Of a stretch of 64,000 nucleotides of DNA, positions 1-64,000 are shown piece by piece (within the stretch, counting starts at the first letter, position 1; the number at the start of each line of letters is the position of its first letter). The position numbers and the translations under genes are program-made. The stretch is taken from contig ONEF01000006.1 of assembly GCA_900316795.1 (NCBI GenBank), positions 62,001 to 126,000 on the forward strand, written 5' to 3'. Under the pieces are notes generated by a model. It was not told where the DNA came from, did not search any database, and worked only from the letters and a program-made list of their open reading frames with translations. This stretch comes from an uncultured Bacteroidales bacterium (lineage in GTDB: Bacteria > Bacteroidota > Bacteroidia > Bacteroidales > UBA932).

Positions 1-158
1 TCTCGGAATCAGATGTTACGGAAGATTGCAAAGTTGCTTGTATGCTTCTATTAGACAATCAGGCCGGAGCAGAATACCATTTCAAGAAAATTCCTGAAGA
101 ACAAAAAGAGTTCTTCAAGTCTATGCCGATATATCACTTCTGGAAAGAAAAACATTAA
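1..158 (+). CDS. 3' end of an unrecognised gene upstream of the type III R-M operon
   Basis: An open frame runs in from the window edge (first full codon at base 3) and stops at TAA 156-158, giving about 51 C-terminal residues ending in HFWKEKH. I do not recognise the family. It is on the same strand as the first methyltransferase gene and ends only 5 bases before its ATG, so it is probably in the same operon. Small accessory genes often sit at this place in type III restriction-modification operons, but nothing visible here supports a function. Confidence 0.5.
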   Translation, partial: SESDVTEDCKVACMLLLDNQAGAEYHFKKIPEEQKEFFKSMPIYHFWKEKH

Positions 159-163
159 AAGAT

Positions 164-2065
164 ATGGAAAAAATGAAAATGCACACTCCGGATATCACCG
201 AGATTAACATTGAGAAAATCGGACAACTTTTTCCGAATTGCCTTACCGAGAGGATTGGCGCGGATGGGAAGGTTGAAAGAGTTATCGATTTTGACATGCT
301 CCGGCAGGAGCTCTCCAAGGAGATCGTGGAAGGGCCGCAGGAGAGGTATCAGTTTACTTGGCCGGATAAGAAGAAGGCCATCCGGCTGGCAAATACCCCG
401 TCCACGATGACACTGCGTCCCTGCCGCGAAGAGAGTGTTGATTTCGATAATACCGAGAATCTCTATATCGAAGGTGACAATCTGGAGGTGCTGAAGCTTC
501 TGCGGGAGGATTATCTTGGGAAGGTGAAGATGATTTATATTGACCCACCGTATAATACTGGGAATGATTTTGTGTATGAGGATGATTTTAGTTTGTCATC
601 TGAAGCATATTCAGAATTATCCGGGCAGAATGACGCAGAAGGTAACAGGATGGTTCTGAATGCAGAAAGCAATGGCCGTTTCCATACAGACTGGCTCAAT
701 ATGATCTATCCTCGGTTGAAGGTTGCTAAAGATTTTTTAAGTGAAGACGGCGTTATTTTTATCAGCATTGACGATCATGAGCAAGAGAATTTGAAGAAGG
801 TCTGTGAAGAGGTTTTCGGGGGAAGAAACTTTATTGCAGAACTCATCTGGCAGAGGGCTTTCTCTCCGAAAAATGATGCGAAGTTTATTTCCAATAGTCA
901 TGACTACATTCTGATGTTCGCGAAAAATATAGAGCGTTTCGTGATTGGAAGATTAGAAAGGACAGAAGAAGCCAACGCTCGTTATTCAAATCCTGATAAT
1001 GATCCACGCGGTGTCTGGATGTCAAGCGATATCTCAGTAAAAACATATAACGCAGAATGCGATTATCCTATAACGACCCCTTCGGGGAAAGTTATAGAGC
1101 CTCCAGCAGGACGCTGCTGGAGTCTCTCGAAAAATGCTTTTTTCGAGAGACTCCAAGATAATAGAATATGGTTTGGACCAAACGGTGATGGAACGCCTCG
1201 TATTAAACGTTTTCTAACCGATCTTAAATTTGATGGGATGGCCCCAACTTCTATTCTTCTGTTCAAAGAAGTTGGACACAGCCAAGAGGGTGCACAAGAA
1301 GTTGTTTCACTCTTCGGCGATAAAGGCGTTTTTGATGGGCCAAAACCTATCCGTTTAATGGAACGTCTCCTAACACTTGCAAATCTGCAAAAGGATTCCA
1401 TTGTGCTCGATTTCTTTTCCGGAAGTGCAACGACAGCCCATGCTGTCATGAAGCGTAATGTAGAGAAGAACTTGAACTGTAAATTTATCCTCGTACAACT
1501 ACCTGAAAAGGTAAGCGAGAAAAAGAAAGACCAAGGCTACAAAACCATCTGCGCCATTGGAAAAGAAAGAATACGAAGGGCAGCAAAGAAATTGCGTAAA
1601 GGGTTGGATAACAAGAATGTAAATGATGGGTTCTTTGCTGCTGGGGATTCAGAAATGAAACATGATTTCGGATTCCGTGTCCTTAAGCTCGATTCAAGTA
1701 ATATGGAAGATGTATATTATCGTCCAGAAGACTCTTCTGAAAGTACTCTTTTTGAAAGCAATGTCAAAGAAGGCCGAACTCCAGAAGATCTTCTTTTCCA
1801 AGTAATGCTGGAATGTAATCTTCCTCTTTCAGCGAAGATTCAAACTGAGAAGATTGCTGGGAAGGAAGTCTTTACAGTCAATAATGGCTATTTGATTGCC
1901 TGTTTCGATGAGGATATCAACGAAGATGTAATCAAGGTTATCGCCAAACGCAAACCGTATTATTTCGTAATGCGTGATAGTTCTCTTGCTTCGGACAATG
2001 TTGCAGACAATTTTGAGCAAATCTTCCAAGCCTATAGCAAAGATACCATAAGAAAAATTTTGTAG
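164..2065 (+). CDS. mod: Type III restriction-modification methyltransferase Mod (copy 1)
   Basis: This is the DNA adenine-N6 methyltransferase subunit that sets the recognition sequence of a type III restriction-modification system. It has 633 residues, normal for Mod. The order of motifs is the beta-class one: catalytic DPPY within DPPYNTGNDF (about residue 127), then a central target-recognition region (roughly 215-410), then the SAM-binding motif FSGSATTAHA (about 420). The C-terminal 190 residues closely match the second Mod downstream, while the central part does not, so the two copies should recognise different sequences. The start ATG 164 is supported by alignment with the start of copy 2 (both begin M-x-K-x-x-M-H-T). 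The central region contains two adjacent inverted repeats (1101-1155). The stop is 2 bases before the next start codon. Confidence 0.93.
   Translation: MEKMKMHTPDITEINIEKIGQLFPNCLTERIGADGKVERVIDFDMLRQELSKEIVEGPQERYQFTWPDKKKAIRLANTPSTMTLRPCREESVDFDNTENLYIEGDNLEVLKLLREDYLGKVKMIYIDPPYNTGNDFVYEDDFSLSSEAYSELSGQNDAEGNRMVLNAESNGRFHTDWLNMIYPRLKVAKDFLSEDGVIFISIDDHEQENLKKVCEEVFGGRNFIAELIWQRAFSPKNDAKFISNSHDYILMFAKNIERFVIGRLERTEEANARYSNPDNDPRGVWMSSDISVKTYNAECDYPITTPSGKVIEPPAGRCWSLSKNAFFERLQDNRIWFGPNGDGTPRIKRFLTDLKFDGMAPTSILLFKEVGHSQEGAQEVVSLFGDKGVFDGPKPIRLMERLLTLANLQKDSIVLDFFSGSATTAHAVMKRNVEKNLNCKFILVQLPEKVSEKKKDQGYKTICAIGKERIRRAAKKLRKGLDNKNVNDGFFAAGDSEMKHDFGFRVLKLDSSNMEDVYYRPEDSSESTLFESNVKEGRTPEDLLFQVMLECNLPLSAKIQTEKIAGKEVFTVNNGYLIACFDEDINEDVIKVIAKRKPYYFVMRDSSLASDNVADNFEQIFQAYSKDTIRKIL
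1101..1155. repeat. Two overlapping inverted repeats inside the Mod 1 recognition region
   Basis: CTCCAGCAG (1101-1109) is the exact reverse complement of CTGCTGGAG (1114-1122). Overlapping it, TGGAGTCTCTCGAAAAA (1118-1134) is the exact reverse complement of 1139-1155, with only 4 bases between the arms. The 17-bp perfect stem lies wholly inside coding sequence, at the conserved GRCWSLSK...FFERL stretch. Three related CTCCA/TGGAG arms lie within 55 bases, so alternative hairpins can form. Confidence 0.85.
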
Positions 2066-2067
2066 TT

Positions 2068-4001
2068 ATGGATAAACTCAATATGCATACAAAAGACTTC
2101 GCTTCAGTTTATGCGGAAAAGCTGGCTCAACTTTTTCCGGAATGTATTACGGAAGTGATTGATAATCAATGGGGGGGGGGGTAAAGAAAGCTATTGATTT
2201 TGAGAGGCTTAAGCAGCTGCTCGCAACCGATGTTGTCGAAGGCCCAACCGAAAGATACCAGTTTACTTGGCCAGATAAGAAGAAAGCAATAAGGATGGCA
2301 AATGCGCCAACAAATATGACGCTACGCCCGTGCAGAGAAGAAAGTGTCAACTTCGATAAAACAGAAAACCTGTATATCGAAGGGGATAACCTTGAAGTAC
2401 TCAAACTTCTGCGAGAGGACTATCTTGGCAAAGTTAAGATGATATATATTGATCCGCCTTATAATACCGGTAACGATTTTGTTTATGAGGATGACTTCTC
2501 ACGGACTTCATCTGACTATGCAAGTAATTCTGGACAAGAAGACGAAGAAGGCAATCGTTTAGTACAGAATACAGAGAGCAATGGTCGGTTTCATACAGAT
2601 TGGCTAAACATGATATTTCCGAGATTAAAAGTAGCCAAAGACTTGTTGGCAGACGATGGAGTTATATTTGTTAGCATAGATGACAATGAAATTGAGAATT
2701 TAAAAAAAGTCTGCAATGAGATATTCGGAGAAAAGAATTTCCTTGCTTGCTTTAAATGGAATCGAGTTGCAAAGGCTCCAAGCCTTTCCGGTATGGTGAG
2801 AACTAAATATGAATATGTCTTGGCATATTTCAAAAGCACCCAGCCTCGACTGTTTGGAAAAGCCTCATACAATACTCAAGGACCACTTTGGCATCTTCCA
2901 AATAAAAGAGCTGAACTTATATTTCCAGCACGGAGTATACGTATCACCCAGTCTTTTGCTGCTGGCGAATATGGCGGGACATATCAAGTTGAGCTTTTAG
3001 ACGATATGATTGAAGAGAGTGGGCTGAATAAGGATGCCGTTCGCATAAGGGCGTGTTCTGCATGGGCGCAGGGTAGAATTAATTCCTACGTATCGTCCGG
3101 AAAGACATTCCAGATAAAAAAGAGCCCCGTTACAATGTATACAGATTTGGATAGCGAAGATAATTTTATTGCGCCTTCAGATCTTATTGATGATAATGAG
3201 TGTGGTGTAAAGCGAAACACTGATGCAAAAGAAGAACTTCGAAAACTTGGAATTCCATTTGATTATGCTAAGCCAATTTCACTTCCAAAATATCTTGCAA
3301 AAACCATTACTTACAATACCAAAGATGCCATAATTCTTGACTTCTTTTCTGGGTCAGGCACGACGGCACAATCGGTGTTCGAGCTCAATGTTGAAGACGA
3401 GGGGAAGCGTAAGTTTATTCTTGTGCAGCTTCCTGAAGAAACAGAGCCTACTACGGAAGCCTTCAAAGCAGGCTACAAAGACATCTGCAAAATCGGCAAA
3501 GAGCGTATCCGCAGGGCCGGAAAGAAGATTCTTGAGGAGCAAACTAAAACCGAATCCGAAGGAGGTCTCTTCGCTCCATCTGAATCCAAGCCCAAAGTAG
3601 ATGTTGGCTTCCGTGTCCTAAAGCTCGACTCCAGTAACATGCAAGATGTCTATTATCGCCCGGAGGAATCCTCCGAAGCAACCCTCTTCGAGGACAACAT
3701 CAAACCAGACCGCACCCCTGAAGACCTGCTCTTCCAAGTGATGCTGGAGTGCAACCTCCCTCTATCCGCCAAGATCGAGAGCAAGAAGATTGAAGGCAAA
3801 GAAGTATTCAGTGTCAATAATGGATATTTGATGGCCTGCTTTGATAGGGAAGTCAACGAGGATCTTATCAAGGAGGTGGCAAAGGCTAAGCCTTATTACT
3901 TTATTCTCCGTGATAGCTCTCTGACTTCAGATAATGTAGCCGACAACTTCGAACAAATTTTTCAAGCTTACAGCAAGGATACAATCCGAAGAATTTTGTA
4001 A
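2068..4001 (+). CDS. mod: Type III methyltransferase Mod (copy 2), candidate phase-variable gene, currently out of frame
   Basis: This is a second Mod subunit with DPPYNTGNDF and FSGSGTTAQS motifs, very similar to copy 1 at both ends but with a different central recognition region. The natural start appears to be ATG 2068: the first 34 codons (MDKLNMHTKDF..., QLFPECITEVID) align with the start of copy 1. That frame then enters an 11-G run (2171-2181) and stops at TAA 2182-2184. The rest of the gene is read one frame away, uninterrupted to 4001, and could start only at the ATG at 2169-2171, whose last base is the first G. A run of 9 or 12 Gs would join both parts. As it stands the gene is off, or makes a product of 610 residues lacking the conserved N-terminus. 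A homopolymer sequencing error is the alternative. Confidence 0.9.
2171..2181. repeat. Poly-G tract (11 G), candidate phase-variation switch
   Basis: Eleven consecutive G residues lie about 100 bases downstream of the mod copy 2 start codon. Counting codons from ATG 2068, 9 or 12 Gs keep the reading frame and 11 Gs bring in TAA immediately after the tract. Homopolymeric or short-repeat tracts inside mod genes are the classic switch of phase-variable type III systems in Haemophilus, Neisseria and Helicobacter. Confidence 0.9.
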
Positions 4002-4011
4002 CTTCGGGGTT

Positions 4012-5436
4012 ATGAAGACGATTGAAGAATATAAGGCGATGCAGGAAGGCCAGACCTTTGAGCGGAAAAGCGCTCGAATAGAACCTAAGGCACTGGCCGT
4101 TATTATGGTTGCCATGGCTAATGCCGATGGCGGAACGATTGCTGTCGGCATTGAGGATGATGGTACGATAAGCGGCATTGACGGAATGGCCGAGCACATC
4201 AACGACTTGCTGCGTGTGCCGTTCGACTATTGCATCCCTTCTGTCAATGTCCATCCTCAACGGATTCCTTGCATCGATAAGGACGGAAAGAATAACCATA
4301 TCCTTGTTTTAGATGTGGAACAGAGTAGCTCGATTCACGCGACGTCTTCCGATGAGGCTTATTATCGAGTCGGTGACAAATCCAAGAGACTCTCTTTTGA
4401 CGACCGTATGCAGATTATGTTGGCAAAAGGAGTGCAGTACTATGAGGATTATCCTGTTGTAAGGGCTACGGTTGAAGATTTGGATTTGGACTTTGTTTCA
4501 AAATATTGCGAAAGAATTGGTTACAAGAAAGATGCGCTGACTTTTCTTCGTACCAATGGTGATTATATCCTTACCAAAGATGACAAGGAACTGATTAGCG
4601 GTGCAGCCATTCTGTTGTTTGGGAAAGATCCGCAGCGCTTCTTCCAGCGGGCCTATATTCGTTTTATCCGATATGAAGGAACAGAGGAGAAGGTAGGCCG
4701 GGAAATGAATGTCATTAAGGACATTACTTTCAAGGGGCGAATTTTGGATATGACTCAATCCGCAATCTCTTTTGTTAAGACTCAACTCAAAGAAAGGACT
4801 TATCTCGGGCCAGATGCGCTCTTTGTTACTGAGCCTGAATATCCAGAATTCAGCTGGACAGAACTTATCGTCAATGCGGTTGCCCATCGAGACTATTCCA
4901 TTCTCGGTACTGATATACAAATTAAGTTGTTCGATGACCACTATACGGTGGAGAGCCCAGGTATTCTTCCTGGTAGGGTGAGGCTTAATAATATGCGGAC
5001 TACTCACTTCTCACGCAATCCCAAGATTGCAGCTTTTATGAAAGAATACGAGTTTATCCGAGAGTTTGGTGAGGGCGTTGACCGAATGTACCGTGAGTTG
5101 GAGGAAGGAGGCTGGCCGAAGCCTATTTTCAAGCAAGATGACTTTATGCTTCGTGCAAGGCTTTCATCGCGATTTACACTAAAAACTTCACCAGAAACTT
5201 CACCAGAAACTTCACCAGAAATGCCAGTAATGGATTTGTCTGAGCGCGAATATTCCATTCTTGCTCTCATAAGAAAACAGAGAAATATCACCACGCAAAA
5301 AATGGCGGATAAACTGGGGATAAGTAAAAGAGCAGTTATCCCGTATCTGAAATCATTGCAGGAAAAGAAAATAATCTTTCGTGAAGGACCCAAAAAAGGT
5401 GGATGGTGGACTATTTTGGTAGATAAAGCTGAATAA
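4012..5436 (+). CDS. AlbA_2 (Schlafen-type) putative DNA-binding / HATPase / winged-helix protein
   Basis: A protein of 474 residues belonging to the AlbA_2-containing 'ATP-binding protein' family. The N-terminus shows the AlbA_2 pattern (FERKSARIE near residue 18, then ANADGGTIAVGIEDDGTISGI). A HATPase_c_4-like part follows (ELIVNAVAHRDY near 284, FGEGVDRMYRELEEGG near 348). The C-terminal 70 residues look like a helix-turn-helix (TTQKMADKLGISKRAVIPYL). A TSPE repeat linker (DNA 5185-5220) joins the last two parts. It lies between mod and res on the same strand, 10 bases after mod 2 and 4 bases before res, so it is probably co-transcribed and may regulate or assist the restriction system. 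That role is inference from context. Family members are often described only as putative transcriptional regulators. Confidence 0.85.
   Translation: MKTIEEYKAMQEGQTFERKSARIEPKALAVIMVAMANADGGTIAVGIEDDGTISGIDGMAEHINDLLRVPFDYCIPSVNVHPQRIPCIDKDGKNNHILVLDVEQSSSIHATSSDEAYYRVGDKSKRLSFDDRMQIMLAKGVQYYEDYPVVRATVEDLDLDFVSKYCERIGYKKDALTFLRTNGDYILTKDDKELISGAAILLFGKDPQRFFQRAYIRFIRYEGTEEKVGREMNVIKDITFKGRILDMTQSAISFVKTQLKERTYLGPDALFVTEPEYPEFSWTELIVNAVAHRDYSILGTDIQIKLFDDHYTVESPGILPGRVRLNNMRTTHFSRNPKIAAFMKEYEFIREFGEGVDRMYRELEEGGWPKPIFKQDDFMLRARLSSRFTLKTSPETSPETSPEMPVMDLSEREYSILALIRKQRNITTQKMADKLGISKRAVIPYLKSLQEKKIIFREGPKKGGWWTILVDKAE
5185..5220 (+). repeat. Three perfect 12-bp tandem repeats coding for TSPE units
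   Basis: The unit ACTTCACCAGAA is repeated three times exactly, encoding a T-S-P-E linker between the ATPase-like part and the helix-turn-helix of the AlbA_2 protein. The unit is a multiple of three, so copy-number change alters linker length without breaking the frame. Confidence 0.9.
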
Positions 5437-5440
5437 CCGT

Positions 5441-8400
5441 ATGAACTTCAAGTTTAAGATACAACAATATCAGACCGATGCGGTAGAAAATACCGTCACG
5501 GTTTTTGCAGGACAGCCGTCTCGTGAATCATTCCAATATAGGCGAGATATCGGTATGACACTAGGCGTTGGAGAAGACTTTGCCGGATATCGCAATAGCG
5601 ATATAGAGCTGTCCGATTCCCAGCTTTTGGATAACATTCAGAAGATTCAGGATTCTCAGGATATCAAGCAATCTGCGAAGCTCGTCAGCGATCTTGGTAA
5701 ATTGGGCCTCGACATCGAAATGGAGACAGGTACCGGGAAGACCTACGTCTATATCAAGACCATGTTCGAGCTCAACAAGCGCTATGGCTGGAACAAATAT
5801 ATCGTCGTTGTTCCATCCATTGCCATCCGCGAAGGCGTGAACAAGAGCTTCAACATGCTTGAAGACCACTTCATGGAGCACTACGGCAAGAAGGCCAGAT
5901 TCTTCATCTATAACTCATCCAATCTCCAACTCCTGGACTCTTTTTCCAGTGACGCCGGCATCAATGTAATGATTATCAACACCCAGGCATTTGCTACAGA
6001 TATGAAGGAAGGTGGCAGCCGTGGGGCTAGCCGTATCATCTATTCCGAGCGTGATGACTTTAGGAGTCGCAAGCCCATAGATGTGATAGCTGCTAATCGT
6101 CCGATTATCATCATGGATGAGCCGCAGAAAATGGAAGGTCAGGCAACCCAGACTGCACTCAAACGATTTAAGCCGTTGTTTGTCCTTTACTATTCTGCAA
6201 CGCATAAGACTCAGCATAACTGCGTCTATGCATTGGATGCACTGGATGCTTATAAGCAGAAACTTGTCAAGAAGATCCAGGTAAAGGGATTTGAAGTCAA
6301 GAATCTCAAGGGAACAAGTTCATACCTGTATCTGGATGATATCCTCCTTTCTAAGAATCAGCCTCCAATGGTGCGTCTGGAGATGGAGATAGAGACTGGT
6401 TCCGGAGTCAAGAAGGTGATGAAGAAGCTGGGCCAGGGAGATAGCTTGTATAGCGAATCAGGCCTTCTAGAGTATAAGGATTTCACAATCTCCGACATCG
6501 ATGCCTTCCGGAATACCGTCACATTCCTTAATGGCGTTAAGATAGCCAAAGGTGAGGTATATGGCGACAGTAGTGAGGAGGCCATGCAGCGGGTCCAGAT
6601 TAGAGAGACGATTGCATCCCACTTCGAAAAAGAGCGTGATCTCTTCAAGCGGGGAATCAAGACCCTTTCCCTCTTCTTCATTGATGAGGTGGCTCATTAC
6701 AAGAGTTATGATTCCGAAGGAAACGAGGTCCATGGCCCCTTCTGGAAAATCTTCGAGGAAGAATATACTCGTATTCTAAATGAGAATATATCCCTGTTTG
6801 AGGATGATTACCAGGCGTATCTTCGTCGATTCGATGCATCTCAGGTTCACAACGGCTATTTCTCAATTGATAAGAAGGGTCGTATGGTGAACAGTGAGAT
6901 TAAGAGAGGAAGTGATATTTCTGATGATATCTCTGCCTATGACCTGATTCTTAAGAACAAAGAGCGCTTGCTGAGTTTTGATGAGCCGACTCGATTCATC
7001 TTCTCACATTCGGCTCTACGGGAAGGCTGGGACAATCCGAATGTATTCCAGATCTGTACACTCCGGCATGCAGCTTCCGCTATTGCCAAGAGGCAGGAGG
7101 TCGGCCGAGGACTCCGCATTTGTGTCGATCAGAACGGAACCAGAATGGATCTTGAAGAACTGGGCGAAGAGCAAGTGCAGGACATCAATAAACTGACTGT
7201 TATCGCCAACGAGAGCTACAAGTCATTCGTTGATGACCTCCAGAAGGAAACCCGTGATGCGCTCCGTGAGCGTCCCACAAAGGCTACTCCAGACTTCTTC
7301 GAAGGAAAGAAGGTCAAATCCGAAAACACCCCGGAGCTTCCGTATATTATCAGCCCTCAGGATGCTCAGGCTATAGCTGGATACCTTATCGGATTCAATT
7401 ACGTTGATAAGGATTACAAGGTCACAGAAACATACAAGAAAGATCTGGAGGCAGGTACTCTCCAGCCTGTCTTCCCTGGTCTTAAGCACATTGAAGGCGA
7501 GATCCATAAACTCGTACAGGCAACCTTCGATGAGAGCATCACTCTGGACAGCATGATTGAGAACGGCAATGCCTCAGCTGAAGCAACAAACCGTCTCAAC
7601 GAGAATTTTTCCAGAAAAGAATTCCAGGCCCTGTGGAAAGAAATTAATCACAAATATGTCTATACAGTCCATTATGATAGCAAAGAACTCATAGAAAAGG
7701 CTATTACAGCTATTGACAGGAATCTGACCGTCACAGAACTGAAGTACGTTATGACCGTTGGTGACCAGGATTCTGTAGATACTTTCGGAGACACGAAGAC
7801 TTCTACCAAGACCCTCGGAACGGTCAGTACCTCTACTGTAAAATATGACCTCGTAGGTGAAGTTGCCAAACGCACGACATTGACCAGAAAAACTGTTACA
7901 ACCATCCTGAAAAGCATCAAACCAACGCGGCTTGCCATGTTCCGTAATAATCCGGAAGAGTTCATAAAAAACGTAAGCCGGATTATCAAGGATGAGAAAG
8001 CGACGATGATTGTGGAGCATATAGAGTATGACAAGATCGATCAGATTTACGATAGCGAAATCTTCACCCAGGAGAAGCACTCTCAGAATGTCACTAAGGC
8101 GTATTCGTCTAAGAAAAGCATTATGGATTACGTGTTCACAGACTCTGATGGTGAGCGCGCTTTCGCAGCGGATCTTGATGCAGCTACGGAGGTCTGTGTG
8201 TATGCTAAACTCCCTCGTTCTTTCCAGATACCTACACCTGTTGGGAATTATGCTCCAGACTGGGCAATCGCTTTCAACAAGGGCACCGTCAAGCACATCT
8301 TCTTCATTGCCGAGACAAAGGGCTCTATGGATTCCATGCAGCTCAAGGAAATTGAAAAAGCCAAGATTGGATGTGCCGAAAAGCTTTTCAATAATATCTC

Positions 8401-8473
8401 TTCATCCCATGTACGATACCGCATGGTAAAGAGCTACCAGAACCTTCTGGATATCATGAAATCAATAGATTAA
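5441..8473 (+). CDS. res: Type III restriction enzyme Res subunit (helicase-nuclease)
   Basis: This is the ATP-dependent restriction subunit that works with Mod to translocate or slide on DNA and cleave unmethylated sites. It is complete at 1010 residues. Superfamily 2 helicase motifs are visible: Walker A ETGTGKT (about residues 95-101), DEPQ in place of DEAD (226-229), YSATHKT (about 252), and motif VI QEVGRGLRI (about 558). The C-terminus carries a PD-(D/E)xK nuclease signature: APDWAIAF followed by AETKG (about 935-960). It starts 4 bases after the AlbA_2 gene stops, so mod1-mod2-albA_2-res read as one operon. Only one Res is present for two Mods. Confidence 0.95.
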   Translation: MNFKFKIQQYQTDAVENTVTVFAGQPSRESFQYRRDIGMTLGVGEDFAGYRNSDIELSDSQLLDNIQKIQDSQDIKQSAKLVSDLGKLGLDIEMETGTGKTYVYIKTMFELNKRYGWNKYIVVVPSIAIREGVNKSFNMLEDHFMEHYGKKARFFIYNSSNLQLLDSFSSDAGINVMIINTQAFATDMKEGGSRGASRIIYSERDDFRSRKPIDVIAANRPIIIMDEPQKMEGQATQTALKRFKPLFVLYYSATHKTQHNCVYALDALDAYKQKLVKKIQVKGFEVKNLKGTSSYLYLDDILLSKNQPPMVRLEMEIETGSGVKKVMKKLGQGDSLYSESGLLEYKDFTISDIDAFRNTVTFLNGVKIAKGEVYGDSSEEAMQRVQIRETIASHFEKERDLFKRGIKTLSLFFIDEVAHYKSYDSEGNEVHGPFWKIFEEEYTRILNENISLFEDDYQAYLRRFDASQVHNGYFSIDKKGRMVNSEIKRGSDISDDISAYDLILKNKERLLSFDEPTRFIFSHSALREGWDNPNVFQICTLRHAASAIAKRQEVGRGLRICVDQNGTRMDLEELGEEQVQDINKLTVIANESYKSFVDDLQKETRDALRERPTKATPDFFEGKKVKSENTPELPYIISPQDAQAIAGYLIGFNYVDKDYKVTETYKKDLEAGTLQPVFPGLKHIEGEIHKLVQATFDESITLDSMIENGNASAEATNRLNENFSRKEFQALWKEINHKYVYTVHYDSKELIEKAITAIDRNLTVTELKYVMTVGDQDSVDTFGDTKTSTKTLGTVSTSTVKYDLVGEVAKRTTLTRKTVTTILKSIKPTRLAMFRNNPEEFIKNVSRIIKDEKATMIVEHIEYDKIDQIYDSEIFTQEKHSQNVTKAYSSKKSIMDYVFTDSDGERAFAADLDAATEVCVYAKLPRSFQIPTPVGNYAPDWAIAFNKGTVKHIFFIAETKGSMDSMQLKEIEKAKIGCAEKLFNNISSSHVRYRMVKSYQNLLDIMKSID

Positions 8474-8564
8474 AGGTTGTCCTTTGGGGTTGAGTCAAGG
8501 TAACTGGTTGATATTTGTAAAATCAACTTAATAGTGCAACTTTTAGCAGTAAAAGATTCCCAAA

Positions 8565-8587
8565 TTTTCCACGCAGTGCGTGGAAAA
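8565..8587. terminator. Possible hairpin terminator between res and the AAA ATPase gene
   Basis: TTTTCCACGC (8565-8574) pairs perfectly with GCGTGGAAAA (8578-8587) around a 3-base loop. It lies between two converging genes, so a terminator role is likely, but neither side has a clean run of T after the stem. A second weaker inverted repeat, GAAGCATA/TATGCTTC, lies at 8599-8637. No gene was seen in 8474-8670. Confidence 0.4.
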
Positions 8588-8670
8588 AGTCGGGATAAGA
8601 AGCATAGAAACCGACATAGTTATTGACTTTATGCTTCGTGCAATGAAACTCCACCCTATGTTGAACTAAA

Positions 8671-9891
8671 TTATCTCTCCAATCCTTCTGTTAGGAACCT
8701 CCTAAGATGAAGATGGATTATGCCATTGTCATCAGACTTTGAAACCAATGGAGTCATAGAGATGACATATTTGGGATAGTTGTCCTTGATGGCACGGAGA
8801 TTGCCAAACTCACGCTCATAGGTGTTATCGTCGGCTATGATATAAGAAGCCTGTACATATATTCTTTCGCCTGTTGGCTTTGTGCAGACAAAATCAACCT
8901 CACCCGCCTGGAGTTGGCCGACCATTACTTCATAACCCAGACGTACAAGGTGATTGTAGATGATGTTCTCTATCACCTTTTCAATATCTCTCTGTCGCGA
9001 ACCACCTACAAGAGCATTGCGAATGCCGTTATCTTCAAAATAGAATTTATCGTTGCTCTCAAATATCTTCCGTCCGTGAATGTCATATCTGTCCACCTTG
9101 TGGATCATGTATGATTCGCACAGATACTTGGCATAATTGATAATGGCAGTGGAGGTGATGTTTTCACCTTGCGACCGCATATACTTTGCTATGCTGTTGG
9201 CTGAAATGATTTTCCCTGCATTGTCAGCAAGGAAATGTACAAGGTTTTCCAGAAAAGACACATTGCGGATTTTATTCCGCTTGATAACATCCTTCAGCAA
9301 TACGGTACTATAGACATCCATTTGGTATTCCCGTGCATCCTGTTCGTCGAGTCCTATCTTTTTTAAGCCAGGCAACCCACCAAACTGAATATACTTTGCC
9401 AACGTATCATCACTGTCGGGCAAGTTGTGAAACTCCATAAACTCCCTGTAGCTTAGTGCCTGGACATAGATTTCTTTGTAACGGCCACCTATTTTGTTGG
9501 CTAGATCGCCACTGAGCATGTTGGAGTTTGAGCCTGTTACTATGATTTCAATATCAGGCTCCTCATAATAACTTCGAATGCTGTTCTCAAAACCTTCTAT
9601 ATCCTGAACTTCATCTATAAAGATGTAGTTGGTCTTTGTCTTGTCTCGCCGTTCATCAATATAGGCATTCAAGTCCCGGTCGGTTTGAATGTCGGCAAAC
9701 TCATGTTTTTCCTTGTCAATGAAGATAATGTTTGCATGAGCATCTTCTGCCACTTTATCCCTGAAGAGACGCAGGGTGTAACTCTTTCCAACACGACGTT
9801 GACCAACTATGATAATGATGGTGTCCTTACCAAGATGCTTAGTTATCTTGTCAAGATAACTTTGTCTAACAATTGCCTCCATATCTTTCAT
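8671..9891 (-). CDS. AAA ATPase with C-terminal DUF4143 domain
   Basis: A protein of 406 residues of the AAA_14/DUF4143 family, common and multicopy in Bacteroidales. Walker A is GQRRVGKS (residues 30-37) and Walker B is YIFIDEVQD (89-97). A sensor-like IVTGSNSNML follows near 135. The C-terminal half has the DUF4143 pattern: an EVDFVCT nuclease-like strand and a helix-turn-helix-like part near 225-260 (SANSIAKYMRSQG). The family is thought to act as NTPases linked to mobile or defence functions, but its biochemical role is not established. It is convergent with res and has its own promoter and inverted repeat upstream (9907-9943). The start is ATG 9891; ATG 9882 is possible. Confidence 0.9.
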   Translation of the reverse strand: MKDMEAIVRQSYLDKITKHLGKDTIIIIVGQRRVGKSYTLRLFRDKVAEDAHANIIFIDKEKHEFADIQTDRDLNAYIDERRDKTKTNYIFIDEVQDIEGFENSIRSYYEEPDIEIIVTGSNSNMLSGDLANKIGGRYKEIYVQALSYREFMEFHNLPDSDDTLAKYIQFGGLPGLKKIGLDEQDAREYQMDVYSTVLLKDVIKRNKIRNVSFLENLVHFLADNAGKIISANSIAKYMRSQGENITSTAIINYAKYLCESYMIHKVDRYDIHGRKIFESNDKFYFEDNGIRNALVGGSRQRDIEKVIENIIYNHLVRLGYEVMVGQLQAGEVDFVCTKPTGERIYVQASYIIADDNTYEREFGNLRAIKDNYPKYVISMTPLVSKSDDNGIIHLHLRRFLTEGLER

Positions 9892-9906
9892 AAATGAGAT
9901 TTATTG

Positions 9907-9943
9907 CAAAAATAATAATTTTATCTTTTATAGAAGATAAAAT
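9907..9943 (-). promoter_or_regulatory. Promoter with inverted-repeat operator for the AAA/DUF4143 gene
   Basis: Read on the minus strand, TATTTTTG (9914 to 9907) matches the Bacteroidota -7 element TAnnTTTG, 16 bases before the start codon. Directly upstream, ATTTTATCTT (9918-9927) and AAGATAAAAT (9934-9943) form a perfect 10-bp inverted repeat with a 6-base spacer. It covers the spacer and -33 zone, where a repressor would act. The regulator is unknown. Confidence 0.5.
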
Positions 9944-10009
9944 CTTGTAATCTTGAGAAAATGGAATAAGTGGATTTTTCCTCTGTGGAATAAGGGCAGA
10001 AATATCTGC

Positions 10010-10150
10010 CTATTTGTCCTTTACGGGGCGGATGGATTGGCCGAAGTTGTGGTCTGTAATGTATGACATGACCTGGGTGCTGTGGAACTGGATAGAGAAA
10101 GATTTCATACTTGATGCCGGGTAATGTCCTGAAGAGCGGTAAAAGCCATA
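10010..10150 (-). pseudogene. Decayed 3' fragment of an exported FISUMP-like (Bacteroidota major domain) protein
   Basis: On the minus strand a frame of about 46 codons ends at TAG 10010-10012. It reads YGFYRSSGHYP..., then SFSIQFHSTQVMSYITDHN, then FGQSIRPVKDK. This resembles the C-terminal tails (WSSS...Y...SVRPVK) of Bacteroidota surface proteins with the FISUMP-type domain. Upstream the frame is closed by a stop at 10151-10153, while a neighbouring frame (FPPHSVCYR) continues the resemblance, suggesting a frameshift. No start codon or full domain remains. The rest of the 385-base gap 9892-10276 contains nothing else I can support beyond the promoter listed. Confidence 0.45.
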
Positions 10151-10276
10151 CTAATGACAATAAGCGGTAACAAACAGAGTGTGGCGGAAATGCTTAGAAC
10201 AGCATACCCCCAAAAAAAGACCAAGCTTTTTGTAGTTTGGATGAATAGCCTTGCATTCCAGCACTTTGGCCGGATT

Positions 10277-11191
10277 CTATTGCTGCTTCCTCCGGCTTGT
10301 GGTGGCCACCATAAACATCAGGGCGGCTATACAGATGCCGATTCCAAGCAGCATACGGCTTGTGATGACTTCCTTGAAAAGCAGGGTGCCGATGAGGATT
10401 GAAGTAATAGGCTCAAAAACTCCGAGAACGGCGGTCCTTACCGGGCCGATGATTCTTGTGGACAGGGCCAGGGTGAGCATAGATATCATCGTAGGGAAGA
10501 TGGCAAGCCCGAAGAGGTTCATCGCTGAGGCCCAGGAATTACAGCCTGTCAAAAACGGGGCTTTTTCCGGAATGCTGGTAAAGAGGAAGAGCACGCTGCC
10601 CGTCAGTAGGGCGTAGAATGTAAGAGTGTGCTCTGAGATGTGTCTAATGCGGTCCGACACGTTGACAATCACAAGATAAAGTGCGTAGCTGAGGGCGGAA
10701 AGGGCGGCCAGGATCATGCCTCCGGTGTGGAGCTTCACGCTTCCCTGCGGCAGGCAGAGCAGAACAACTCCAACGGTGGTGGCGGCTATGGAAAGCCAGG
10801 ACTGCCAAGTAGGATACTTTCTCAGTGCAATCATAATCAGCGATACGAATATCGGATAAAGGTACACAAGCGTGGTGGCTAGCCCGGACGGGATGAACTT
10901 GTAGGATTCGAAGAGGGTAATGCTGCTGCAGGCAAACAGAACTCCGAGCAGCATCAGAAGTCGGAGTTCACGTGCATTTACCTTGAGAGTTTCTTTTCTT
11001 GCAAGCATCCAAACTCCGAGGATGAGTGCGGAGATGAAGTACCTGAAAAACAGCATCGTTGAAACAGGAACCCCAGCCTCCAACAGCGGTTTGCCGAATA
11101 GAGGGTTAAGGCCGTAGGATACTCCAGCGGCAAAACCTGCCAGCAGTCCTACGGCTGTAGAATTCCTGAATCTGATGTTTTGTTGTATCAA
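10277..11191 (-). CDS. EamA/DMT family inner-membrane transporter
   Basis: A protein of 304 residues with about ten hydrophobic segments arranged as two EamA repeats (roughly residues 10-140 and 155-295). It belongs to the drug/metabolite transporter superfamily, usually exporters of amino acids or other small metabolites. The substrate cannot be read from the sequence. The typical glycine/proline-rich end of each repeat is seen (GLATTLVYLYPIFVSL; GPVRTAVLGVFEPITSILIG). The only start that gives the first membrane segment is TTG 11191, as the next ATG is inside the second helix. It is probably a single-gene unit or co-transcribed with the upstream PepSY-like gene on the same strand, 32 bases away. 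Confidence 0.88.
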   Translation of the reverse strand: MIQQNIRFRNSTAVGLLAGFAAGVSYGLNPLFGKPLLEAGVPVSTMLFFRYFISALILGVWMLARKETLKVNARELRLLMLLGVLFACSSITLFESYKFIPSGLATTLVYLYPIFVSLIMIALRKYPTWQSWLSIAATTVGVVLLCLPQGSVKLHTGGMILAALSALSYALYLVIVNVSDRIRHISEHTLTFYALLTGSVLFLFTSIPEKAPFLTGCNSWASAMNLFGLAIFPTMISMLTLALSTRIIGPVRTAVLGVFEPITSILIGTLLFKEVITSRMLLGIGICIAALMFMVATTSRRKQQ

Positions 11192-11223
11192 CGCGTTTTT
11201 CAGCGGAGAACCACAATATTATT

Positions 11224-11652
11224 CTAGTCGTCTATGTCAAAGACATTGAAGTTGCGGTCAAACTTGAGTTCCAGACCGTTGGAAATCTCAATCTCATATC
11301 CGAACCGCTCTTTGTCTATCTTGGTGACAAGCGCTCCAGGATAGTTGGTTGCTACATAGGTCTTGATCATTTCCGGAACGATTGCCTCAGGAACTGCAGC
11401 AAACTTGCAGTCAACTTTGTCCCATTCTCCGCGGCGGGTGAACTCCACTTCAGCGCCATCGTTGAACTTGACTTCGTACTTTGCTCCGTCCTGCTTTGCG
11501 TATGCAACGGTCTTGTCAGCAAAATATGTCTTGATGAAGGTCTGTGCCGGTGCCGGAAGCTGGGTTACAGGGATAATCTTGTCGTGAGCGCAGCTAATTG
11601 CGGTAAAAACCAGGCATACAGTCATAACTGAAAGTAGTCTGAAGATTTTCAT
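11224..11652 (-). CDS. Exported PepSY-like (DUF2874-type) protein
   Basis: A small secreted protein of 142 residues. A signal peptide with a possible lipobox (TAISC) is followed by two repeated PepSY-like units: each has a P-x-x-x-x-x-F-I/IK-T-Y helix, then KYEVKFNDGAEVEF or GYEIEISNGLELKF strands. Such tandem PepSY-like proteins are common in Bacteroidota and lie in the periplasm. Their function is unproven. The ATG at 11652 was chosen over an upstream non-ATG start because it begins directly with the signal peptide MKIFRLL. A candidate promoter lies 25-58 bases upstream. The gene is divergent from the C_GCAxxG_C_C gene. Confidence 0.8.
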   Translation of the reverse strand: MKIFRLLSVMTVCLVFTAISCAHDKIIPVTQLPAPAQTFIKTYFADKTVAYAKQDGAKYEVKFNDGAEVEFTRRGEWDKVDCKFAAVPEAIVPEMIKTYVATNYPGALVTKIDKERFGYEIEISNGLELKFDRNFNVFDIDD

Positions 11653-11676
11653 GGTCTTGAATTTTTTTAATTTTGG

Positions 11677-11710
11677 GAAAGATAGCAAAAAGGTCATACC
11701 TTTATACAAA
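11677..11710 (-). promoter_or_regulatory. Candidate promoter for the PepSY-like gene
   Basis: Read on the minus strand, TTTG (11710-11707) and TATCTTTC (11684-11677), one mismatch to TAnnTTTG, are separated by 22 bases, close to the usual 19-21 spacing. It lies in the 75-base gap between two divergent genes. Confidence 0.4.
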
Positions 11711-11727
11711 AATAGTTGCATTTGTTT

Positions 11728-12330
11728 ATGGATAATAACATTGAGAATATAGAAAGTGGTCAGAGTAAAGGCGGAATTATGGGTTTGGAACGTTATGATT
11801 TAGCGGTTGAACGGAAGCACAGGATCGGCTGTAACTGCTGCCAGGCGGTGCTGCTTGCTTTTGCCGGTGAAATCAAGGAGCGCTGGAACTCCCGTAAGGC
11901 AGCAGAATGTGTTGCAGCTGGAGGTATTTCTGCCGGAGATGAAATCTTCTTGGAGGCTTTGGGCAGCGGTTTCGGCAGCGGAATGGGCGGTATGGACGCT
12001 ACCTGCGGAGCCCTTGTCGGTGCGGGTATGGTTCTGGGGCTTCTGGACGGTAATGCTGATATAGATGCTGGAGACAAGGCTAAGATAGATGGCTCTGAAA
12101 CACTTCCAAGGAAGTTAACATCAGTGAAAATGCCAACAGTACTGAAAGCAAGGAATCTCAGTGCTGAATTCAAGGAGAAGGTTGGTTCTCTGCGATGTGC
12201 GGACATCAAAGGTATTCACATAGATCCCCAGACGGGGAATGTTGTCAGAGGACAGGTTCTTTGCAGTTGTGACGACTGCGTCCGCCATGCAGTCCAGATA
12301 GCCCAAAAGTTCTTGGACTCAGATCGCTGA
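11728..12330 (+). CDS. C_GCAxxG_C_C family putative redox protein
   Basis: A protein of about 200 residues from the C_GCAxxG_C_C family, cysteine-rich proteins thought to bind metal or carry redox-active cysteines. The family signature is present in order: GCNCCQAV (in place of the usual NCSQAV) near residue 33, GGMDATCGALVGAGMVLGL near 88, and a late C-x-C-x-x-C-V group (LCSCDDCVRHA) near the C-terminus. ATG 11728 and ATG 11779 (which begins MGLERYD and has a better purine-rich leader) are both possible starts. The stop codon overlaps a copy of the ATCGCTGAG word. The function in the cell is unknown. Confidence 0.8.
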   Translation: MDNNIENIESGQSKGGIMGLERYDLAVERKHRIGCNCCQAVLLAFAGEIKERWNSRKAAECVAAGGISAGDEIFLEALGSGFGSGMGGMDATCGALVGAGMVLGLLDGNADIDAGDKAKIDGSETLPRKLTSVKMPTVLKARNLSAEFKEKVGSLRCADIKGIHIDPQTGNVVRGQVLCSCDDCVRHAVQIAQKFLDSDR

Positions 12331-12638
12331 GAATCTAAACTATCGACAAAAGCCATAGAATCCAGAACGCCAAGAGCTAGTGCTTTGTCCGCTGAAAGGA
12401 GAAAGCACTATGTGTGCGTTATTAGTAATGTGTTTATTTTCAGCTATTTGTTGAATTGAGGGGGTACTGCTTTTGCATACCCTCAGTTCCTTAAAATGCT
12501 GAATTGTAGGCGTTTGTGAAAAACGGCCTCTAGGCTTCCACCTTCATCTCATAGGGTCTGTTGGGCGTGTTGCTGGTGCTGGCCTGTTGCGGCGGGTTGT
12601 TGCTGCTGTTCTGCTTGCTGCGGGTTTGAGGGAACTGT
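12331..12638. other. Gap between convergent genes with hairpins and a possible leftover coding tail
   Basis: No full gene is seen. AGTGCTTT (12379-12386) pairs with AAAGCACT (12402-12409), enclosing a purine-rich AAAGGAG. The 14-codon frame ATG 12410-12454 (MCALLVMCLFSAIC) follows directly. A second imperfect hairpin, GAGGGGGTA...TACCCTC, lies near 12457-12482. On the minus strand, bases 12530-12650 are open in a frame shifted from the acid phosphatase and read as a low-complexity tail (QFPQTRSKQ...NRPYEMKVEA), possibly a former C-terminal extension. Confidence 0.4.
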
Positions 12639-13583
12639 TTACTTTTGCGGCTTGAGAGCCTGGTGCTCTTTTTGGGTCTTGAGTGCCTGGTACTCTTTGC
12701 GGGCGGCTTCCAGGTGCTTGCGGTAGCGTGGGCTTTTCTGCATCGCTGAGAAAGCTGCTAAAGCGGCTTTGTAGCCGGCGTCAACATCGCTCTGCCAGTG
12801 AGCACCTACTATTACCCGGCTTTCTCCGTATTCGTATCCACATTTGAGGATGAGGTTTTTCAGAAGAATTGTCTTTGGATTTTGGCCAGGGGCCTCATCA
12901 TCTGAAACCATTTGTGCAAGTACAAGGGCGGTGGCCAAGCCAAGTGCCGTATGTCCGGATGGGTAGCTGCCGTCGTCTTTGAGAGATTCCTCGTCAAATT
13001 CTCCCCATACAGGCTCGTTCATAAGTTCAAACGGCCGTGTTCTGTCATACTTCTTTTTGGCAGGCCAGGTTTTGCGGTATCCGGTTTCTCCTGCATAGAG
13101 CATCAGACGGTAGATGGCTGGAGTGGTTTGTGGGTGTATGACAAATCCGAAGACTTCAGAGTAGATGGTACACATCCTGACTATTCCGAACAGGGATTCA
13201 TGGCTGGCTTGCAGTCCTCTCTTGGTGCTGCGTATGGATTTTCCCCAGCGGTAGCGTTCAAGGTCTTTCTTGAAAGTTATGTCTGAAGTGTCGTTGGCCG
13301 GTGGAGGGGGCAAAAAGCACAGTGAATCGGCAGCCGTTATTGCTTCATACAGTGAATCGGCCGGCAGTTCCCATTGTGGGATGGTGTCGTAGATGAAAGA
13401 GTCTATTTTTGCTGATGGTACAAACCGGGGAAAGTGAGCCGTGATGCTTTCGTCCGGTGCTTTTGAGATTTTTGGGGAGCAGCTCACAAGCGAGAAGCTT
13501 ATTAAAAGCACATATAGGAAGGGAATCGCGCTCGGCACGAATTTACTGGATTTTGCGCGTGGAAGAAAGATCCTATCAGGCAT
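12639..13583 (-). CDS. Class A non-specific acid phosphatase (PAP2 superfamily), lipoprotein
   Basis: A secreted phosphatase of 314 residues that releases phosphate from organic phosphomonoesters outside the inner membrane. All PAP2 motifs are present: KKKYDRTRPF (about residue 177), the class A signature GSYPSGHT (about 208), and GESRVIVGAHWQSDVDAG (about 252). A hydrophobic signal ending in LVSC indicates a lipoprotein. The start ATG 13583 lies within a short repeat. The C-terminus contains a duplicated EYQALKTQK/EHQALKPQK and stops abruptly, with a low-complexity open frame following in another phase. It follows the exported gene 13659-14462 on the same strand. Confidence 0.9.
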   Translation of the reverse strand: MPDRIFLPRAKSSKFVPSAIPFLYVLLISFSLVSCSPKISKAPDESITAHFPRFVPSAKIDSFIYDTIPQWELPADSLYEAITAADSLCFLPPPPANDTSDITFKKDLERYRWGKSIRSTKRGLQASHESLFGIVRMCTIYSEVFGFVIHPQTTPAIYRLMLYAGETGYRKTWPAKKKYDRTRPFELMNEPVWGEFDEESLKDDGSYPSGHTALGLATALVLAQMVSDDEAPGQNPKTILLKNLILKCGYEYGESRVIVGAHWQSDVDAGYKAALAAFSAMQKSPRYRKHLEAARKEYQALKTQKEHQALKPQK

Positions 13584-13665
13584 CTTTTAAACTTACTTTT
13601 ATGAGTTCAGGCTCTTTTAAGCTTGCTTTTGCTTTATATGTTCAGGCATCTTTTAAGCTTACTTG
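13578..13665. repeat. Three degenerate ~31-35 bp tandem repeats between genes
   Basis: Units begin AGGC(AT)CTTTTAAACTTAC or a close variant at 13578, 13609 and 13644. The first overlaps the acid phosphatase start codon and the last overlaps the stop codon of the upstream exported gene, so the repeat seems to have grown from that gene end. Confidence 0.7.
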
Positions 13666-14462
13666 TTGTCTTTACTCTTTACAGCGTCTTTGATGCTTTT
13701 CCAGGCTTCTTTTGCTCCGTTGGCGGCGGCGTTTGCTATCTTTTTTGCTTTGCGGGAGACTTTCTGTGCCGGGCCTTCTGCTTTCTCAGCGATGTTTTCT
13801 GCTGTCTGGCTTACCTTCTCTTTTATGTCCTGGCCTTTTTCCTTTGCTTTTTGTCCTGTCTTTGAGAGCTTGTCTCCGGCTCGCTCTATGGCATCTCCGA
13901 TGTTGTTCATCGTGGCGTCCAGACCGGTTTCAAGGTTGTTGATGGTTACCACCACAAAGTTCCGGTCCACGGTTGTGAGGCTTATGTGGTTTTTCTGAAG
14001 GTCTCTTTCTCCACTCTTAAAATCTCCCCAATAGCTTGAGATGTTGCCGTCTCCGCTTTCAAGGTCGGATACTGTAGGCTTGTCGTACTGATTTTCCAGC
14101 CAACTCTTTATAACATCATAGCGGGTCTTGTTGAGAGTAGAGTCTGCTTCTGTGAACATTATTATCTTTGAAACCTTTTCCAGATTCTCTTCAGGAATAA
14201 TGGTGGCGGATATGTCTATTCCGTTGACTTTTCCTTCAAGGGTAGTTTTGACATAAGATCTTTCCTGTGAATCTGTTGCGGAAACTACAGATATAGTTTT
14301 CCAGTCTTTCTTTTCCAGTTTTTCTATGAAACTGTCTGGAGAGATGTTCAGGGAAATGCCGTCAAAGCGCACGTTCTTGATGGTTCTCTGGGCGAAAACC
14401 TGGTTTAGGGAAACGGTTAGCAGCGCGGCTGCTGTGAGAGTCAGAATCTTTTTCATTGCCAT
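13659..14462 (-). CDS. Exported protein with LEA-like coiled C-terminus, function unknown
   Basis: A protein of 267 residues that I do not recognise beyond its features. A signal peptide ends VFAQ near residue 25. The middle (30-175) is a mixed domain with many short strands. The last 80 residues are highly charged and repetitive (SKTGQKAKEKGQDIKEKV, AEKAEGPAQKVSRKAKK), predicted to form an amphipathic helix or coiled coil like LEA-type proteins. It is probably periplasmic. Starts at ATG 14462 and ATG 14456 differ by two residues. It is likely transcribed with the acid phosphatase downstream, and its upstream neighbour nhaA is on the same strand 40 bases away. Confidence 0.75.
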   Translation of the reverse strand: MAMKKILTLTAAALLTVSLNQVFAQRTIKNVRFDGISLNISPDSFIEKLEKKDWKTISVVSATDSQERSYVKTTLEGKVNGIDISATIIPEENLEKVSKIIMFTEADSTLNKTRYDVIKSWLENQYDKPTVSDLESGDGNISSYWGDFKSGERDLQKNHISLTTVDRNFVVVTINNLETGLDATMNNIGDAIERAGDKLSKTGQKAKEKGQDIKEKVSQTAENIAEKAEGPAQKVSRKAKKIANAAANGAKEAWKSIKDAVKSKDNK

Positions 14463-14502
14463 ACGTTTTTACGTATGCAATTTACTGCAAAATCTGTTCT
14501 CT

Positions 14503-15897
14503 TCAACTTTTTTTCCGGATAATATTTACAAGGAATACGCCGAGAAGGGCGGCAATCATGGAGCCCATCAGGACTGCTACTTTGCCCATATCTCTTAGCA
14601 TGGTGGCATGTTGAGGATAATCGCTGAAGGAAAGTGTATCCACAAAAATAGACATCGTGAAACCAATACCTCCCAGACAGGCTACTGCAAACAGCATTGG
14701 CCAGGTGGCTTTTGCCGGCATTGCTCCAACTTTTGTCTTTACGGCCAGGAAGCTTGCAAGGGTGATTCCCAGTGGCTTGCCAAGCACCAGTCCGGCTACG
14801 ATACCCAGGCTGACGCTGCCGAGTTCAGGGCTGAACTTGAAGATGTTGAAGTACTCAAGAGAAGGTATGGTAACTCCGGCGTTTGCGAGGGCGAAAATCG
14901 GCATTATTACAAAATTGACCCAAGGGCTCAGGGCATGTTCCAGACGGTAGCTCATGCCGATGCTGTTCTTGGCTGTGGTGCTGATCTGGCGGAGCACGTG
15001 CCTCTGCGGTCCGTTAGGGAAGCCGCATTCTTCTTCTATGGAGTCATATTCCTCAAGTTTTCTTGAGTAAATCTCTTTCTTGTGGCGGTAATACTCTTTG
15101 CTGTATCTCGGGGTGAAAGGTACCAGGAACGCCATCACCACGCCGCTCATTGTAGCATGCACTCCGGAGTAGTAGAACAGTACCCATACGGCTATAGCCG
15201 GGATGAAGTAGAACCAAGGCCTCTTTTCTCCGAGTTTGTTCATCAGGAGAATGAGGAGAATCAGGACTACAGCCAATCCCAGGAGGGCCAGGTTTATGCT
15301 CCCGCCGTAAAACAGAGCCACTACCAGTATGGCAATCAGGTCGTCAGCGATGGCGAGGGCCGTGAGGAATACCTTCAGGGATACCGGGACCTTGTTGCCG
15401 AGTATAGCCAGTATGCCAACAGCAAAAGCTATGTCTGTGGCGGTCGGGATTCCCCAGCCGCTGCCTGATGCGGTCCCATGATTTATCAGCGTGTATATCA
15501 AGGCCGGAGCTACAACCCCTCCGAAGGCGGCAATGACAGGCATTATAGCTTTCTTCGGCGATGAAAGTTCTCCGTTCGTGATCTCTCTCTTGATTTCAAG
15601 GCCGACTGTAAAGAAGAAAACCACCATCAGGATATCGTTGATGAACTTCTCCACAGTCATCTCCCTTGGAAATGTTATTGTGGTTCCGCCAGGATGAGAC
15701 ACGTTGATGGAAAGGCCGGTCTCAAGTATCTCATGATATGCGTCTTTGGTCCAGGGAAGATTGGCAAAAAGCATCGCTATCACGACGAATGAAATAAGGA
15801 TGACTCCTTGCGCCCAGGGTTGTTTGCTGAATTTCCTACCCCTTGTTTCCAGATTTACAACACTTTTGTTCCAAGTATATACAGGTATGAGTTTCAT
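14503..15897 (-). CDS. nhaA: Na+/H+ antiporter NhaA
   Basis: An inner-membrane sodium/proton antiporter that expels Na+ in exchange for protons and helps pH control. The 464 residues include about twelve membrane segments. The family's paired aspartates are in FLTALAIADDLIAILVVALF, and GIPTATDIAFAVGIL and FFFTVGLEIKREITNGEL are also typical. The C-terminal GGIGFTMSIFVDTLSF is the conserved helix 10-11 area. It is longer than the E. coli protein (388 residues), with an extra hydrophilic loop near residues 285-325 (HKKEIYSRKLEEYDSIEEE), as in many Bacteroidota versions. A 29-bp tandem repeat array lies upstream. Confidence 0.95.
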   Translation of the reverse strand: MKLIPVYTWNKSVVNLETRGRKFSKQPWAQGVILISFVVIAMLFANLPWTKDAYHEILETGLSINVSHPGGTTITFPREMTVEKFINDILMVVFFFTVGLEIKREITNGELSSPKKAIMPVIAAFGGVVAPALIYTLINHGTASGSGWGIPTATDIAFAVGILAILGNKVPVSLKVFLTALAIADDLIAILVVALFYGGSINLALLGLAVVLILLILLMNKLGEKRPWFYFIPAIAVWVLFYYSGVHATMSGVVMAFLVPFTPRYSKEYYRHKKEIYSRKLEEYDSIEEECGFPNGPQRHVLRQISTTAKNSIGMSYRLEHALSPWVNFVIMPIFALANAGVTIPSLEYFNIFKFSPELGSVSLGIVAGLVLGKPLGITLASFLAVKTKVGAMPAKATWPMLFAVACLGGIGFTMSIFVDTLSFSDYPQHATMLRDMGKVAVLMGSMIAALLGVFLVNIIRKKS

Positions 15898-15996
15898 ATA
15901 ATGTCCAATGAGCTTTTTTTACAGGGGGCAAAAGTAACCTTTTTCTCCCGTCTTTATTCTCTTCTCCAAACATAATTTCATTTAACTTTACACCAG

Positions 15997-16140
15997 AAAC
16001 CTCAAAGCTTGACAGGTTTGCAAAGAAACCTCAAAGCTTGACAGTTTTTAGATGAGACCTCAAAGCTTGACAGTTTTTAGATGAAACCTCATAGCTTGTC
16101 AGGTTTTAAATGAAACCTCATAGCTTGTCAGGTTTACTGG
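15997..16140. repeat. Five 29-bp tandem repeats between nhaA and the GNAT gene
   Basis: Units start at 15997, 16026, 16055, 16084 and 16113 (the last is 28 bases). The consensus is AAACCTCAWAGCTTGWCAGG followed by TTT and a variable tail. Each unit has a dyad: AAACCT pairs with AGGTTT in units 1, 4 and 5, around a near-palindromic AAGCTT core. Units 4-5 share substitutions, suggesting stepwise duplication. There are no spacers, so this is not a CRISPR array. The array fills most of the 269-base divergent intergenic region. Confidence 0.92.
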
Positions 16141-16166
16141 ATTTAATTTTTTTGACATATTCATAA

Positions 16167-16769
16167 ATGGAGAAGATTTACATAAGAAGGGCAAAGGAAG
16201 AGGATCTTCCCGTAGTCAACAAACTTCTTTATCAGGTGGAGGACCTGCACCGTTTGGGCCGTCCTGACCTTTTCAAGCCTGGTCAGAAGAAATACACTGA
16301 CTGTCAGCTGCTGGAGATTTTCCTCAGCGACCGGACTCCGGTATTCGTAGCCGTGGAGCGGTTGGCACCCGCAGCCCGGCAGGAAGGAGAGTCTGCAAGA
16401 GAGTATTGCCGTGAAGGTGTCTGCGATATAGAACGTGGCGCTGTTGCTTGTGGCACTGTTAACGCTGGTGCTGCTGCGTGTGAGAAGGTATTGGGCTACT
16501 TGTTCTGCATAGTTCAGGAAACCAAAGGAGAGAATGCTGTGTTTGACCACAAGACTCTCTACATAGATGACCTGTGCGTGGATGAAGATGCCCGAGGCAA
16601 GGGGGTAGGGAAGATTCTCTACGACTATGCGGTTTCATACGCCCAAAGCATAGGTTGCCATAACCTCACCCTTCATGTGTGGGAAAAGAACCCCGGTGCC
16701 CGGGCCTTCTACGAGAAGATGGGCATGGGAGTTCAGCAGACAACTATGGAGGTTGTCCTTAAACCTTAG
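16167..16769 (+). CDS. GNAT family N-acetyltransferase
   Basis: An acetyl-CoA-dependent N-acetyltransferase of 200 residues. The acetyl-CoA-binding motif A is DDLCVDEDARGKGVGKILYDYA (split here: DDLCVDEDARG then KGVGKILYDYA), near residues 133-153, followed by LTLHVWEKNPGARAFYEKMG at the C-terminal end. The substrate is unknown; this pattern is typical of RimI/spermidine-type GNATs. It has an unusual Ala/Cys/Gly-rich insertion of about 40 residues (roughly 66-107) compared with standard members of about 155 residues. It is a single gene, ending at a strong bidirectional terminator. Confidence 0.88.
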   Translation: MEKIYIRRAKEEDLPVVNKLLYQVEDLHRLGRPDLFKPGQKKYTDCQLLEIFLSDRTPVFVAVERLAPAARQEGESAREYCREGVCDIERGAVACGTVNAGAAACEKVLGYLFCIVQETKGENAVFDHKTLYIDDLCVDEDARGKGVGKILYDYAVSYAQSIGCHNLTLHVWEKNPGARAFYEKMGMGVQQTTMEVVLKP

Positions 16770-16822
16770 GCAATACCTCCAACCCCGCTGCCCTTTATGT
16801 GCTTGATAACTAGGTAAATATC

Positions 16823-16858
16823 AAAAGACCTTCCTTGGTTTTCGAAGGAAGGTCTTTT
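16823..16858. terminator. Bidirectional rho-independent terminator
   Basis: AAAAGACCTTCCTT (16823-16836) pairs perfectly with AAGGAAGGTCTTTT (16845-16858) around an 8-base loop. The flanking A and T runs suit termination in both directions, between the converging GNAT and gltX genes. Confidence 0.88.
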
Positions 16859-16899
16859 AGTAAAAGGCTTATTATTAAGAACTTAGGGGGCAGGGCTTT

Positions 16900-18768
16900 T
16901 TAGGCGGTTTGGGCAGTGGCTTCTTCGCTCAAACCTTTGCGGATGCGACGGAGGGTTTCTTCCTTTCCGATGAAGTAGATTATGTCTGAAATGCCCAGTC
17001 CGCGTGTGTTTCCTGTGAAGAACAGTCTGAGGGTGTTCATGACTTGGCCCATCTTCCATTCTTTTGCTTTGATGTAGCCCGTAAGGAGTTCTTCTATCTT
17101 CTCGCAGCATAACTGCTTGTATGTTACTCTCTCTGCCTGCTGATTGGCGGTTACTCTCTCTGCCTGCTGATTGGCGGTTACTCTCTCTGCCTGCTGATTG
17201 GCGGTTGCGTTCTCTGCCTGCTGAATGGCGGTTGCGTTCTCTGCCTGACTGAGGGCTGTTGCCTCTTTCTCTGCGTTGTCTGTGAAAGATGGTATATCGT
17301 TCTCAGCGATGAGGTTGCACAGTTCCTGCGCGTGGCTCAGGTTGTCCGGGGTGCAGAACTTCTTGACGTCATTTTCGTCGTAAGGCTTTTCAGGATTGAG
17401 TGTGGAAGGGGAAGCGAAAAGCGCCTTGCTTATATCCCAGAACTCGTTGGCGAAATGAGCCCTTTCTTTTATCAGCTCGCAGACTTCTGTCAGATACTTG
17501 TCGGAGAAATTTGCTGCAGTGGTGGTGTTGCCGAGGTTGTTCAGGGCAGTGGTATTGCCGAGGTTGTTCAGGGCATCGCTGAGCATAGGGCGGAATTCCC
17601 GGGCCAGCTGCTCCGGGGTGCGGCGTCTGAGGTACTGCTCGTTGAACCACTTGGCTTTGTCCACGTTGAACTTTGCGCCGGACTTGATCACTCTTTCCAG
17701 ACTGAAGACCGGGACTAGCTCTTCCAGGGTGAAAAGTTCCTGCTCCGTGCCGGGGTTCCAGCCCAGCAGGGCAAGGAGGTTCACGAAGGCTTCCGGATAG
17801 TAGCCGTCTTCTCTGTAACCTCTTGATATTTCTCCTGTTTCAGGGTTGGTCCATTTGAGCGGGAATACCGGGAAGCCCAGGCGGTCTCCGTCTCGTTTGC
17901 TGAGTTTGCCTTTGCCGTCCGGTTTGAGAAGCAGGCTCAGGTGAGCGAATCTCGGCATGGTGTCTTCCCATCCGAAGGCCTTGTAGAGGAGGTAGTGGAG
18001 AGGAAGGCTCGGCAGCCATTCTGCTCCGCGGATGACTTCCGTGATTTCCATCAGATGGTCGTCCACGATGTTGGCCAGGTGATAGGTTGGAAGCTGGTCG
18101 GCAGCTTTCCACAGGACTTTGTCGTCCAGGGTGTTGGTCTCAACCTCCATCTCTCCTCGGATGAGATCGTTCATCTTTACGGTCTGGCCTTCCGGAATCT
18201 TGAAGCGGATGGTCCAGGTGTCTGTAGTCTGGATGAGTTTCTTTACCTCGTCTGCCGGGAGGGTAAGGGAGTTTTTCAGAGTTTTTCTGCTCTGGTAGTT
18301 GTAGATGAATGTCTGTTTGTTAGCCTCTGCTTCGGCCCTGAGCTTGGAGAGTTCTTCTGCAGAGTCAAAGGCGTAGTAGGCATAGCCGTTTTCCACGAGT
18401 TGCTCGGCATACTGGCGGTAGAGAGGCTTGCGCTCACTCTGGCGATATGGGGCGTGAGGGTTCTTTTCGCTTTTTTCAGAAGCGATTCTATATGTAATCT
18501 TTTTGTTTGCCGGTATGTTTTCAGTGTTGCCGCTTTCAACAACTTCGATTCCCTCGTCCGGAACTATGCCGCACCAGGCCAGAGATTCCAGGATATATTC
18601 TTCGGCTCCTGGAACAAATCGCTGAGAATCAGTATCCTCTATTCTGAGGATGAACTTTCCTCCATTCTGTTTTGCAAAAAGGTAATTATAGAGAGCCGTC
18701 CTTACGCCGCCCATGTGGAGGGGGCCGGTTGGACTTGGTGCGAACCTTACTCGTGTCTGTCTTTCCAT
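16900..18768 (-). CDS. gltX: Glutamate--tRNA ligase
   Basis: Class I aminoacyl-tRNA synthetase that charges tRNA-Glu. The HIGH-type motif is in APSPTGPLHMGGVRTALYNY (residues 10-29), and the KMSKS-type motif is GKLSKRDGDRLGFPVF (near 285). At 622 residues it is about 110 longer than usual for Bacteroidota. The extra length lies in the C-terminal anticodon-binding half, as two low-complexity blocks of 9-residue repeats: ALNNLGNTT twice and QQAERVTAN-like units about five times. The rest of the anticodon-binding domain is intact, so the protein is likely functional. It lies just downstream of ftsZ on the same strand, 127 bases away. Confidence 0.95.
   Translation of the reverse strand: MERQTRVRFAPSPTGPLHMGGVRTALYNYLFAKQNGGKFILRIEDTDSQRFVPGAEEYILESLAWCGIVPDEGIEVVESGNTENIPANKKITYRIASEKSEKNPHAPYRQSERKPLYRQYAEQLVENGYAYYAFDSAEELSKLRAEAEANKQTFIYNYQSRKTLKNSLTLPADEVKKLIQTTDTWTIRFKIPEGQTVKMNDLIRGEMEVETNTLDDKVLWKAADQLPTYHLANIVDDHLMEITEVIRGAEWLPSLPLHYLLYKAFGWEDTMPRFAHLSLLLKPDGKGKLSKRDGDRLGFPVFPLKWTNPETGEISRGYREDGYYPEAFVNLLALLGWNPGTEQELFTLEELVPVFSLERVIKSGAKFNVDKAKWFNEQYLRRRTPEQLAREFRPMLSDALNNLGNTTALNNLGNTTTAANFSDKYLTEVCELIKERAHFANEFWDISKALFASPSTLNPEKPYDENDVKKFCTPDNLSHAQELCNLIAENDIPSFTDNAEKEATALSQAENATAIQQAENATANQQAERVTANQQAERVTANQQAERVTYKQLCCEKIEELLTGYIKAKEWKMGQVMNTLRLFFTGNTRGLGISDIIYFIGKEETLRRIRKGLSEEATAQTA
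17123..17257 (-). repeat. Five 27-bp tandem repeats inside gltX
   Basis: Units start at 17123, 17150, 17177, 17204 and 17231. The first three are identical and the last two diverge. Each codes for nine residues (QQAERVTAN or variants such as QQAENATAN), so expansion keeps the frame. Confidence 0.93.
17522..17575 (-). repeat. Two 27-bp tandem repeats inside gltX
   Basis: Two 27-base units (17522-17548 and 17549-17575) differ at one base and code for ALNNLGNTT twice. This is a second, unrelated repeat of the same unit length in the same gene. Confidence 0.9.
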
Positions 18769-18895
18769 ATTGTCTTTTTTATGCTATGCCTATTTTGGGC
18801 TTTAGTGTTGAATTCTAGTGCCTGCTTGTGTTAGGGCGATTGGGTTCAATGCTTTTGTTTTGGCCTGTAGTTCTTGTTGTATGGTTATCCGCCTT

Positions 18896-20305
18896 TTAGT
18901 CTTGTGTCTGGTGGAGGTAGCGGTTGCTAGGTATGATTGCCTGTGAGTCTGATCCTCCACTTATGGAAAAGTTGGCCGTGTTGCCTATGTTGATTCCGGT
19001 GCTCCTTTTCTTGTTCCTTCTCTCATAGGCTGGAGTGTTCTCAAGTTCAAGGATTTCACTTTCGTCTTCTGTGATAAGGACCGGTTTGTCTCCACCTGTC
19101 CTGCGTTTTGGCTTCATCTCTTCGATTACAGGGCCTTTCTCCACTTCTGGGAAGTTGCGTTTCTCCTCTTTAGGCTTGCTGTAGTTGACAGCTGTGGAGC
19201 CGTCTATGGCTACTCTTCCAGGTATGATGATGGTGTTGCGGCCATCTGCATCAGGAAGGTTGAGTACATCGAACCCTGTAGCGAGGATGGTTACGCATAC
19301 TTTGTTCCCCATCGAATGGTCCCAGACGATTCCTCTTTTGAACTTCTCAGGATCTCCGGTGAAACTCTTGACGTTCTCCAGGGCGGTTTTCTCCTCGTCC
19401 ATCTTGTAGTTCTCAGGGTTGCAGATGATGTTTACCAGAACTCCCTTGCTGGTCTTGAGGTCACAGTCGCTCAAGAGCGGAGACTTGAAAGCCTCTTCCA
19501 CAGCTTTCTCGGCCCTGTCTTCTCCTTCTGCTACTCCGATACCCATAGTAACCATTCCGCTTTCTCCCATTATCCAGCGGACATCGTTCATATCGACATT
19601 TATATAGCCCTGGTTGGTAACTATTTCCGAAATGGTCTTTACGGAGGTTACCAGCACCTCGTTCACTTTCTGGTAGGCCTGCATCATGGACAGTCCGCCA
19701 TAGACGTCGTAGATCTTCTGGTTGTCTATTATCAGGAGGCTGTCCACATGCTTGCGGAGTTCTTTAAGGCCCTCCATGGCTCTGGACATGAAGTCAGCTC
19801 CCTCGTAGCGGAACGGGAGGGTGACAACTCCGACAACAAGTTTGCCTTTCTTCTTTGCTATCTCAGCGATGATAGGGGACGCTCCGGTTCCGGTACCTCC
19901 GCCCAGGCAGGCTGCCACGAAAACCATCTCTATCTTGTCTCCCAAGGATTTTTCCAGTTCTTTCTGGCTGGAAAGAGCGGCTTCCCTTCCTTTGCGGGGA
20001 TCACATCCGGCTCCGAGTCCTTTCACTCCGAGTTTTATCTTTTCATTGACCGGGTTGTTGCCCAAGGCCTGCTCATCCGTGTTGCAGATCATCAGGTCTA
20101 TGTTGCTGACCCCTGTCTTGTAGATTTCGGTTACGACATTGCAGCCTCCGCCTCCAACTCCGATGACTTTGATGATGGACTTGCTTTCAGGGAATTCATC
20201 GGGATAAAGATTGTCTTCCCTTATCTCCGGTTCCTGGTTTTTGTCCTGTCCGTTTTCCGGAAAATCCACCGGAAAATCGGAGAAGTTGTCATTGATAAGT
20301 TCCAT
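18896..20305 (-). CDS. ftsZ: Cell division protein FtsZ
   Basis: Tubulin-like GTPase that forms the division ring. The GTP-binding signature GGGTGTGASP is near residue 118, and the T7 loop INVDMNDVRW is near 223. The N-terminal GVGGGGCNVV phosphate loop is also present. The C-terminal 140 residues are a charged variable linker (KPKEEKRNFPEVEKGPVIEE) leading to a short tail (IIPSNRYLHQTQD). At 469 residues from ATG 20305 it is a typical Bacteroidota length. A TTG at 20311 is the only alternative start. It is the last division gene of the cluster, 18 bases after ftsA. Confidence 0.97.
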   Translation of the reverse strand: MELINDNFSDFPVDFPENGQDKNQEPEIREDNLYPDEFPESKSIIKVIGVGGGGCNVVTEIYKTGVSNIDLMICNTDEQALGNNPVNEKIKLGVKGLGAGCDPRKGREAALSSQKELEKSLGDKIEMVFVAACLGGGTGTGASPIIAEIAKKKGKLVVGVVTLPFRYEGADFMSRAMEGLKELRKHVDSLLIIDNQKIYDVYGGLSMMQAYQKVNEVLVTSVKTISEIVTNQGYINVDMNDVRWIMGESGMVTMGIGVAEGEDRAEKAVEEAFKSPLLSDCDLKTSKGVLVNIICNPENYKMDEEKTALENVKSFTGDPEKFKRGIVWDHSMGNKVCVTILATGFDVLNLPDADGRNTIIIPGRVAIDGSTAVNYSKPKEEKRNFPEVEKGPVIEEMKPKRRTGGDKPVLITEDESEILELENTPAYERRNKKRSTGINIGNTANFSISGGSDSQAIIPSNRYLHQTQD

Positions 20306-20323
20306 GGTCAAGTGCGCATTGTG

Positions 20324-21715
20324 TTAAACTTCATTGGAGCTGCTGGAGAAAAGCCCCTCTCCGTCGAGAGCGGTTTTCAGGCCATTTCTGATTTTTCCGA
20401 ACAGGCCTGGTTTCTTAGGGCCTTTTACCTTTACCGGGTTTTCAACCGGATCTTCTGACACCACGTTTTCTACAAGCACGGGTTCTGAATATGTCTCAGC
20501 AGAGCTTGCTGCAGGAACCTGCTGAATGTCTGAAAGACAACCCGGGAAGAAGATGCCTTCGTCTTCCATTCTCTGGAAGGCGTGGATGAGCATACCGACT
20601 GCGGTAGAAGCAGTTCCGTCTTTTGCTTCGTCGCAGCTGGATGGGTCCAGGGCAAACGCGTTAGGAGTTCCGATCCTTGTCTCAAAACCAGTAACAAAAT
20701 CGGCAAGGTTGGAAAGGTTGGCCATCTTGGAACCACCACCGGTAAGAACCATCCCGCTGCGGATAAGTTTCTTGTAACCAGACTGTTCTACATGCCAGCA
20801 GGCAGCCTCCAGAATCTCTTCCATCCTGGCCTGGATGATCTTGGAGAGAGTCTTCAGCTGGATTTCCTTGTTGTTGCCGCTGCCTACGCTCGGGATTATG
20901 ATTTTCTTTGCTGCATCTGCATAGTCTGAGAAGCTGCATCCGTAATTGACCTTTATGTGCTCAGCCTTTTCTGTGGTGATTCCGCAGCCCGTGCATATAT
21001 CTTCAGTAACGGAGTTGCCTCCGAACGGGATAATGCCGGCATAGCGGATTATATTGCCGTGATATACGATGACGTCTGTAGTTCCGCCGCCTATATCGAC
21101 GAGGATGGAACCTACTTCCATCTCATCCTCCGTGAGTACAGCCTTTGCAGATGCGATAGGTTCGAGTACTATCTCGATTGGCTTGATACCTGACAGTCCG
21201 AGGGTGCTGTCTATCATTCTCATGGAGTTTTCCTTTCCGGCAAAGAGCTTGAACCGGGCCACTATGTTGCGTCCGAGCATGCCCTCAGGAACGCTAACGC
21301 TCATATAGTTGTCAACGTTGTAGGACTGAGGGACGGAGTAGAATACCTTGTACCCGTCTTCCACATAAGAACCGTAAGTGCTGTTGGTTATGTCCATGAT
21401 TTCCTCCTGGCTGATGAGGGCGTCTGGATCTTTTCTCTGAATCTGGAAAGGTTCAGGAGAGATGCATCTGATATCCTGGCCGGCAATGCCTACGAAGGCC
21501 TTGCTGACTTTCATGCCCAGTTGCTCTTCCACCTTTCTCAGCGCCTTTTCCAAAGACTGGTGGGCGTACTTCACGTTTTCAATTCTTCCTCTTTTGATAC
21601 CTCTGGAAGGGGCCTCTCCATAGGCCACCACCTTTACCCCGAGGTTGGTTTTCTCTCCGACAACTACGATTGTTTTGGTCGTTCCGAGATCGATTGCAGC
21701 AATCAAATCTTTCAT
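20324..21715 (-). CDS. ftsA: Cell division protein FtsA
   Basis: Actin-like ATPase that anchors FtsZ filaments to the membrane. Actin-fold phosphate motifs are visible (AAIDLGTTKTIVVV near residue 5; SILVDIGGGTTDVIVY near 203; GMVLTGGGSKMANL near 320). The C-terminal end carries an amphipathic helix (GLFGKIRNGLKTAL) for membrane binding, after a linker rich in acidic and Val residues. The length is 463 residues. It lies between ftsQ and ftsZ. Confidence 0.97.
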   Translation of the reverse strand: MKDLIAAIDLGTTKTIVVVGEKTNLGVKVVAYGEAPSRGIKRGRIENVKYAHQSLEKALRKVEEQLGMKVSKAFVGIAGQDIRCISPEPFQIQRKDPDALISQEEIMDITNSTYGSYVEDGYKVFYSVPQSYNVDNYMSVSVPEGMLGRNIVARFKLFAGKENSMRMIDSTLGLSGIKPIEIVLEPIASAKAVLTEDEMEVGSILVDIGGGTTDVIVYHGNIIRYAGIIPFGGNSVTEDICTGCGITTEKAEHIKVNYGCSFSDYADAAKKIIIPSVGSGNNKEIQLKTLSKIIQARMEEILEAACWHVEQSGYKKLIRSGMVLTGGGSKMANLSNLADFVTGFETRIGTPNAFALDPSSCDEAKDGTASTAVGMLIHAFQRMEDEGIFFPGCLSDIQQVPAASSAETYSEPVLVENVVSEDPVENPVKVKGPKKPGLFGKIRNGLKTALDGEGLFSSSSNEV

Positions 21716-21734
21716 ATCTTTCTGGTTTACTGGT

Positions 21735-22532
21735 TTATTGTTGTTTGTGTGTCTTTGTGCAAACTATCTGTCCCTTGTATTTGAGGTTTATGCAGGAGTA
21801 TTTCTTCCATCCTTCCTTTGGGACAATATATTGGTAGAAGGATGAGAGTTTGTCAAACTTCTCCTGAATGTTATCCAGGTCGCCGAAGATTATCCTCTGG
21901 TTTCCGGCTCTGGTTACCAGCTCCGCATCTCCTTCCTGGTTGATGAATATCTCCTCGATCTGGCTGTTCCAGAAAGGGTTGTTCTCCAGGAAGATGCCCA
22001 TATCCAGCATCTTGCTTATCAGCGCGGTGGTATCTTTCTGGCCTTCATCGCTGAGGAAGCCTTCCGGAATATTGCCCGTAATCACAGGTACATAAGACGG
22101 GTGGTTAGGAATAAGCGGGAATATGTATGCGGTCTGGTCTATGTAAAAGCCTCCGTTTGGAGCTTCTATCCTGACGACTGGTTTTCTCTGGCGGATTTCT
22201 ATGTTCATCTGCCCGTCACGGGTCACATAGGCCTGGCTTTCCTTTACAACGCTCCTGTGGTTGAGAAGGGCTTCTATCTGGTTCAGTTTAATGCTGTCTA
22301 TGTTCTTTCCTGTCACCGGTCCCATGAAACGGTTTATGATCCCAACAACTTCTTCTTTGCTTATGAACTTGTTGAGAGAGCTGTCCAAAAGGGTTACTTT
22401 CACGCTATTGCAGACTTGAGAAGGCTGATTTTTGCCATACATGTAGTCCGCGAACCAGAAATATGCTCCGGCCGCCGCAGCCAGTACGGTGTAGAGAAGT
22501 CCGCCTAATATGTTTTTCCAAGTCTTGCTCAT
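21735..22532 (-). CDS. ftsQ: Cell division protein FtsQ
   Basis: A bitopic inner-membrane divisome protein of 265 residues. It has a short cytoplasmic N-terminus, a single membrane segment (residues 8-28), and a periplasmic POTRA-like domain (KVTLLDSSLNKFISKEEVVGI) followed by the beta domain (GQMNIEIRQRKPVVRIEAPNGGFYID). The sequence is divergent, as usual for Bacteroidota FtsQ, but position directly before ftsA and after murC confirms it. Confidence 0.9.
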   Translation of the reverse strand: MSKTWKNILGGLLYTVLAAAAGAYFWFADYMYGKNQPSQVCNSVKVTLLDSSLNKFISKEEVVGIINRFMGPVTGKNIDSIKLNQIEALLNHRSVVKESQAYVTRDGQMNIEIRQRKPVVRIEAPNGGFYIDQTAYIFPLIPNHPSYVPVITGNIPEGFLSDEGQKDTTALISKMLDMGIFLENNPFWNSQIEEIFINQEGDAELVTRAGNQRIIFGDLDNIQEKFDKLSSFYQYIVPKEGWKKYSCINLKYKGQIVCTKTHKQQ

Positions 22533-22538
22533 TGTATG

Positions 22539-25100
22539 TCAAATCCTTTTTCTTATCATCTCCGCAACAGGAGCCACGAAGCGGTCTATGTTGCCGGCTC
22601 CGAAAGTGACCAGAAGATCCAGCGCCCCCTCATCCATCCTCTTTGTCAGGAGGTCCATCAGCTCTTCCTTTGTTATCAGCACTTTGTCAGGCAAGACAAT
22701 CTTGTCAAAGATAATCTTGGAGGTGACGCCTTCAATAGGGAGTTCTCTTGCAGGATAGATATCAAGGAGGATTACGCTGTCGGCAGTGCCGAGTGCCTGG
22801 GCAAATTCCTCAGCCAAGTCTCGGGTCCTGGTGTACAGATGCGGCTGGAACACGGCAGTAAGCCTCCTTCCCGGGAAAGCTTCCCTGAGAGAACTGACCG
22901 TGGTTGCAATCTCCTGTGGATGATGAGCGTAATCGTCTATGTAAACGGTCTTTGGAGTGTTTACATGAATGTCCATTCTCCTCTGGACTCCTTTGAAGTC
23001 TGCCAGAGCTTCCTTCACTTTTTCTTCAGCGATTCCTGAAAGCAGGGCGACTGAAGAAGCTGCAACGGCGTTTTCTATGTTCACCCATCCCGGAACTCCA
23101 ACCGTGCAGTTTTCAATCCTTCCGCTTCCGCCGGTCAAGGATGCCGGATAGCAGAGAGTGAATGAGAACATTCCGTTTTCTTTTCCTTCAATTTTAATTG
23201 GCTTAATGTCAGATGCATGGAAGTCAGTCTCCGGGTTGTTGTAGGAGTAGCTGAGAACCTTTGCCTTGACGTTTGAAGTGTCCAGGACCGTGCCCTTCTT
23301 TACGATGAGGTATCCGTCAGCATCAACTTGTGAGGCAAACTTGGCATAAGCTTCTCTCATGTTTTCAACCGTGCCGTAGATGTCCAGATGATCTGCATCC
23401 GTGGCGGTAACTACAGCTATATGAGGGAACAGCTGATGGAAGGAGCGGTCAAACTCATCCGCTTCAGCTACTACAATGTCGTTCTTGGCAAGCAGCAGGT
23501 TGCTGTCATAGTTCTTGGAAATACCTCCCAGGAAGGCATTGCAACCAATTCCGCTGTCCTGGAATATGTGTGCCAGCAGAGTACTGGTGGTGGTCTTTCC
23601 GTGGCTTCCGCTTATGGCAAGACAAGTCTTTCCTTCTGCTATGTGTCCCAGTGCCCGGCTTCTCTTTATCACTTTGTATCCCAGGCGGTTGACCTGAACC
23701 AGTTCAGCCATGTCGGCAGGAATGGCAGGAGTGAAGATTACAAGCGTGTTGTCTTTGTCTGCAGGAATCTGTGAAGGGTCATCTTCATAGTGGACCTCTA
23801 TTCCTTCCGCCTCAAGGGCATGGGTGAGGTTGCTCGGAGTGCGGTCATATCCGCTCACATTGCAGCCCCTGCTCTTGTAGTAACGGGCCAGGGCGCTCAT
23901 TCCGATTCCTCCGATGCCGATGAAGTAAACATTCTCCGGTTCTTTGTTCGCTGAGGCTTTGGCGGTTTTTCCGGCAGGGGACCCCTTCTTGAAGCCTTTG
24001 CAGAGTTTGAGGCACTCGTCAGCGATTTCCCGTCCGGCATCCGGTTTTGCAAGACGCAGGATATTCTCTTCCAGCGTGCTCCTTTTCTTGTCATCGGCGA
24101 TGAGTTCCTTTACGACTCCCATCAGTTTTTCTTCCGCCTCGATATCCTTGACAATCATGGCAGCATCCTTGTTAACAAGCGCCATGGCGTTATGGGTCTG
24201 GTGGTCTTCAGAAACATTAGGGCTAGGCACGAACACGGTGCACTTTCCGGCTACGCACAACTCTGATATGGTGCCGGCTCCTGCACGGCTGACAACCACA
24301 TCGGCAGCGGCGTAGGCAAGGTCCATCCTGCTAATGAAATCCGTACAACAGACACACTCATGAGGGTTGGACTTCAAAAACTCATCGATCTCTTTCTTAT
24401 AGACCTTGCCGCACTGCCAAATCACCTGGAAACCTTGTATCTGTTTTTCCAGGATAGCTTTCTTCATGCAGTTGTTGAGGGTTCTGCAACCCAGGCTTCC
24501 TCCTACTACAAATACGGTTTTCTTGTTCGGGTCAAGATTGTAGAACTTTATTCCTTCTTCCTTCATCTTAGGGGTGCACCTGACAATTTCCTTGCGGATA
24601 GGGTTTCCTGTGACAAGGATTTTGTCCTTGGGGAAGAAGCGTTCCATATTGTCGTAGGCCACGCATATCTTGCTGGCCTTTGAGGCGTTCTTTCTGTTTA
24701 CTATTCCTGCAAAGGAGTTCTGCTCCTGAAGCAGTACAGGAACTTTCAGTGCAGCAGCAGCTGAAACCAAGGCTGCTGAGGCATATCCTCCAACCCCGAC
24801 AACAAAGTCAGGCTTGAATTCCTTTACTATCTTCTTTGCCATAGAGCGGCATTTGAGGTAGTCCATCGCCACTGAAATGTTCTTGGGAGAGTACAGCGGC
24901 CTGTGCAGTCCTCTTGCCGGAATGCCTTTTATAGGATATCCTGCCGCCGGCACCTTTTCCATCTCCATCCTTCCGCTGGCGCCTACGAAAAGTATTTCTG
25001 CATCAGGAACTTGTTCTCTGATGGCATTGGCTATTGAGATGGCCGGGAAGATGTGTCCTCCGGTTCCGCCTCCGCTGACTATGACCTTCAAGTTGCTCAT
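22539..25100 (-). CDS. murG-murC: MurG-MurC fusion: lipid II synthase plus UDP-MurNAc--L-alanine ligase
   Basis: One 853-residue open frame holds two peptidoglycan enzymes. Residues 1-370 are MurG, the glycosyltransferase that turns lipid I into lipid II at the inner face of the membrane (VIVSGGGTGGHIFPA at 6-20; VVSRAGAGTISE near 275). Residues about 390-853 are MurC, the cytosolic ATP-dependent ligase adding L-Ala to UDP-MurNAc (VYFIGIGGIGMSALARYY; SGSHGKTTTS; DDYAHHP). They are joined by a Lys/Ala/Gly-rich linker (KGSPAGKTAKASANKEP). In most bacteria these are two adjacent genes in this order, so loss of the stop codon would explain it. All key motifs are intact on both halves. It overlaps nothing and ends 7 bases before ftsQ. 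Confidence 0.96.
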   Translation of the reverse strand: MSNLKVIVSGGGTGGHIFPAISIANAIREQVPDAEILFVGASGRMEMEKVPAAGYPIKGIPARGLHRPLYSPKNISVAMDYLKCRSMAKKIVKEFKPDFVVGVGGYASAALVSAAAALKVPVLLQEQNSFAGIVNRKNASKASKICVAYDNMERFFPKDKILVTGNPIRKEIVRCTPKMKEEGIKFYNLDPNKKTVFVVGGSLGCRTLNNCMKKAILEKQIQGFQVIWQCGKVYKKEIDEFLKSNPHECVCCTDFISRMDLAYAAADVVVSRAGAGTISELCVAGKCTVFVPSPNVSEDHQTHNAMALVNKDAAMIVKDIEAEEKLMGVVKELIADDKKRSTLEENILRLAKPDAGREIADECLKLCKGFKKGSPAGKTAKASANKEPENVYFIGIGGIGMSALARYYKSRGCNVSGYDRTPSNLTHALEAEGIEVHYEDDPSQIPADKDNTLVIFTPAIPADMAELVQVNRLGYKVIKRSRALGHIAEGKTCLAISGSHGKTTTSTLLAHIFQDSGIGCNAFLGGISKNYDSNLLLAKNDIVVAEADEFDRSFHQLFPHIAVVTATDADHLDIYGTVENMREAYAKFASQVDADGYLIVKKGTVLDTSNVKAKVLSYSYNNPETDFHASDIKPIKIEGKENGMFSFTLCYPASLTGGSGRIENCTVGVPGWVNIENAVAASSVALLSGIAEEKVKEALADFKGVQRRMDIHVNTPKTVYIDDYAHHPQEIATTVSSLREAFPGRRLTAVFQPHLYTRTRDLAEEFAQALGTADSVILLDIYPARELPIEGVTSKIIFDKIVLPDKVLITKEELMDLLTKRMDEGALDLLVTFGAGNIDRFVAPVAEMIRKRI

Positions 25101-25120
25101 GGCTTTAATCTGTTTAATCT

Positions 25121-26509
25121 TTATTCATCTCCCTGGAGTTGGTCTGCATATCTCTGGCGGAGATAGGCGTCTCTTTCCTCCTGAGTCATTGCGTCTTGTT
25201 TTTCTTGTTCCAGCTGTGCTTCTTTTTCCTGTTTTTCTCTCTCTTCTTTTCTCTGGCGTTTTCTTTCCTCTTTTTCCAGCCGTTCCTTTTCTTCAATCAT
25301 GGCCTGGGCGTCTTCCTTGGTCCTGGAGATGGAAAGTATTATTCCAAATGCGCAGCTTATCATTATGAAGGATGTTCCTCCAAGGCTGATTAGCGGCAGC
25401 GTGTGCCCGGTAACCGGGAAGATGCCCACGTTTACCAGTATGTGCAGCATGGCCTGTACCATAATTACAGCACCCAGTCCACCGGCTACAATGGCAGCAA
25501 ATACAGTCCGGCACTCCTTGACTATCAGAACGCACCGGTAGAAGAACCAGACATAGAGCATCATCACCAGCAGGCCTCCCCAAAGTCCGTATTCTTCAAT
25601 TATGATGGAGTAGATGTAGTCTGAATAAGGGTGAGGCAGTACATATCGCTGAGTACTCTTGCCCGGCCCCTTGCCAAGCAGAGCTCCTTCCTTGACTGCA
25701 ATCTCCGCCATATCTGCCTGCAGGGTTTCGTCTGCGAGCCTCTGCATGGCTCTCTTGTCCATCTTTTCGGTATCTGCAACCTCTTCATTCTGGGTAAACC
25801 TCTTGATTCTTTCTATGGCGGTATCCATTCTCGGGAAGACCCCGAACAAAGAATGAAGGATGATCAGGAGAGTTACGGCAGCCGCTCCGAGCCCGATGGT
25901 TTTCAGCAGATATGAGAACTTGACTCCGGCAAGGTACAGTATTATGAAGCAGATGAGAGCCATGTACAAAGCCGCGGACACGCTTCCTACCAGAATCAGC
26001 ACGCAGCAGATTCCGATAGGGGCCACTATCTTGACCAGGAAACTCTTGTAGGTGTCTATCTTCATGACTTCCAAGGCTCTTGCCAGATAAAGCACTATGG
26101 CTATCTTGGCAAACTCGGTAGGCTGGAACTGGATGCCTCCGATAACTAGCCACCTTTGGGCGTCGTTGGTCTTTACTCCTGCCACCAAAGTCAGGACAAG
26201 GAGTCCCACTGCCAGGACCAGAGAAAACAGAGCTCCTATCCTGTACCATTTAGGCGGAATCTTGTAGCAGATGAAAAGGGCGCCCAGTCCCATTACCACA
26301 AACCTTATCTGCTTCATCAGAATGGCAAAGTTGGTGCTGCCCTTCATATATGCCAGACTGCTGGAGGCTGAATATATGAGGGATATGGAAATCAGGCTGA
26401 GCAGGAAGAAAATGACCCAGATCACCTTGTCTCCGTGAAGACGGCTCACAACTCCATCCTGCACCTTGCCGACACCGCTGTTTTCAATATTCTTTTCTTT
26501 TTCTGCCAT
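25121..26509 (-). CDS. ftsW: Lipid II polymerase / division protein FtsW
   Basis: SEDS-family glycosyltransferase that polymerises lipid II at the septum together with FtsI. It has about ten membrane segments within residues 28-395, with typical motifs (DAQRWLVIGGIQFQPTEFAK, GKGPGKSTQRYVLPHPYSDY, TGHTLPLISLGGTSF). The C-terminal 65 residues form an unusually charged helix (EEKERLEKEERKRQRKEERE and on), likely a cytoplasmic coiled coil. The length is 462 residues. It lies between murD and the murG-murC fusion. Confidence 0.96.
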   Translation of the reverse strand: MAEKEKNIENSGVGKVQDGVVSRLHGDKVIWVIFFLLSLISISLIYSASSSLAYMKGSTNFAILMKQIRFVVMGLGALFICYKIPPKWYRIGALFSLVLAVGLLVLTLVAGVKTNDAQRWLVIGGIQFQPTEFAKIAIVLYLARALEVMKIDTYKSFLVKIVAPIGICCVLILVGSVSAALYMALICFIILYLAGVKFSYLLKTIGLGAAAVTLLIILHSLFGVFPRMDTAIERIKRFTQNEEVADTEKMDKRAMQRLADETLQADMAEIAVKEGALLGKGPGKSTQRYVLPHPYSDYIYSIIIEEYGLWGGLLVMMLYVWFFYRCVLIVKECRTVFAAIVAGGLGAVIMVQAMLHILVNVGIFPVTGHTLPLISLGGTSFIMISCAFGIILSISRTKEDAQAMIEEKERLEKEERKRQRKEEREKQEKEAQLEQEKQDAMTQEERDAYLRQRYADQLQGDE

Positions 26510-26524
26510 TCTTTTTTATCGCGA

Positions 26525-27865
26525 TTACAGTTCTCTTACGGCTTTCTTGAATTGCTCTCCTCGGTCTTCGTAGCTCTTGAAAAGGTCAAAGCTTGCACAG
26601 CAAGGGCTCAAAAGAACGGTGTCTCCAGGGACAGAGTTCTCGTAAGCTGCTTTCACCGCGTCTTTTGCGCTTGTCACATCTATAATCTTGTCAACCTTGT
26701 CTGCAAAGCACTCGTGGAGTTTTTCGTTATGAAGACCCATGCAGATAAGTACCTTCACTTTGTCTTTTACGAATTTGTACAGAGGCTCATAGTCGTTGCC
26801 TTTGTCCTTGCCCCCTGCAATCCACACTACCGGGGTGTTCATGCTTTCGAGGGCATACCAGGCGGAATCCACGTTGGTGGCTTTGGAGTCGTTGATGTAC
26901 ATTACTCCCTTTATGCTCATGACTTTTTCCAGGCGGTGTTCCACTCCCTGGAAGTTCATCAGCGATTCTCTTATGACCTTGTTGTCTATGTTCACGGCCT
27001 TGGCGGCTATGGCTGCTGCCATGGAGTTATAGACATTGTGCTTGCCCTGCAGAGCCAACTCCTTGAGATACATTGAGTACTCGTCGTCTTCATAGCGCAC
27101 GAACAGGCGGTCTTCGTCTATGAAAGCACCCTGGTCCACCTTCTTCTTCTGGGTGAACGGAAGTTTCTTGGCGGTCATTACAATCCTGTCCAGCTCCTTG
27201 GTGCTGATAGGGTCGTCTGCGCAGAACACGAAACATTCCTTCTCGGTAAGGTTCTGTACTATGCGGAACTTGGCGTCCACGTAATTCTGCATCTTGAACT
27301 GATAGCGGTCCAGGTGGTCCGGGGTTATGTTGGTCAGGATGGCTATGTCTGCCTTGAAAGCGTACATTCCGTCCAGCTGGAAGCTGCTGAGTTCAATGAC
27401 ATAGTAGTCAAATCTTTCTGTTGCAACCTGATAGGCGTAGCTCTTTCCGATGTTGCCAGCCAGTCCAACGTTCAGGCCTGCGTTTTTCAGCATATAGTAT
27501 ATCAGGGAAGTGGTTGTGGTCTTTCCGTTGCTTCCCGTGATGCAGATCTTCTTGGCGTGGTCATATCTTCCGGCGAACTCGATCTCGGAGATTATAGGGA
27601 TCCTCAGTTCTCTGATTTTCTGGACCATCTGGTTCTCTTCAGGGATGCCGGGGCTTTTGATGACCTCGTCTGCGCAGAGGATTTTGTCCTGGGTATGTCC
27701 TCCTTCTTCATAGTCTATGGAGAATTTGCTCAAGGTTTCCTTGTACTGGGGTTTGATGGTCCCGCTGTCTGAGAGGAACACGTCAAATCCTTTTACCTTG
27801 GCTAGAACTGCGCTTCCGACGCCGCTCTCTCCGCCTCCAAGTATTACTATTCTCTTTCTGCCCAT
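26525..27865 (-). CDS. murD: UDP-N-acetylmuramoyl-L-alanine--D-glutamate ligase
   Basis: ATP-dependent Mur ligase adding D-Glu to UDP-MurNAc-L-Ala in the cytoplasm. The N-terminal UDP-binding part has ILGGGESGVGSAVLAKVKG, the ATP-binding loop is CITGSNGKTTTTSL (near residue 110), and the middle and C-terminal domains show EHRLEKV and INDSKATNVDSA...WIAGGKDKG. It is full length at 446 residues. The 298-base gap upstream, towards mraY, holds an 85-bp repeat array. Confidence 0.97.
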   Translation of the reverse strand: MGRKRIVILGGGESGVGSAVLAKVKGFDVFLSDSGTIKPQYKETLSKFSIDYEEGGHTQDKILCADEVIKSPGIPEENQMVQKIRELRIPIISEIEFAGRYDHAKKICITGSNGKTTTTSLIYYMLKNAGLNVGLAGNIGKSYAYQVATERFDYYVIELSSFQLDGMYAFKADIAILTNITPDHLDRYQFKMQNYVDAKFRIVQNLTEKECFVFCADDPISTKELDRIVMTAKKLPFTQKKKVDQGAFIDEDRLFVRYEDDEYSMYLKELALQGKHNVYNSMAAAIAAKAVNIDNKVIRESLMNFQGVEHRLEKVMSIKGVMYINDSKATNVDSAWYALESMNTPVVWIAGGKDKGNDYEPLYKFVKDKVKVLICMGLHNEKLHECFADKVDKIIDVTSAKDAVKAAYENSVPGDTVLLSPCCASFDLFKSYEDRGEQFKKAVREL

Positions 27866-27932
27866 ATTGCCTAATCTGTTTCTGAATGTATATCCTTAAA
27901 TCAATGTCAAATTGTCTGTAATTGCAGTGGTT

Positions 27933-28163
27933 GTTATCCTTTGCACTACACTCCGTTATGTGCTGCAGGATACAATCCACTGCTTGCCTGCTTTTAATCT
28001 TAATATCTGCTCATCTCGTTATCCTTTGCACTACACTCCGTTATGTGCTGCAGGATACAATTCACTGCTTTCCTGCTTTCAATCTTAATATCTGCTCATC
28101 TCGTTATCCTTTGCACTATACTCCGTTATGTGCTGCAGGATACAATCCACTGCTTGCCTGCTT
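27933..28163. repeat. 85-bp tandem repeats (2.7 copies) between mraY and murD
   Basis: Copies start at 27933, 28018 and 28103 with a period of exactly 85 bases and only a few differences. Each holds a hairpin: TATCCT with AGGATA, and inside it GCAC with GTGC. The third copy runs into the 3' end of mraY, and the copy tails resemble that gene end, so the array probably arose from it. It fills most of the 298-base gap inside what should be a single transcript. Confidence 0.93.
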
Positions 28164-29444
28164 TTATCTTATCTTGAGGGTTATCACTGACAGTATGCCG
28201 AGTACTATGGTGATAATCCAGAATCTTACCGTGATCTTTGCTTCCGGAATCACGTGATGCGGCCACTGTATGAGGGCATCCGGATTCTCTTTCTGGAAGT
28301 GATGGTGCAGAGGACTCATCCTGAACACTCTGACTCCTTCTCCCTTCTTCTTCCTGGTGTACTTGAAGTAATATCTCTGGATAAGCACGCTGAGGCTCTC
28401 CACGAAGAAGATGCCGCAGAAGATAGGGATCAGAAACTCTTTCCTTATCATCACCGATGCCACTGCAATGATGCCACCGAGAGCAAGGGATCCTGTGTCT
28501 CCCATGAACACCTGCGCAGGGTAGGTGTTGTACCACAAAAATCCTATCAGAGCTCCTACAAAAGCTGCCATGAATATCACTATCTCTGCCGTGTTAGGGA
28601 TATACATTATGTTCAGGTAGCTTGCGAATATGGCGTTGCCGCTAAGGTATGCCAGTATAGCTACCGTCACTCCCACGATGGCCGAGGTTCCGGCCGCAAG
28701 CCCGTCCATTCCGTCAGTAAGGTTGGTTCCGTTGGACACTGCAATGATTATGAAAGTGATTATCAGCACATATATCACGTTGGTGGCCCAGTCTCTGAAC
28801 TTTCCTTCCCCAGGTGCCAGCCATGAATATTTGAACTCATTGTGTTTGAGGAAAGGGATGGTGGTGGTACGGCTTTTTACATCGCGATAATAAATGACCT
28901 TCTCGTCTCCCACTCCTTTTACAACCTCCTGCTTCTCTCCTTGGTGAGGGGTGTCGCTGTAGAGGCGGATCACATTCTGCTTTGAAACCAGAAGGACAAC
29001 GCCCACAACGAGTCCGACAGCCAGCTGGCCGAAGATTTTGCTCTTTTCCTTCATGCCTTCCTTGTTCTTCTTGAAGACCTTGATGGAGTCGTCCTTGAAG
29101 CCGATGGCACCCAGACATAATGTGGTGAATATCAGCAGGAGGACATAGATGCTGGTGAGGTTGCAGAACAAGAGAACCGGTATGAGTATGGAGGCCAGGA
29201 TGATGATTCCGCCCATGGTAGGGGTGCCTTTCTTTGAAAGCTGTCCTTCCAGGCCGAGGTCTCTGATGGTCTCACCGATCTGCTTCTTCTGGAGCTTGTG
29301 GATGATTTTAGGACCGATCCAGAAGGCGATTATCAGGGCAAGTATTATACATGCCGAAGCCCTGAAGGAAATATAGTTCATAAGGTTGGCACCTGGAATG
29401 TCCCAGCCTATTTTCTCAAACCATTTGAACAAGTGGTATATCAT
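28164..29444 (-). CDS. mraY: Phospho-N-acetylmuramoyl-pentapeptide transferase
   Basis: Integral membrane enzyme making lipid I from UDP-MurNAc-pentapeptide and undecaprenyl phosphate. Ten membrane segments. Conserved motifs: GTPTMGGI (near 74), GFKDDSIKV (aspartate pair near 115), NGTNLTDGMDGLAAG (near 250), and MSPLHHHFQ (near 375). At 426 residues it is longer than the E. coli protein (360) because of a loop near residues 168-220, normal in Bacteroidota. It lies between murE and murD. Confidence 0.97.
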   Translation of the reverse strand: MIYHLFKWFEKIGWDIPGANLMNYISFRASACIILALIIAFWIGPKIIHKLQKKQIGETIRDLGLEGQLSKKGTPTMGGIIILASILIPVLLFCNLTSIYVLLLIFTTLCLGAIGFKDDSIKVFKKNKEGMKEKSKIFGQLAVGLVVGVVLLVSKQNVIRLYSDTPHQGEKQEVVKGVGDEKVIYYRDVKSRTTTIPFLKHNEFKYSWLAPGEGKFRDWATNVIYVLIITFIIIAVSNGTNLTDGMDGLAAGTSAIVGVTVAILAYLSGNAIFASYLNIMYIPNTAEIVIFMAAFVGALIGFLWYNTYPAQVFMGDTGSLALGGIIAVASVMIRKEFLIPIFCGIFFVESLSVLIQRYYFKYTRKKKGEGVRVFRMSPLHHHFQKENPDALIQWPHHVIPEAKITVRFWIITIVLGILSVITLKIR

Positions 29445-29455
29445 AGTCGTTCCTT

Positions 29456-30991
29456 TTATCTCAAGTTGTTGTCACTTCTTAACCTGAAGGCTTCCTTCAC
29501 GGTTTCCTTGTCATCCATGTGGTGCTTTTCCGTTCCTATTATCTGGTAGTCTTCGTGTCCTTTTCCGGCAACCAGTATTATGGAACCAGGGCGAGCCGTG
29601 GTAATTGCATTCTGGATTGCCTGTATTCTGTCCGGTATGAACTTGGCCTTCAGGACGGCGTCTGCGCTCATGCCGGCTTTGATGTTCTCTATGATTGTCA
29701 TAGGATCTTCTGTACGAGGATTGTCGCTGGTGACGAAAATCCTGTCTGCATAGTTTGACGCTATGGCTCCCATCTCCGGGCGTTTGGTCTTGTCGCGGTC
29801 TCCTCCGCAGCCGAACACGCAGACAAGGTCTCCCTTCGGCTTGAGGGCCTTGAGGGTCTTGAGCACGTTTTCCAGAGCATCCGGAGTGTGGGCATAGTCA
29901 ACGGCAGCTATGATGTCGTCGTCTGCACGGAAATACTCCAGCCTTCCAGAAACGCTTCTCAGCGAGCTCATTATCTTGACAACCTGGTCGTGAGGGGCAC
30001 CGAGGAGGATTGCCGCTCCGTATATTGCAGTGAGGTTTTCTGCGTTGTACTCACCGATGAAGTTGCACCATATCTTGGTCCCGTTGATGCTGAGCTGCAT
30101 TCCGTCTATGCTCTGTTCAATGATCCTTGTCTTGAAGTCTGCTATGTTGCGGGTTGAGTAGGTGTGTACCTGGGCTTTGGTGTTCTGCACCATGAACTCT
30201 CCGTTGCGGTCATCTATGTTTGTAAGGGCAAAGGCTTCGGAATCAAGTGAATCGAAGAACTGTTTCTTGCAGTTGCGGTAATTTTCGAAAGTTTTGTGGT
30301 AATCCAGATGATCGTGCGTGAGGTTGGTGAAAATACCTCCGGCAAACTTCAGGCCTGCCACCCTTTCCTGGTCTATCGCATGTGAGCTGACTTCCATGAA
30401 GCAGTATGAGCATCCCTCATCCACCATATCAGAGAGAAGTTTGTTCAGCTCCAGAGGTCCTGGGGTGGTGTTGATTGTAGGTATCTTCTTGTCCACCACA
30501 TAGTTGGCGATAGTGGATATAAGTCCGCACTTGTTACCCAAGGCCGTGAAGGTGTTGTAGAGGAGGGTGGCGATGGAGGTTTTTCCATTGGTCCCGGTTA
30601 CTCCTATCAGCTTGAGTTTTTGGGAAGGGTTGCTGAAGTTGTTTATCGCGATTTTGGCTTCAGCCTCCCGGCTGCTCTGGACTACGATATAGACTACCAG
30701 ATCCCTGTCGCCACGTCTCATAGGAGCTTCTTCCTCTTCAGGAATATTCTCACATACAATGTATTGGGCTCCTCTTTCAATGGCGTCTCTGACATATTTT
30801 CCACCATCGGTGACAGCGCCCCTGACAGCAATGAAAAGTGAGCCGCGGGTACATTTCCTTGAGTCTGCGGTTATGCTTTTAACATCATTGTTGTTTGCCA
30901 GGGAGTACATAGCTGTGTCCGGGGAGAGAAGTTCTCTTCCCTGGAATTCCCTGATGATTCTGATGCCTTTTAAAAGTTGCCCTAATTTCAT
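29456..30991 (-). CDS. murE: UDP-N-acetylmuramoyl-tripeptide synthetase MurE
   Basis: Mur ligase adding the third stem amino acid to UDP-MurNAc-L-Ala-D-Glu. The ATP loop is GVTGTNGKTSIATLL (near 128), with EVSSHAIDQERVAGLKF and DYAHTPDALENVLKTL further on. The C-terminal specificity motif reads SDNPRTEDPMTII, the DNPR form typical of enzymes adding meso-diaminopimelate. The length is 511 residues. The stop is 12 bases before mraY, and ftsI lies 35 bases upstream. Confidence 0.96.
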   Translation of the reverse strand: MKLGQLLKGIRIIREFQGRELLSPDTAMYSLANNNDVKSITADSRKCTRGSLFIAVRGAVTDGGKYVRDAIERGAQYIVCENIPEEEEAPMRRGDRDLVVYIVVQSSREAEAKIAINNFSNPSQKLKLIGVTGTNGKTSIATLLYNTFTALGNKCGLISTIANYVVDKKIPTINTTPGPLELNKLLSDMVDEGCSYCFMEVSSHAIDQERVAGLKFAGGIFTNLTHDHLDYHKTFENYRNCKKQFFDSLDSEAFALTNIDDRNGEFMVQNTKAQVHTYSTRNIADFKTRIIEQSIDGMQLSINGTKIWCNFIGEYNAENLTAIYGAAILLGAPHDQVVKIMSSLRSVSGRLEYFRADDDIIAAVDYAHTPDALENVLKTLKALKPKGDLVCVFGCGGDRDKTKRPEMGAIASNYADRIFVTSDNPRTEDPMTIIENIKAGMSADAVLKAKFIPDRIQAIQNAITTARPGSIILVAGKGHEDYQIIGTEKHHMDDKETVKEAFRLRSDNNLR

Positions 30992-31025
30992 CGCCTTGCC
31001 TTTATTTGTTTTCTGCTCTGTTTTT

Positions 31026-33152
31026 TTACGACTCCAGCTGGAGGGTTACCGTTTCTCCCTTAGGAAGGTCACATCCGGCCTGAGGGGTCTGGCTCACGAC
31101 TTTCCCGTGACCCGTGAACTTTACTTTGTATCCCTGGTTTTCAAGTATGTAGATTGCATCTTTGAGACCCATTCCCTTAACGCTGACCAGAGAGTCCTTT
31201 GCCATTTCCAGTGGTTCTACACTGACGGCATTGGTGTCTGACGAGAATGTGACCCAGCGGTTGTTGTTTATTCCGGATATGATTTCATTCCTGTTGGTGA
31301 CAGGGATGGAAGCCAAAACTCTCTTGCTTGCCTCACCCATTCCGGAAGCCACATCAGGGTTGCTCCTTTTGTGGTTCTTCTGGCTTCCGTCAAGCTTTTC
31401 GTTCCACGCCGGAGTGTTGGCATAGATGAACCTTGCGATCTGGAGGAACGGAGGGCCTGCCTGGGTTGCTCCGTAGAAACTTCCTGCCGTCTTGCCTGAA
31501 TAAAGGACCACAATCACTGAGTACTCAGGGTTTTCAGAAGGGAAGAATCCGCAGAAAGTCGCCTGGTATTGCCTAAGTCCGCCTCTTTCATAACCACCTC
31601 CCTCAAAAGCCATTCTGGCCGTTCCGGTTTTTCCGCTTATATGGAATACCTCTTTGTTCATCATCTTTCCCGTTCCGTCGGTGACCACAGCCCTCAGAGC
31701 CTCCCTTGCCTTCTCAGCTGTTTTCTTGGAGCAGATAGAGCCGCTGATTTCCTGGGGCTTGAATTTCTTTACCACATGTCCGTCCTTCTCGTAGCTTTCT
31801 ATGAAATATGGTTTCATCATCCTGCCGTCATTGGCAATTGCGTTGTAGAAAGTCAGGGTATGGAGAGGAGTTATGAGAAGTCCGTAACCGAACCCCATGG
31901 ATGCCAAGGTGCCCGGGGTCCAGTTTTCCCAATCAGGAGAATGGATGACGGCGGTGCCCTCTCCCTGAATGTCCAGATGGAACTTTTCTCCGAGTTTCAT
32001 GTTCTGGATACGGTTCACGAACTCCTTAGGGTTGCCGGCATAGTTCCTTGTGGCGATTTTGGCAAAACATACGTTGGATGAATGTGCAAAGGCCCCCTTT
32101 ACCGTCTGTACCCCCACGGCGTGGCTGTCAGTAACCCTCTGGCCTTGGTAAACCCACGTTCCGTTACCTCCGTCAACTATGGATTCCAGGGTTTCCTTGC
32201 CGTCTTCAAGCACCGCTACCAAAGTCACGAGTTTGAGAACGGAGCCCGGCTCGGTGGCCTGGCTCACGGCGTAGTTGAGGCTCTCGTCAAAACCTCCCTT
32301 GCCGTCGTTCTTGAGGTTGGCGATGGCGCGGATGGCTCCAGTCCTTCTTTCCATCACTACAGCTGTGGCTCCCTCCACATTGTAGCCTTTTGTAAGCTGC
32401 TCTTTCAAGGCGTTCTCAACGGCTTCCTGCAAGTCTATGTCTATAGTTGTGCGGATATCGTATCCGTCCTTTGGCGGGAGGTTGTTCTCGGAATTGACAG
32501 GAACCCACTCGCCTCCTGTAAGCCTCTGGTAGATCTGTTTTCCAGGAGTTCCTTTCAGGTAGTAGTCCCAACTGCTCTCAATCCCTGTTCCTCTGCCTTC
32601 CGAATTGATGAAGCCGATGGTTCTGAAAGCCGTCCTGCCATACGGATACTTTCTCTTGTACTCTTCTTCAACGATGATACCTCCGTTGTTGGCTCCTTTG
32701 TTGAACAGAGGGAATTCCTTGACTTGCTGCAGTTCAGAATAATCCAGAAGGCGGCGGCTTATGTTGAGGTATCTTTTGTTGTTGGCCCTTCCTTCCGTAA
32801 GGAGCTTTTTGTACTGAGCCTCTGTCTTTTCCTTGTAGAATCCGGCCAGAGCGCGGCTGAGCCCGTCCACATATTTGTCGAAAGTGTCCTTTTCGCTCAC
32901 GGTACAGTCTATCCTAACCTTGTAATATGGGATGCTGCTGGCCAGAAGCCTGCCTTTCTTGTCCAGGATGTCTCCTCTGACAGGCTCTGTAGGCTTGTCT
33001 CTGAAAGCTATTTCAGCACCGGACTTTATGTCTTTCTTGAAGAACTGGACATAGATGATCCTTGCCGCCACTATGATGGCGAAAAGCAACAGAAATTGGT
33101 AAATTCTGGAAGCTCTCTTGAAAATGATTCTGTAATCCTGATTCGTCTCCAT
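31026..33152 (-). CDS. ftsI: Penicillin-binding protein FtsI (PBP3) with a PASTA domain
   Basis: Septal peptidoglycan transpeptidase. One N-terminal membrane anchor (residues 18-36), a dimerisation domain (EPVRGDILDKKGRLLA), then the transpeptidase domain with all catalytic motifs: S304-V-L-K307 (nucleophile), S358-S-N and KTG 508-510. The last 65 residues are a PASTA-type domain (KGMGLKDAIYILENQGYKV), as in many Bacteroidota FtsI proteins. The length is 708 residues. It works with FtsW in the same operon. Confidence 0.96.
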   Translation of the reverse strand: METNQDYRIIFKRASRIYQFLLLFAIIVAARIIYVQFFKKDIKSGAEIAFRDKPTEPVRGDILDKKGRLLASSIPYYKVRIDCTVSEKDTFDKYVDGLSRALAGFYKEKTEAQYKKLLTEGRANNKRYLNISRRLLDYSELQQVKEFPLFNKGANNGGIIVEEEYKRKYPYGRTAFRTIGFINSEGRGTGIESSWDYYLKGTPGKQIYQRLTGGEWVPVNSENNLPPKDGYDIRTTIDIDLQEAVENALKEQLTKGYNVEGATAVVMERRTGAIRAIANLKNDGKGGFDESLNYAVSQATEPGSVLKLVTLVAVLEDGKETLESIVDGGNGTWVYQGQRVTDSHAVGVQTVKGAFAHSSNVCFAKIATRNYAGNPKEFVNRIQNMKLGEKFHLDIQGEGTAVIHSPDWENWTPGTLASMGFGYGLLITPLHTLTFYNAIANDGRMMKPYFIESYEKDGHVVKKFKPQEISGSICSKKTAEKAREALRAVVTDGTGKMMNKEVFHISGKTGTARMAFEGGGYERGGLRQYQATFCGFFPSENPEYSVIVVLYSGKTAGSFYGATQAGPPFLQIARFIYANTPAWNEKLDGSQKNHKRSNPDVASGMGEASKRVLASIPVTNRNEIISGINNNRWVTFSSDTNAVSVEPLEMAKDSLVSVKGMGLKDAIYILENQGYKVKFTGHGKVVSQTPQAGCDLPKGETVTLQLES

Positions 33153-33164
33153 ACCCGTCTTCTC

Positions 33165-33512
33165 CTATAATCCTTTTGCTTGAGAACTGTATTTCTTTAC
33201 TCTGCGTGCAGGTTCTGAAGGGTCTTTCAGGGTAGATCCGCTTTCCTTGAGGCGGAGCAAGATCTCCCCGCGGCTGCTCTGGGCCTGAAGCTTGGCTTCC
33301 TTGCTGGTGTAGTCTGCCTTGAGGTTCTTCAGCTCCCGCTGGTTGCGGCTGCTGGCCTTCTGGGTGTTTATGACGGCAAGATTCAGGGTGATGTACAGGA
33401 ATATGAGCAGGAAGATGTAGAGAATGAACACCCACTGGCCGGCCATCTGGCTCCTTGTGAGGAACGCGCCGCCCAGAATGTTGTTCTTTATGTCAAATCT
33501 CTTCTTTGCCAT
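33165..33512 (-). CDS. ftsL: FtsL-like small division protein
   Basis: A bitopic membrane protein of 115 residues between rsmH and ftsI, the usual place of ftsL. It has a basic N-terminus (MAKKRFDIKNN), one membrane segment (WVFILYIFLLIFLYITLNL), and a periplasmic helix rich in charged and Gln residues (RNQRELKNLKADYTSKEAKL) fitting a short coiled coil. Sequence conservation is low in this family, so the call rests on layout and place. ATG 33512 was preferred over TTG 33524. Confidence 0.82.
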   Translation of the reverse strand: MAKKRFDIKNNILGGAFLTRSQMAGQWVFILYIFLLIFLYITLNLAVINTQKASSRNQRELKNLKADYTSKEAKLQAQSSRGEILLRLKESGSTLKDPSEPARRVKKYSSQAKGL

Positions 33513-33547
33513 CTTCTGTGTCAATTTCTTCTTCCCGATTTTCTATG

Positions 33548-34435
33548 TCAAATCTTCTTGTCTGTCCTTTGAGCGTAGCGGAGTTTTGCGCTGCGGCTTC
33601 TTCCGTTGTCCTGTATCTCTTCTTCGGTTGGAAGCACAGGCTTCTTTGCCAAAATCTCAAAGAGGCCGTCAGCTTTCCAGGAACGCATATAATTCTTCAC
33701 TATCCTGTCTTCCAGGGAGTGGTAGGTTATCACAGAGAGCCTTCCTCCTTCCGCCAGCACTCTCAGGGAGCCTTCCAGCAAATCTTCCAGGGCTCTCATC
33801 TCCTGGTTGACCTCAATCCTCAAGGCCTGGAACACTTTGCCAAGGAACTTTCTCTCGGTCTGAGGCGTAAAAAACTTCTCAAGAGCATTCCTCAGGTCCC
33901 CGGTGGTTTCTATCCGTTTCCCAGGAAGACCTTCCCGGAAAGAACAAATCGCTGAGGAAAGCTTGAAAGCGTTTTCCAGCTCTCCGTAATCTCTCAATAT
34001 CTTGCTCAACTGCTCTTTGGAGCAAGTGCTCACAATATCTGCGGCAGTGGTTCCGGCATTCCGGTTCATCCTCATATCCAGCTGAGAGTCAAACCTGTAG
34101 GAAAAGCCTCTTTCCGCCGTGTCAAACTGGTGGGAAGAAACGCCAAGATCTGCAATGATGCCATCTACGCTCCTGATTCCCAGAAATCTTAGCTGGTTCT
34201 CCAAAAACCTGAAATTGCTTCTTACCGGAGTGATTCGTTTATCTTGCGGTATGTTTTCAAGAGCGTCCTGATCCTGGTCAAAAACTATGAGCCTGCCTTT
34301 GTCTGACAACCTTTCCAGAATCTCGCGGCTGTGTCCACCTCCTCCGAAGGTGGCGTCCACAAACACTCCGTCCCTTCTTTGCTCTACATTGAGAGCATCC
34401 ACGCTTTCCTTCAGAAGCACGCTCTTGTGATACAT
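33548..34435 (-). CDS. rsmH: 16S rRNA (cytosine(1402)-N4)-methyltransferase RsmH
   Basis: SAM-dependent methyltransferase (MraW) modifying C1402 in the ribosomal P site. N-terminal MYHKSVLLKESVDAL, SAM-binding VDATFGGGGHSREIL (near 26), and GIIADLGVSSHQFD (near 94) are diagnostic. The C-terminal FQALRIEVNQEM and VITYHSLEDRIVK are also conserved. The length is 295 residues. It follows mraZ by 3 bases. Confidence 0.97.
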   Translation of the reverse strand: MYHKSVLLKESVDALNVEQRRDGVFVDATFGGGGHSREILERLSDKGRLIVFDQDQDALENIPQDKRITPVRSNFRFLENQLRFLGIRSVDGIIADLGVSSHQFDTAERGFSYRFDSQLDMRMNRNAGTTAADIVSTCSKEQLSKILRDYGELENAFKLSSAICSFREGLPGKRIETTGDLRNALEKFFTPQTERKFLGKVFQALRIEVNQEMRALEDLLEGSLRVLAEGGRLSVITYHSLEDRIVKNYMRSWKADGLFEILAKKPVLPTEEEIQDNGRSRSAKLRYAQRTDKKI

Positions 34436-34438
34436 AGC

Positions 34439-34894
34439 CTATCCTAAGAGTTTTTCAGTAAGAGATGTGAAGTCGTCTTCACTCATCCTGTCCTTGCCGA
34501 AATTCTCCTTAGCCCAAATCTCAATCTTGAAATCGCTGCCTGAGAAGACGATTTCCTTGTCCACCCCGATCTTGGCCAAGAGGTTCTTCGGTATGATAAT
34601 CCTTCCCACCTTGCCGTCCAAGGTGACAAGTGCACGGTCCCTCGTATATTCCCTGTACCAGTCTGAATCTTCCTTGCGGAAGAGGTTCAGGCGGGAGCGG
34701 ACCTGCTCAGACTCCTGGTCCCATTGCTCATAAGTGAACATATTCAGGCAGTTGGCGAAAATATCTTTCTTTATCACGAAAGATACCTCTTCCCCGTTGT
34801 TCTGCTTTGCCACCAGGTTCTTGAAGGCAGCAGGAACAACTACACGGCCCTTGTCGTCCAGCTTGGAAGCGTATTCTCCTATGAATTTTACCAT
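34439..34894 (-). CDS. mraZ: Transcriptional regulator MraZ
   Basis: AbrB-like DNA-binding protein of 151 residues with two swapped-hairpin units (SKLDDKGRVVVPAAFK near residue 10; VTLDGKVGRIIIPKNLL near 90). In other bacteria MraZ forms a ring and represses the division cluster by binding repeats upstream of its own gene. The same arrangement is visible here: three direct repeats 49-78 bases upstream of its start, overlapping the promoter. It is the first gene of the division operon. Confidence 0.95.
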   Translation of the reverse strand: MVKFIGEYASKLDDKGRVVVPAAFKNLVAKQNNGEEVSFVIKKDIFANCLNMFTYEQWDQESEQVRSRLNLFRKEDSDWYREYTRDRALVTLDGKVGRIIIPKNLLAKIGVDKEIVFSGSDFKIEIWAKENFGKDRMSEDDFTSLTEKLLG

Positions 34895-34928
34895 ATCCAG
34901 TGTTTTCCGGGCTTTTTATACCCGCAGG

Positions 34929-34936
34929 CAAAATTA
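34929..34936 (-). promoter_or_regulatory. Promoter -7 element of the division operon
   Basis: On the minus strand TAATTTTG matches the Bacteroidota -7 consensus TAnnTTTG exactly, 35 bases upstream of the mraZ start. The -33 position falls inside the MraZ-box array, so bound MraZ would block RNA polymerase. Confidence 0.65.
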
Positions 34937-34942
34937 AACAAA

Positions 34943-34972
34943 TCTTTCCCACATTTTCCCACTTTATTCCAC
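34943..34972 (-). promoter_or_regulatory. Three MraZ boxes (10-bp direct repeats)
   Basis: On the minus strand three 10-base units run in tandem: GTGGAATAAA, GTGGGAAAAT, GTGGGAAAGA. The exact 10-bp period puts them on one face of the helix. This matches the TGGG-N5/6 direct repeats bound by MraZ in other bacteria. Confidence 0.8.
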
Positions 34973-35003
34973 TTTTCTTCCAAAAAGTTATCAACAACAA
35001 AAG

Positions 35004-35028
35004 CCCCGCCTTTGTTCAAAAGACGGGG
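35004..35028 (-). terminator. Terminator downstream of lptB
   Basis: On the minus strand CCCCG (35028-35024) pairs with CGGGG (35008-35004), extended by CTTT/AAAG inside, followed by CTTTTGTTG. It should separate lptB transcription from the division operon promoter 30 bases on. Confidence 0.75.
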
Positions 35029-35095
35029 TCGTGGGTTAATCAGCTATCTATGATTGGCTTTATCTGCGCAAAAAAGGCTGCGCTGAGCTTGCGCG

Positions 35096-35848
35096 TCAGT
35101 CGTCTTCCCTTTCGCTGAGTTTGGCTTTCCTGAGGTCGAAGTTGCTTCCCAGATACTTCTTTCTGGCGTCAGGGTTTGATGCCAGTTCTTCCGGAGTCCC
35201 GCTATAGAGAATCCGGCCCTCGAACTGGAGATAAGCTCTGTCCGTGATGGCCAGGGTTTCGTGCACGTTGTGGTCGGTGATGATTATCCCGATGTTCTTC
35301 TTCTTGAGTTTTGCTATGATGTGCTGTATGTCTTCCACTGCAATAGGGTCAACCCCGGCAAAAGGCTCGTCCAGAAGGATGAACTTAGGGTTGATGGCAA
35401 GGGCCCTGGCTATCTCGCACCTTCTCCTTTCTCCTCCGGAGAGCTGGATTCCGTAGCTTTTCCTCACTTTCTGGAGGGAGAACTCTTCTATGAGCTGCTC
35501 CAGGCGGTCTTTCCGTTCTGAAACCGGCACGTCAGACAGTTCCATCACGGCATTGATGTTGTCTTCCACGCTAAGTTTCCTGAACACGGAGGCTTCCTGG
35601 GCCAAGTATCCCAGGCCCTTCTGGGCTCTGCGATACATAGGCAGGTTGGTTATCTCCTCATCTTCCAGGAAAATCTTTCCGCCGTTCGGCTTTACCAGAC
35701 CGGTAACCATGTAGAAACTGGTGGTCTTTCCGGCACCGTTAGGCCCCAAAAGACCTACAATCTCTCCTTGCTCCACATCGTATGAAACATCGTTCACTAC
35801 GGTTCTGGGACCATATTTCTTGACCAGGTGTTCGCAACGCAATTTCAT
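35096..35848 (-). CDS. lptB: LPS export ABC transporter ATP-binding protein LptB
   Basis: Cytoplasmic ATPase powering lipopolysaccharide transport by the LptBFG complex. Walker [17 protein letters not shown] (near 34), Q-loop [13 protein letters not shown], signature [15 protein letters not shown], Walker [14 protein letters not shown], and switch His in DHNVHETL. The length is 250 residues with the LptB-type [11 protein letters not shown]. It follows dnaX by 24 bases on the same strand. Confidence 0.95.
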
Positions 35849-35872
35849 ATCTTAATCTGTAACTGCTTGTTT

Positions 35873-37951
35873 CTATTTAAGTTCTGCGCCTATATCCTTC
35901 TTCAGCTGGGCAAATTCAGGATTGCTTTCCGTAAGGTAGCGGTCTTTGTCCTGAGGCATGTACATCTTCTTCTGCACATCATCCCTGCTTTTGATTTTCA
36001 CTGCAAGTCTTACGGACTCGTTCTCCAGTGTCTTTCTCAAGAAAGATGCCATCTGTGGTCCTGTCTGCTGTTCTATCCAGGTCTTCTGGTTGATGTTGCT
36101 TACAAAGAAGTCTATGGTAAGGGCGTCTTGTTCCAGGACCGGCTTGGCTTCTTTGAGGGCGGCTATGAATCTTCCAAGTTTAGGGTTCTTCTGCTCATAG
36201 TGTTGCACCATCTTGTTCCATGCAGCGGTCACATCTTGCTGGGTTACCGGTTTACCCATCGATGGCCCCATGAAATCCAGTGGTTTCTGTGGTTTGGTTT
36301 CTTCTTTTTGCTCGTTGATGAGTCCGTTGATGCTCAGTCCTGAGGCAAAGGCAGGCGCTGGTGCGGGCTCTGCAGGTTTCTCGGCGACAGGTTGCTGCGG
36401 CTCTGCTGGCTTCTCGGCAGCAGTTTGTGCTGCTTGCGCTACGCTCGCATCCTTCGGATTTTGCTCGCTCATGCGCGGCTCAGCAAAACTTGCTGCCTGC
36501 GCTGGTGCGGGCTCTGCTGGTTTCTCAGCGACAGCCTCTGCTGGTTTCTCGGCAGCAGTTTGTGCTGCTTGCGCTACGCTCGCATCCTTCGGATTTTGCT
36601 CGCTCATGCGCGGCACAGCAAAACTTGCTGCCTGCGCTGGTGCGGGCTCTGCTGGTTGCTCGGCAGCAGTTTGTGCTGCTTGCGCTACGCTCGGGCCTTC
36701 CGGCTTCTCCTCGCTTATGCGCGGCACAGCAAAACTTGCTGCCTGCGCTACGCTCGTATCCTTCGGATTTTGCTCGCTCATGCGCGGCTCAGCAAAACTT
36801 GCTGCCTGCGCTGGTGCGGGCTCTGCTGCCTGAGCTTGGGCTTTCGGCTGTGCAGGCTGTTCAACAAGCTGGCTCATCCTCACGAGCATGAACTCAACCA
36901 GAAGCCTCTGATTGTTGCTCCTGGCATAGTCAGTCTCGCACTTTTCTGTTGCGGCCAGTGCCCTGAACAGGAACTTGAGAGGGCATCTCTGGCTCTGCTG
37001 GCGATACTTTACTTCCAGCTCCGGAGAAACTTCAAGGAGTTTTGAGGACGCTGTTTCTTTGCAAACCAGAAGGTTGCGAAGATGGTTCCCGAGGCCTCCC
37101 ACAAAGTACAAGGCGTTGAAGCCTTTGGTGAGAACCTGGTCAAAAAGCACCAGCGAATCGGCGAAGTTACCTTCCAAAGAGTTGTTTATGAGTTTGAAGT
37201 AATAGTCGTAGTCCAGAACATTGAGGTTCTTTATTACTGAAGGATAATCTACAGTGTTGCCGCAGAAAGCTACAACTTGGTCAAACAAGGTAAGCGCGTC
37301 CCTCATTGCTCCGTCTGCCTTCTGGGCTATCACGTGGAGCGAGCTGTCATCTATCTGGACATCCTCCTTGCTTGCTATCATCCTGAGGTTCTTGACAATG
37401 TCTGGAACACTGATGCGGTTGAAGTCATAGACTTGGCATCGGCTGAGGATGGTTGGGATTATCTTGTGCTTTTCTGTGGTGGCGAGTATGAAGATGGCGT
37501 GAGCAGGTGGTTCTTCCAGCGTCTTGAGGAAAGCGTTGAAAGCTGAGGTTGAAAGCATGTGTACCTCGTCTATGATGTAAACGCTGTACTTTCCTATCTG
37601 CGGAGGAATCATCACTTTCTCGGTAAGGGCGCGGATGTCATCTACGGAGTTGTTGGAGGCGGCATCGAGTTCGTGGATGCAGTATGAACGTCCCTCGTCA
37701 AAAGACTTGCAGCTCTCACACTCTCCGCAAGGCTCCATGTCCTCTCCCGGATTCATGCAGTTGATGATTTTTGCAAAAATCCTGGCAGTAGTGGTCTTTC
37801 CTACGCCTCTTGGCCCGCAGAAAAGGTATGCGTGTGCCAGCTGCCCTCTCTTGATTGAGTTCTTGAGGGTTGTGGCAATGCTGTCTTGGCCTATGAGAGT
37901 CCCGAATGTAGCGGGGCGGTATTTTCTTGCAGAAACAATAAATTTTTCCAT
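35873..37951 (-). CDS. dnaX: DNA polymerase III subunit gamma/tau
   Basis: Clamp-loader ATPase of the replicative polymerase. Walker A GPRGVGKTTTARIF (near 47), a zinc-binding CGECESC group (near 75), Walker B YIIDEVHML (near 123) and sensor ILATTEKHKIIPTILSRC (near 155) are present. Residues about 370-530 are an Ala/Pro/Glu-rich stretch of imperfect long repeats (PAEPAPAQAASFAEPRMSEQ and variants) before a conserved C-terminal domain. The ATG at 37951 is preferred; GTG 37957 would add two residues. It is divergent from the M16 peptidase gene. Confidence 0.95.
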   Translation of the reverse strand: MEKFIVSARKYRPATFGTLIGQDSIATTLKNSIKRGQLAHAYLFCGPRGVGKTTTARIFAKIINCMNPGEDMEPCGECESCKSFDEGRSYCIHELDAASNNSVDDIRALTEKVMIPPQIGKYSVYIIDEVHMLSTSAFNAFLKTLEEPPAHAIFILATTEKHKIIPTILSRCQVYDFNRISVPDIVKNLRMIASKEDVQIDDSSLHVIAQKADGAMRDALTLFDQVVAFCGNTVDYPSVIKNLNVLDYDYYFKLINNSLEGNFADSLVLFDQVLTKGFNALYFVGGLGNHLRNLLVCKETASSKLLEVSPELEVKYRQQSQRCPLKFLFRALAATEKCETDYARSNNQRLLVEFMLVRMSQLVEQPAQPKAQAQAAEPAPAQAASFAEPRMSEQNPKDTSVAQAASFAVPRISEEKPEGPSVAQAAQTAAEQPAEPAPAQAASFAVPRMSEQNPKDASVAQAAQTAAEKPAEAVAEKPAEPAPAQAASFAEPRMSEQNPKDASVAQAAQTAAEKPAEPQQPVAEKPAEPAPAPAFASGLSINGLINEQKEETKPQKPLDFMGPSMGKPVTQQDVTAAWNKMVQHYEQKNPKLGRFIAALKEAKPVLEQDALTIDFFVSNINQKTWIEQQTGPQMASFLRKTLENESVRLAVKIKSRDDVQKKMYMPQDKDRYLTESNPEFAQLKKDIGAELK
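36356..36840 (-). repeat. Long imperfect in-frame repeats inside dnaX
   Basis: The block around CAGTTTGTGCTGCTTGCGCT recurs at 36421, 36556 and 36667 (offsets 135 and 111 bases, both multiples of three). Each carries the shared CGCTACGCTCG and GCTCGCTCATGCGCGGC stretches, and a further partial copy lies near 36745. The repeats encode the low-complexity linker of the gamma/tau protein. Confidence 0.85.
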
Positions 37952-37956
37952 AGCCA

Positions 37957-37964
37957 CAAATTTA
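37957..37964 (-). promoter_or_regulatory. Candidate -7 element just before dnaX
   Basis: TAAATTTG on the minus strand matches TAnnTTTG only 6 bases before ATG 37951, which would give a leaderless or nearly leaderless mRNA. No clear -33 element is seen. On the + strand TATTTTTG at 37987-37994 could serve the divergent M16 peptidase gene. Confidence 0.35.
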
Positions 37965-38030
37965 GGAAAAAACGGAGAATTATTTCTATTTTTGCCATCC
38001 TTAAATGAAGTATCACTATTTATCCTTCAA

Positions 38031-39305
38031 ATGAAGAAAGATTCTTTGCTGTTTGCCTTTACAAAGACGCAGTCTCCAGTAGCATATTGCATATTGAGCA
38101 TAGGAATGGGTACTCGCGATGAGGACCCGAAGTTCAACGGGCTTGCCCATCTTACGGAGCACATGCTCTTCAAGGGCACTCCCAACCGCTCGTCGGTGAA
38201 CATCTCCAGCACACTGGAAAAGGTTGGGGGAGACCTCAACGCCTTTACCACAAAGGAGCGTATAGTGTTGTATTCCACCACTTTGAAGGAGGATGTGAAA
38301 AAGGCTGTAGGGCTGATTTTTGAGCTTGCGTTCAAATCCACTTTCCCTGAAGATGAACTCAAAAAGGAGAAAGAGGTGATCTACGATGAGATCATAACCT
38401 ACCAGGATTCTCCGTCCGAGCTGCTGTTCGATACTTTCGAATCTGAACTGTTTGAAGGAACCCCTTTGGGTTATGCTATTCTCGGCGACAAGAAAACGCT
38501 GGATCCCGTAACTTCCCAAGTGCTTGCAAAGAACCGCGACAAATTCTTTATACCTGGCAACATGACTTTTACAGTGGCAGGGGATTTCGGGCAGGAGGAG
38601 ATTGAAGCCATCGTTCAGAAGGAACTGGAGACTTGGTGCCCCGGGGCAAAACTCAGCCAGAATTATGGCAAGGTGCCTATGACCAGCCGGGGCTTTGCCG
38701 GAAAACTTCTGGACGGGGAAGGTGATGGCAAACTGGAATTCCTGGAAGGCAAGAAGTTTGACCGTTGCGAAGACAAGAAGCTCCGGCAGGCCCACTGCGT
38801 TGTGGGATGTACCGCATACTCATACTATGAACGCCGCAAGCGTGCTGCTCTCTCCCTGATTTCCAATATGCTGGGTGGCCCAGCGTCCAATTCCAGGCTG
38901 AGTCTGAGCCTGAGGGAAAAACATGCCCTCGTTTATCACATAGACGCGAGCTGCGTATCATACAAAGACACCGGACTGTTCTGCATCTACTTCGGGTGCG
39001 ACAAGAAATATCTTGACAAGTGCATGAAGCTGATGTGGAAGGAGCTGGACAAGTTTGTCGCCGAGCCACTAACTCCGAGGGTGCTCGCCGCAGCCAAGAA
39101 GCAGATGGTGGGCCAGCTGGCAATATCCGGAGATAACGCTGAGGCAAAGAGCCTTACGGTGGGGAAAAGCCTGCTGCTTACCGGAAACGTGACCTCCCTT
39201 GAGAAAATCCGCAGCGAGATAGAGGCCGTAACGGCGGAAGAAATCCAGGAAGTGGCAAAGGAAATCCTCAGCCGCAGCCGCATGAGCCGCCTTGTATTCT
39301 ATTAG
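38031..39305 (+). CDS. M16 family zinc peptidase (insulinase-like)
   Basis: A peptidase of 424 residues of the processing-peptidase type. The zinc-binding inverted motif HxxEH is HLTEHMLFKGT (near 41), with the downstream glutamate in EKEVIYDEIITYQDSPSE (near 118). The C-terminal M16 half shows RLSLSLREKHALVYHIDASC. No signal peptide is seen, so it is probably cytoplasmic. The start ATG 38031 (MKKDSLL) was chosen; the open frame extends far upstream only as antisense to dnaX. It ends 3 bases before the O-methyltransferase gene, so the two are likely co-transcribed. Confidence 0.9.
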   Translation: MKKDSLLFAFTKTQSPVAYCILSIGMGTRDEDPKFNGLAHLTEHMLFKGTPNRSSVNISSTLEKVGGDLNAFTTKERIVLYSTTLKEDVKKAVGLIFELAFKSTFPEDELKKEKEVIYDEIITYQDSPSELLFDTFESELFEGTPLGYAILGDKKTLDPVTSQVLAKNRDKFFIPGNMTFTVAGDFGQEEIEAIVQKELETWCPGAKLSQNYGKVPMTSRGFAGKLLDGEGDGKLEFLEGKKFDRCEDKKLRQAHCVVGCTAYSYYERRKRAALSLISNMLGGPASNSRLSLSLREKHALVYHIDASCVSYKDTGLFCIYFGCDKKYLDKCMKLMWKELDKFVAEPLTPRVLAAAKKQMVGQLAISGDNAEAKSLTVGKSLLLTGNVTSLEKIRSEIEAVTAEEIQEVAKEILSRSRMSRLVFY

Positions 39306-39308
39306 GAT

Positions 39309-39968
39309 ATGGAAAAACTATTGTCAGCATTAAACTGGATTGAAAGGCAGACTCATACCAGAACCAATCACGCTCAAATGCTGGTGGGGAAGGAGGAAGG
39401 TCTTTTTCTCCGCGATTTTGTTTTGCAGAACAACTGCAAGCATGTGCTTGAGATAGGTACATTCACCGGCTATTCGCTAGCCTGTCTGGCAGATGGAGCA
39501 AAAAAACTGGACGGCAGCGTGGATGCAATCGAGATAAACAAGGAACTGGATTATATTATTGAAGAAGGGCTCAAGAGGGCCGGGGTGGAGCAGCTGGTAA
39601 AGGTTCATTACGGTGATGCTCTTGAGATCCTTCCTTCAATCGCTGAGCAATATGATTTGGTGTTCATAGATGCTGACAAGAGGCAATACCCTCAATATTA
39701 CGAGCTTGTCTTTCCACTGGTAAAACCGGGCGGATATATCGTGGCGGACAATGTCTCCTGGTACGGCAAAGCTAAAGAAGCCGAGATTCTTGATGGTCAG
39801 GATGATGCTGCAAAGCAGCCCAGCGGCAAGGGTTCTGCCGGTGGAAAACAGAAGAAGACAGCAGGGATTGTGGAGTTCAACAGGATGGTTGAGGAAGATC
39901 CCAGGGTGGAGAGCCGTTTTGTGGAAATCCGTGACGGACTCTATCTTATACGCAAGAAAGTCTTTTAA
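39309..39968 (+). CDS. SAM-dependent O-methyltransferase (caffeoyl-CoA OMT-like)
   Basis: A class I methyltransferase of 219 residues. The SAM motif is LEIGTFTGYSLACLADGA (near 46), with VFIDADKRQYPQYYEL (near 117) and GGYIVADNVSWYGK (near 144), the metal-binding DADK and DN residues of the type 3 O-methyltransferase family. The natural substrate in bacteria is unknown. A Gly/Lys-rich stretch near 165-182 (KQPSGKGSAGGKQKK) is an insertion not usual in the family. Confidence 0.88.
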   Translation: MEKLLSALNWIERQTHTRTNHAQMLVGKEEGLFLRDFVLQNNCKHVLEIGTFTGYSLACLADGAKKLDGSVDAIEINKELDYIIEEGLKRAGVEQLVKVHYGDALEILPSIAEQYDLVFIDADKRQYPQYYELVFPLVKPGGYIVADNVSWYGKAKEAEILDGQDDAAKQPSGKGSAGGKQKKTAGIVEFNRMVEEDPRVESRFVEIRDGLYLIRKKVF

Positions 39969-40047
39969 GTTGTACTCCTGAAAAATTCTTGAGAGGCAGC
40001 TTCTATATTCTGAAGCCTTGACAGGGGTTGCTTTGAAGAGCTGCGGC

Positions 40048-40078
40048 TTTGAGAAGGAAAAAGTTTTTGTTATATTTG
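40048..40078 (+). promoter_or_regulatory. Promoter upstream of the DUF6935-like gene
   Basis: TTTG (40048-40051), 19 bases, then TATATTTG (40071-40078): a full match to the Bacteroidota -33/-7 pattern with ideal spacing, about 48 bases before the start codon. Confidence 0.75.
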
Positions 40079-40126
40079 TTTTCGCGAATTGGCACTATGG
40101 ACAATTTATAACTTAAACTTTTGGAT

Positions 40127-40873
40127 ATGAAGACAAAATCTATCGTTGCTTTTTTGATTGCCGCTTTTATGTTGCCTTCTGTGGCGTCTGCCCAGTTTGG
40201 CAAGATTATCGGAAAGATTGGCAACAACAAAACTTTGAACAACAACAAACCGACAAATGAGGTTGGTGTAAAAGGTACAGCCGGCGGTGTAAATTATGTC
40301 ATGACGGGGAGAATCAACCACGATGATTATGACAAGACGCAGACCGCTACCGTGTCGTTTTCCCGCATTCCTGAAACTTTGGAGGAGTTTCTGGAGCTTC
40401 AGGAGAAACTTGGTGTGGAACCTCAAGGAGCCATCGCCCTCCAGGTGATTGCCTTTGAAATGTACCGCAGGGACAAAACTGTTGGAACTGAGGCAATCAG
40501 GGCCAACAATACTCAGACCAATTTCAACGACTGTCTCCGTCAGCTCAAGGAGAAGCTTGGGAAGGATCCCGGCTACGCCCAGCCTTATATAGTTGCGGCA
40601 CTGATGGTGGGAGCGAGCCCTTCAAACGGATACCAGCCAAGAAAACCTTACACAATATCCCTGAGGGTAAATCCTGCAGTAGAATACAAGGAGAGCCAGA
40701 TTCTTGGAGGAACGGTGCTCTACCTTCAGGTCAACAGCCAGGGATGGAGCCAGAACTGGAGAGGAGCTGAAGTGGTAAAGCCGTATGATTCAGACTATTA
40801 CCTTGTCAGCAACTGTCCTGCATTCTATGTTGGATGTGCCCCTATGAGAGGACAGTGGAAGCCTATAGACTAA
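40127..40873 (+). CDS. Exported protein of the DUF6935 type, function unknown
   Basis: A secreted protein of 248 residues with a clear signal peptide ending in VASAQF. The central part resembles the DUF6935 pattern: ETLEEFLELQEKLGVEPQGAIALQVIAFEMY, split here as ETLEEFLELQEKLG and EPQGAIALQVIAFEMY, near residues 88-118. A later part reads LQVNSQGW and AFYVGCAPMRGQWK. No enzyme motif is visible. The ATG at 40127 was chosen over TTG 40121. It has a strong predicted promoter and is followed by a lipoprotein gene in the same direction. Confidence 0.7.
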   Translation: MKTKSIVAFLIAAFMLPSVASAQFGKIIGKIGNNKTLNNNKPTNEVGVKGTAGGVNYVMTGRINHDDYDKTQTATVSFSRIPETLEEFLELQEKLGVEPQGAIALQVIAFEMYRRDKTVGTEAIRANNTQTNFNDCLRQLKEKLGKDPGYAQPYIVAALMVGASPSNGYQPRKPYTISLRVNPAVEYKESQILGGTVLYLQVNSQGWSQNWRGAEVVKPYDSDYYLVSNCPAFYVGCAPMRGQWKPID

Positions 40874-40915
40874 TTTTGTTAAAACATTATAATTAATCTA
40901 ATTAAAACATTTACT

Positions 40916-41413
40916 ATGAAGAAATTATTTGTTATGGCGGCTGCAACTTTGTTCTTTGCCGCTTGTGGTGGAAACGGCGGAAGTTCATCAAATGTAGAGC
41001 CAATCAAGGACGGAGTGACTCTGGAAACTGAGAAGTACTCTGTAATGGTTCCTCAGGGAATGGAAGAGTCTTTCCGTTATGACAACACTGTCAACGCCAC
41101 TGCTGAGGACGGTTCTCTCTTTGCCATCAATTTTATGGAGGGAGGTCCTACCAAGAGCCAGCTGAAGACTACCGGAGAGAATTACAAGGCAATGGTTCAC
41201 GCTTTGGACCAGGAAGCTACCATCGGTGAGCCTGTCGTTGACGGAAATGTCGTTTATCTGAAATCTACCGTAGATGGAAGGGGCAGAATAGACTACACTA
41301 TGCTCAAGGAAGACCGTGTAGGCGTAATGGGAAGCATAACTTGCCCTCAGGAACAGACTGACAATTGGGAGAAGCAGCTCTTCCCAATCCTCAAGACAGT
41401 TGTGTTCAAGTAG
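40916..41413 (+). CDS. Lipoprotein of unknown function
   Basis: A protein of 165 residues with a lipoprotein signal peptide (lipobox FAAC at residues 14-17) and a Gly/Ser linker. The mature part (GVTLETEKYSVMVPQGMEES onward) looks like a small mixed fold. It probably sits in the outer or inner membrane facing the periplasm. It ends at a strong terminator and may be co-transcribed with the DUF6935-type gene 42 bases upstream. Confidence 0.75.
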   Translation: MKKLFVMAAATLFFAACGGNGGSSSNVEPIKDGVTLETEKYSVMVPQGMEESFRYDNTVNATAEDGSLFAINFMEGGPTKSQLKTTGENYKAMVHALDQEATIGEPVVDGNVVYLKSTVDGRGRIDYTMLKEDRVGVMGSITCPQEQTDNWEKQLFPILKTVVFK

Positions 41414-41434
41414 GATGAAGCTTAAAGTTAGAGA

Positions 41435-41459
41435 GGCGGGGAGCAACCCCGCCTTTTTT
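41435..41459 (+). terminator. Rho-independent terminator
   Basis: GGCGGGG (41435-41441) and CCCCGCC (41447-41453) around a 5-base loop, followed by six T residues. It ends the 40127-41413 unit. Confidence 0.93.
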
Positions 41460-41489
41460 GTAACTTTACGCGAGTAAAAAATACTGCTT

Positions 41490-42179
41490 ATGAAACATTT
41501 GTTTATTTCCGCCTCGTTTATCATCGCGATCCTCCTTTCAGTTTCCTCTTGCAAATACTTCAAGGCGGGAGAGATTTCCACCAGACCGTTGATTGAAGAT
41601 ACGACGGCAACTTTGCTTGAGGCCTGGAATTTGGCATATCCGGAAGGCTGGATGGGTGAGGAAGATTCTCCAACCATTAAATATCTCTTCTACGACATAG
41701 ACAAAGACAGCCGGGACGAGTTGTTCATAAGCCGCGGACCGTGGTCGATGGCTGTTTTCTCTTTTGCCGGAGACAGTCTCAACTGCCTGGGGGCCAAGTG
41801 GCACGACAGGATGGGTTATGAGGTTGTAGAGGGAGGTTACCTTCTGGAATTCTATGAGATTTACGAAAGCCAGTTCAACAGGGAGCAGAATTGGATATTC
41901 TACCGTCTGGAAAGAAGCCGTCCGGTTGATTCCGGATGGTTTACGGAGACTTTCACCGGAAAGGAGCTTTCAGATGACACCTTTGATTCTGAAGTTGAAT
42001 TGAAACTTGCTGATTCAGCTGCCATTGCAGTAAGGCCTTTCGGATTGAAGGAAACTGATTACCGCATCGTTGAAATTGAAGAATATACAAAGCATACACC
42101 AACTGAAGAGGTTGCTTCAAAGCGGATTTTGCTTGAAGAAATTCCAGGCTGGAAAGAACGGAAACTGATTCGGGAGTGA
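41490..42179 (+). CDS. Lipoprotein of unknown function
   Basis: A protein of 229 residues that I do not recognise. The lipobox is VSSC at residues 18-21. The mature part includes YLFYDIDKDSRDELFISRG, which resembles the Asp-rich calcium-binding loop of FG-GAP/VCBS-like repeats, followed by beta-rich sequence. It is likely surface or periplasmic. It has its own start after the terminator at 41435-41459, and the DUF805 gene follows with its own promoter. Confidence 0.72.
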   Translation: MKHLFISASFIIAILLSVSSCKYFKAGEISTRPLIEDTTATLLEAWNLAYPEGWMGEEDSPTIKYLFYDIDKDSRDELFISRGPWSMAVFSFAGDSLNCLGAKWHDRMGYEVVEGGYLLEFYEIYESQFNREQNWIFYRLERSRPVDSGWFTETFTGKELSDDTFDSEVELKLADSAAIAVRPFGLKETDYRIVEIEEYTKHTPTEEVASKRILLEEIPGWKERKLIRE

Positions 42180-42198
42180 AATTCCTCAAAACTTTTTG

Positions 42199-42229
42199 TT
42201 GGAAGTTTGAAGAATAAAACATAACTTTG
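42199..42229 (+). promoter_or_regulatory. Promoter of the DUF805 gene
   Basis: TTG (42199-42201), 20 bases, then TAACTTTG (42222-42229), a perfect TAnnTTTG. The leader to ATG 42300 is about 65 bases. Confidence 0.65.
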
Positions 42230-42299
42230 TAAAGAACTGATAGCAGTTTGTAACCTGAATTTTATTAAACTATTTATACTAACCTAAAAATCAACTATT

Positions 42300-42818
42300 A
42301 TGGCACAAGTTGTTCCTCAATTGGATTTCATGCAGGCTGTAAAGCTTGCTTACAGTCGCTTAAAAGACACCAAAGGACGTTCTCGCAGGTCTGAGTTCTG
42401 GTGGGCTATGCTTGCAGTAGGTGTTGGTGGAGGTATTGTTGGCTTTATTCTCGGCATCATCCCTGGTATCGGAATTTGGCTGAAGTCTCTGGTTAACATT
42501 GCAGTTGTATGCGTATCAGTACCTCTGATGATGCGCCGTCTGCATGATGCAGGAAAGAGTGACGGTCTCGTAAAGGCTTACGTGATTCTCTTTGTTCTGA
42601 TGATTGTCCTTAGTATAGTAACTTACTATGCTGCAAAAAGCTTAGCTCTTGGTTTGGCTGCCACTACAGGTATTCTTTCTACAATTGTTGGAATTGGTGC
42701 TCTTGTTGTAGCTATTATCCTGATAGTATTCTGTGTACAGGACAGCGAGGGTCCAAACGCTTATGGTCCTTCCCCTAAATATCCTGAGGGAAAACCTGAG
42801 ATTCCAGCTCAGCAGTAA
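42300..42818 (+). CDS. DUF805 family inner-membrane protein
   Basis: A protein of 172 residues with the DUF805 layout: an N-terminal FMQAVKLAYSRLKDTKGRSRRSEFWW, split here as FMQAVKLAYSRLKDTKG then RSRRSEFWW, followed by membrane segments and the RRLHDAGKSDG loop (near 80). Four hydrophobic segments are predicted. A C-terminal SEGPNAYGPSPKYPEGKPEI tail is usual. The function is unknown. It is a single gene between a promoter and a bidirectional terminator. Confidence 0.88.
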   Translation: MAQVVPQLDFMQAVKLAYSRLKDTKGRSRRSEFWWAMLAVGVGGGIVGFILGIIPGIGIWLKSLVNIAVVCVSVPLMMRRLHDAGKSDGLVKAYVILFVLMIVLSIVTYYAAKSLALGLAATTGILSTIVGIGALVVAIILIVFCVQDSEGPNAYGPSPKYPEGKPEIPAQQ

Positions 42819-42840
42819 TCGTAAGCTGTTCAGGAATAAT

Positions 42841-42872
42841 AAAGGGAGCTGATTTGTTCGGCTCCCTTTTTT
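42841..42872. terminator. Bidirectional terminator
   Basis: GGGAGC (42844-42849) pairs with GCTCCC (42861-42866), with AAA before and six T residues after. It serves the converging DUF805 and glycosyltransferase genes. Confidence 0.88.
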
Positions 42873-42874
42873 AT

Positions 42875-43591
42875 TCAGATTTTGTCCATTCCCTTTGTGA
42901 ACTTGATCCAGTAGTATTTTAGAGGGTTCTTGTATTTGAGCTGTTTCCACGGGCGGCTCTGGTGAGGACGGTGGACAACTGGCAGTATGGTGAACAGATA
43001 GTTCTTCAGACCCTTGTTCAGGGCTTCGTGAGAGATTGTCACGTCATACCAGTTCTTGCTTGGGTCCAAGGTGTTGAAATCAAATGCCTTCAGTAAGGCA
43101 GGTGTAAGAAGCGAACAGCAGAAGCTACAGTGTTTCTTTGTCTCAAACACTTGGTTCTCCATTCCGAGAGCGTGTTTATAGGGGTAGTTGACAACGCCCT
43201 GGTCATCTACCGTCACGGAAGCGGCAATTGCGCAGTCCGGCCTTTGGAGTGCACCGTCGACAAGGCCCTGGAGAGTGTCTTTTTTTACAGTAACGTCACT
43301 CTCAACGATGAGGATTCCGGCATCGGCCTCGATGGCCTCTCTTTGGGCTGTCTGCAATACCAGAAGATAGTTTGGAGACGGATGGTCGGTTATGTCCTTC
43401 AAGTTGACTAGCCGGAAGCCGTATTTCTTTGAAGCTTCCTCCAGCTTTGCCGTGTTCTCGTCAGTAGAAAAATCGTTGTAAACGGTATATGTATGAGGAA
43501 ATTCAATCGCTGAGTCATGAATGGCCCTGATGGTTTCCAGAGTGGATTCAATTGAATCCTTGACAGGTGTGATTATATGTATTTCTTTCAT
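42875..43591 (-). CDS. Glycosyltransferase family 2 protein
   Basis: A GT-A fold glycosyltransferase of 238 residues. The N-terminus has IHIITPVKDSIESTLETIRA, and AGILIVESDVTVKKDTL holds an ESD motif in place of DxD. There are no membrane segments, so it probably acts at the inner face of the membrane, for example in cell-surface glycan synthesis. The acceptor is unknown. Its start overlaps the scpB stop by 4 bases, so the two are translationally coupled although their roles seem unrelated. Confidence 0.82.
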   Translation of the reverse strand: MKEIHIITPVKDSIESTLETIRAIHDSAIEFPHTYTVYNDFSTDENTAKLEEASKKYGFRLVNLKDITDHPSPNYLLVLQTAQREAIEADAGILIVESDVTVKKDTLQGLVDGALQRPDCAIAASVTVDDQGVVNYPYKHALGMENQVFETKKHCSFCCSLLTPALLKAFDFNTLDPSKNWYDVTISHEALNKGLKNYLFTILPVVHRPHQSRPWKQLKYKNPLKYYWIKFTKGMDKI

Positions 43592-44400
43592 TTTTCTTGG
43601 TTGGTGTCCAGATCGGAGGCCTTTCCTTTGTATTCCGGTTTTCTCTTTTCGAGGAAAGAGTTGATGCCTTCCAGGTAGTCTGCGCCTTTGTAAACTTTCG
43701 TGCGGTAGGCGTTTATTTTTTCAAAATTCTCGGAAGAAAGTACTGTGGCGGCTTTGCTGAGTATGCGGAACTGGCGCTTAATTGCACTGATGCTCATGAC
43801 GCTGTTGTTCCTGAGCGGGGTGAGGAACTGTTTTTCCAGCATCTGGTCCAGTTCTTCTGGTTTAGCTATCCTGTTGATAAGGCCGACGTTAAGGGCGTCC
43901 TGCGCGGTAATTGGAGTGGCCAGGAAGAACATCTCCCTTGCCTTGTTCATTCCGAGCTGGTTGATGAAGTGCATAATGCCCGAAGCGTTGTAAGGTATGC
44001 CTATCTTGGCGGGAGTGATGGCGAAGGTGGCAGTGTCTGCGCTGACAATCATGTCGCAGGACAGGCATAGGTCGCAGGCTCCGCCCCAGACGGTTCCGCC
44101 AACGCAGGCGATAACCGGAATCGGGATTTCCTGAACCTTCCTCAGGAGCTTCTCCATAGGAACATCGTATGCCAGAGGGTCTTCCCCGTTTCGAGGAAGC
44201 TCGTTGATGTCGTGTCCGGCGCTCCAAACTCCTTTGTTGCATTTGGCTTTTATCACTATGCCAACGCATTCCTTGTCATAGCCTTTCTGGATGGCTTTGA
44301 CGAGTTCCGTGCACATCTGGTGGCTGAGGCAGTTGAAATGCTCCGCATTCTGCATTTCGACAAAGCAGATGCGGTCCTTTATTGTAGTTTTGACTAACAT
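43588..44400 (-). CDS. scpB: Methylmalonyl-CoA decarboxylase (crotonase family)
   Basis: A crotonase-fold enzyme of 270 residues closely resembling E. coli ScpB (YgfG), which converts methylmalonyl-CoA to propionyl-CoA. The ScpB-like stretch is visible: SAGHDINELP (near 61), GTVWGGACDL (oxyanion-hole glycines near 103), GIPYNASGI (catalytic Tyr region near 134) and the C-terminal GINSFLEKRKPEYKGK. This would fit propionate formation from succinate, known in Bacteroidota, but those use mainly a membrane decarboxylase, so the role here is inferred. It is 9 bases downstream of the zinc-ribbon gene. Confidence 0.82.
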   Translation of the reverse strand: MLVKTTIKDRICFVEMQNAEHFNCLSHQMCTELVKAIQKGYDKECVGIVIKAKCNKGVWSAGHDINELPRNGEDPLAYDVPMEKLLRKVQEIPIPVIACVGGTVWGGACDLCLSCDMIVSADTATFAITPAKIGIPYNASGIMHFINQLGMNKAREMFFLATPITAQDALNVGLINRIAKPEELDQMLEKQFLTPLRNNSVMSISAIKRQFRILSKAATVLSSENFEKINAYRTKVYKGADYLEGINSFLEKRKPEYKGKASDLDTNQEK

Positions 44401-44409
44401 GATATGGTT

Positions 44410-45012
44410 CTATTTAAGTTGGTCCATTATGCTGCCAGCTGTGGAAACAAAGGTTCCTGTCATGTAAAGTATGACTATAAGTGCGAGCAGTGACAACAGT
44501 AAACCGGCAATTGCCAGTCCTCTAGGCTTGCGGAAGATACCAATAAGTGAGAATATGAGACCCAAAAGCCAGACTATCCATCCAATAACAGGGACCCATC
44601 CTAGAAGAAGAGCAAGGAGAGACAGTACGAATCCTGTGATGCCCAGCCCGTTTGACCTGGACGGTTGCGGCTGGTTGTAGTACGGTTGAGTGTATTGTGG
44701 AGGAACTTGCTGTCCGTACGGAGGAGGTGGAGTCTGCTGGTACTGAGGAGGAACTTGTCGGGAGCTTTGCTGTCCGTACGGAGGAGGTGGAGTCTGCTGG
44801 TACTGAGGAGGAACTTGTTGAGAGCTCTGCTGCCCGTACTGTGGCGTGAACTGCTGATGAGGCTCGTCCTGATGGAGCTTAGGGTTGCTTGCGTACTCGG
44901 GACCTTCGTTTCGGTCGTTGGAGTCCAGCCACTTTCCGCAGAAGCGGCATTTGATGGCCAAAGCATTGATTTCTTGTCCGCAGTATGGACATTTCTTGGT
45001 CTGTTCTTCCAT
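44410..45012 (-). CDS. Zinc-ribbon membrane protein with Pro/Gln repeats (DUF4190-like)
   Basis: A protein of 200 residues. The N-terminal zinc ribbon has two cysteine pairs (CPYCGQEINALAIKCRFCGKW; C at 8, 11, 24 and 27 approximately). A low-complexity part (residues about 50-120) repeats a YGQQSSQQVPPQYQQTPPPP unit two and a half times. The C-terminus has two to three membrane segments (GLGITGFVLSLLALLLGW; AIAGLLLSLLALIVILYM) as in DUF4190 proteins. The function is unknown. It is transcribed with scpB and the glycosyltransferase. Confidence 0.85.
   Translation of the reverse strand: MEEQTKKCPYCGQEINALAIKCRFCGKWLDSNDRNEGPEYASNPKLHQDEPHQQFTPQYGQQSSQQVPPQYQQTPPPPYGQQSSRQVPPQYQQTPPPPYGQQVPPQYTQPYYNQPQPSRSNGLGITGFVLSLLALLLGWVPVIGWIVWLLGLIFSLIGIFRKPRGLAIAGLLLSLLALIVILYMTGTFVSTAGSIMDQLK
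44702..44835 (-). repeat. 60-bp tandem repeats in the zinc-ribbon gene
   Basis: The TGTCCGTACGGAGGAGG block starts at 44711 and 44771 (period 60), with a partial diverged third copy at 44831. It encodes a 20-residue Pro/Gln-rich unit. Confidence 0.88.
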
Positions 45013-45014
45013 AT

Positions 45015-45566
45015 CTAAAGTTTGGTTAAATAATCTATGTACTTTTCAGCTTCTTTATAAGCGGTTTTGGGTGTAGGTTGTGTGTCGGGAAAGGTTTCCG
45101 TGTCTATATTATTTGGTGCAAGGCTCCGGATCAGTTTGCCGTTCTCCCAGTAAAAGCGCCACTCAAGAGGATTGCCGTCATATCCAAAGGCCTTGTAATA
45201 ATAGAATTCCGGCTTGCCGTTCTCGTCGTAGAGGATTTCTGTATAAAACTCTCTGACGGAAACATTATACTTGTTGCGGACGAAAAATATGGTACGGTCA
45301 AAGGACCATTCCTCGTCAGTTCCCATCTGGTAGAACACTTCTGTTTTCTCCTGATGAGGGCCGCTTCCTCCCCACATCTCATGGATGTGTATCGTGGCGC
45401 AGTTTACAAAGACATAATCGTAAAAGTCACCGCTGGCTTTGGTCTTCTCAAGTGCTGTTGCATAATCCTTGCGGATTTTTGCTATGGCCTTTTCTGTGTT
45501 TTGGGCCTTCAGCCCGGTCGGGAACAGAATAAGCGCGGCAATTACAGCTAGTATTATCTTTTTCAT
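45015..45566 (-). CDS. Exported protein, paralog of the next gene, function unknown
   Basis: A secreted protein of 183 residues (signal peptide ending LKAQN). It shares with its neighbour 45569-46144 the order EMWGGSGPH, a Y-x-E-I-L-Y-DENGKPE strand, FYYYKAFGYDG and a RFYWENGKLIRSL end, so the two are tandem paralogs. No known domain is recognised. ATG 45566 is used; the TTG at 45572 would overlap the upstream stop. It lies 2 bases after its paralog and 2 bases before the zinc-ribbon gene start. Confidence 0.75.
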   Translation of the reverse strand: MKKIILAVIAALILFPTGLKAQNTEKAIAKIRKDYATALEKTKASGDFYDYVFVNCATIHIHEMWGGSGPHQEKTEVFYQMGTDEEWSFDRTIFFVRNKYNVSVREFYTEILYDENGKPEFYYYKAFGYDGNPLEWRFYWENGKLIRSLAPNNIDTETFPDTQPTPKTAYKEAEKYIDYLTKL

Positions 45567-45568
45567 AA

Positions 45569-46144
45569 TCAATAGTTCCAGAGGTCGTTCATCGTGGCAA
45601 TCTGGAATATCATCTTGGCTGCTTTCATAGCATCTTCGGCAGAAGGGACCATTTCAGTGTCATCGGCCGGTATGTATTGGATCAGCTTTTCGTTCCACCA
45701 GTAATAGCGGCACTCGTGAATCTTGCCGTTATAGTCCTTGGTCTTGGCATAAAAGAATATCGGCTTGTTGGTTTCAGGCTTGCCGTTATCCTCGTCGATA
45801 TAGAGGACTTCATAATAGTAATCCTGGCTGCCGATATTATAGGTGTAGCGGGCAAATCTCGGGAATCTCTGGATTTCGTCGTTCTCCTGGTTCAAGTCAA
45901 GTCCGAAGAAAATCTCCATTTTCCCGTTGTGCTGTCCGCTGCCGGGCCACATCTCATCCGAGGTGATAACAATTTTGTCCTTTGCCGGATATTCAGGGTC
46001 TGACTTCAACTGCAGCATATTCATCGCTGAGGTATAATGCTGGCGTATGGTTGCAAGATTCTTCTCGTTGCTGTTCTGTGCCTTTGAGATTGCAGGCAAA
46101 AGCATAAGTGTCAGCAGGGCGGCTGTCAAAATTCTTGTTTTCAT
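45569..46144 (-). CDS. Exported protein, paralog of the previous gene, function unknown
   Basis: A secreted protein of 191 residues with a signal peptide ending SKAQN. It shares with 45015-45566 the motifs EMWPGSGQHNGK, YYEVLYIDEDNGKPE, FFYAKTKDYNG and RYYWWNEKLIQY. The charged MW-x-GSG-x-H core is the most conserved part and may be a binding site, but that is a guess. It is 15 bases downstream of the transglutaminase-like gene, forming a run of exported proteins that continues to scpB. Confidence 0.75.
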   Translation of the reverse strand: MKTRILTAALLTLMLLPAISKAQNSNEKNLATIRQHYTSAMNMLQLKSDPEYPAKDKIVITSDEMWPGSGQHNGKMEIFFGLDLNQENDEIQRFPRFARYTYNIGSQDYYYEVLYIDEDNGKPETNKPIFFYAKTKDYNGKIHECRYYWWNEKLIQYIPADDTEMVPSAEDAMKAAKMIFQIATMNDLWNY

Positions 46145-46159
46145 AGTATTTGTTTCTGG

Positions 46160-47857
46160 TTATTCGTAATCAACGTCCATCCAGCATTTCCAGCCGCCGT
46201 TGAGGACATTTCCTCCTCTCCATTCAACCTCTCCCATCTGGAAGTCAACTTCGTCGTTGTGAGGATAGATCTTGGCAGGATAGAGCGGTGCCCATGCGCC
46301 ATAGTCGTCGTTGACAATCATCCTGTAGGCATCCAGGCCTTTGGAGAAGAAGAACTTGAGCATCTGCTGGTCGTCTGTCAGAACAGAAGTGGTATCTGCC
46401 TTGTCCCTGTCTCCTCCGCTGTAGCCGAAGCTCTGGTCAACAGGAACCCAACCGACACCTTCATAGTAAACTTCTGCCCAGTCGTGCAGGTTAACATGGC
46501 CTGGATGAACCATCCATCCGCTCTGCCATCTTGCCGGGATGCCCTTGTAGCGGGCCATGGTCATGAACAGCAGAGATACCTGGCCGCAGTCTCCGTGTCC
46601 GTTCTTTAGCACATACATAGGAATGTTAGGGATGGTTGAATAGTCTCTTGCCCCGGCCCAAGGAATGTTCTCAGTAATCCAGCACCATATTCTCTTTACC
46701 TTCTCATAAGGCTCGGTTACCCCGTTGGTCAGGCTGTCTGCCAGATTCTTTATCTTCTGGGTGAAGATTATGTGCTTCTCCCTTTCTGCGGTGTAAGTCT
46801 TGTAAACCAATGATGTTGTGTCGTAAGGCTGGATCTGTTCCTCCAGTTTTCCGAAATACTGGTTGTATGAAGTATAGCTGAGGTCATAGCCGACTTTAAG
46901 AGTGTCCTTTCCGTTGGAGACCATTTCTACGTAAAGGCTTCTTCTGGCAGCGTCAGGTCCTGAAATAATGTAACCGTTGGCCTGGTATGCGCCTTCACTT
47001 CCTTTAATATGGGTGCCGTCTTCAGCAAAAGTGGAGGCCAGGGTTCCGTCTGTGTTTGCGGTGGCGTAACCTAGACTTTCCGTCCTGAACTTCAGTTGCT
47101 GGTTCACTTGCGGAAGCTCCAGATCTTTGTAGTTGGAGCCGTAACCAATGAATACTCTCTTGAGTTCCAGGTTTTTCTGCCTTGCGTTTTCCTTAGGGTA
47201 TGGCAGCCACATCCTTACAACCTCTCCTGCAGGAACGGCTTCCGGCATGACTCTCATCAAGACATGCACGGTCATCTTTACAGGATCGACATAGCTGCTG
47301 GTTCGCACATCTTTGGACCATACCTGCTGGAAGAGGGCATCTGATATGACCTTCGGAAGATATCCTTTCAGGAAATCACCGGTAGTTCCCGTTTCCGGAC
47401 CATCCACAGCTTCTCTTGCAGCCACACATTCAGGGTCAATCAGGAACAGGTTGCCGGGAGCTTTGCGGAAGTACATGAGCTTGTCGTTGATAAGTTTGCA
47501 CTCCAGAGCGCCTGACTGTCTCCATTTTTCCATCTGCTCCGGTGTGACGTTAGGGAAGTACTTCTTGATATACTCCAGTACCTGAGGCTCTTCCAGATTG
47601 TACTCAGCGATGATTCTCTGCATCTTGTCTCTTTCGAAGTTTATGAGGTACTTGTCTGCGGCGGTAAGGCCTTCGCATTTTTCAGCTTCATCCAGAATCT
47701 GGTCTGCCCTGTAGAACTTTCCTTCTTCTATCAGTTCATCCAGGGTTTCTTCGTCCAGCTTCGGTGACATCTGAGGAGTTTCACTCTTGCATTCAGTAAA
47801 GATAAAAGCAGCCAAGCCGATTGCAGCTGCTGAAAAGATTTGGCGGATAAGTTTCAT
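46160..47857 (-). CDS. Transglutaminase-like domain lipoprotein
   Basis: A periplasmic or surface protein of 565 residues. A signal peptide ends in FTEC, a weak lipobox. The N-terminal 190 residues are helical with no clear match. The C-terminal part has the transglutaminase/protease-like core: Cys in GHGDCGQVSLLF (near 428), His in HVNLHDWAEVYYEG (near 462) and Asp in GWVPVDQSFGY (near 478). It probably acts as a peptidase or crosslinking enzyme on an unknown substrate. It seems to start an operon with the two paralogous exported proteins. Confidence 0.87.
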   Translation of the reverse strand: MKLIRQIFSAAAIGLAAFIFTECKSETPQMSPKLDEETLDELIEEGKFYRADQILDEAEKCEGLTAADKYLINFERDKMQRIIAEYNLEEPQVLEYIKKYFPNVTPEQMEKWRQSGALECKLINDKLMYFRKAPGNLFLIDPECVAAREAVDGPETGTTGDFLKGYLPKVISDALFQQVWSKDVRTSSYVDPVKMTVHVLMRVMPEAVPAGEVVRMWLPYPKENARQKNLELKRVFIGYGSNYKDLELPQVNQQLKFRTESLGYATANTDGTLASTFAEDGTHIKGSEGAYQANGYIISGPDAARRSLYVEMVSNGKDTLKVGYDLSYTSYNQYFGKLEEQIQPYDTTSLVYKTYTAEREKHIIFTQKIKNLADSLTNGVTEPYEKVKRIWCWITENIPWAGARDYSTIPNIPMYVLKNGHGDCGQVSLLFMTMARYKGIPARWQSGWMVHPGHVNLHDWAEVYYEGVGWVPVDQSFGYSGGDRDKADTTSVLTDDQQMLKFFFSKGLDAYRMIVNDDYGAWAPLYPAKIYPHNDEVDFQMGEVEWRGGNVLNGGWKCWMDVDYE

Positions 47858-48199
47858 ATAGTCAAGCAGTTTATCTCGTTTGTAAGGACTTCAGACTATC
47901 CGTTATGGACCATCTGGAATTCATGTCATACAAATATAAACAATATCTGCCAAAATTGTCACATTAGGACCATGCCCCAGTCCACAGGACCCCGAACTCT
48001 GCCCATAGAACCATGTGCACATGATGACTACGGGTTCCTTCTTCACGGGCCGTAATCTGTAAATATTTGATAGTCAACTATAAATAGAAATTACCTGCAT
48101 GCTAAAACACATACAGGTAATTGTATAATTATTTGGTTATAAGCGTTTTGCGTTGCACGCTTGCTCAATCCGCAGACCATGCTACGCTAACCGGTGAAC
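47858..48199. other. Intergenic region upstream of the transglutaminase-like gene
   Basis: 342 bases without a supportable gene. AATTACCTG (48089-48097) and CAGGTAATT (48114-48122) form a 9-bp hairpin downstream of efp, a possible terminator although no T run follows on the minus strand. No promoter with full -33/-7 match was found for the transglutaminase-like gene, and I see no tRNA. Confidence 0.4.
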
Positions 48200-48769
48200 T
48201 TAGCCTTTGACTCTTTCTCCGTATGAGCGGTCTTCAACCTTTACGCTGATCTTCTCCCCGTTCTGGATGAAGAGGGGAACCATGATCTTTGCTCCGGTCT
48301 CGAGAGTGGCTTCCTTCATGGCGTTTGTAGATGCGGTGTTGCCTTTGACTGCAGGTTCTGTGTAAGTAACTTCAAGCTCCACGAATGAAGGAAGTTCGCA
48401 AGTGAGGATTTCTTCATGGTCTGCCCATACCATCATTTCAACATTCTGACCTTCTTTCATAAGGTCTGCGTTGTCAACGAAATCTTTGTCAAGGTGAACC
48501 TGCTCGTAGGTTTCTCTGTGCATGAAGTTATAGCCGGACTCGTCTGCATAAAGGTACTGGTAAGGCCTTCTTTCTACAGAAACAAGGTCTATCCTCTCAC
48601 CTGCGCCGTATGTGTGCTCAAGAAGCTTTCCGGTTTGGAGATCCTTGAATTTTGTCCTTACGATAGTGTTTCCCTTGCCTGGTTTAACATGCTGGAAATA
48701 AACGAGCTGGCAAGGATGCTCATTGAACAGGAAAAAAATGCCGTTCTTAAAATCTGCTGTAGTTGCCAT
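48200..48769 (-). CDS. efp: Translation elongation factor P
   Basis: Promotes peptide bond formation at stalled poly-proline stretches. Full length at 189 residues: a KOW-like N-terminal domain (the modified-residue loop is VKPGKGNT, Lys near residue 32) and two OB domains, with the usual GAKIMVPLFIQNGEKISVKV end. The start ATG 48769 overlaps the ispH 3' end by 23 bases. A TATATTTG element (48793-48800) inside ispH may give it its own promoter. Confidence 0.95.
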   Translation of the reverse strand: MATTADFKNGIFFLFNEHPCQLVYFQHVKPGKGNTIVRTKFKDLQTGKLLEHTYGAGERIDLVSVERRPYQYLYADESGYNFMHRETYEQVHLDKDFVDNADLMKEGQNVEMMVWADHEEILTCELPSFVELEVTYTEPAVKGNTASTNAMKEATLETGAKIMVPLFIQNGEKISVKVEDRSYGERVKG

Positions 48770-49649
48770 ATAATAAACTATATAATTTGCTGCAAATATA
48801 ATTCTTTAGCCGGATTTTTAAAAATGTGGCGCAGGATGTGAGCTGCCATTTTGGGGTGGAAGTGGCTCCGCAGACTCCTATCTTGTCTCCGTTTTTGAAC
48901 CATTTGCGGTCTATCTGGCTCAGCGATTGAATGTTGTAGGAGCGGGGATTGTTCTGGCGGCACAGCTCGTAAAGAACCTTGCCGTTTGAGGATTCTTTTC
49001 CGCTGACGAAAATGATGACATTGTGTTCTTTGGCGAAGGATGTGAGTTTGGAATGTCTCTGGGCTACCTGTCGGCAGATGGTATTGTGGATGGTAAGGGA
49101 GCTTGGATCAGCCATCTTTTCTCTTATCCTGTTGCATACCCTTTCGAATTCGTCGGGGTCCTTTGTGGTCTGGGAGAAGATATTTACGGGTCGGGAAAAA
49201 TCAACTTTGTCTATCTGGTCTATGTTTTCCACCACTATGGCCCTTCCTTCCGCTCTTCCCACCAGGCCGTTCACTTCAGCATGTCCTATCTTGCCGAAGA
49301 TCACAATTTGCCCGTCTGTGTCAGCGATTTTTTTCTGCAGCTGCAAAACCACCGGGCAGGTGCAGTCTATTAACTTGATGTTCTGCCTTTTTGCCAGTTC
49401 GTATGTGCTCGGCGGTTCCCCGTGGGCCCTGATGAGTACGGTCGTATCGCTGAGCAAAGACATCTGTTCCAGATCTATCACCTTCAGGCCTTCCTTTTCC
49501 AGGCGGTCCAGCTCTGAGTTGTTATGGACGATTGCTCCAAGGCTGTAAAGTTCGGCATGGTCTGAGAGATTCTCTTCAGCAGTCTTGATGGCCCTTACCA
49601 CTCCGTTGCAGAACCCGGATGAATTGTCTATTTCTATCTGAACTCTCAT
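48747..49649 (-). CDS. ispH: 4-hydroxy-3-methylbut-2-enyl diphosphate reductase
   Basis: Iron-sulfur enzyme making IPP and DMAPP in the last step of the non-mevalonate pathway. The three cluster cysteines are in SSGFCNGV (near 13), DCTCPVV and CGATSTP. SGKESSNGKV and the HAEVNGLVG motif are also present. The start is ATG 49649 (MRVQIEIDNS). The open frame continues upstream as antisense to cmk, so the longer start is rejected. The C-terminal 18 residues (KNYICSKLYSLLYGNYSRF) extend past the usual end and overlap efp. Confidence 0.93.
   Translation of the reverse strand: MRVQIEIDNSSGFCNGVVRAIKTAEENLSDHAELYSLGAIVHNNSELDRLEKEGLKVIDLEQMSLLSDTTVLIRAHGEPPSTYELAKRQNIKLIDCTCPVVLQLQKKIADTDGQIVIFGKIGHAEVNGLVGRAEGRAIVVENIDQIDKVDFSRPVNIFSQTTKDPDEFERVCNRIREKMADPSSLTIHNTICRQVAQRHSKLTSFAKEHNVIIFVSGKESSNGKVLYELCRQNNPRSYNIQSLSQIDRKWFKNGDKIGVCGATSTPKWQLTSCATFLKIRLKNYICSKLYSLLYGNYSRF
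48793..48800 (-). promoter_or_regulatory. Candidate internal promoter for efp
   Basis: TATATTTG on the minus strand, 24 bases before the efp start codon and inside the ispH coding region. It matches TAnnTTTG exactly; the -33 element is not clear. Confidence 0.4.
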
Positions 49650-49842
49650 ATTCTTCAAGTCTCCTTCTTCAGGCTTGGTTTGCAAAATTATCAAAAAAAC
49701 GCATATTTCACAGAATTCAGGATTGATCGGATGGTGGCAAATACCCGGGTGAGCCGGTTTGATGCCGGCAAGTGCACAGGTGGCTGTCTGAAGATGCAAT
49801 GTGAATGTTTTTTTGTAAATTTGAAGGTTAAATGAATGTTTT

Positions 49843-50559
49843 ATGGCAAGCGGAAGAATTATAATCGCGATAGACGGATATTCGTCTACAGGCAAGAGCA
49901 CCTTTGCCAAGATAATAGCCAAAGGCCTCGGTTACATCTATGCAGACAGCGGAGCACTTTACAGGGCTGTCACTTATTTTGCTTACACCAACGGATTTAT
50001 TGACGACAAGGGAGAGATAGACAAAGATAACCTTGCAAAGGTTCTTCCAAAGGTGGAGATCACTTTCCGCACCAACAAGAAGGGAGACAGCGTCACTTGT
50101 CTGAACGGGAGCAACATAGAAAAATACATAAGGACCTCCATCGTGTCATCACGGGTGAGCCCGATTGCAGAGATTCCTTTCGTAAGGGATTTCGTGAACG
50201 TGATGCTCAGGCGTATGGGGCAGGACAAAGGGCTTGTTATGGACGGCAGGGATATTGGTACGGCAGTTTTTCCGAACGCCGAACTGAAGATATTCATGAC
50301 AGCATCTGAGCAGGTGAGAGCCATGCGCCGTTACGAGGAACTTAAAGCCAAGGGAGAGAAGGATACTTTTGAGAGCGTGCTGGAGAACCTGCGCAAGAGA
50401 GACTATATAGATTCTCATCGCGAAAAAGATCCTCTCACCCGTGCTAAAGATGCTATAGAGCTGGACAACAGCAGTATGACTATTGCTGAAGAAGTGGAAT
50501 GGCTCAACAACATACTTCTTCCGAATTTCAATCTCAAAGTTGAATATCCGCTGGAGTAA
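49843..50559 (+). CDS. cmk: Cytidylate kinase
   Basis: Phosphorylates CMP and dCMP. Walker A is IDGYSSTGKST (near residue 10), with the CMP-binding YADSGALYRAVT, the VMDGRDIGTAVFPNAELK region and a C-terminal lid REKDPLTRAKDAIELDNSS. The length is 238 residues, as expected. It is divergent from ispH with 193 bases between them; a TAAATTTG element at 49816-49823 is a possible -7. Confidence 0.96.
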   Translation: MASGRIIIAIDGYSSTGKSTFAKIIAKGLGYIYADSGALYRAVTYFAYTNGFIDDKGEIDKDNLAKVLPKVEITFRTNKKGDSVTCLNGSNIEKYIRTSIVSSRVSPIAEIPFVRDFVNVMLRRMGQDKGLVMDGRDIGTAVFPNAELKIFMTASEQVRAMRRYEELKAKGEKDTFESVLENLRKRDYIDSHREKDPLTRAKDAIELDNSSMTIAEEVEWLNNILLPNFNLKVEYPLE

Positions 50560-50612
50560 GGCATATTGTCTTGCCTTGTTGCAGTTTTGAAATGTAAAAA
50601 GCCAGATAGAAA

Positions 50613-51785
50613 ATGAAGATACTTATCATAGACGATGAAAAGAGTATCCGTCTTGCCCTGAAGGACATCCTCAACGATGAAGGTTATGAGGTGGATCTGG
50701 CAGAAGACGGCAAAGCCGGCCTGGACAAGGCTCTGGCCGGAAAGTATGATGTCATATTCTGCGATATCAAGATGCCCGGCATGGACGGGATGGAAGTCTT
50801 GGACAAGATGGTGGCTGAAGGAGTGGAGTCAGCCATAGTGATGATATCCGGGCACGGTGATATTGAGACTGCTGTCAAGTGCCTCAAACAAGGAGCTTAT
50901 GATTTTGTGGAAAAACCTCTGGACCTGAACCGCATCCTGATAACGGTAAAGAATGCCACGGACCATACCGATGTAGTCAAAGAGAACAAGACGCTGAAGA
51001 AAAAGATAGCATCCACGTCTTTCATACAGGAAATCATCGGGAAGTCAGACGCCATCCTCAAGGTCAAGGAGATGATAGACAAAGTGGCTCCAACCGATGC
51101 CAGGGTTCTTGTCACAGGTTCCAATGGTACTGGAAAGGAACTTGTAGCCAGATGGCTGCACGAGAAAAGCAACCGTTCCTCCATGCCGTTTGTGGAGGTG
51201 AACTGCGCTGCCATTCCTAGCGAGCTCATAGAGAGTGAGCTTTTCGGCCATGAAAAAGGATCCTTCACTTCTGCCATCAAGCAGCATAAGGGCAAGTTCG
51301 AGCAGGCTGACGGAGGGACATTGTTCCTGGATGAGGTAGGGGACATGAGCCTTTCAGCCCAGGCCAAAGTCTTGAGGGTGCTTCAGGAAAACAAACTCTC
51401 CAGGGTTGGCAGCGACAAGGATATCAATGTGAATGTCAGGGTGGTGGCTGCTACAAACAAAGACATCCCTGAGGAAATCAAGAAGGGCAATTTCAGGGAA
51501 GACCTGTATCACAGGCTGAGTGTCATCGTGATAAGAGTGCCTTCTCTGGCGGAAAGGAAGGAAGACATTCCTCTTCTTACAGAGTGTTTCCTGGATCAGA
51601 TTTCCAAAGAAAGCGGGATGGGCAAGAGGACTATCAACAAGGATGCGATTGAAGAGCTCAAGAAACATTCCTGGACCGGAAACATAAGGGAACTGAGGAA
51701 TGTTGTGGAGCGTCTTATGATTCTTGGCGGGAATCCTATAACAAAGGCCGATGTTGTGGCTTACGCCTCTCCGATGTTCAGATAG
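50613..51785 (+). CDS. NtrC-type response regulator lacking the DNA-binding domain
   Basis: A protein of 390 residues with a receiver domain (phospho-acceptor Asp51 in VIFCDIKMPGMDG, K101 in VEKPLD) and an AAA+ sigma-54 interaction domain (Walker A GSNGTGKE 169-176, Walker B GTLFLDE 235-241). The GAFTGA loop, which contacts sigma-54, reads GSFTSA (216-221). It ends at the end of the AAA+ lid (MILGGNPITKADVVAYASPMFR), so the usual C-terminal Fis-type helix-turn-helix is missing. The converging gene leaves no room for it. A large NtrY-like kinase lies 1 kb downstream and is the likely partner (inference). Confidence 0.9.
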   Translation: MKILIIDDEKSIRLALKDILNDEGYEVDLAEDGKAGLDKALAGKYDVIFCDIKMPGMDGMEVLDKMVAEGVESAIVMISGHGDIETAVKCLKQGAYDFVEKPLDLNRILITVKNATDHTDVVKENKTLKKKIASTSFIQEIIGKSDAILKVKEMIDKVAPTDARVLVTGSNGTGKELVARWLHEKSNRSSMPFVEVNCAAIPSELIESELFGHEKGSFTSAIKQHKGKFEQADGGTLFLDEVGDMSLSAQAKVLRVLQENKLSRVGSDKDINVNVRVVAATNKDIPEEIKKGNFREDLYHRLSVIVIRVPSLAERKEDIPLLTECFLDQISKESGMGKRTINKDAIEELKKHSWTGNIRELRNVVERLMILGGNPITKADVVAYASPMFR

Positions 51786-52215
51786 AAGACCTTTCTATAC
51801 TTATTCTCAGAATCTGCGGTGTACCGGGATTGATCCTGACCAAAAGCACTACTCTCAGGTTCTCGGATCCGGTATTGAGTGTTCCGATGGCGTATTTCAT
51901 CGGAGGGTTGCCGCTTTTGTGTATGATGGAAAAGTTTTTGGGTGTATATTGGGAGAAGAAATTCTTCATTATCCTGGTGGCCTGTGTGGAAGAACACTCG
52001 CTTTTCTGGCCTAATATCTCGATTTCCAGATTGTCTGCAAACCAGGCTGACAGACGGTCCGCGTCTCCCTTCTGGATGTATTTGGCAATAGGGATGAAAA
52101 CGTCACCTCCCTGATTTTGTGGAGGAACATTGGTGTAAGGGGCGGCAGAACAAAGTACTGCCACCAGAATTATCGGTGAGAATATTCTTGTCAAAAACCA
52201 GACGGCTCTTTTCAT
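51778..52215 (-). CDS. Exported DUF4783 family protein
   Basis: A secreted protein of 145 residues from ATG 52215. A signal peptide (FSPIILVAVLCSAAPYT) is followed by a DUF4783-like body, a Bacteroidota family with an NTF2-like helical/strand pattern: YIQKGDADRLSAWFADNLEIEI and ILRISIERSSI at the end. It probably is periplasmic; its function is unknown. Its last 8 bases overlap the response regulator gene tail to tail. In many Bacteroidales this family sits near rlmH, as here, where the two genes are divergent. Confidence 0.8.
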   Translation of the reverse strand: MKRAVWFLTRIFSPIILVAVLCSAAPYTNVPPQNQGGDVFIPIAKYIQKGDADRLSAWFADNLEIEILGQKSECSSTQATRIMKNFFSQYTPKNFSIIHKSGNPPMKYAIGTLNTGSENLRVVLLVRINPGTPQILRISIERSSI

Positions 52216-52296
52216 TTGCTGTGTGAATAACTGGCCGGAAAAGCCGCAAAAATCAAGCCATTTATTGTTTTTCAACGATTATAGCGGGTAAATTAC

Positions 52297-52304
52297 TACA
52301 TTTG
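52297..52304 (+). promoter_or_regulatory. Candidate -7 element of rlmH
   Basis: TACATTTG matches TAnnTTTG and ends 6 bases before ATG 52311, so the mRNA would be nearly leaderless. No clear -33 element was found. Confidence 0.35.
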
Positions 52305-52310
52305 TATTTG

Positions 52311-52802
52311 ATGAAGATTACTTTGGTTTGTGTAGGCAAGACAGATTTCCCTTTTGTTGAGGAGGGGTTGGAGATTTATCAGCAGAGACTGAAGCATTAC
52401 TGCAAGTTCTCCGTGGTATGTATCCCTGCCCTTAAAGGTGTGTCTTCCTGGACAAAAGACCAGATAAAGGAAAAAGAGGGAGAGCTCATTCTCAAGGAGT
52501 TGGGGCTGACAGGAACAAAACGTTCAGGTAAAAGGCACGTGGTGCTTCTGGATGAAAGAGGCAAGACTTTCACTTCAGTGGAATGGGCATCCAGGCTTGA
52601 AAGAAAAATCTCTTTAGATGGAGACATCTTTTTTGTCATCGGTGGAGCATACGGCTTTTCGGAGGCTGTGTATTGCCTTGCGGATGAGTTGCTTTCCCTT
52701 TCCCAAATGACTTTTTCCCATCAGATAGTGCGCCTGATTTTCATAGAACAGTTATACCGGGCATTTACGATTATCAAGGGCGAGCCCTACCATCATGCCT
52801 GA
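52311..52802 (+). CDS. rlmH: 23S rRNA (pseudouridine(1915)-N3)-methyltransferase RlmH
   Basis: SPOUT-family methyltransferase acting on m3-pseudouridine 1915 in helix 69. 163 residues from ATG 52311. The knot motifs are conserved: DGDIFFVIGGAYGFSEAV (near 105) and SLSQMTFSHQIVRLIFIEQLYRA (split: SLSQMTFSHQIVR, then LIFIEQLYRAF) with the terminal YHH/YHA tail. The upstream TTG would add three residues. The NtrY-like kinase gene follows 12 bases later. Confidence 0.95.
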   Translation: MKITLVCVGKTDFPFVEEGLEIYQQRLKHYCKFSVVCIPALKGVSSWTKDQIKEKEGELILKELGLTGTKRSGKRHVVLLDERGKTFTSVEWASRLERKISLDGDIFFVIGGAYGFSEAVYCLADELLSLSQMTFSHQIVRLIFIEQLYRAFTIIKGEPYHHA

Positions 52803-52814
52803 CAGGCTTTGTAT

Positions 52815-55800
52815 ATGAAGAAAGTGACAAAGTTCATAAAACGCAACATAGTATTGCTGACCCTCCTGGGGGCGGTTTTATGTCTTGTGCTTTCTTTTAC
52901 GCTGGGGGCCAAGAGTCCGGATTTCTCATCTGTGGCGCAAGGGCTTCAGAATAAACTCCAGGATCGGGAAGCCATCTTGGACAAGTATGCTTTCCAGGCC
53001 TTGGACTTTCCTTCTGACGAATGGATTGAACTGGCCGACCTTCCTGAGGACATGGTGATTTACCGCTATCATAGCGATACCCTCCAAAGCTGGGCCCATC
53101 AGTTCCCGTTCGCAAACGACGAACTGAGAGCAAGTTCCATTTACCAGATTTACAGGTCAGAACATTACCTTGACGGTCAGGCCCGATTCACCTATCCTTT
53201 CTCGTACCTTGGGTCAAAGCAGCAGTATGTCAATATCGGGAGCGGCTGGTTTCTCATAAAATCCTATCTGAAAGATGATTTGAGGGTGATAGCCGGGCTT
53301 CTTGTCAAGACAGACAGTCAGGTGGCGCAGGCCATAGGCGCAGGAGAGATTAACCCTAAGCTGGATTTGCCGGAGGGTTATGACATCTACCCTTTGGCTC
53401 TTGAAAGTTCCGGGGCGGAGATTATGGCTTCAGACAATGAGCCGCTGTTCCTTCTGGTGGCTGATCCATCTTCAAGGATAAGTTCTGTGGTGAGCCCTCT
53501 GGTGTGGATTTCCATGGCTTTTGCAGCCTTGTTCTTTTTCTTCCTTCTGGTCAAAAAGAGGACACTGGGGCGTCTGCTGGTCTATTTGTTGGGTATCACG
53601 GCGCTGAGGCTTTTGGCTTTCAGTCTGGGAGACGGAAGTTCATACTCTTCCAATTTCTTCTCTCCAGCCGTTTATGCCGACGACATGATTTTTTCCAGCA
53701 TCGGCGACCTTTTGCTCAATAACCTTTATGTCAGCCTTCTTTTTCTTGGCATTTACATGCTGAGGTCCAGGTATCTGGACAAGATAAAGAACGGCACCGG
53801 GCGGAGGCGTTGGCTTGGTACGGCAGTTTTGTGCCTGTTGCCCTTGGCTCTTGGATTTTACATCAACTATACATTGAGGAGCCTCATTTTGAACTCTTCC
53901 ATAAACATGGAACTTCACAGAGTCACCTCAATCAGTCTATATACTGTACTTTGCTATTTTTCCTATGCCGTCTTGTTCCTGATGCTGATGTTCAGCCTTC
54001 AACTGGTCATATCGCTGATGGGAATGAAAAGGAAAAGAGGGCTTCTCTCAATCAGGAACACAATTTTGTTTGCTCTGGGAGTGTCAGTGTATATGCTTTT
54101 GACGGTTTCTTCTCTCAGCGGGAGGAAAGAGGCTCAGTGGAGCAGGCTTTTGGCCAACAGGCTGTCTGTGGAAAGAGACTTGGGGCTGGAGTTGGAGTTG
54201 AGGGAGATTGAAGACAGGTTGCTCGCCGACCCGGTTTCCGGAGCCCTCCTTACCATGCCTCAGGAGAACCTGCAGATGCTCCAGATGCGTTTTTCTGAAC
54301 TGTATTTCCAGTCTATCAGGCAGAAATATGTAATAAACATGTCTGTATGCCGCCCTAACGAATCTATCCAGGTAGGGCAGATGATGGTAAACTGTCTGGA
54401 TTATTACCGGGCTAAAATGGCTCAGTATGACGCTGTCCCTATAGCTGATAACAGTGCCTTCTTCTATCTGAGCAATTACAATGGCCAGGTAGGGTATCTG
54501 GGGCTGTTCACCTATCTTGTCCCAAGTGGGAACGTGAACCTTTTCATAGAGATTTCTCCACGTTATGATGAGGGACAGGCCGGTTATCCAGACAGGTTTT
54601 CAGACTACCAGCCTGATGATGTCAACATACCTTCTGTTTATTCCTATGCCAAGTACTTCCAGGGAAGACTTGTCCATAGCAGGGGAAGGTATGACTATCC
54701 TGTGTATGAGGAGTCTTTCAAGGACGGCAAAATCCATCGGGACGGTTTTCTGCACAGGGTAATCAAGGTTACTGACCAGAACACCGTGGTCATAAGCCGC
54801 CCTGAACGGACTGTTTTCCCTTATATAGTTTCTCTTTCATACCTGGTGCTTTTCTTCTCGTTTTTCTTCTTGGGAGTGATCCGCATCAAGAGGGCCAGGA
54901 TACGTGCACGTGCAGTGTTGAAAAGAACCAGAAAATCATGGGGACGCAGACTTAACTTCCTGATCACCATGTTGATATCCGGAGCACTTCTGGCTGCTAC
55001 AATGGGAAGTCTGTACTATAGCGTGAACTATTACAAACTCCAGAACAGGATGCAGATGGAGGAGAAGATCAAGACTGTGGGCAAATCTCTGTCTTCTTTC
55101 TTCACTTATGTGCAGGATTATTCAGATGTGAACGCTTCCGAGCTGACTGCAGTTCTGGACCGTCTTGCCAATGACAGTCATGTGGACATAAATCTCTATG
55201 ACCCTTCCGGAAAAGTGTTCCTTTCCACAAAGATGGATCTGTTCAGAAAGAACATACTTTCATCGAGGATGAATTCTGAAGCTTTCGAGGACATTGTGGT
55301 GCGCCACAGGAGCCAGGCATTCAACCGGGAGAAACTCGGCTCTTACAGGTATTATTCTCTGTATTGTCCTATTTTCAACTATAACGGCAAGCTGGTTGCC
55401 ATAGCTGACATCCCTTATTTTACCAGGGGAGGAGACCTCAACGGAGATCTTTCGTATGTCGTGGCCACCATAGTGAATATCAGTATATTGCTCTTTGTTC
55501 TGGCGTTGTTCCTTTCAAGGCTTCTTTTCTCCAGGGTTACCCGTCCTCTTACAGAGATCAGCAGCAAGATGAAATCTATGGATGTGTCTTCCGCACCTGA
55601 GCATATCAACTATGCCAGCAAGGATGAACTCGGACTTCTTGTGGAGGCTTACAACAAGATGGTGGACGATGTGTCCGAGAGTACAAAGCGTATGGCTGCC
55701 GCTGAAAGGGAGAAAGCCTGGAGTGATATGGCCCGCCAGATTGCCCACGAGATAAAGAACCCTCTGACTCCTATGAAGTTGAGCATACAGAGAATCATAC

Positions 55801-56399
55801 GTCTCAAAGAAAGGAACGATCCGGGATGGGAGGATAAACTGGATGAGATTTCACAGACACTTCTGGGACACATAGACCGTCTGGCCAACACTGCTTCTGA
55901 GTTCAGCAGCTATGCAAAGTTCTATGTGGAGGCTGACAGTCTGTTCAACCTCTACCAGACTGTGAAAGAACAGAAGGAGTTCTTTGACAACAATGACAAC
56001 ATTAGGATAATGTTTACACATTCTTCAGAAGACTGCCCTGTATATGCACGTAAGGAACAGATAGTAAGAGTGCTCGTGAACCTGATATCCAATGCGGTGC
56101 AGGAGCTTGAACATTCACAGGACAAAGGCTTTATAAGACTCGGTCTGAGCCGGGAGGGAGATATGTGGAAAGTCAGCGTGGAGGATAACGGAAGAGGAGT
56201 TAATGAAGAAAACCTGGATAAGCTGTTCCAGCCGAACTTTACAACCAAGACCACCGGAAACGGTTTGGGTCTTGCAATATCGCGGAGCATAATTGAACAG
56301 AGCGGAGGAAAAATCTGGTATGAGCAATCTGAACTCGGTGGAGCCTGCTTCGCCTTCACTCTTCCTGTTTATGACAAAGAAAACATACAAAAACAATAA
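52815..56399 (+). CDS. NtrY-like sensor histidine kinase, multi-membrane, very large
   Basis: A membrane kinase of 1194 residues. The N-terminal part has a membrane segment (14-32), an extracytoplasmic domain (about 40-230), and a cluster of roughly six segments (235-440). A second extracytoplasmic part (450-680) leads to further segments (near 685, 720 and 875), a HAMP (FSRVTRPLTEISSKMKSM), HisKA with His978 in RQIAHEIKNPLTPMKLSIQ, and a HATPase domain (NLISNAVQEL, VEDNGRGV, TTKTTGNGLGLAI). The HEIKNPLTPM box is the NtrY/NtrB form. The size and many membrane segments are unusual, as NtrY is about 750 residues. The likely partner is the HTH-less regulator upstream. Signal unknown. Confidence 0.9.
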   Translation: MKKVTKFIKRNIVLLTLLGAVLCLVLSFTLGAKSPDFSSVAQGLQNKLQDREAILDKYAFQALDFPSDEWIELADLPEDMVIYRYHSDTLQSWAHQFPFANDELRASSIYQIYRSEHYLDGQARFTYPFSYLGSKQQYVNIGSGWFLIKSYLKDDLRVIAGLLVKTDSQVAQAIGAGEINPKLDLPEGYDIYPLALESSGAEIMASDNEPLFLLVADPSSRISSVVSPLVWISMAFAALFFFFLLVKKRTLGRLLVYLLGITALRLLAFSLGDGSSYSSNFFSPAVYADDMIFSSIGDLLLNNLYVSLLFLGIYMLRSRYLDKIKNGTGRRRWLGTAVLCLLPLALGFYINYTLRSLILNSSINMELHRVTSISLYTVLCYFSYAVLFLMLMFSLQLVISLMGMKRKRGLLSIRNTILFALGVSVYMLLTVSSLSGRKEAQWSRLLANRLSVERDLGLELELREIEDRLLADPVSGALLTMPQENLQMLQMRFSELYFQSIRQKYVINMSVCRPNESIQVGQMMVNCLDYYRAKMAQYDAVPIADNSAFFYLSNYNGQVGYLGLFTYLVPSGNVNLFIEISPRYDEGQAGYPDRFSDYQPDDVNIPSVYSYAKYFQGRLVHSRGRYDYPVYEESFKDGKIHRDGFLHRVIKVTDQNTVVISRPERTVFPYIVSLSYLVLFFSFFFLGVIRIKRARIRARAVLKRTRKSWGRRLNFLITMLISGALLAATMGSLYYSVNYYKLQNRMQMEEKIKTVGKSLSSFFTYVQDYSDVNASELTAVLDRLANDSHVDINLYDPSGKVFLSTKMDLFRKNILSSRMNSEAFEDIVVRHRSQAFNREKLGSYRYYSLYCPIFNYNGKLVAIADIPYFTRGGDLNGDLSYVVATIVNISILLFVLALFLSRLLFSRVTRPLTEISSKMKSMDVSSAPEHINYASKDELGLLVEAYNKMVDDVSESTKRMAAAEREKAWSDMARQIAHEIKNPLTPMKLSIQRIIRLKERNDPGWEDKLDEISQTLLGHIDRLANTASEFSSYAKFYVEADSLFNLYQTVKEQKEFFDNNDNIRIMFTHSSEDCPVYARKEQIVRVLVNLISNAVQELEHSQDKGFIRLGLSREGDMWKVSVEDNGRGVNEENLDKLFQPNFTTKTTGNGLGLAISRSIIEQSGGKIWYEQSELGGACFAFTLPVYDKENIQKQ

Positions 56400-56404
56400 A
56401 TACT

Positions 56405-57700
56405 ATGGCACGATATAATTTTGACAAGGAAATCAACAGGTTGGGCACCAACTGTATCAAATGGGACATGACAGCCACGATCTGGGGTAAGAAGAACCTT
56501 CTTCCGATGTGGATTGCGGATATGGATTTTCCCACTCCTAAATTTTTCACCGACGCTTTGATAAAGAGGGTGGACGGCGGAGTTCTGGGATATGGTTGCC
56601 GCCCTCAGTCTTGGTATGACGCTATCAAGGGATGGTTCAAAGACCGTTACGGATGGACCGTCACGGACGGGCAGATAGGTTTTGTTCCTGGAATTGTGGT
56701 AGGCATAGCCCATGCTCTCAGATGCTTTACCAAACCGGGAGACAAGGTCCTTATTTTCCCTCCGGTTTATTTCCCGTTTGCCAACCAGATCAAGAATGCC
56801 GGCTGCAAGGAAGTTGACTGCCCTTTGACCATCGTTGAGAAGAAGGACGGAAGCGAGGACTATGAGATAGACTTCAAACTGCTGGAGAAAAAGATCAAGG
56901 GCTGTAAAGCGATGATTCTCTGCAATCCTCACAACCCAGGCGGCAGGGTGTGGGCCAAGGCTGAACTCCAGAAGATAGCCAAGCTCTGCCTGGATAACAA
57001 GGTCTTTGTCATCAGCGATGAGATTCACTGCGACCTTTCATTCCACAAGCATATACCTTTTGCCACCGTGAACGCTAAACAGGCCCAAAATACCATTACT
57101 TTCCACGCTCCTTCAAAGACCTTCAACTGCGCTGGAGTAGGGGCCAGCGAATGGGTTGCCACAAACCAGGAGATGCACGACAAGTTTGCCGCATACCTCA
57201 AAGGCGGAGAGTTTGACGGAGGACATTATGATTCGTTCATGCCTTCCACAATCTTCTACACCAAGAAAGGCAGCGAGTGGCTCTCCCAGGCAATGGATTA
57301 TATCAAGGGCAACATAGACTATGTGGAACAGTTCCTCAAGGACAACTTCACCGTTGAGACTCTTCAGTTCAGCGGAAAGAAGGTTAGGGTCACCTCAGAA
57401 GACAACAAAGGAGGGGTTGAAGAAATCGCTGAGGCCAAAATAGGCAAGAAGCAGCTTGTCAGGATGATAAGACCTCAGGCTTCATTCCTCATCTTCCTTG
57501 ATTTCAGAAATCTGGGACTCTCTTCCAGTGAACTTCAGGAATTTGTTGTGGACAAGGCTCATCTCGCCCTCAATGACGGTGCAATGTTCGGAGAAGGCGG
57601 TGAGGGCTTCATGAGGCTGAATGTCGGATGCCCAAGGAAGACTCTTGAAAGGGCAATGGGCCAGCTCAAGGCAGCCTTCCTGAAGAAATACAAGCTGTAA
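56405..57700 (+). CDS. patB: PatB/MalY-type PLP-dependent aminotransferase (cystathionine beta-lyase)
   Basis: A fold-type I PLP enzyme of 431 residues. The MalY/PatB pattern is clear: MWIADMDFPTP (near 36), the substrate-loop GYGCRPQSWYDAI, CNPHNPGGRVW (near 178), VISDEIHCDLSF (near 201) and the PLP lysine in APSKTFNCAG (near 235). Family members split cystathionine or cysteine S-conjugates, releasing H2S or thiols, and ammonia and pyruvate. An insertion near residues 318-350 (KVRVTSEDNKGGVEE) is unusual. It follows the kinase gene by 5 bases, though the link may be only positional. Confidence 0.9.
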   Translation: MARYNFDKEINRLGTNCIKWDMTATIWGKKNLLPMWIADMDFPTPKFFTDALIKRVDGGVLGYGCRPQSWYDAIKGWFKDRYGWTVTDGQIGFVPGIVVGIAHALRCFTKPGDKVLIFPPVYFPFANQIKNAGCKEVDCPLTIVEKKDGSEDYEIDFKLLEKKIKGCKAMILCNPHNPGGRVWAKAELQKIAKLCLDNKVFVISDEIHCDLSFHKHIPFATVNAKQAQNTITFHAPSKTFNCAGVGASEWVATNQEMHDKFAAYLKGGEFDGGHYDSFMPSTIFYTKKGSEWLSQAMDYIKGNIDYVEQFLKDNFTVETLQFSGKKVRVTSEDNKGGVEEIAEAKIGKKQLVRMIRPQASFLIFLDFRNLGLSSSELQEFVVDKAHLALNDGAMFGEGGEGFMRLNVGCPRKTLERAMGQLKAAFLKKYKL

Positions 57701-57790
57701 GGAGTAACGGTACAGCTTTAGGGATTTTTATTATATTTGCAACCCGTTTGCTTCCTATAGCCTTTGAAGGGTATTGTAAGCGGACGGAAT

Positions 57791-57864
57791 CGGGATGTGG
57801 CGCAGTTGGCTAGCGCACTACGTTCGGGACGTAGGGGTCGTCCGTTCGAGCCGGATCATCCCGA
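57791..57864 (+). tRNA. tRNA-Pro (CGG)
   Basis: A full cloverleaf: acceptor CGGGATG/CATCCCG with discriminator A, D arm GGCGCAGTTGGCTAGCGC, anticodon stem CTACG/CGTAG around loop TTCGGGA (anticodon CGG), T arm with TTCGAGC loop. No CCA is encoded. 74 bases. It is not inside an operon of tRNAs. Confidence 0.95.
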
Positions 57865-57865
57865 C

Positions 57866-57900
57866 AAAAAGGGGGATGCTAAATTTAGCATCCCCCTTTT
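57866..57900. terminator. Perfect palindromic terminator after tRNA-Pro
   Basis: GGGGGATGCTAAA (57871-57883) and its exact complement 57884-57896 form a 13-bp stem with no unpaired loop bases in sequence, preceded by AAAAA and followed by TTTT. It ends the tRNA transcript. Confidence 0.92.
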
Positions 57901-57954
57901 GAACTATATAACTTCTCAAATACATTATTCTGTTATTAATGTTTGAAGTATAAT

Positions 57955-58617
57955 ATGAAGCAAATTCTAATAATGTTGGCTGTTGTGGCGCTGTCCTGCG
58001 CCAGGGAGAAGACTCCTGCCCTGCAGACGGGAGACCTGATTTTTGTGGGATATGCTGCTGATTCTTCTGCCAAAGAAGGATCTATGGATGAGGCTATTGT
58101 ATCTGCTACAGGAAATCTTGAAGTTGGGGGTGCGGCAGTGAATATGGTGCATGTCGCGATTGTGGAAGTGGACAGTATCGGAGTCTGGATAATAGACGCG
58201 ACCCGCAGCCGCGGAGTGGACCGTTATCCTCTGGACACTTTCCTTTTGAACAACTCCGGAAGAAGAGGCAATGTCGTCTTTTCAGTGATGAGGATGAAAG
58301 ACAACAGCCTCGGCGATGAGTGGATAGCACGTGCAAAGGCTTTCATCGGTGAGCCTTACGACAACCTTTTCCTGCCGGACAACGGAGCCATGTACTGCTC
58401 TGAGCTTGTGAGGGAGAGTTTCCGTTCCGCCTCAGGAGAGTACCTCCTTGAGGACAAGCCGATGAATTTCAAAGGGCCGGATGGAGAGTTCCCTAAGTTC
58501 TGGATAGAGCTGTTCAAAGATTCCGGAATGGAGATTCCTCAAGGTGTTAGAGGGACCAATCCGCAGGATATGTCACATAGCACAAGGCTTTGTTATCCGG
58601 GAATAACCATCCATTAG
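57955..58617 (+). CDS. YiiX/YebB-like permuted NlpC/P60 cysteine peptidase
   Basis: A secreted protein of 220 residues with a lipoprotein-like signal (VALSCAR). The permuted papain fold is shown by LQTGDLIFVGYA (near 27), the His in NMVHVAIVEVDS (near 66), GEPYDNLFLPD (near 137) and the Cys in AMYCSELVRES (near 148). Members cleave or bind peptides or lipids of the cell envelope. The substrate is unknown. ATG 57955 was chosen over TTG 57943. Single gene between two terminators. Confidence 0.87.
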   Translation: MKQILIMLAVVALSCAREKTPALQTGDLIFVGYAADSSAKEGSMDEAIVSATGNLEVGGAAVNMVHVAIVEVDSIGVWIIDATRSRGVDRYPLDTFLLNNSGRRGNVVFSVMRMKDNSLGDEWIARAKAFIGEPYDNLFLPDNGAMYCSELVRESFRSASGEYLLEDKPMNFKGPDGEFPKFWIELFKDSGMEIPQGVRGTNPQDMSHSTRLCYPGITIH

Positions 58618-58675
58618 ATGGTGCTGTTATCATTCTTGTTTCAAGGAAATTGCATATTGTCCTGAATAAAAAAGA

Positions 58676-58703
58676 AGAACCCTGGAACTAAATCCAGGGT
58701 TCT
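58676..58703. terminator. Bidirectional terminator between the YiiX-like gene and susD
   Basis: AGAACCCTGGA (58676-58686) pairs with TCCAGGGTTCT (58693-58703). On the minus strand TCTTTTTTA follows directly, a strong end for the susCD transcript; on the + strand TCTTTTG follows. Confidence 0.9.
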
Positions 58704-58735
58704 CGTCTTTTGATACTCTTTAAGAGTGATTCCGA

Positions 58736-60169
58736 TTACTTCTTGTAACCAGGATTCTGCTCGAGTTCAGGATAGATGATCAACTCGTCTGAAGACATAG
58801 GGAGCATTACCCTGTCGTCAGACCATTTGAGTACACCTGTGAACGGGTTGTGAGGATCGTTCTTTACGTAAGTTCCGTTACGTCTCATAAGGTCGAAGAA
58901 ACGGTCTCCCTCGCCGATGAGCTCTTTCATTCTCTCCCTTTCTACGTTTTCAGGGGTAGCTGTGATTGAGGTAACGGTAGGATCCGCTCTCTGTGCAACA
59001 GCAAGAAGCATAGCGTCAGCATCTGACTTTCCGGTAGCGTTACCGGCCTCGGCAGCAATCAGATAAGCCTCAGCAAGGCGCATATACCTTGGGTTGTTCA
59101 GGAATGGGGTGAAACCTGTGTTGCCGATGAATTTCTTCAGCCAGTACTCTCCGGTCTGCTTGCCGCTTCCGGCAGGATCGTCATAAGCTATCCACTGTGC
59201 ACGGATATCGTTAGGAGTCAGGGTGAACATGTCTCTCCAAGCCTTGGTAGGAACGATTGAAGCACCGCAGTTGGTTGAACCGAACCACATAGAGTAGTAG
59301 AATGATCCGCCGAATCCGTTGTCACCGTCAATTGCTGACTGGAGGTTTACCAGACCTTCAAAGATAGACTCGTTGTTGCCAACCTCAGCCCATGAAGCAA
59401 GATATTGGTCTCTTGGAATCAGAGAGTAAGGACCGCTGGTGATAACTTCCTTGGCTGCAGTGTAAGCAAGGTTATTGTCGCCCTTATAGAGAGCAACTTT
59501 TGCCTGCAGGAACTTGGCTGCCCAGTAGTTGAAGTGACCGGTGTTCTTTTCTTTGGAAAGAAGGCCGAGAGCTGTTGTAAGGTCATCCTCTATCTGAGCG
59601 TAGGTCTGGGCAACGGTGCTTCTTGGAAGTCTTGCCTCAGAAGGTGAAACAGGCTCAGTGATGAGAACTGCACCCAGAGATGCTCCGCTGTCAAATCTGT
59701 AAGGTCTTCCGTACAGTCTTGCGATGTTGAAGTAGCAGAAAGCCCTTACTGCGTATGCCTGTCCGAGATAGTCGTCCTTGATGCTCTGCTTGTCGGCAGG
59801 AACCTCGAGAACGTCTATGTTCTTGATGATGGCATTGGCTCTTGTTATTGTTGTGTAGAAGTTTCTCCACAGAGTGAAGTAGGAGTTCTGTGAAGGGTCG
59901 TAGTCGTATGAGTAAACTATGTAGTTACCTTCATTGGCAACAAGCAGGTCTGCTCTCAAGTCACCCATCTGAATCATATAGTTGCCAAAGACTGTGTAGT
60001 ATTTGAGCAACGTGTACATACCGTTAACGGCAACACCGGCATCCTCCAAGGTTGCCAGAGCGTTCTCGGCAACTACGGAGTCTGTAGGTTCCTTGTCCAG
60101 GAATCCCTCGCAGTTGGTAAGGGAAATGGAAAGGACTGCAACAAGTATAATGCTTAATATCTTTTTCAT
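58736..60169 (-). CDS. susD: SusD/RagB-like nutrient-binding outer-membrane lipoprotein
   Basis: A surface lipoprotein of 477 residues that captures a nutrient (glycan or peptide) for the SusC channel. A signal with lipobox LTNC (near 18-20) leads to the SusD start EGFLDKEPTDSV. TPR-like helices follow (YLGQAYAVRAFCYFNIARLYG near 135), with the typical C-terminal EREMKELIGEGDRFFDLMR-type end (here ERERMKELIGEGDRFFDLMR). The start is 20 bases after the susC stop. No sugar-cutting enzyme gene is seen nearby, so the nutrient cannot be guessed. Confidence 0.95.
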   Translation of the reverse strand: MKKILSIILVAVLSISLTNCEGFLDKEPTDSVVAENALATLEDAGVAVNGMYTLLKYYTVFGNYMIQMGDLRADLLVANEGNYIVYSYDYDPSQNSYFTLWRNFYTTITRANAIIKNIDVLEVPADKQSIKDDYLGQAYAVRAFCYFNIARLYGRPYRFDSGASLGAVLITEPVSPSEARLPRSTVAQTYAQIEDDLTTALGLLSKEKNTGHFNYWAAKFLQAKVALYKGDNNLAYTAAKEVITSGPYSLIPRDQYLASWAEVGNNESIFEGLVNLQSAIDGDNGFGGSFYYSMWFGSTNCGASIVPTKAWRDMFTLTPNDIRAQWIAYDDPAGSGKQTGEYWLKKFIGNTGFTPFLNNPRYMRLAEAYLIAAEAGNATGKSDADAMLLAVAQRADPTVTSITATPENVERERMKELIGEGDRFFDLMRRNGTYVKNDPHNPFTGVLKWSDDRVMLPMSSDELIIYPELEQNPGYKK

Positions 60170-60188
60170 ATCTGTATATTCTTAATGA

Positions 60189-63100
60189 TTAGAAACTTAC
60201 CTCAACACCGAATGACCATGTCCTCAGAGCAGGCATACCGTAGTTGTAATATCCGTCTGACTGGAGCTCTGGCTCGATTTCGCACTTGGAAATAGTAAGC
60301 AGGTTGGCACCTGACAGATAAACACGTGCATTGCGCAGGGAGAGTTTCTGTACAAAAGCCTTAGGAAGGTTGTAAGAAATTGAGAGGTTCTTCAGTCTTG
60401 CAAAATCACCTTTCACGAGCATACGTGATGAGTTGTAGTAACCACCCTGGTTGTTGTCATAGATACGCATTGGAACATCTGAATTTGGATTGTCAGGAGT
60501 CCAAGGATTGAGCTGCTTAACAGAGATTGGCTGTCCGAAGGTTCTGTAACCGTCGTTGGCAACCTCATCCTGAGTGGAGTTGCAGAGGTAGTGGCCATAC
60601 TTGTATGTCCAGGCCATTGATACTGAGAGGTCTTTCCAGCGGAAGCTTGCGTTGAATCCACCGAAGCCCTTAGGCATAGCCCTCTTGCCGGCAATGACCA
60701 TTGAACTTGCGTTCTGCCTTCTTGCAGGAGCATAGTTGTATCCGTCATAAGGCATAGTCTCACCGGTCTTGATAACTGTTCCGTCCTTCAATGTAACGTC
60801 CTGGTCAACAACTTCTCCCTTCTCATAGAAGGAGCCTTCTGCATACATAGGATAACCTGGCTTTACGCCGTTGATGGTCTCGTTGCTCTTGTTGACTCCC
60901 AAGTATTGTCTGGTGTAGAACTGATAGAAGTTGTATCCCTTTGCCCACCAGAACCATCCTGAGTTGATCTTCTCGTCGTCTGTGGAGAGCTTGAGAACCT
61001 CGTTGTGGACACGGCTCCAGTTTGCGCCTACGCTCAGTTCCATATCCTGTTTCTTGATGATGTCAACATTGGCGGTGAGTTCCCATCCGCGGTTGACCAT
61101 GCTACCCTTGTTCATAAGGGTTGAGCTGAATCCGGTAGTGGAAACTACAGATGCGTCCAAAAGCAGGTCTGTGGTCTTTCTGTTGAAGTACTCGGCTGTG
61201 AATGAGTATCTGTCAAATATGGTTGCATCGATACCGATGTTCCAGTTCTTGTTCTTCTCCCAGGTAAGGTCTGTGTTGGCGATGTTGCCAGGGAAGCTGG
61301 CACCTTCTGTTCCGTACTGGGAGTAGTCATAAACTGACATGTATCCGAACAGGTCAGATGGAAGGGTACCGGAAGTACCGTAAGATCCACGGATCTTTCC
61401 GTCGTTCATCCAAGGGAACTCCAGGAATTTCTCCCTTGAGAACCTCCAGGTTCCGGATAAAGACCAGAAGTTACCCCATCTTGTGTCTGGAGCCAATCTT
61501 GAAGAACCGTCACGGCGGAATGTTCCTGTAATATAATATCTGGAGTCAAAATCGTAGCTCAAGCTTCCAAGGAGTGAAAGCAGGCCCTCTTCGTGGCTCC
61601 ATGCATAACCTTCGTCAAAGGTTGTTCCCATGACACTCTCAGTAGCGCCGAGGTAGCTGAAGTCTGTCTTTCCGAGGCGGAGTCCGTTGAACTTCTCTCT
61701 TTCAGCCTCCCAGCCTACCATTGCGGAAACATGATGGAGATCAATGAATGCCTTGTCAAAGTTCAAGGTTGTAGAGCTTACCACCTTGTTTATGTTACGG
61801 TGCTTGTCAGAAGCATAACCTGTTCCGTAAGCAGTGAAGTTAGGGTGTCCATAGAGCCATCCGAACTTGTCGTGTACATACAGCCAGTCGCTTGAGAGGG
61901 TGGTCTTGAGTTTCAGGTAGTCTGTGAAAGCAACTTCAGCCCATCCCTTGAGGATTGTACGGTTCTGCTTTGCATCGTTGATCTGATGCTTGAACTGGGC
62001 AACAGGGTTGATGGTGTTGAACCTGGTTGAGAAAGTCTCCTCATAGAGGTCTCCGGTTGCCTTGTATGCGTATGGCCATCTGTCGATGAATACGGCCTTC
62101 CACATGAACATAGGGTTGTCCTTTGATGACCATCCGTCCTGGTGGCCGTCCTGGTACTGCCATGAGTACTGCATAGTACCTCCGAGTTTGAACCAGTTTG
62201 CAAGCTTGACTTCACCGTTTACGGTTGCTGTGAATCTCTGGAGGTAGTCAATCTTTACAACACCGTGCTGGTCTGTGTAGGCAACTGATGCATAAATCTT
62301 GCCCTTGTCGCTACCACCGGAAATGCTGTATTCGTAGTTCTGGCTGATGCCTCTCTGGAACAGAGCCTTCTCCCAGTCCTTATACATGTACTTGTCATGG
62401 TCGAATGCAGGATAGTATTTTGCAATCCTGTTGTCAACATAAGCGTCGATGCTGCCGTAGCTGCTCCATACTGAAGGGTTGGCCTCAGCATAGTTTCTGT
62501 AGGACATTCTCTGCAGAGCTTCGTTCTCAGCGTCTGAAACCATTTCCATGTGCTTCTTGTAAGAGAAGTAGGAAACACCTACAGAAGCCTTGAAAGTGGA
62601 AACGAGGTCACCTTCCTTACCTTTCTTTGTAGTGATCAGAACGACACCGTTGGATGCCCTTGATCCGTAAAGGGAAGCGGCAGCAGCGTCCTTCAAGATA
62701 GTGATGGACTCGATGTCGCTCGGGTTGAGGAAGTTCATTGCACTGGTTGAAATGTTACCGGTTGACCAGTCACCGCTGGTTGCAGGCACACCGTCTATAA
62801 CATACAGAGGTTTGTTGCTTGCGTTGAATGAACCGTAACCACGCACGCTGATTTCAACCTCAGAACCAGGCTGTCCGGAATAAGACATTGCCTGAACACC
62901 GGCTGCCTTACCTGCAAGAGCCTGCTCAAAGCTTACAACAGGTGCATCTTTGATAGCGTCTTGCTTGACGACAGCTGCGGAACCTGAGTAGGAACCTTTC
63001 TTGGCGGTACCGTAGGCAACTACGATAACATCATCCAGTCCGGTTGCGTCAGATGTCATGACTGCGTTCACGACAGCCTTTCCGGCAACTGGAATCTCCA

Positions 63101-63335
63101 AGGTTGTGTAACCTACTGACGAGAACACGAGTGTTGCATTTGCAGGAACACTCGGAAGCGTGTACTTTCCGTTCTCATCTGTAAAGGAACCTGTACGGGT
63201 ACCCTTGACCATAACGTTAACGCCTGGAATAGGGCCCCCATCTTCTTTAGCGGTCACCGTTCCGGTAACCTTGTTCTGTGCAAGCGCCATTGTTGAAATC
63301 AACGCTGCCAGAGCAAATAGTAAGACCTTTTTCAT
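60189..63335 (-). CDS. susC: SusC/RagA family TonB-dependent outer-membrane transporter
   Basis: A 1048-residue outer-membrane channel of the starch-utilisation type. It has a signal peptide (ending MALAQ), a CarboxypepD-regulatory-like N-terminal domain (GTVTAKEDGGPIPGVNVMVKG, then ENGKYTLPSVPANATLVFSS), a plug (SGQPGSEVEISVRGYGSFNASN, then KPLYVIDGVPATSG) and a 22-strand barrel ending WSFGVEVSF. It takes up substrate with SusD using the TonB proton-motive system. It is preceded by a good promoter and lies upstream of susD in one operon. Confidence 0.95.
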   Translation of the reverse strand: MKKVLLFALAALISTMALAQNKVTGTVTAKEDGGPIPGVNVMVKGTRTGSFTDENGKYTLPSVPANATLVFSSVGYTTLEIPVAGKAVVNAVMTSDATGLDDVIVVAYGTAKKGSYSGSAAVVKQDAIKDAPVVSFEQALAGKAAGVQAMSYSGQPGSEVEISVRGYGSFNASNKPLYVIDGVPATSGDWSTGNISTSAMNFLNPSDIESITILKDAAAASLYGSRASNGVVLITTKKGKEGDLVSTFKASVGVSYFSYKKHMEMVSDAENEALQRMSYRNYAEANPSVWSSYGSIDAYVDNRIAKYYPAFDHDKYMYKDWEKALFQRGISQNYEYSISGGSDKGKIYASVAYTDQHGVVKIDYLQRFTATVNGEVKLANWFKLGGTMQYSWQYQDGHQDGWSSKDNPMFMWKAVFIDRWPYAYKATGDLYEETFSTRFNTINPVAQFKHQINDAKQNRTILKGWAEVAFTDYLKLKTTLSSDWLYVHDKFGWLYGHPNFTAYGTGYASDKHRNINKVVSSTTLNFDKAFIDLHHVSAMVGWEAEREKFNGLRLGKTDFSYLGATESVMGTTFDEGYAWSHEEGLLSLLGSLSYDFDSRYYITGTFRRDGSSRLAPDTRWGNFWSLSGTWRFSREKFLEFPWMNDGKIRGSYGTSGTLPSDLFGYMSVYDYSQYGTEGASFPGNIANTDLTWEKNKNWNIGIDATIFDRYSFTAEYFNRKTTDLLLDASVVSTTGFSSTLMNKGSMVNRGWELTANVDIIKKQDMELSVGANWSRVHNEVLKLSTDDEKINSGWFWWAKGYNFYQFYTRQYLGVNKSNETINGVKPGYPMYAEGSFYEKGEVVDQDVTLKDGTVIKTGETMPYDGYNYAPARRQNASSMVIAGKRAMPKGFGGFNASFRWKDLSVSMAWTYKYGHYLCNSTQDEVANDGYRTFGQPISVKQLNPWTPDNPNSDVPMRIYDNNQGGYYNSSRMLVKGDFARLKNLSISYNLPKAFVQKLSLRNARVYLSGANLLTISKCEIEPELQSDGYYNYGMPALRTWSFGVEVSF

Positions 63336-63370
63336 TAGATAATTTTTAGTTAGTAAATAGGTTTGCTAAA

Positions 63371-63407
63371 CAAAATTAAAAAAAAGTTTATTTAACCTGC
63401 AACAAAA
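63371..63407 (-). promoter_or_regulatory. Promoter of the susCD operon
   Basis: On the minus strand TAATTTTG (63378-63371) matches TAnnTTTG, and TTG (63402-63400) lies 21 bases upstream within TTTTGTTG. The leader is about 30-35 bases. No sigma/anti-sigma or hybrid two-component gene is next to it. Confidence 0.6.
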
Positions 63408-63481
63408 ATGTAACTTTTTTGTTTCTTATTTTTTCTTTCAGATGCAACGTTTTCTTTCCTGTCTGCATCGCAGAGAAAAAT

Positions 63482-64000
63482 CTATTTCTGTCTGAAATAA
63501 ATGTTGAGGGGGCAACCGTTGAAGTTGAAATGCTCGCGTAACCTGTTCTCCAGGAAGCGTTTGTAAGGATCTCTGATGTACTGGGGCAGATTGCAGAAGA
63601 ATGCAAATGACGGAACTTTGGTGGAGAGCTGGGTTATATATTTTATCTTCACTTCCTTTCCTTTGTACATCGGAGGCTGGTGCTCTTCGATTTCCGGCAT
63701 CATGGCATCGTTAAGCTGCTTCCAGTCAACCTTTTGGGAGTAGTTGGCATAGACCTGCATGGCCTGCTGAAGGACTTCGTGGATTCTCTGCTTGTTTATC
63801 ACTGAAGTGAAAATCACGGGAACATCCGTAAAAGGAGCGGTCTTGGAAAGGATATCTTCCGTGAAATGCTTCATTGTCATGTTGTCCTTTTCTATGAGGT
63901 CCCATTTGTTGACAACTATCACACATCCCTTGCCGTTTTTCTGGATGAGATAGAATATATTCAGGTCTTGTGCCTGGATTCCTTCCGTGGCGTCTATCAT
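63482..64000 (-). CDS. der: GTPase Der, C-terminal part (5' end outside the window)
   Basis: Ribosome-assembly GTPase with two G domains. Only the second half of the second G domain is seen, including the G4 motif VVNKWDLIE and PVIFTSVINKQRI, followed by the KH-like domain (IRDPYKRFLENRLREHFNFNGCPLNIYFRQK, split as IRDPYKRFLENRLREH and FNFNGCPLNIYFRQK). The stop is at 63482-63484 and the frame is open to the window edge. Confidence 0.92.
   Translation of the reverse strand: MIDATEGIQAQDLNIFYLIQKNGKGCVIVVNKWDLIEKDNMTMKHFTEDILSKTAPFTDVPVIFTSVINKQRIHEVLQQAMQVYANYSQKVDWKQLNDAMMPEIEEHQPPMYKGKEVKIKYITQLSTKVPSFAFFCNLPQYIRDPYKRFLENRLREHFNFNGCPLNIYFRQK

Follow-up and report, generated by a model that had tools for sequence, protein, structure and literature searches.

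Phasevarions controlled by modA, modB, modD and modM mostly use tetra- or pentanucleotide repeats. These type III methyltransferase genes of Haemophilus, Neisseria and Moraxella are switched by simple repeats lying in their coding sequence (PMC2667262, PMC4525171), and simple repeats occur in about 17.4% of the type III mod genes in REBASE, a figure of Atack 2018 as quoted in PMC7394358. In Helicobacter pylori, modH contains a poly-G tract of G10-G14, and mixed populations have been observed (PMC5700931). A limited literature search returned no report of such a switch in Bacteroidales.

The locus analyzed here lies in a 64-kb stretch of DNA (the window) from an uncultured bacterium and contains two type III mod genes in tandem, the second of which (mod2) carries a run of 11 Gs near its start. 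Like modH of H. pylori, mod2 is a type III mod gene whose coding sequence contains a poly-G tract, the two tracts being similar in length, and the frame would decide between a full and a truncated Mod. The modH tract is placed 104 bp downstream of the recognition region whereas that of mod2 is at codon ~35, in a predicted N-terminal hairpin turn; moreover, mod2 is the second of a tandem mod pair and belongs to another phylum. With modA, modB, modD and modM it would share the switching of a type III mod by a simple repeat in the coding sequence, but its repeat is a mononucleotide G run.

Organization of the operon and position of the G tract

The locus comprised the following features (window coordinates):

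164..2065, + strand: mod1, type III N6-adenine methyltransferase of 633 aa, intact and without tract (PF01555; PADLOC MTase_III, 1e-228; best fold match EcoP15I Mod, 4zcf)
2068..2184, + strand: 5' leader frame of mod2, from ATG 2068 to TAA 2182-2184, encoding the conserved N-terminal helix and the first hairpin strand
2169..2171, + strand: ATG over the first G of the tract, candidate alternative start, in frame with the body only at tract lengths of 3n + 2 bases
2169..4001, + strand: mod2 body, a 610-aa ORF from ATG 2169 at 11 Gs; full Mod of 643-644 aa at 9 or 12 Gs (ORF, Pfam, PADLOC)
2171..2181, + strand: G11 tract, proposed slippage site; in-frame lengths 3, 6, 9, 12 and 15
4012..5436, + strand: Schlafen AlbA_2 / RecG-C-like (HATPase_c_4) protein with winged helix, between mod2 and res
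5441..8473, + strand: res, type III restriction subunit of 1010 aa, intact, with ResIII helicase and RE_endonuc (PADLOC REase_III, 5.7e-294)

The tandem genes mod1 (164-2065) and mod2 (2068-4001) were thus followed by the Schlafen AlbA_2 gene and by res. Both subunits of a type III system were recognized: a beta-class N6-adenine methylase with DPPY and FxGxx motifs and a central recognition region for Mod, and an SF2 helicase with a nuclease domain, adjoining mod, for Res. The best fold matches of the Mod1 model were EcoP15I Mod 4zcf (E 5.5e-41), Mod 6k0w and Mbo45V 7dsu. Mod1 and Mod2 were 58% identical overall, with the N-terminal methylase part and the C-terminus aligning closely. The type III mod and the tandem duplication proposed by the first-pass annotation were both supported. 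The central recognition regions hardly aligned, so that, judged from their sequences, Mod1 and Mod2 should be specific for different DNA sites.

The region upstream of the window (L120:4527-10158) encoded, 5' of the mod genes and on the same strand, a helicase of the HKD+Snf2 type (PADLOC candidate C3a139), a protein with DUF4391 and a 593-aa protein that matched no Pfam family. Similar helicase and DUF4391-like genes were also located 5' of mod in three relatives (L110, L111 and L196), suggesting that they belong to an extended type III system. The window genome belongs to the same family as G347 (a MAG, uncultured Bacteroidia bacterium RUG12619; locus L021), whose res was 93% identical to that of the window. 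In another related operon (L023:5884-12045), Mod1 was 80% identical and mod2 was replaced by genes for a 308-aa protein and a TPR-like protein, with the Schlafen-like gene and res following them, an arrangement that points to an exchangeable slot between mod1 and the Schlafen gene.

The leader frame of mod2 began at ATG 2068, 2 nt after the mod1 stop, and comprised 38 codons (MDKLNMHTKDFASVYAEKLAQLFPECITEVIDNQWGGG), ending in ...EVIDNQWGGG immediately before TAA 2182-2184. In homologues from many phyla, the IDF motif is preceded by 35-40 residues, which start with the conserved segment MDKLKMxT...NxxKIxxLFPNxxTE. The first ~34 aa from ATG 2068 were conserved in about 80 homologues; P24 was invariant, and M6, N15, F23, T28 and E29 were present at >=90% (73 homologues). 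The mod2 leader carried this type of segment upstream of the tract. On the evidence of the conserved N-terminus and the 2-nt spacing, ATG 2068 is the natural start of mod2, as had been claimed, and the tract interrupts a real gene.

The earlier statements that the 11-G run (2171-2181) is directly followed by TAA 2182-2184, and that 9 or 12 Gs restore the frame, held when the tract length was varied in silico: 9 Gs gave a type III Mod of 643 aa and 12 Gs one of 644 aa. Lengths of 3, 6 and 15 Gs likewise joined the leader to the mod2 body, and 10 or 11 Gs failed to do so. The coding sequence of mod2 therefore contains a simple repeat with a unit length not divisible by three; the number of units determines the reading frame, and a change in that number restores the downstream ORF, which is intact. 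No other G or C run >5 was present within the window. Runs of at least nine Gs occurred at four places in the whole 2.32-Mb assembly, that in mod2 being the longest. Since about one G run >=11 is expected at genome size under a first-order Markov model, the length of G11 alone is weak evidence, and its position and recurrence carry the weight.

As to position, an AlphaFold model was made of Mod1 (mean pLDDT 82.5, about 72-80 in the N-terminal part) and the tract was placed on it by the Mod1/Mod2 alignment. The model presented a helix at residues 11-22 and strands at 27-31 and 37-41 separated by a turn at 32-36. The tract (codons 35-38 of mod2) aligned with this turn of the predicted N-terminal beta-hairpin, which reads GADGK in Mod1. 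In such a turn, one glycine more or fewer would likely be tolerated and harmless, which fits a site alternating between in-frame lengths.

Recurrence of tracts among related mod genes

Relative loci were gathered by conserved peptides of the gene body, independently of the tract, giving about 80 mod genes from independent genomes (941 kb). In three of them, a stretch of nine or ten Gs or Cs occurred in the short segment after the N-terminal module and before YQFTWP: a Duncaniella MAG (L073; G10, out of frame), a Bacteroides sp. MAG (L076; C9, in frame) and the named type strain of Peptoniphilus senegalensis (L060), whose out-of-frame G10 lies some 20 codons farther downstream. With G283, from another genus of the window's family, where the second copy of a tandem mod pair contained an in-frame G8, tracts of 8-10 G/C were found in the Mod segment of four other species, being in frame in two of them and out of frame in the other two. 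Half (3/6) of the G/C runs >=8 in the 941 kb were located in a ~110-bp segment representing about 0.9% of the bases (P about 1.5e-5, a value resting on segment bounds that were chosen after the tracts were known). Tract lengths and frame states differed between species, the species of the window being represented by one assembly.

The G283 locus (L018/L121) was organized as in the window, with mod1 lacking a tract, mod2 carrying a poly-G at the same N-terminal position, and res thereafter. It differed in the G8 being in frame and in the proteins being only 43-46% identical to those of the window, and no Schlafen-AlbA gene was found between mod2 and res. The DNA around the tract was common to both (GGAAGTG..TGATAATCA), the flanks being GGAAGTGGCTGATAATCA-G8 in G283 vs. 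GGAAGTGATTGATAATCAAT-G11 in the window, and this likeness suggests common descent of the two tracts.

About 45 further Bacteroidota mod genes were without tract apart from the window locus and G283, thus reflecting a minority, though recurrent, trait. The remark that Bacteroidota more often use inversions fits the examples in a review (PMC11868660); nevertheless, the presence of tracts in G283 and in the Duncaniella and Bacteroides sp. MAGs indicated that the Bacteroidota genome of the window is not alone. When 393 genomes of the order were searched for the pattern of a G/C8 upstream of YQFTWP, the window locus was the single match, and in the genus Peptoniphilus it was the already known genome (L060). 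The same pattern gave no match in 198 genomes of the family of the Duncaniella MAG; it also misses the known tract of L073 itself (the gap is just above the limit of 80), so that this null result is no negative evidence. Nine mod relatives on viral contigs had no tract.

Several further candidates were discarded: a G8 in L099, which sits between mod and res and outside the coding frame; L068, which was unrelated; and frame breaks in L021, L074, L087 and L196, where there was no G/C homopolymer. The breaks in L021 (TGA at L021:6151) and L074 (TAA at L074:3730) were single in-frame stops near the start of otherwise intact mod genes. A Treponema mod (L046:1320-1328) contained an in-frame G9 in its C-terminal linker, nearer to the position of the H. 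pylori modH tract, and it is probably phase-variable with the tract placed elsewhere. In three IMG/VR contigs (L110:3274-3318, L111:3274-3342 and L112:3290-3310), a related mod was cut at or beside the D of the catalytic DPPY, with foreign DNA beyond; a large serine recombinase was encoded near the break in L110 and a recombinase zinc-ribbon piece in L111. Integrative elements may use the DPPY codons as an attachment site.

Proposed switch and competing explanations

The tract position, its location in a turn, its recurrence and the enrichment, taken together, make slipped-strand phase variation of mod2 at G11, with the assembled 11-G form out of frame, the best reading, and one in which we have good confidence. 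Slipped-strand mispairing at G11 (codons 35-38 of mod2) would add one base or a few to the tract or remove them from it, bringing the mod2 body into or out of frame with ATG 2068. With 9 or 12 Gs, the tract would be translated as two or three glycines in the hairpin turn and full Mod2 would be made, whereas in the 11-G form Mod2 would be absent or shortened. Type III Res acts through Mod. As the operon has a single intact Res and Mod1 would remain constant, the cell would move between one specificity (Mod1) and two (Mod1 and Mod2), methylation and restriction gaining or losing the Mod2 specificity together. Mixed populations would be expected, with possible effects on phage defence or gene expression. 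In addition, an out-of-frame mod2 would leave 1.8 kb of untranslated message before the Schlafen-like gene and res, and polarity on res would be possible.

What is produced at 11 Gs may depend on a second ATG. The sequence CAATGGGG (cAATGGGG...) places ATG 2169 over the first G, and with 11 Gs this codon is in frame with the body, giving a 610-aa Mod that lacks the N-terminal module and keeps the recognition region together with every methylase motif. With 9 or 12 Gs, ATG 2169 and the body are in different frames, and with 10 Gs translation from this ATG would end after MGGG. The switch might accordingly have three states: full Mod2 at remainder 0 (9, 12), N-truncated 610-aa Mod2 from ATG 2169 at remainder 2 (8, 11), and none at remainder 1 (10, 13). 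The assembled state would then correspond to an altered or weakly expressed Mod2 rather than to an off state. Re-initiation is conceivable, the TAA of the leader lying 13 nt downstream of ATG 2169, and the G tract of NgoAV hsdS, whose length yields full-length or truncated HsdS of different specificity, provides a precedent (PMC7394358), which serves as a parallel for this reading only and, unlike mod2, concerns a type I specificity subunit. On the other hand, the part that would be lost (~34 aa conserved in the family, including the invariant P24) comprises a helix and one strand of the predicted hairpin; G283 has no such restart ATG, and the tract-adjacent ATG of L073 is in frame with the leader and is not an independent start. 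For these reasons we consider three states unlikely, although not negligibly so. If they existed, tract length would govern how many specificities the system has, and perhaps which ones, with a constant Mod1 using the same Res; the tract in the second copy would have been retained across genera.

Phase variation between in-frame and out-of-frame lengths has also to be weighed against an assembly or sequencing error, for which G11 is a plausible place: the true length would be 9 or 12 in all cells, and mod2 would always be on. Homopolymers of 11 bases are error-prone and the genome is a draft of 27 contigs with 92.75% completeness. The window was otherwise frame-clean, with 94.5% of it in ORFs of about >=100 codons, which, together with the absence of other lesions in mod2 and the third-position bias described below, argues against an indel-rich assembly; a single error at G11 in spite of this is improbable but conceivable. 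Two unrelated assemblies, that of the named type strain (L060) among them, independently showed an out-of-frame G10 in this segment, and the occurrence of tracts there in both frame states makes a switch much likelier than an error. Even if in frame, the tract would stay a slippage site.

Transcriptional slippage or ribosomal frameshifting on the G run might instead provide some full-length Mod2 from the 11-G gene with its DNA unchanged; long homopolymers can cause such slippage, but the examples are mostly on A or T runs (PMC3711429), and we regard this as quite improbable. Least credible of all was a decaying mod2 with a fixed frameshift since, although mod2 is the second copy of a duplication and single stops or frameshifts exist in a few other mods (TGA in L021, TAA in L074, the second copy in L087, and L196), its 1.8 kb bore no other lesion, its differences from relatives fell mostly at third codon positions as in mod1 (a comparison used in place of dN/dS, dS being saturated), and the break coincides with the window's sole long G run, within the segment that carries tracts in relatives.

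Regarding the claim that mod2 is switched on and off, phase variation by tract length was made likely by the out-of-frame tract, the intact body and the recurrence; the assignment of 11 Gs to an off state is less sure, ATG 2169 having been overlooked. The mod2 switch is probably real and functional as far as can be judged from sequence, and of a kind already known from other bacteria, on which it is a variation in its N-terminal position, in the location of the tract in the second gene of a tandem pair and in its Bacteroidales-type host.

Pathogens of other phyla provide the best-known cases of poly-G switching in type III methylases, whereas the host here belongs to uncultured gut or rumen bacteria of Bacteroidales type, in which phase variation has been studied mainly as DNA inversion. 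The tract recurs in one short N-terminal segment of Mod in Bacteroidota and in a Firmicute, twice in the second copy of a tandem pair. If the switch is real, restriction specificity and methylomes would flicker in such communities, at a site that can be counted in existing metagenome reads.
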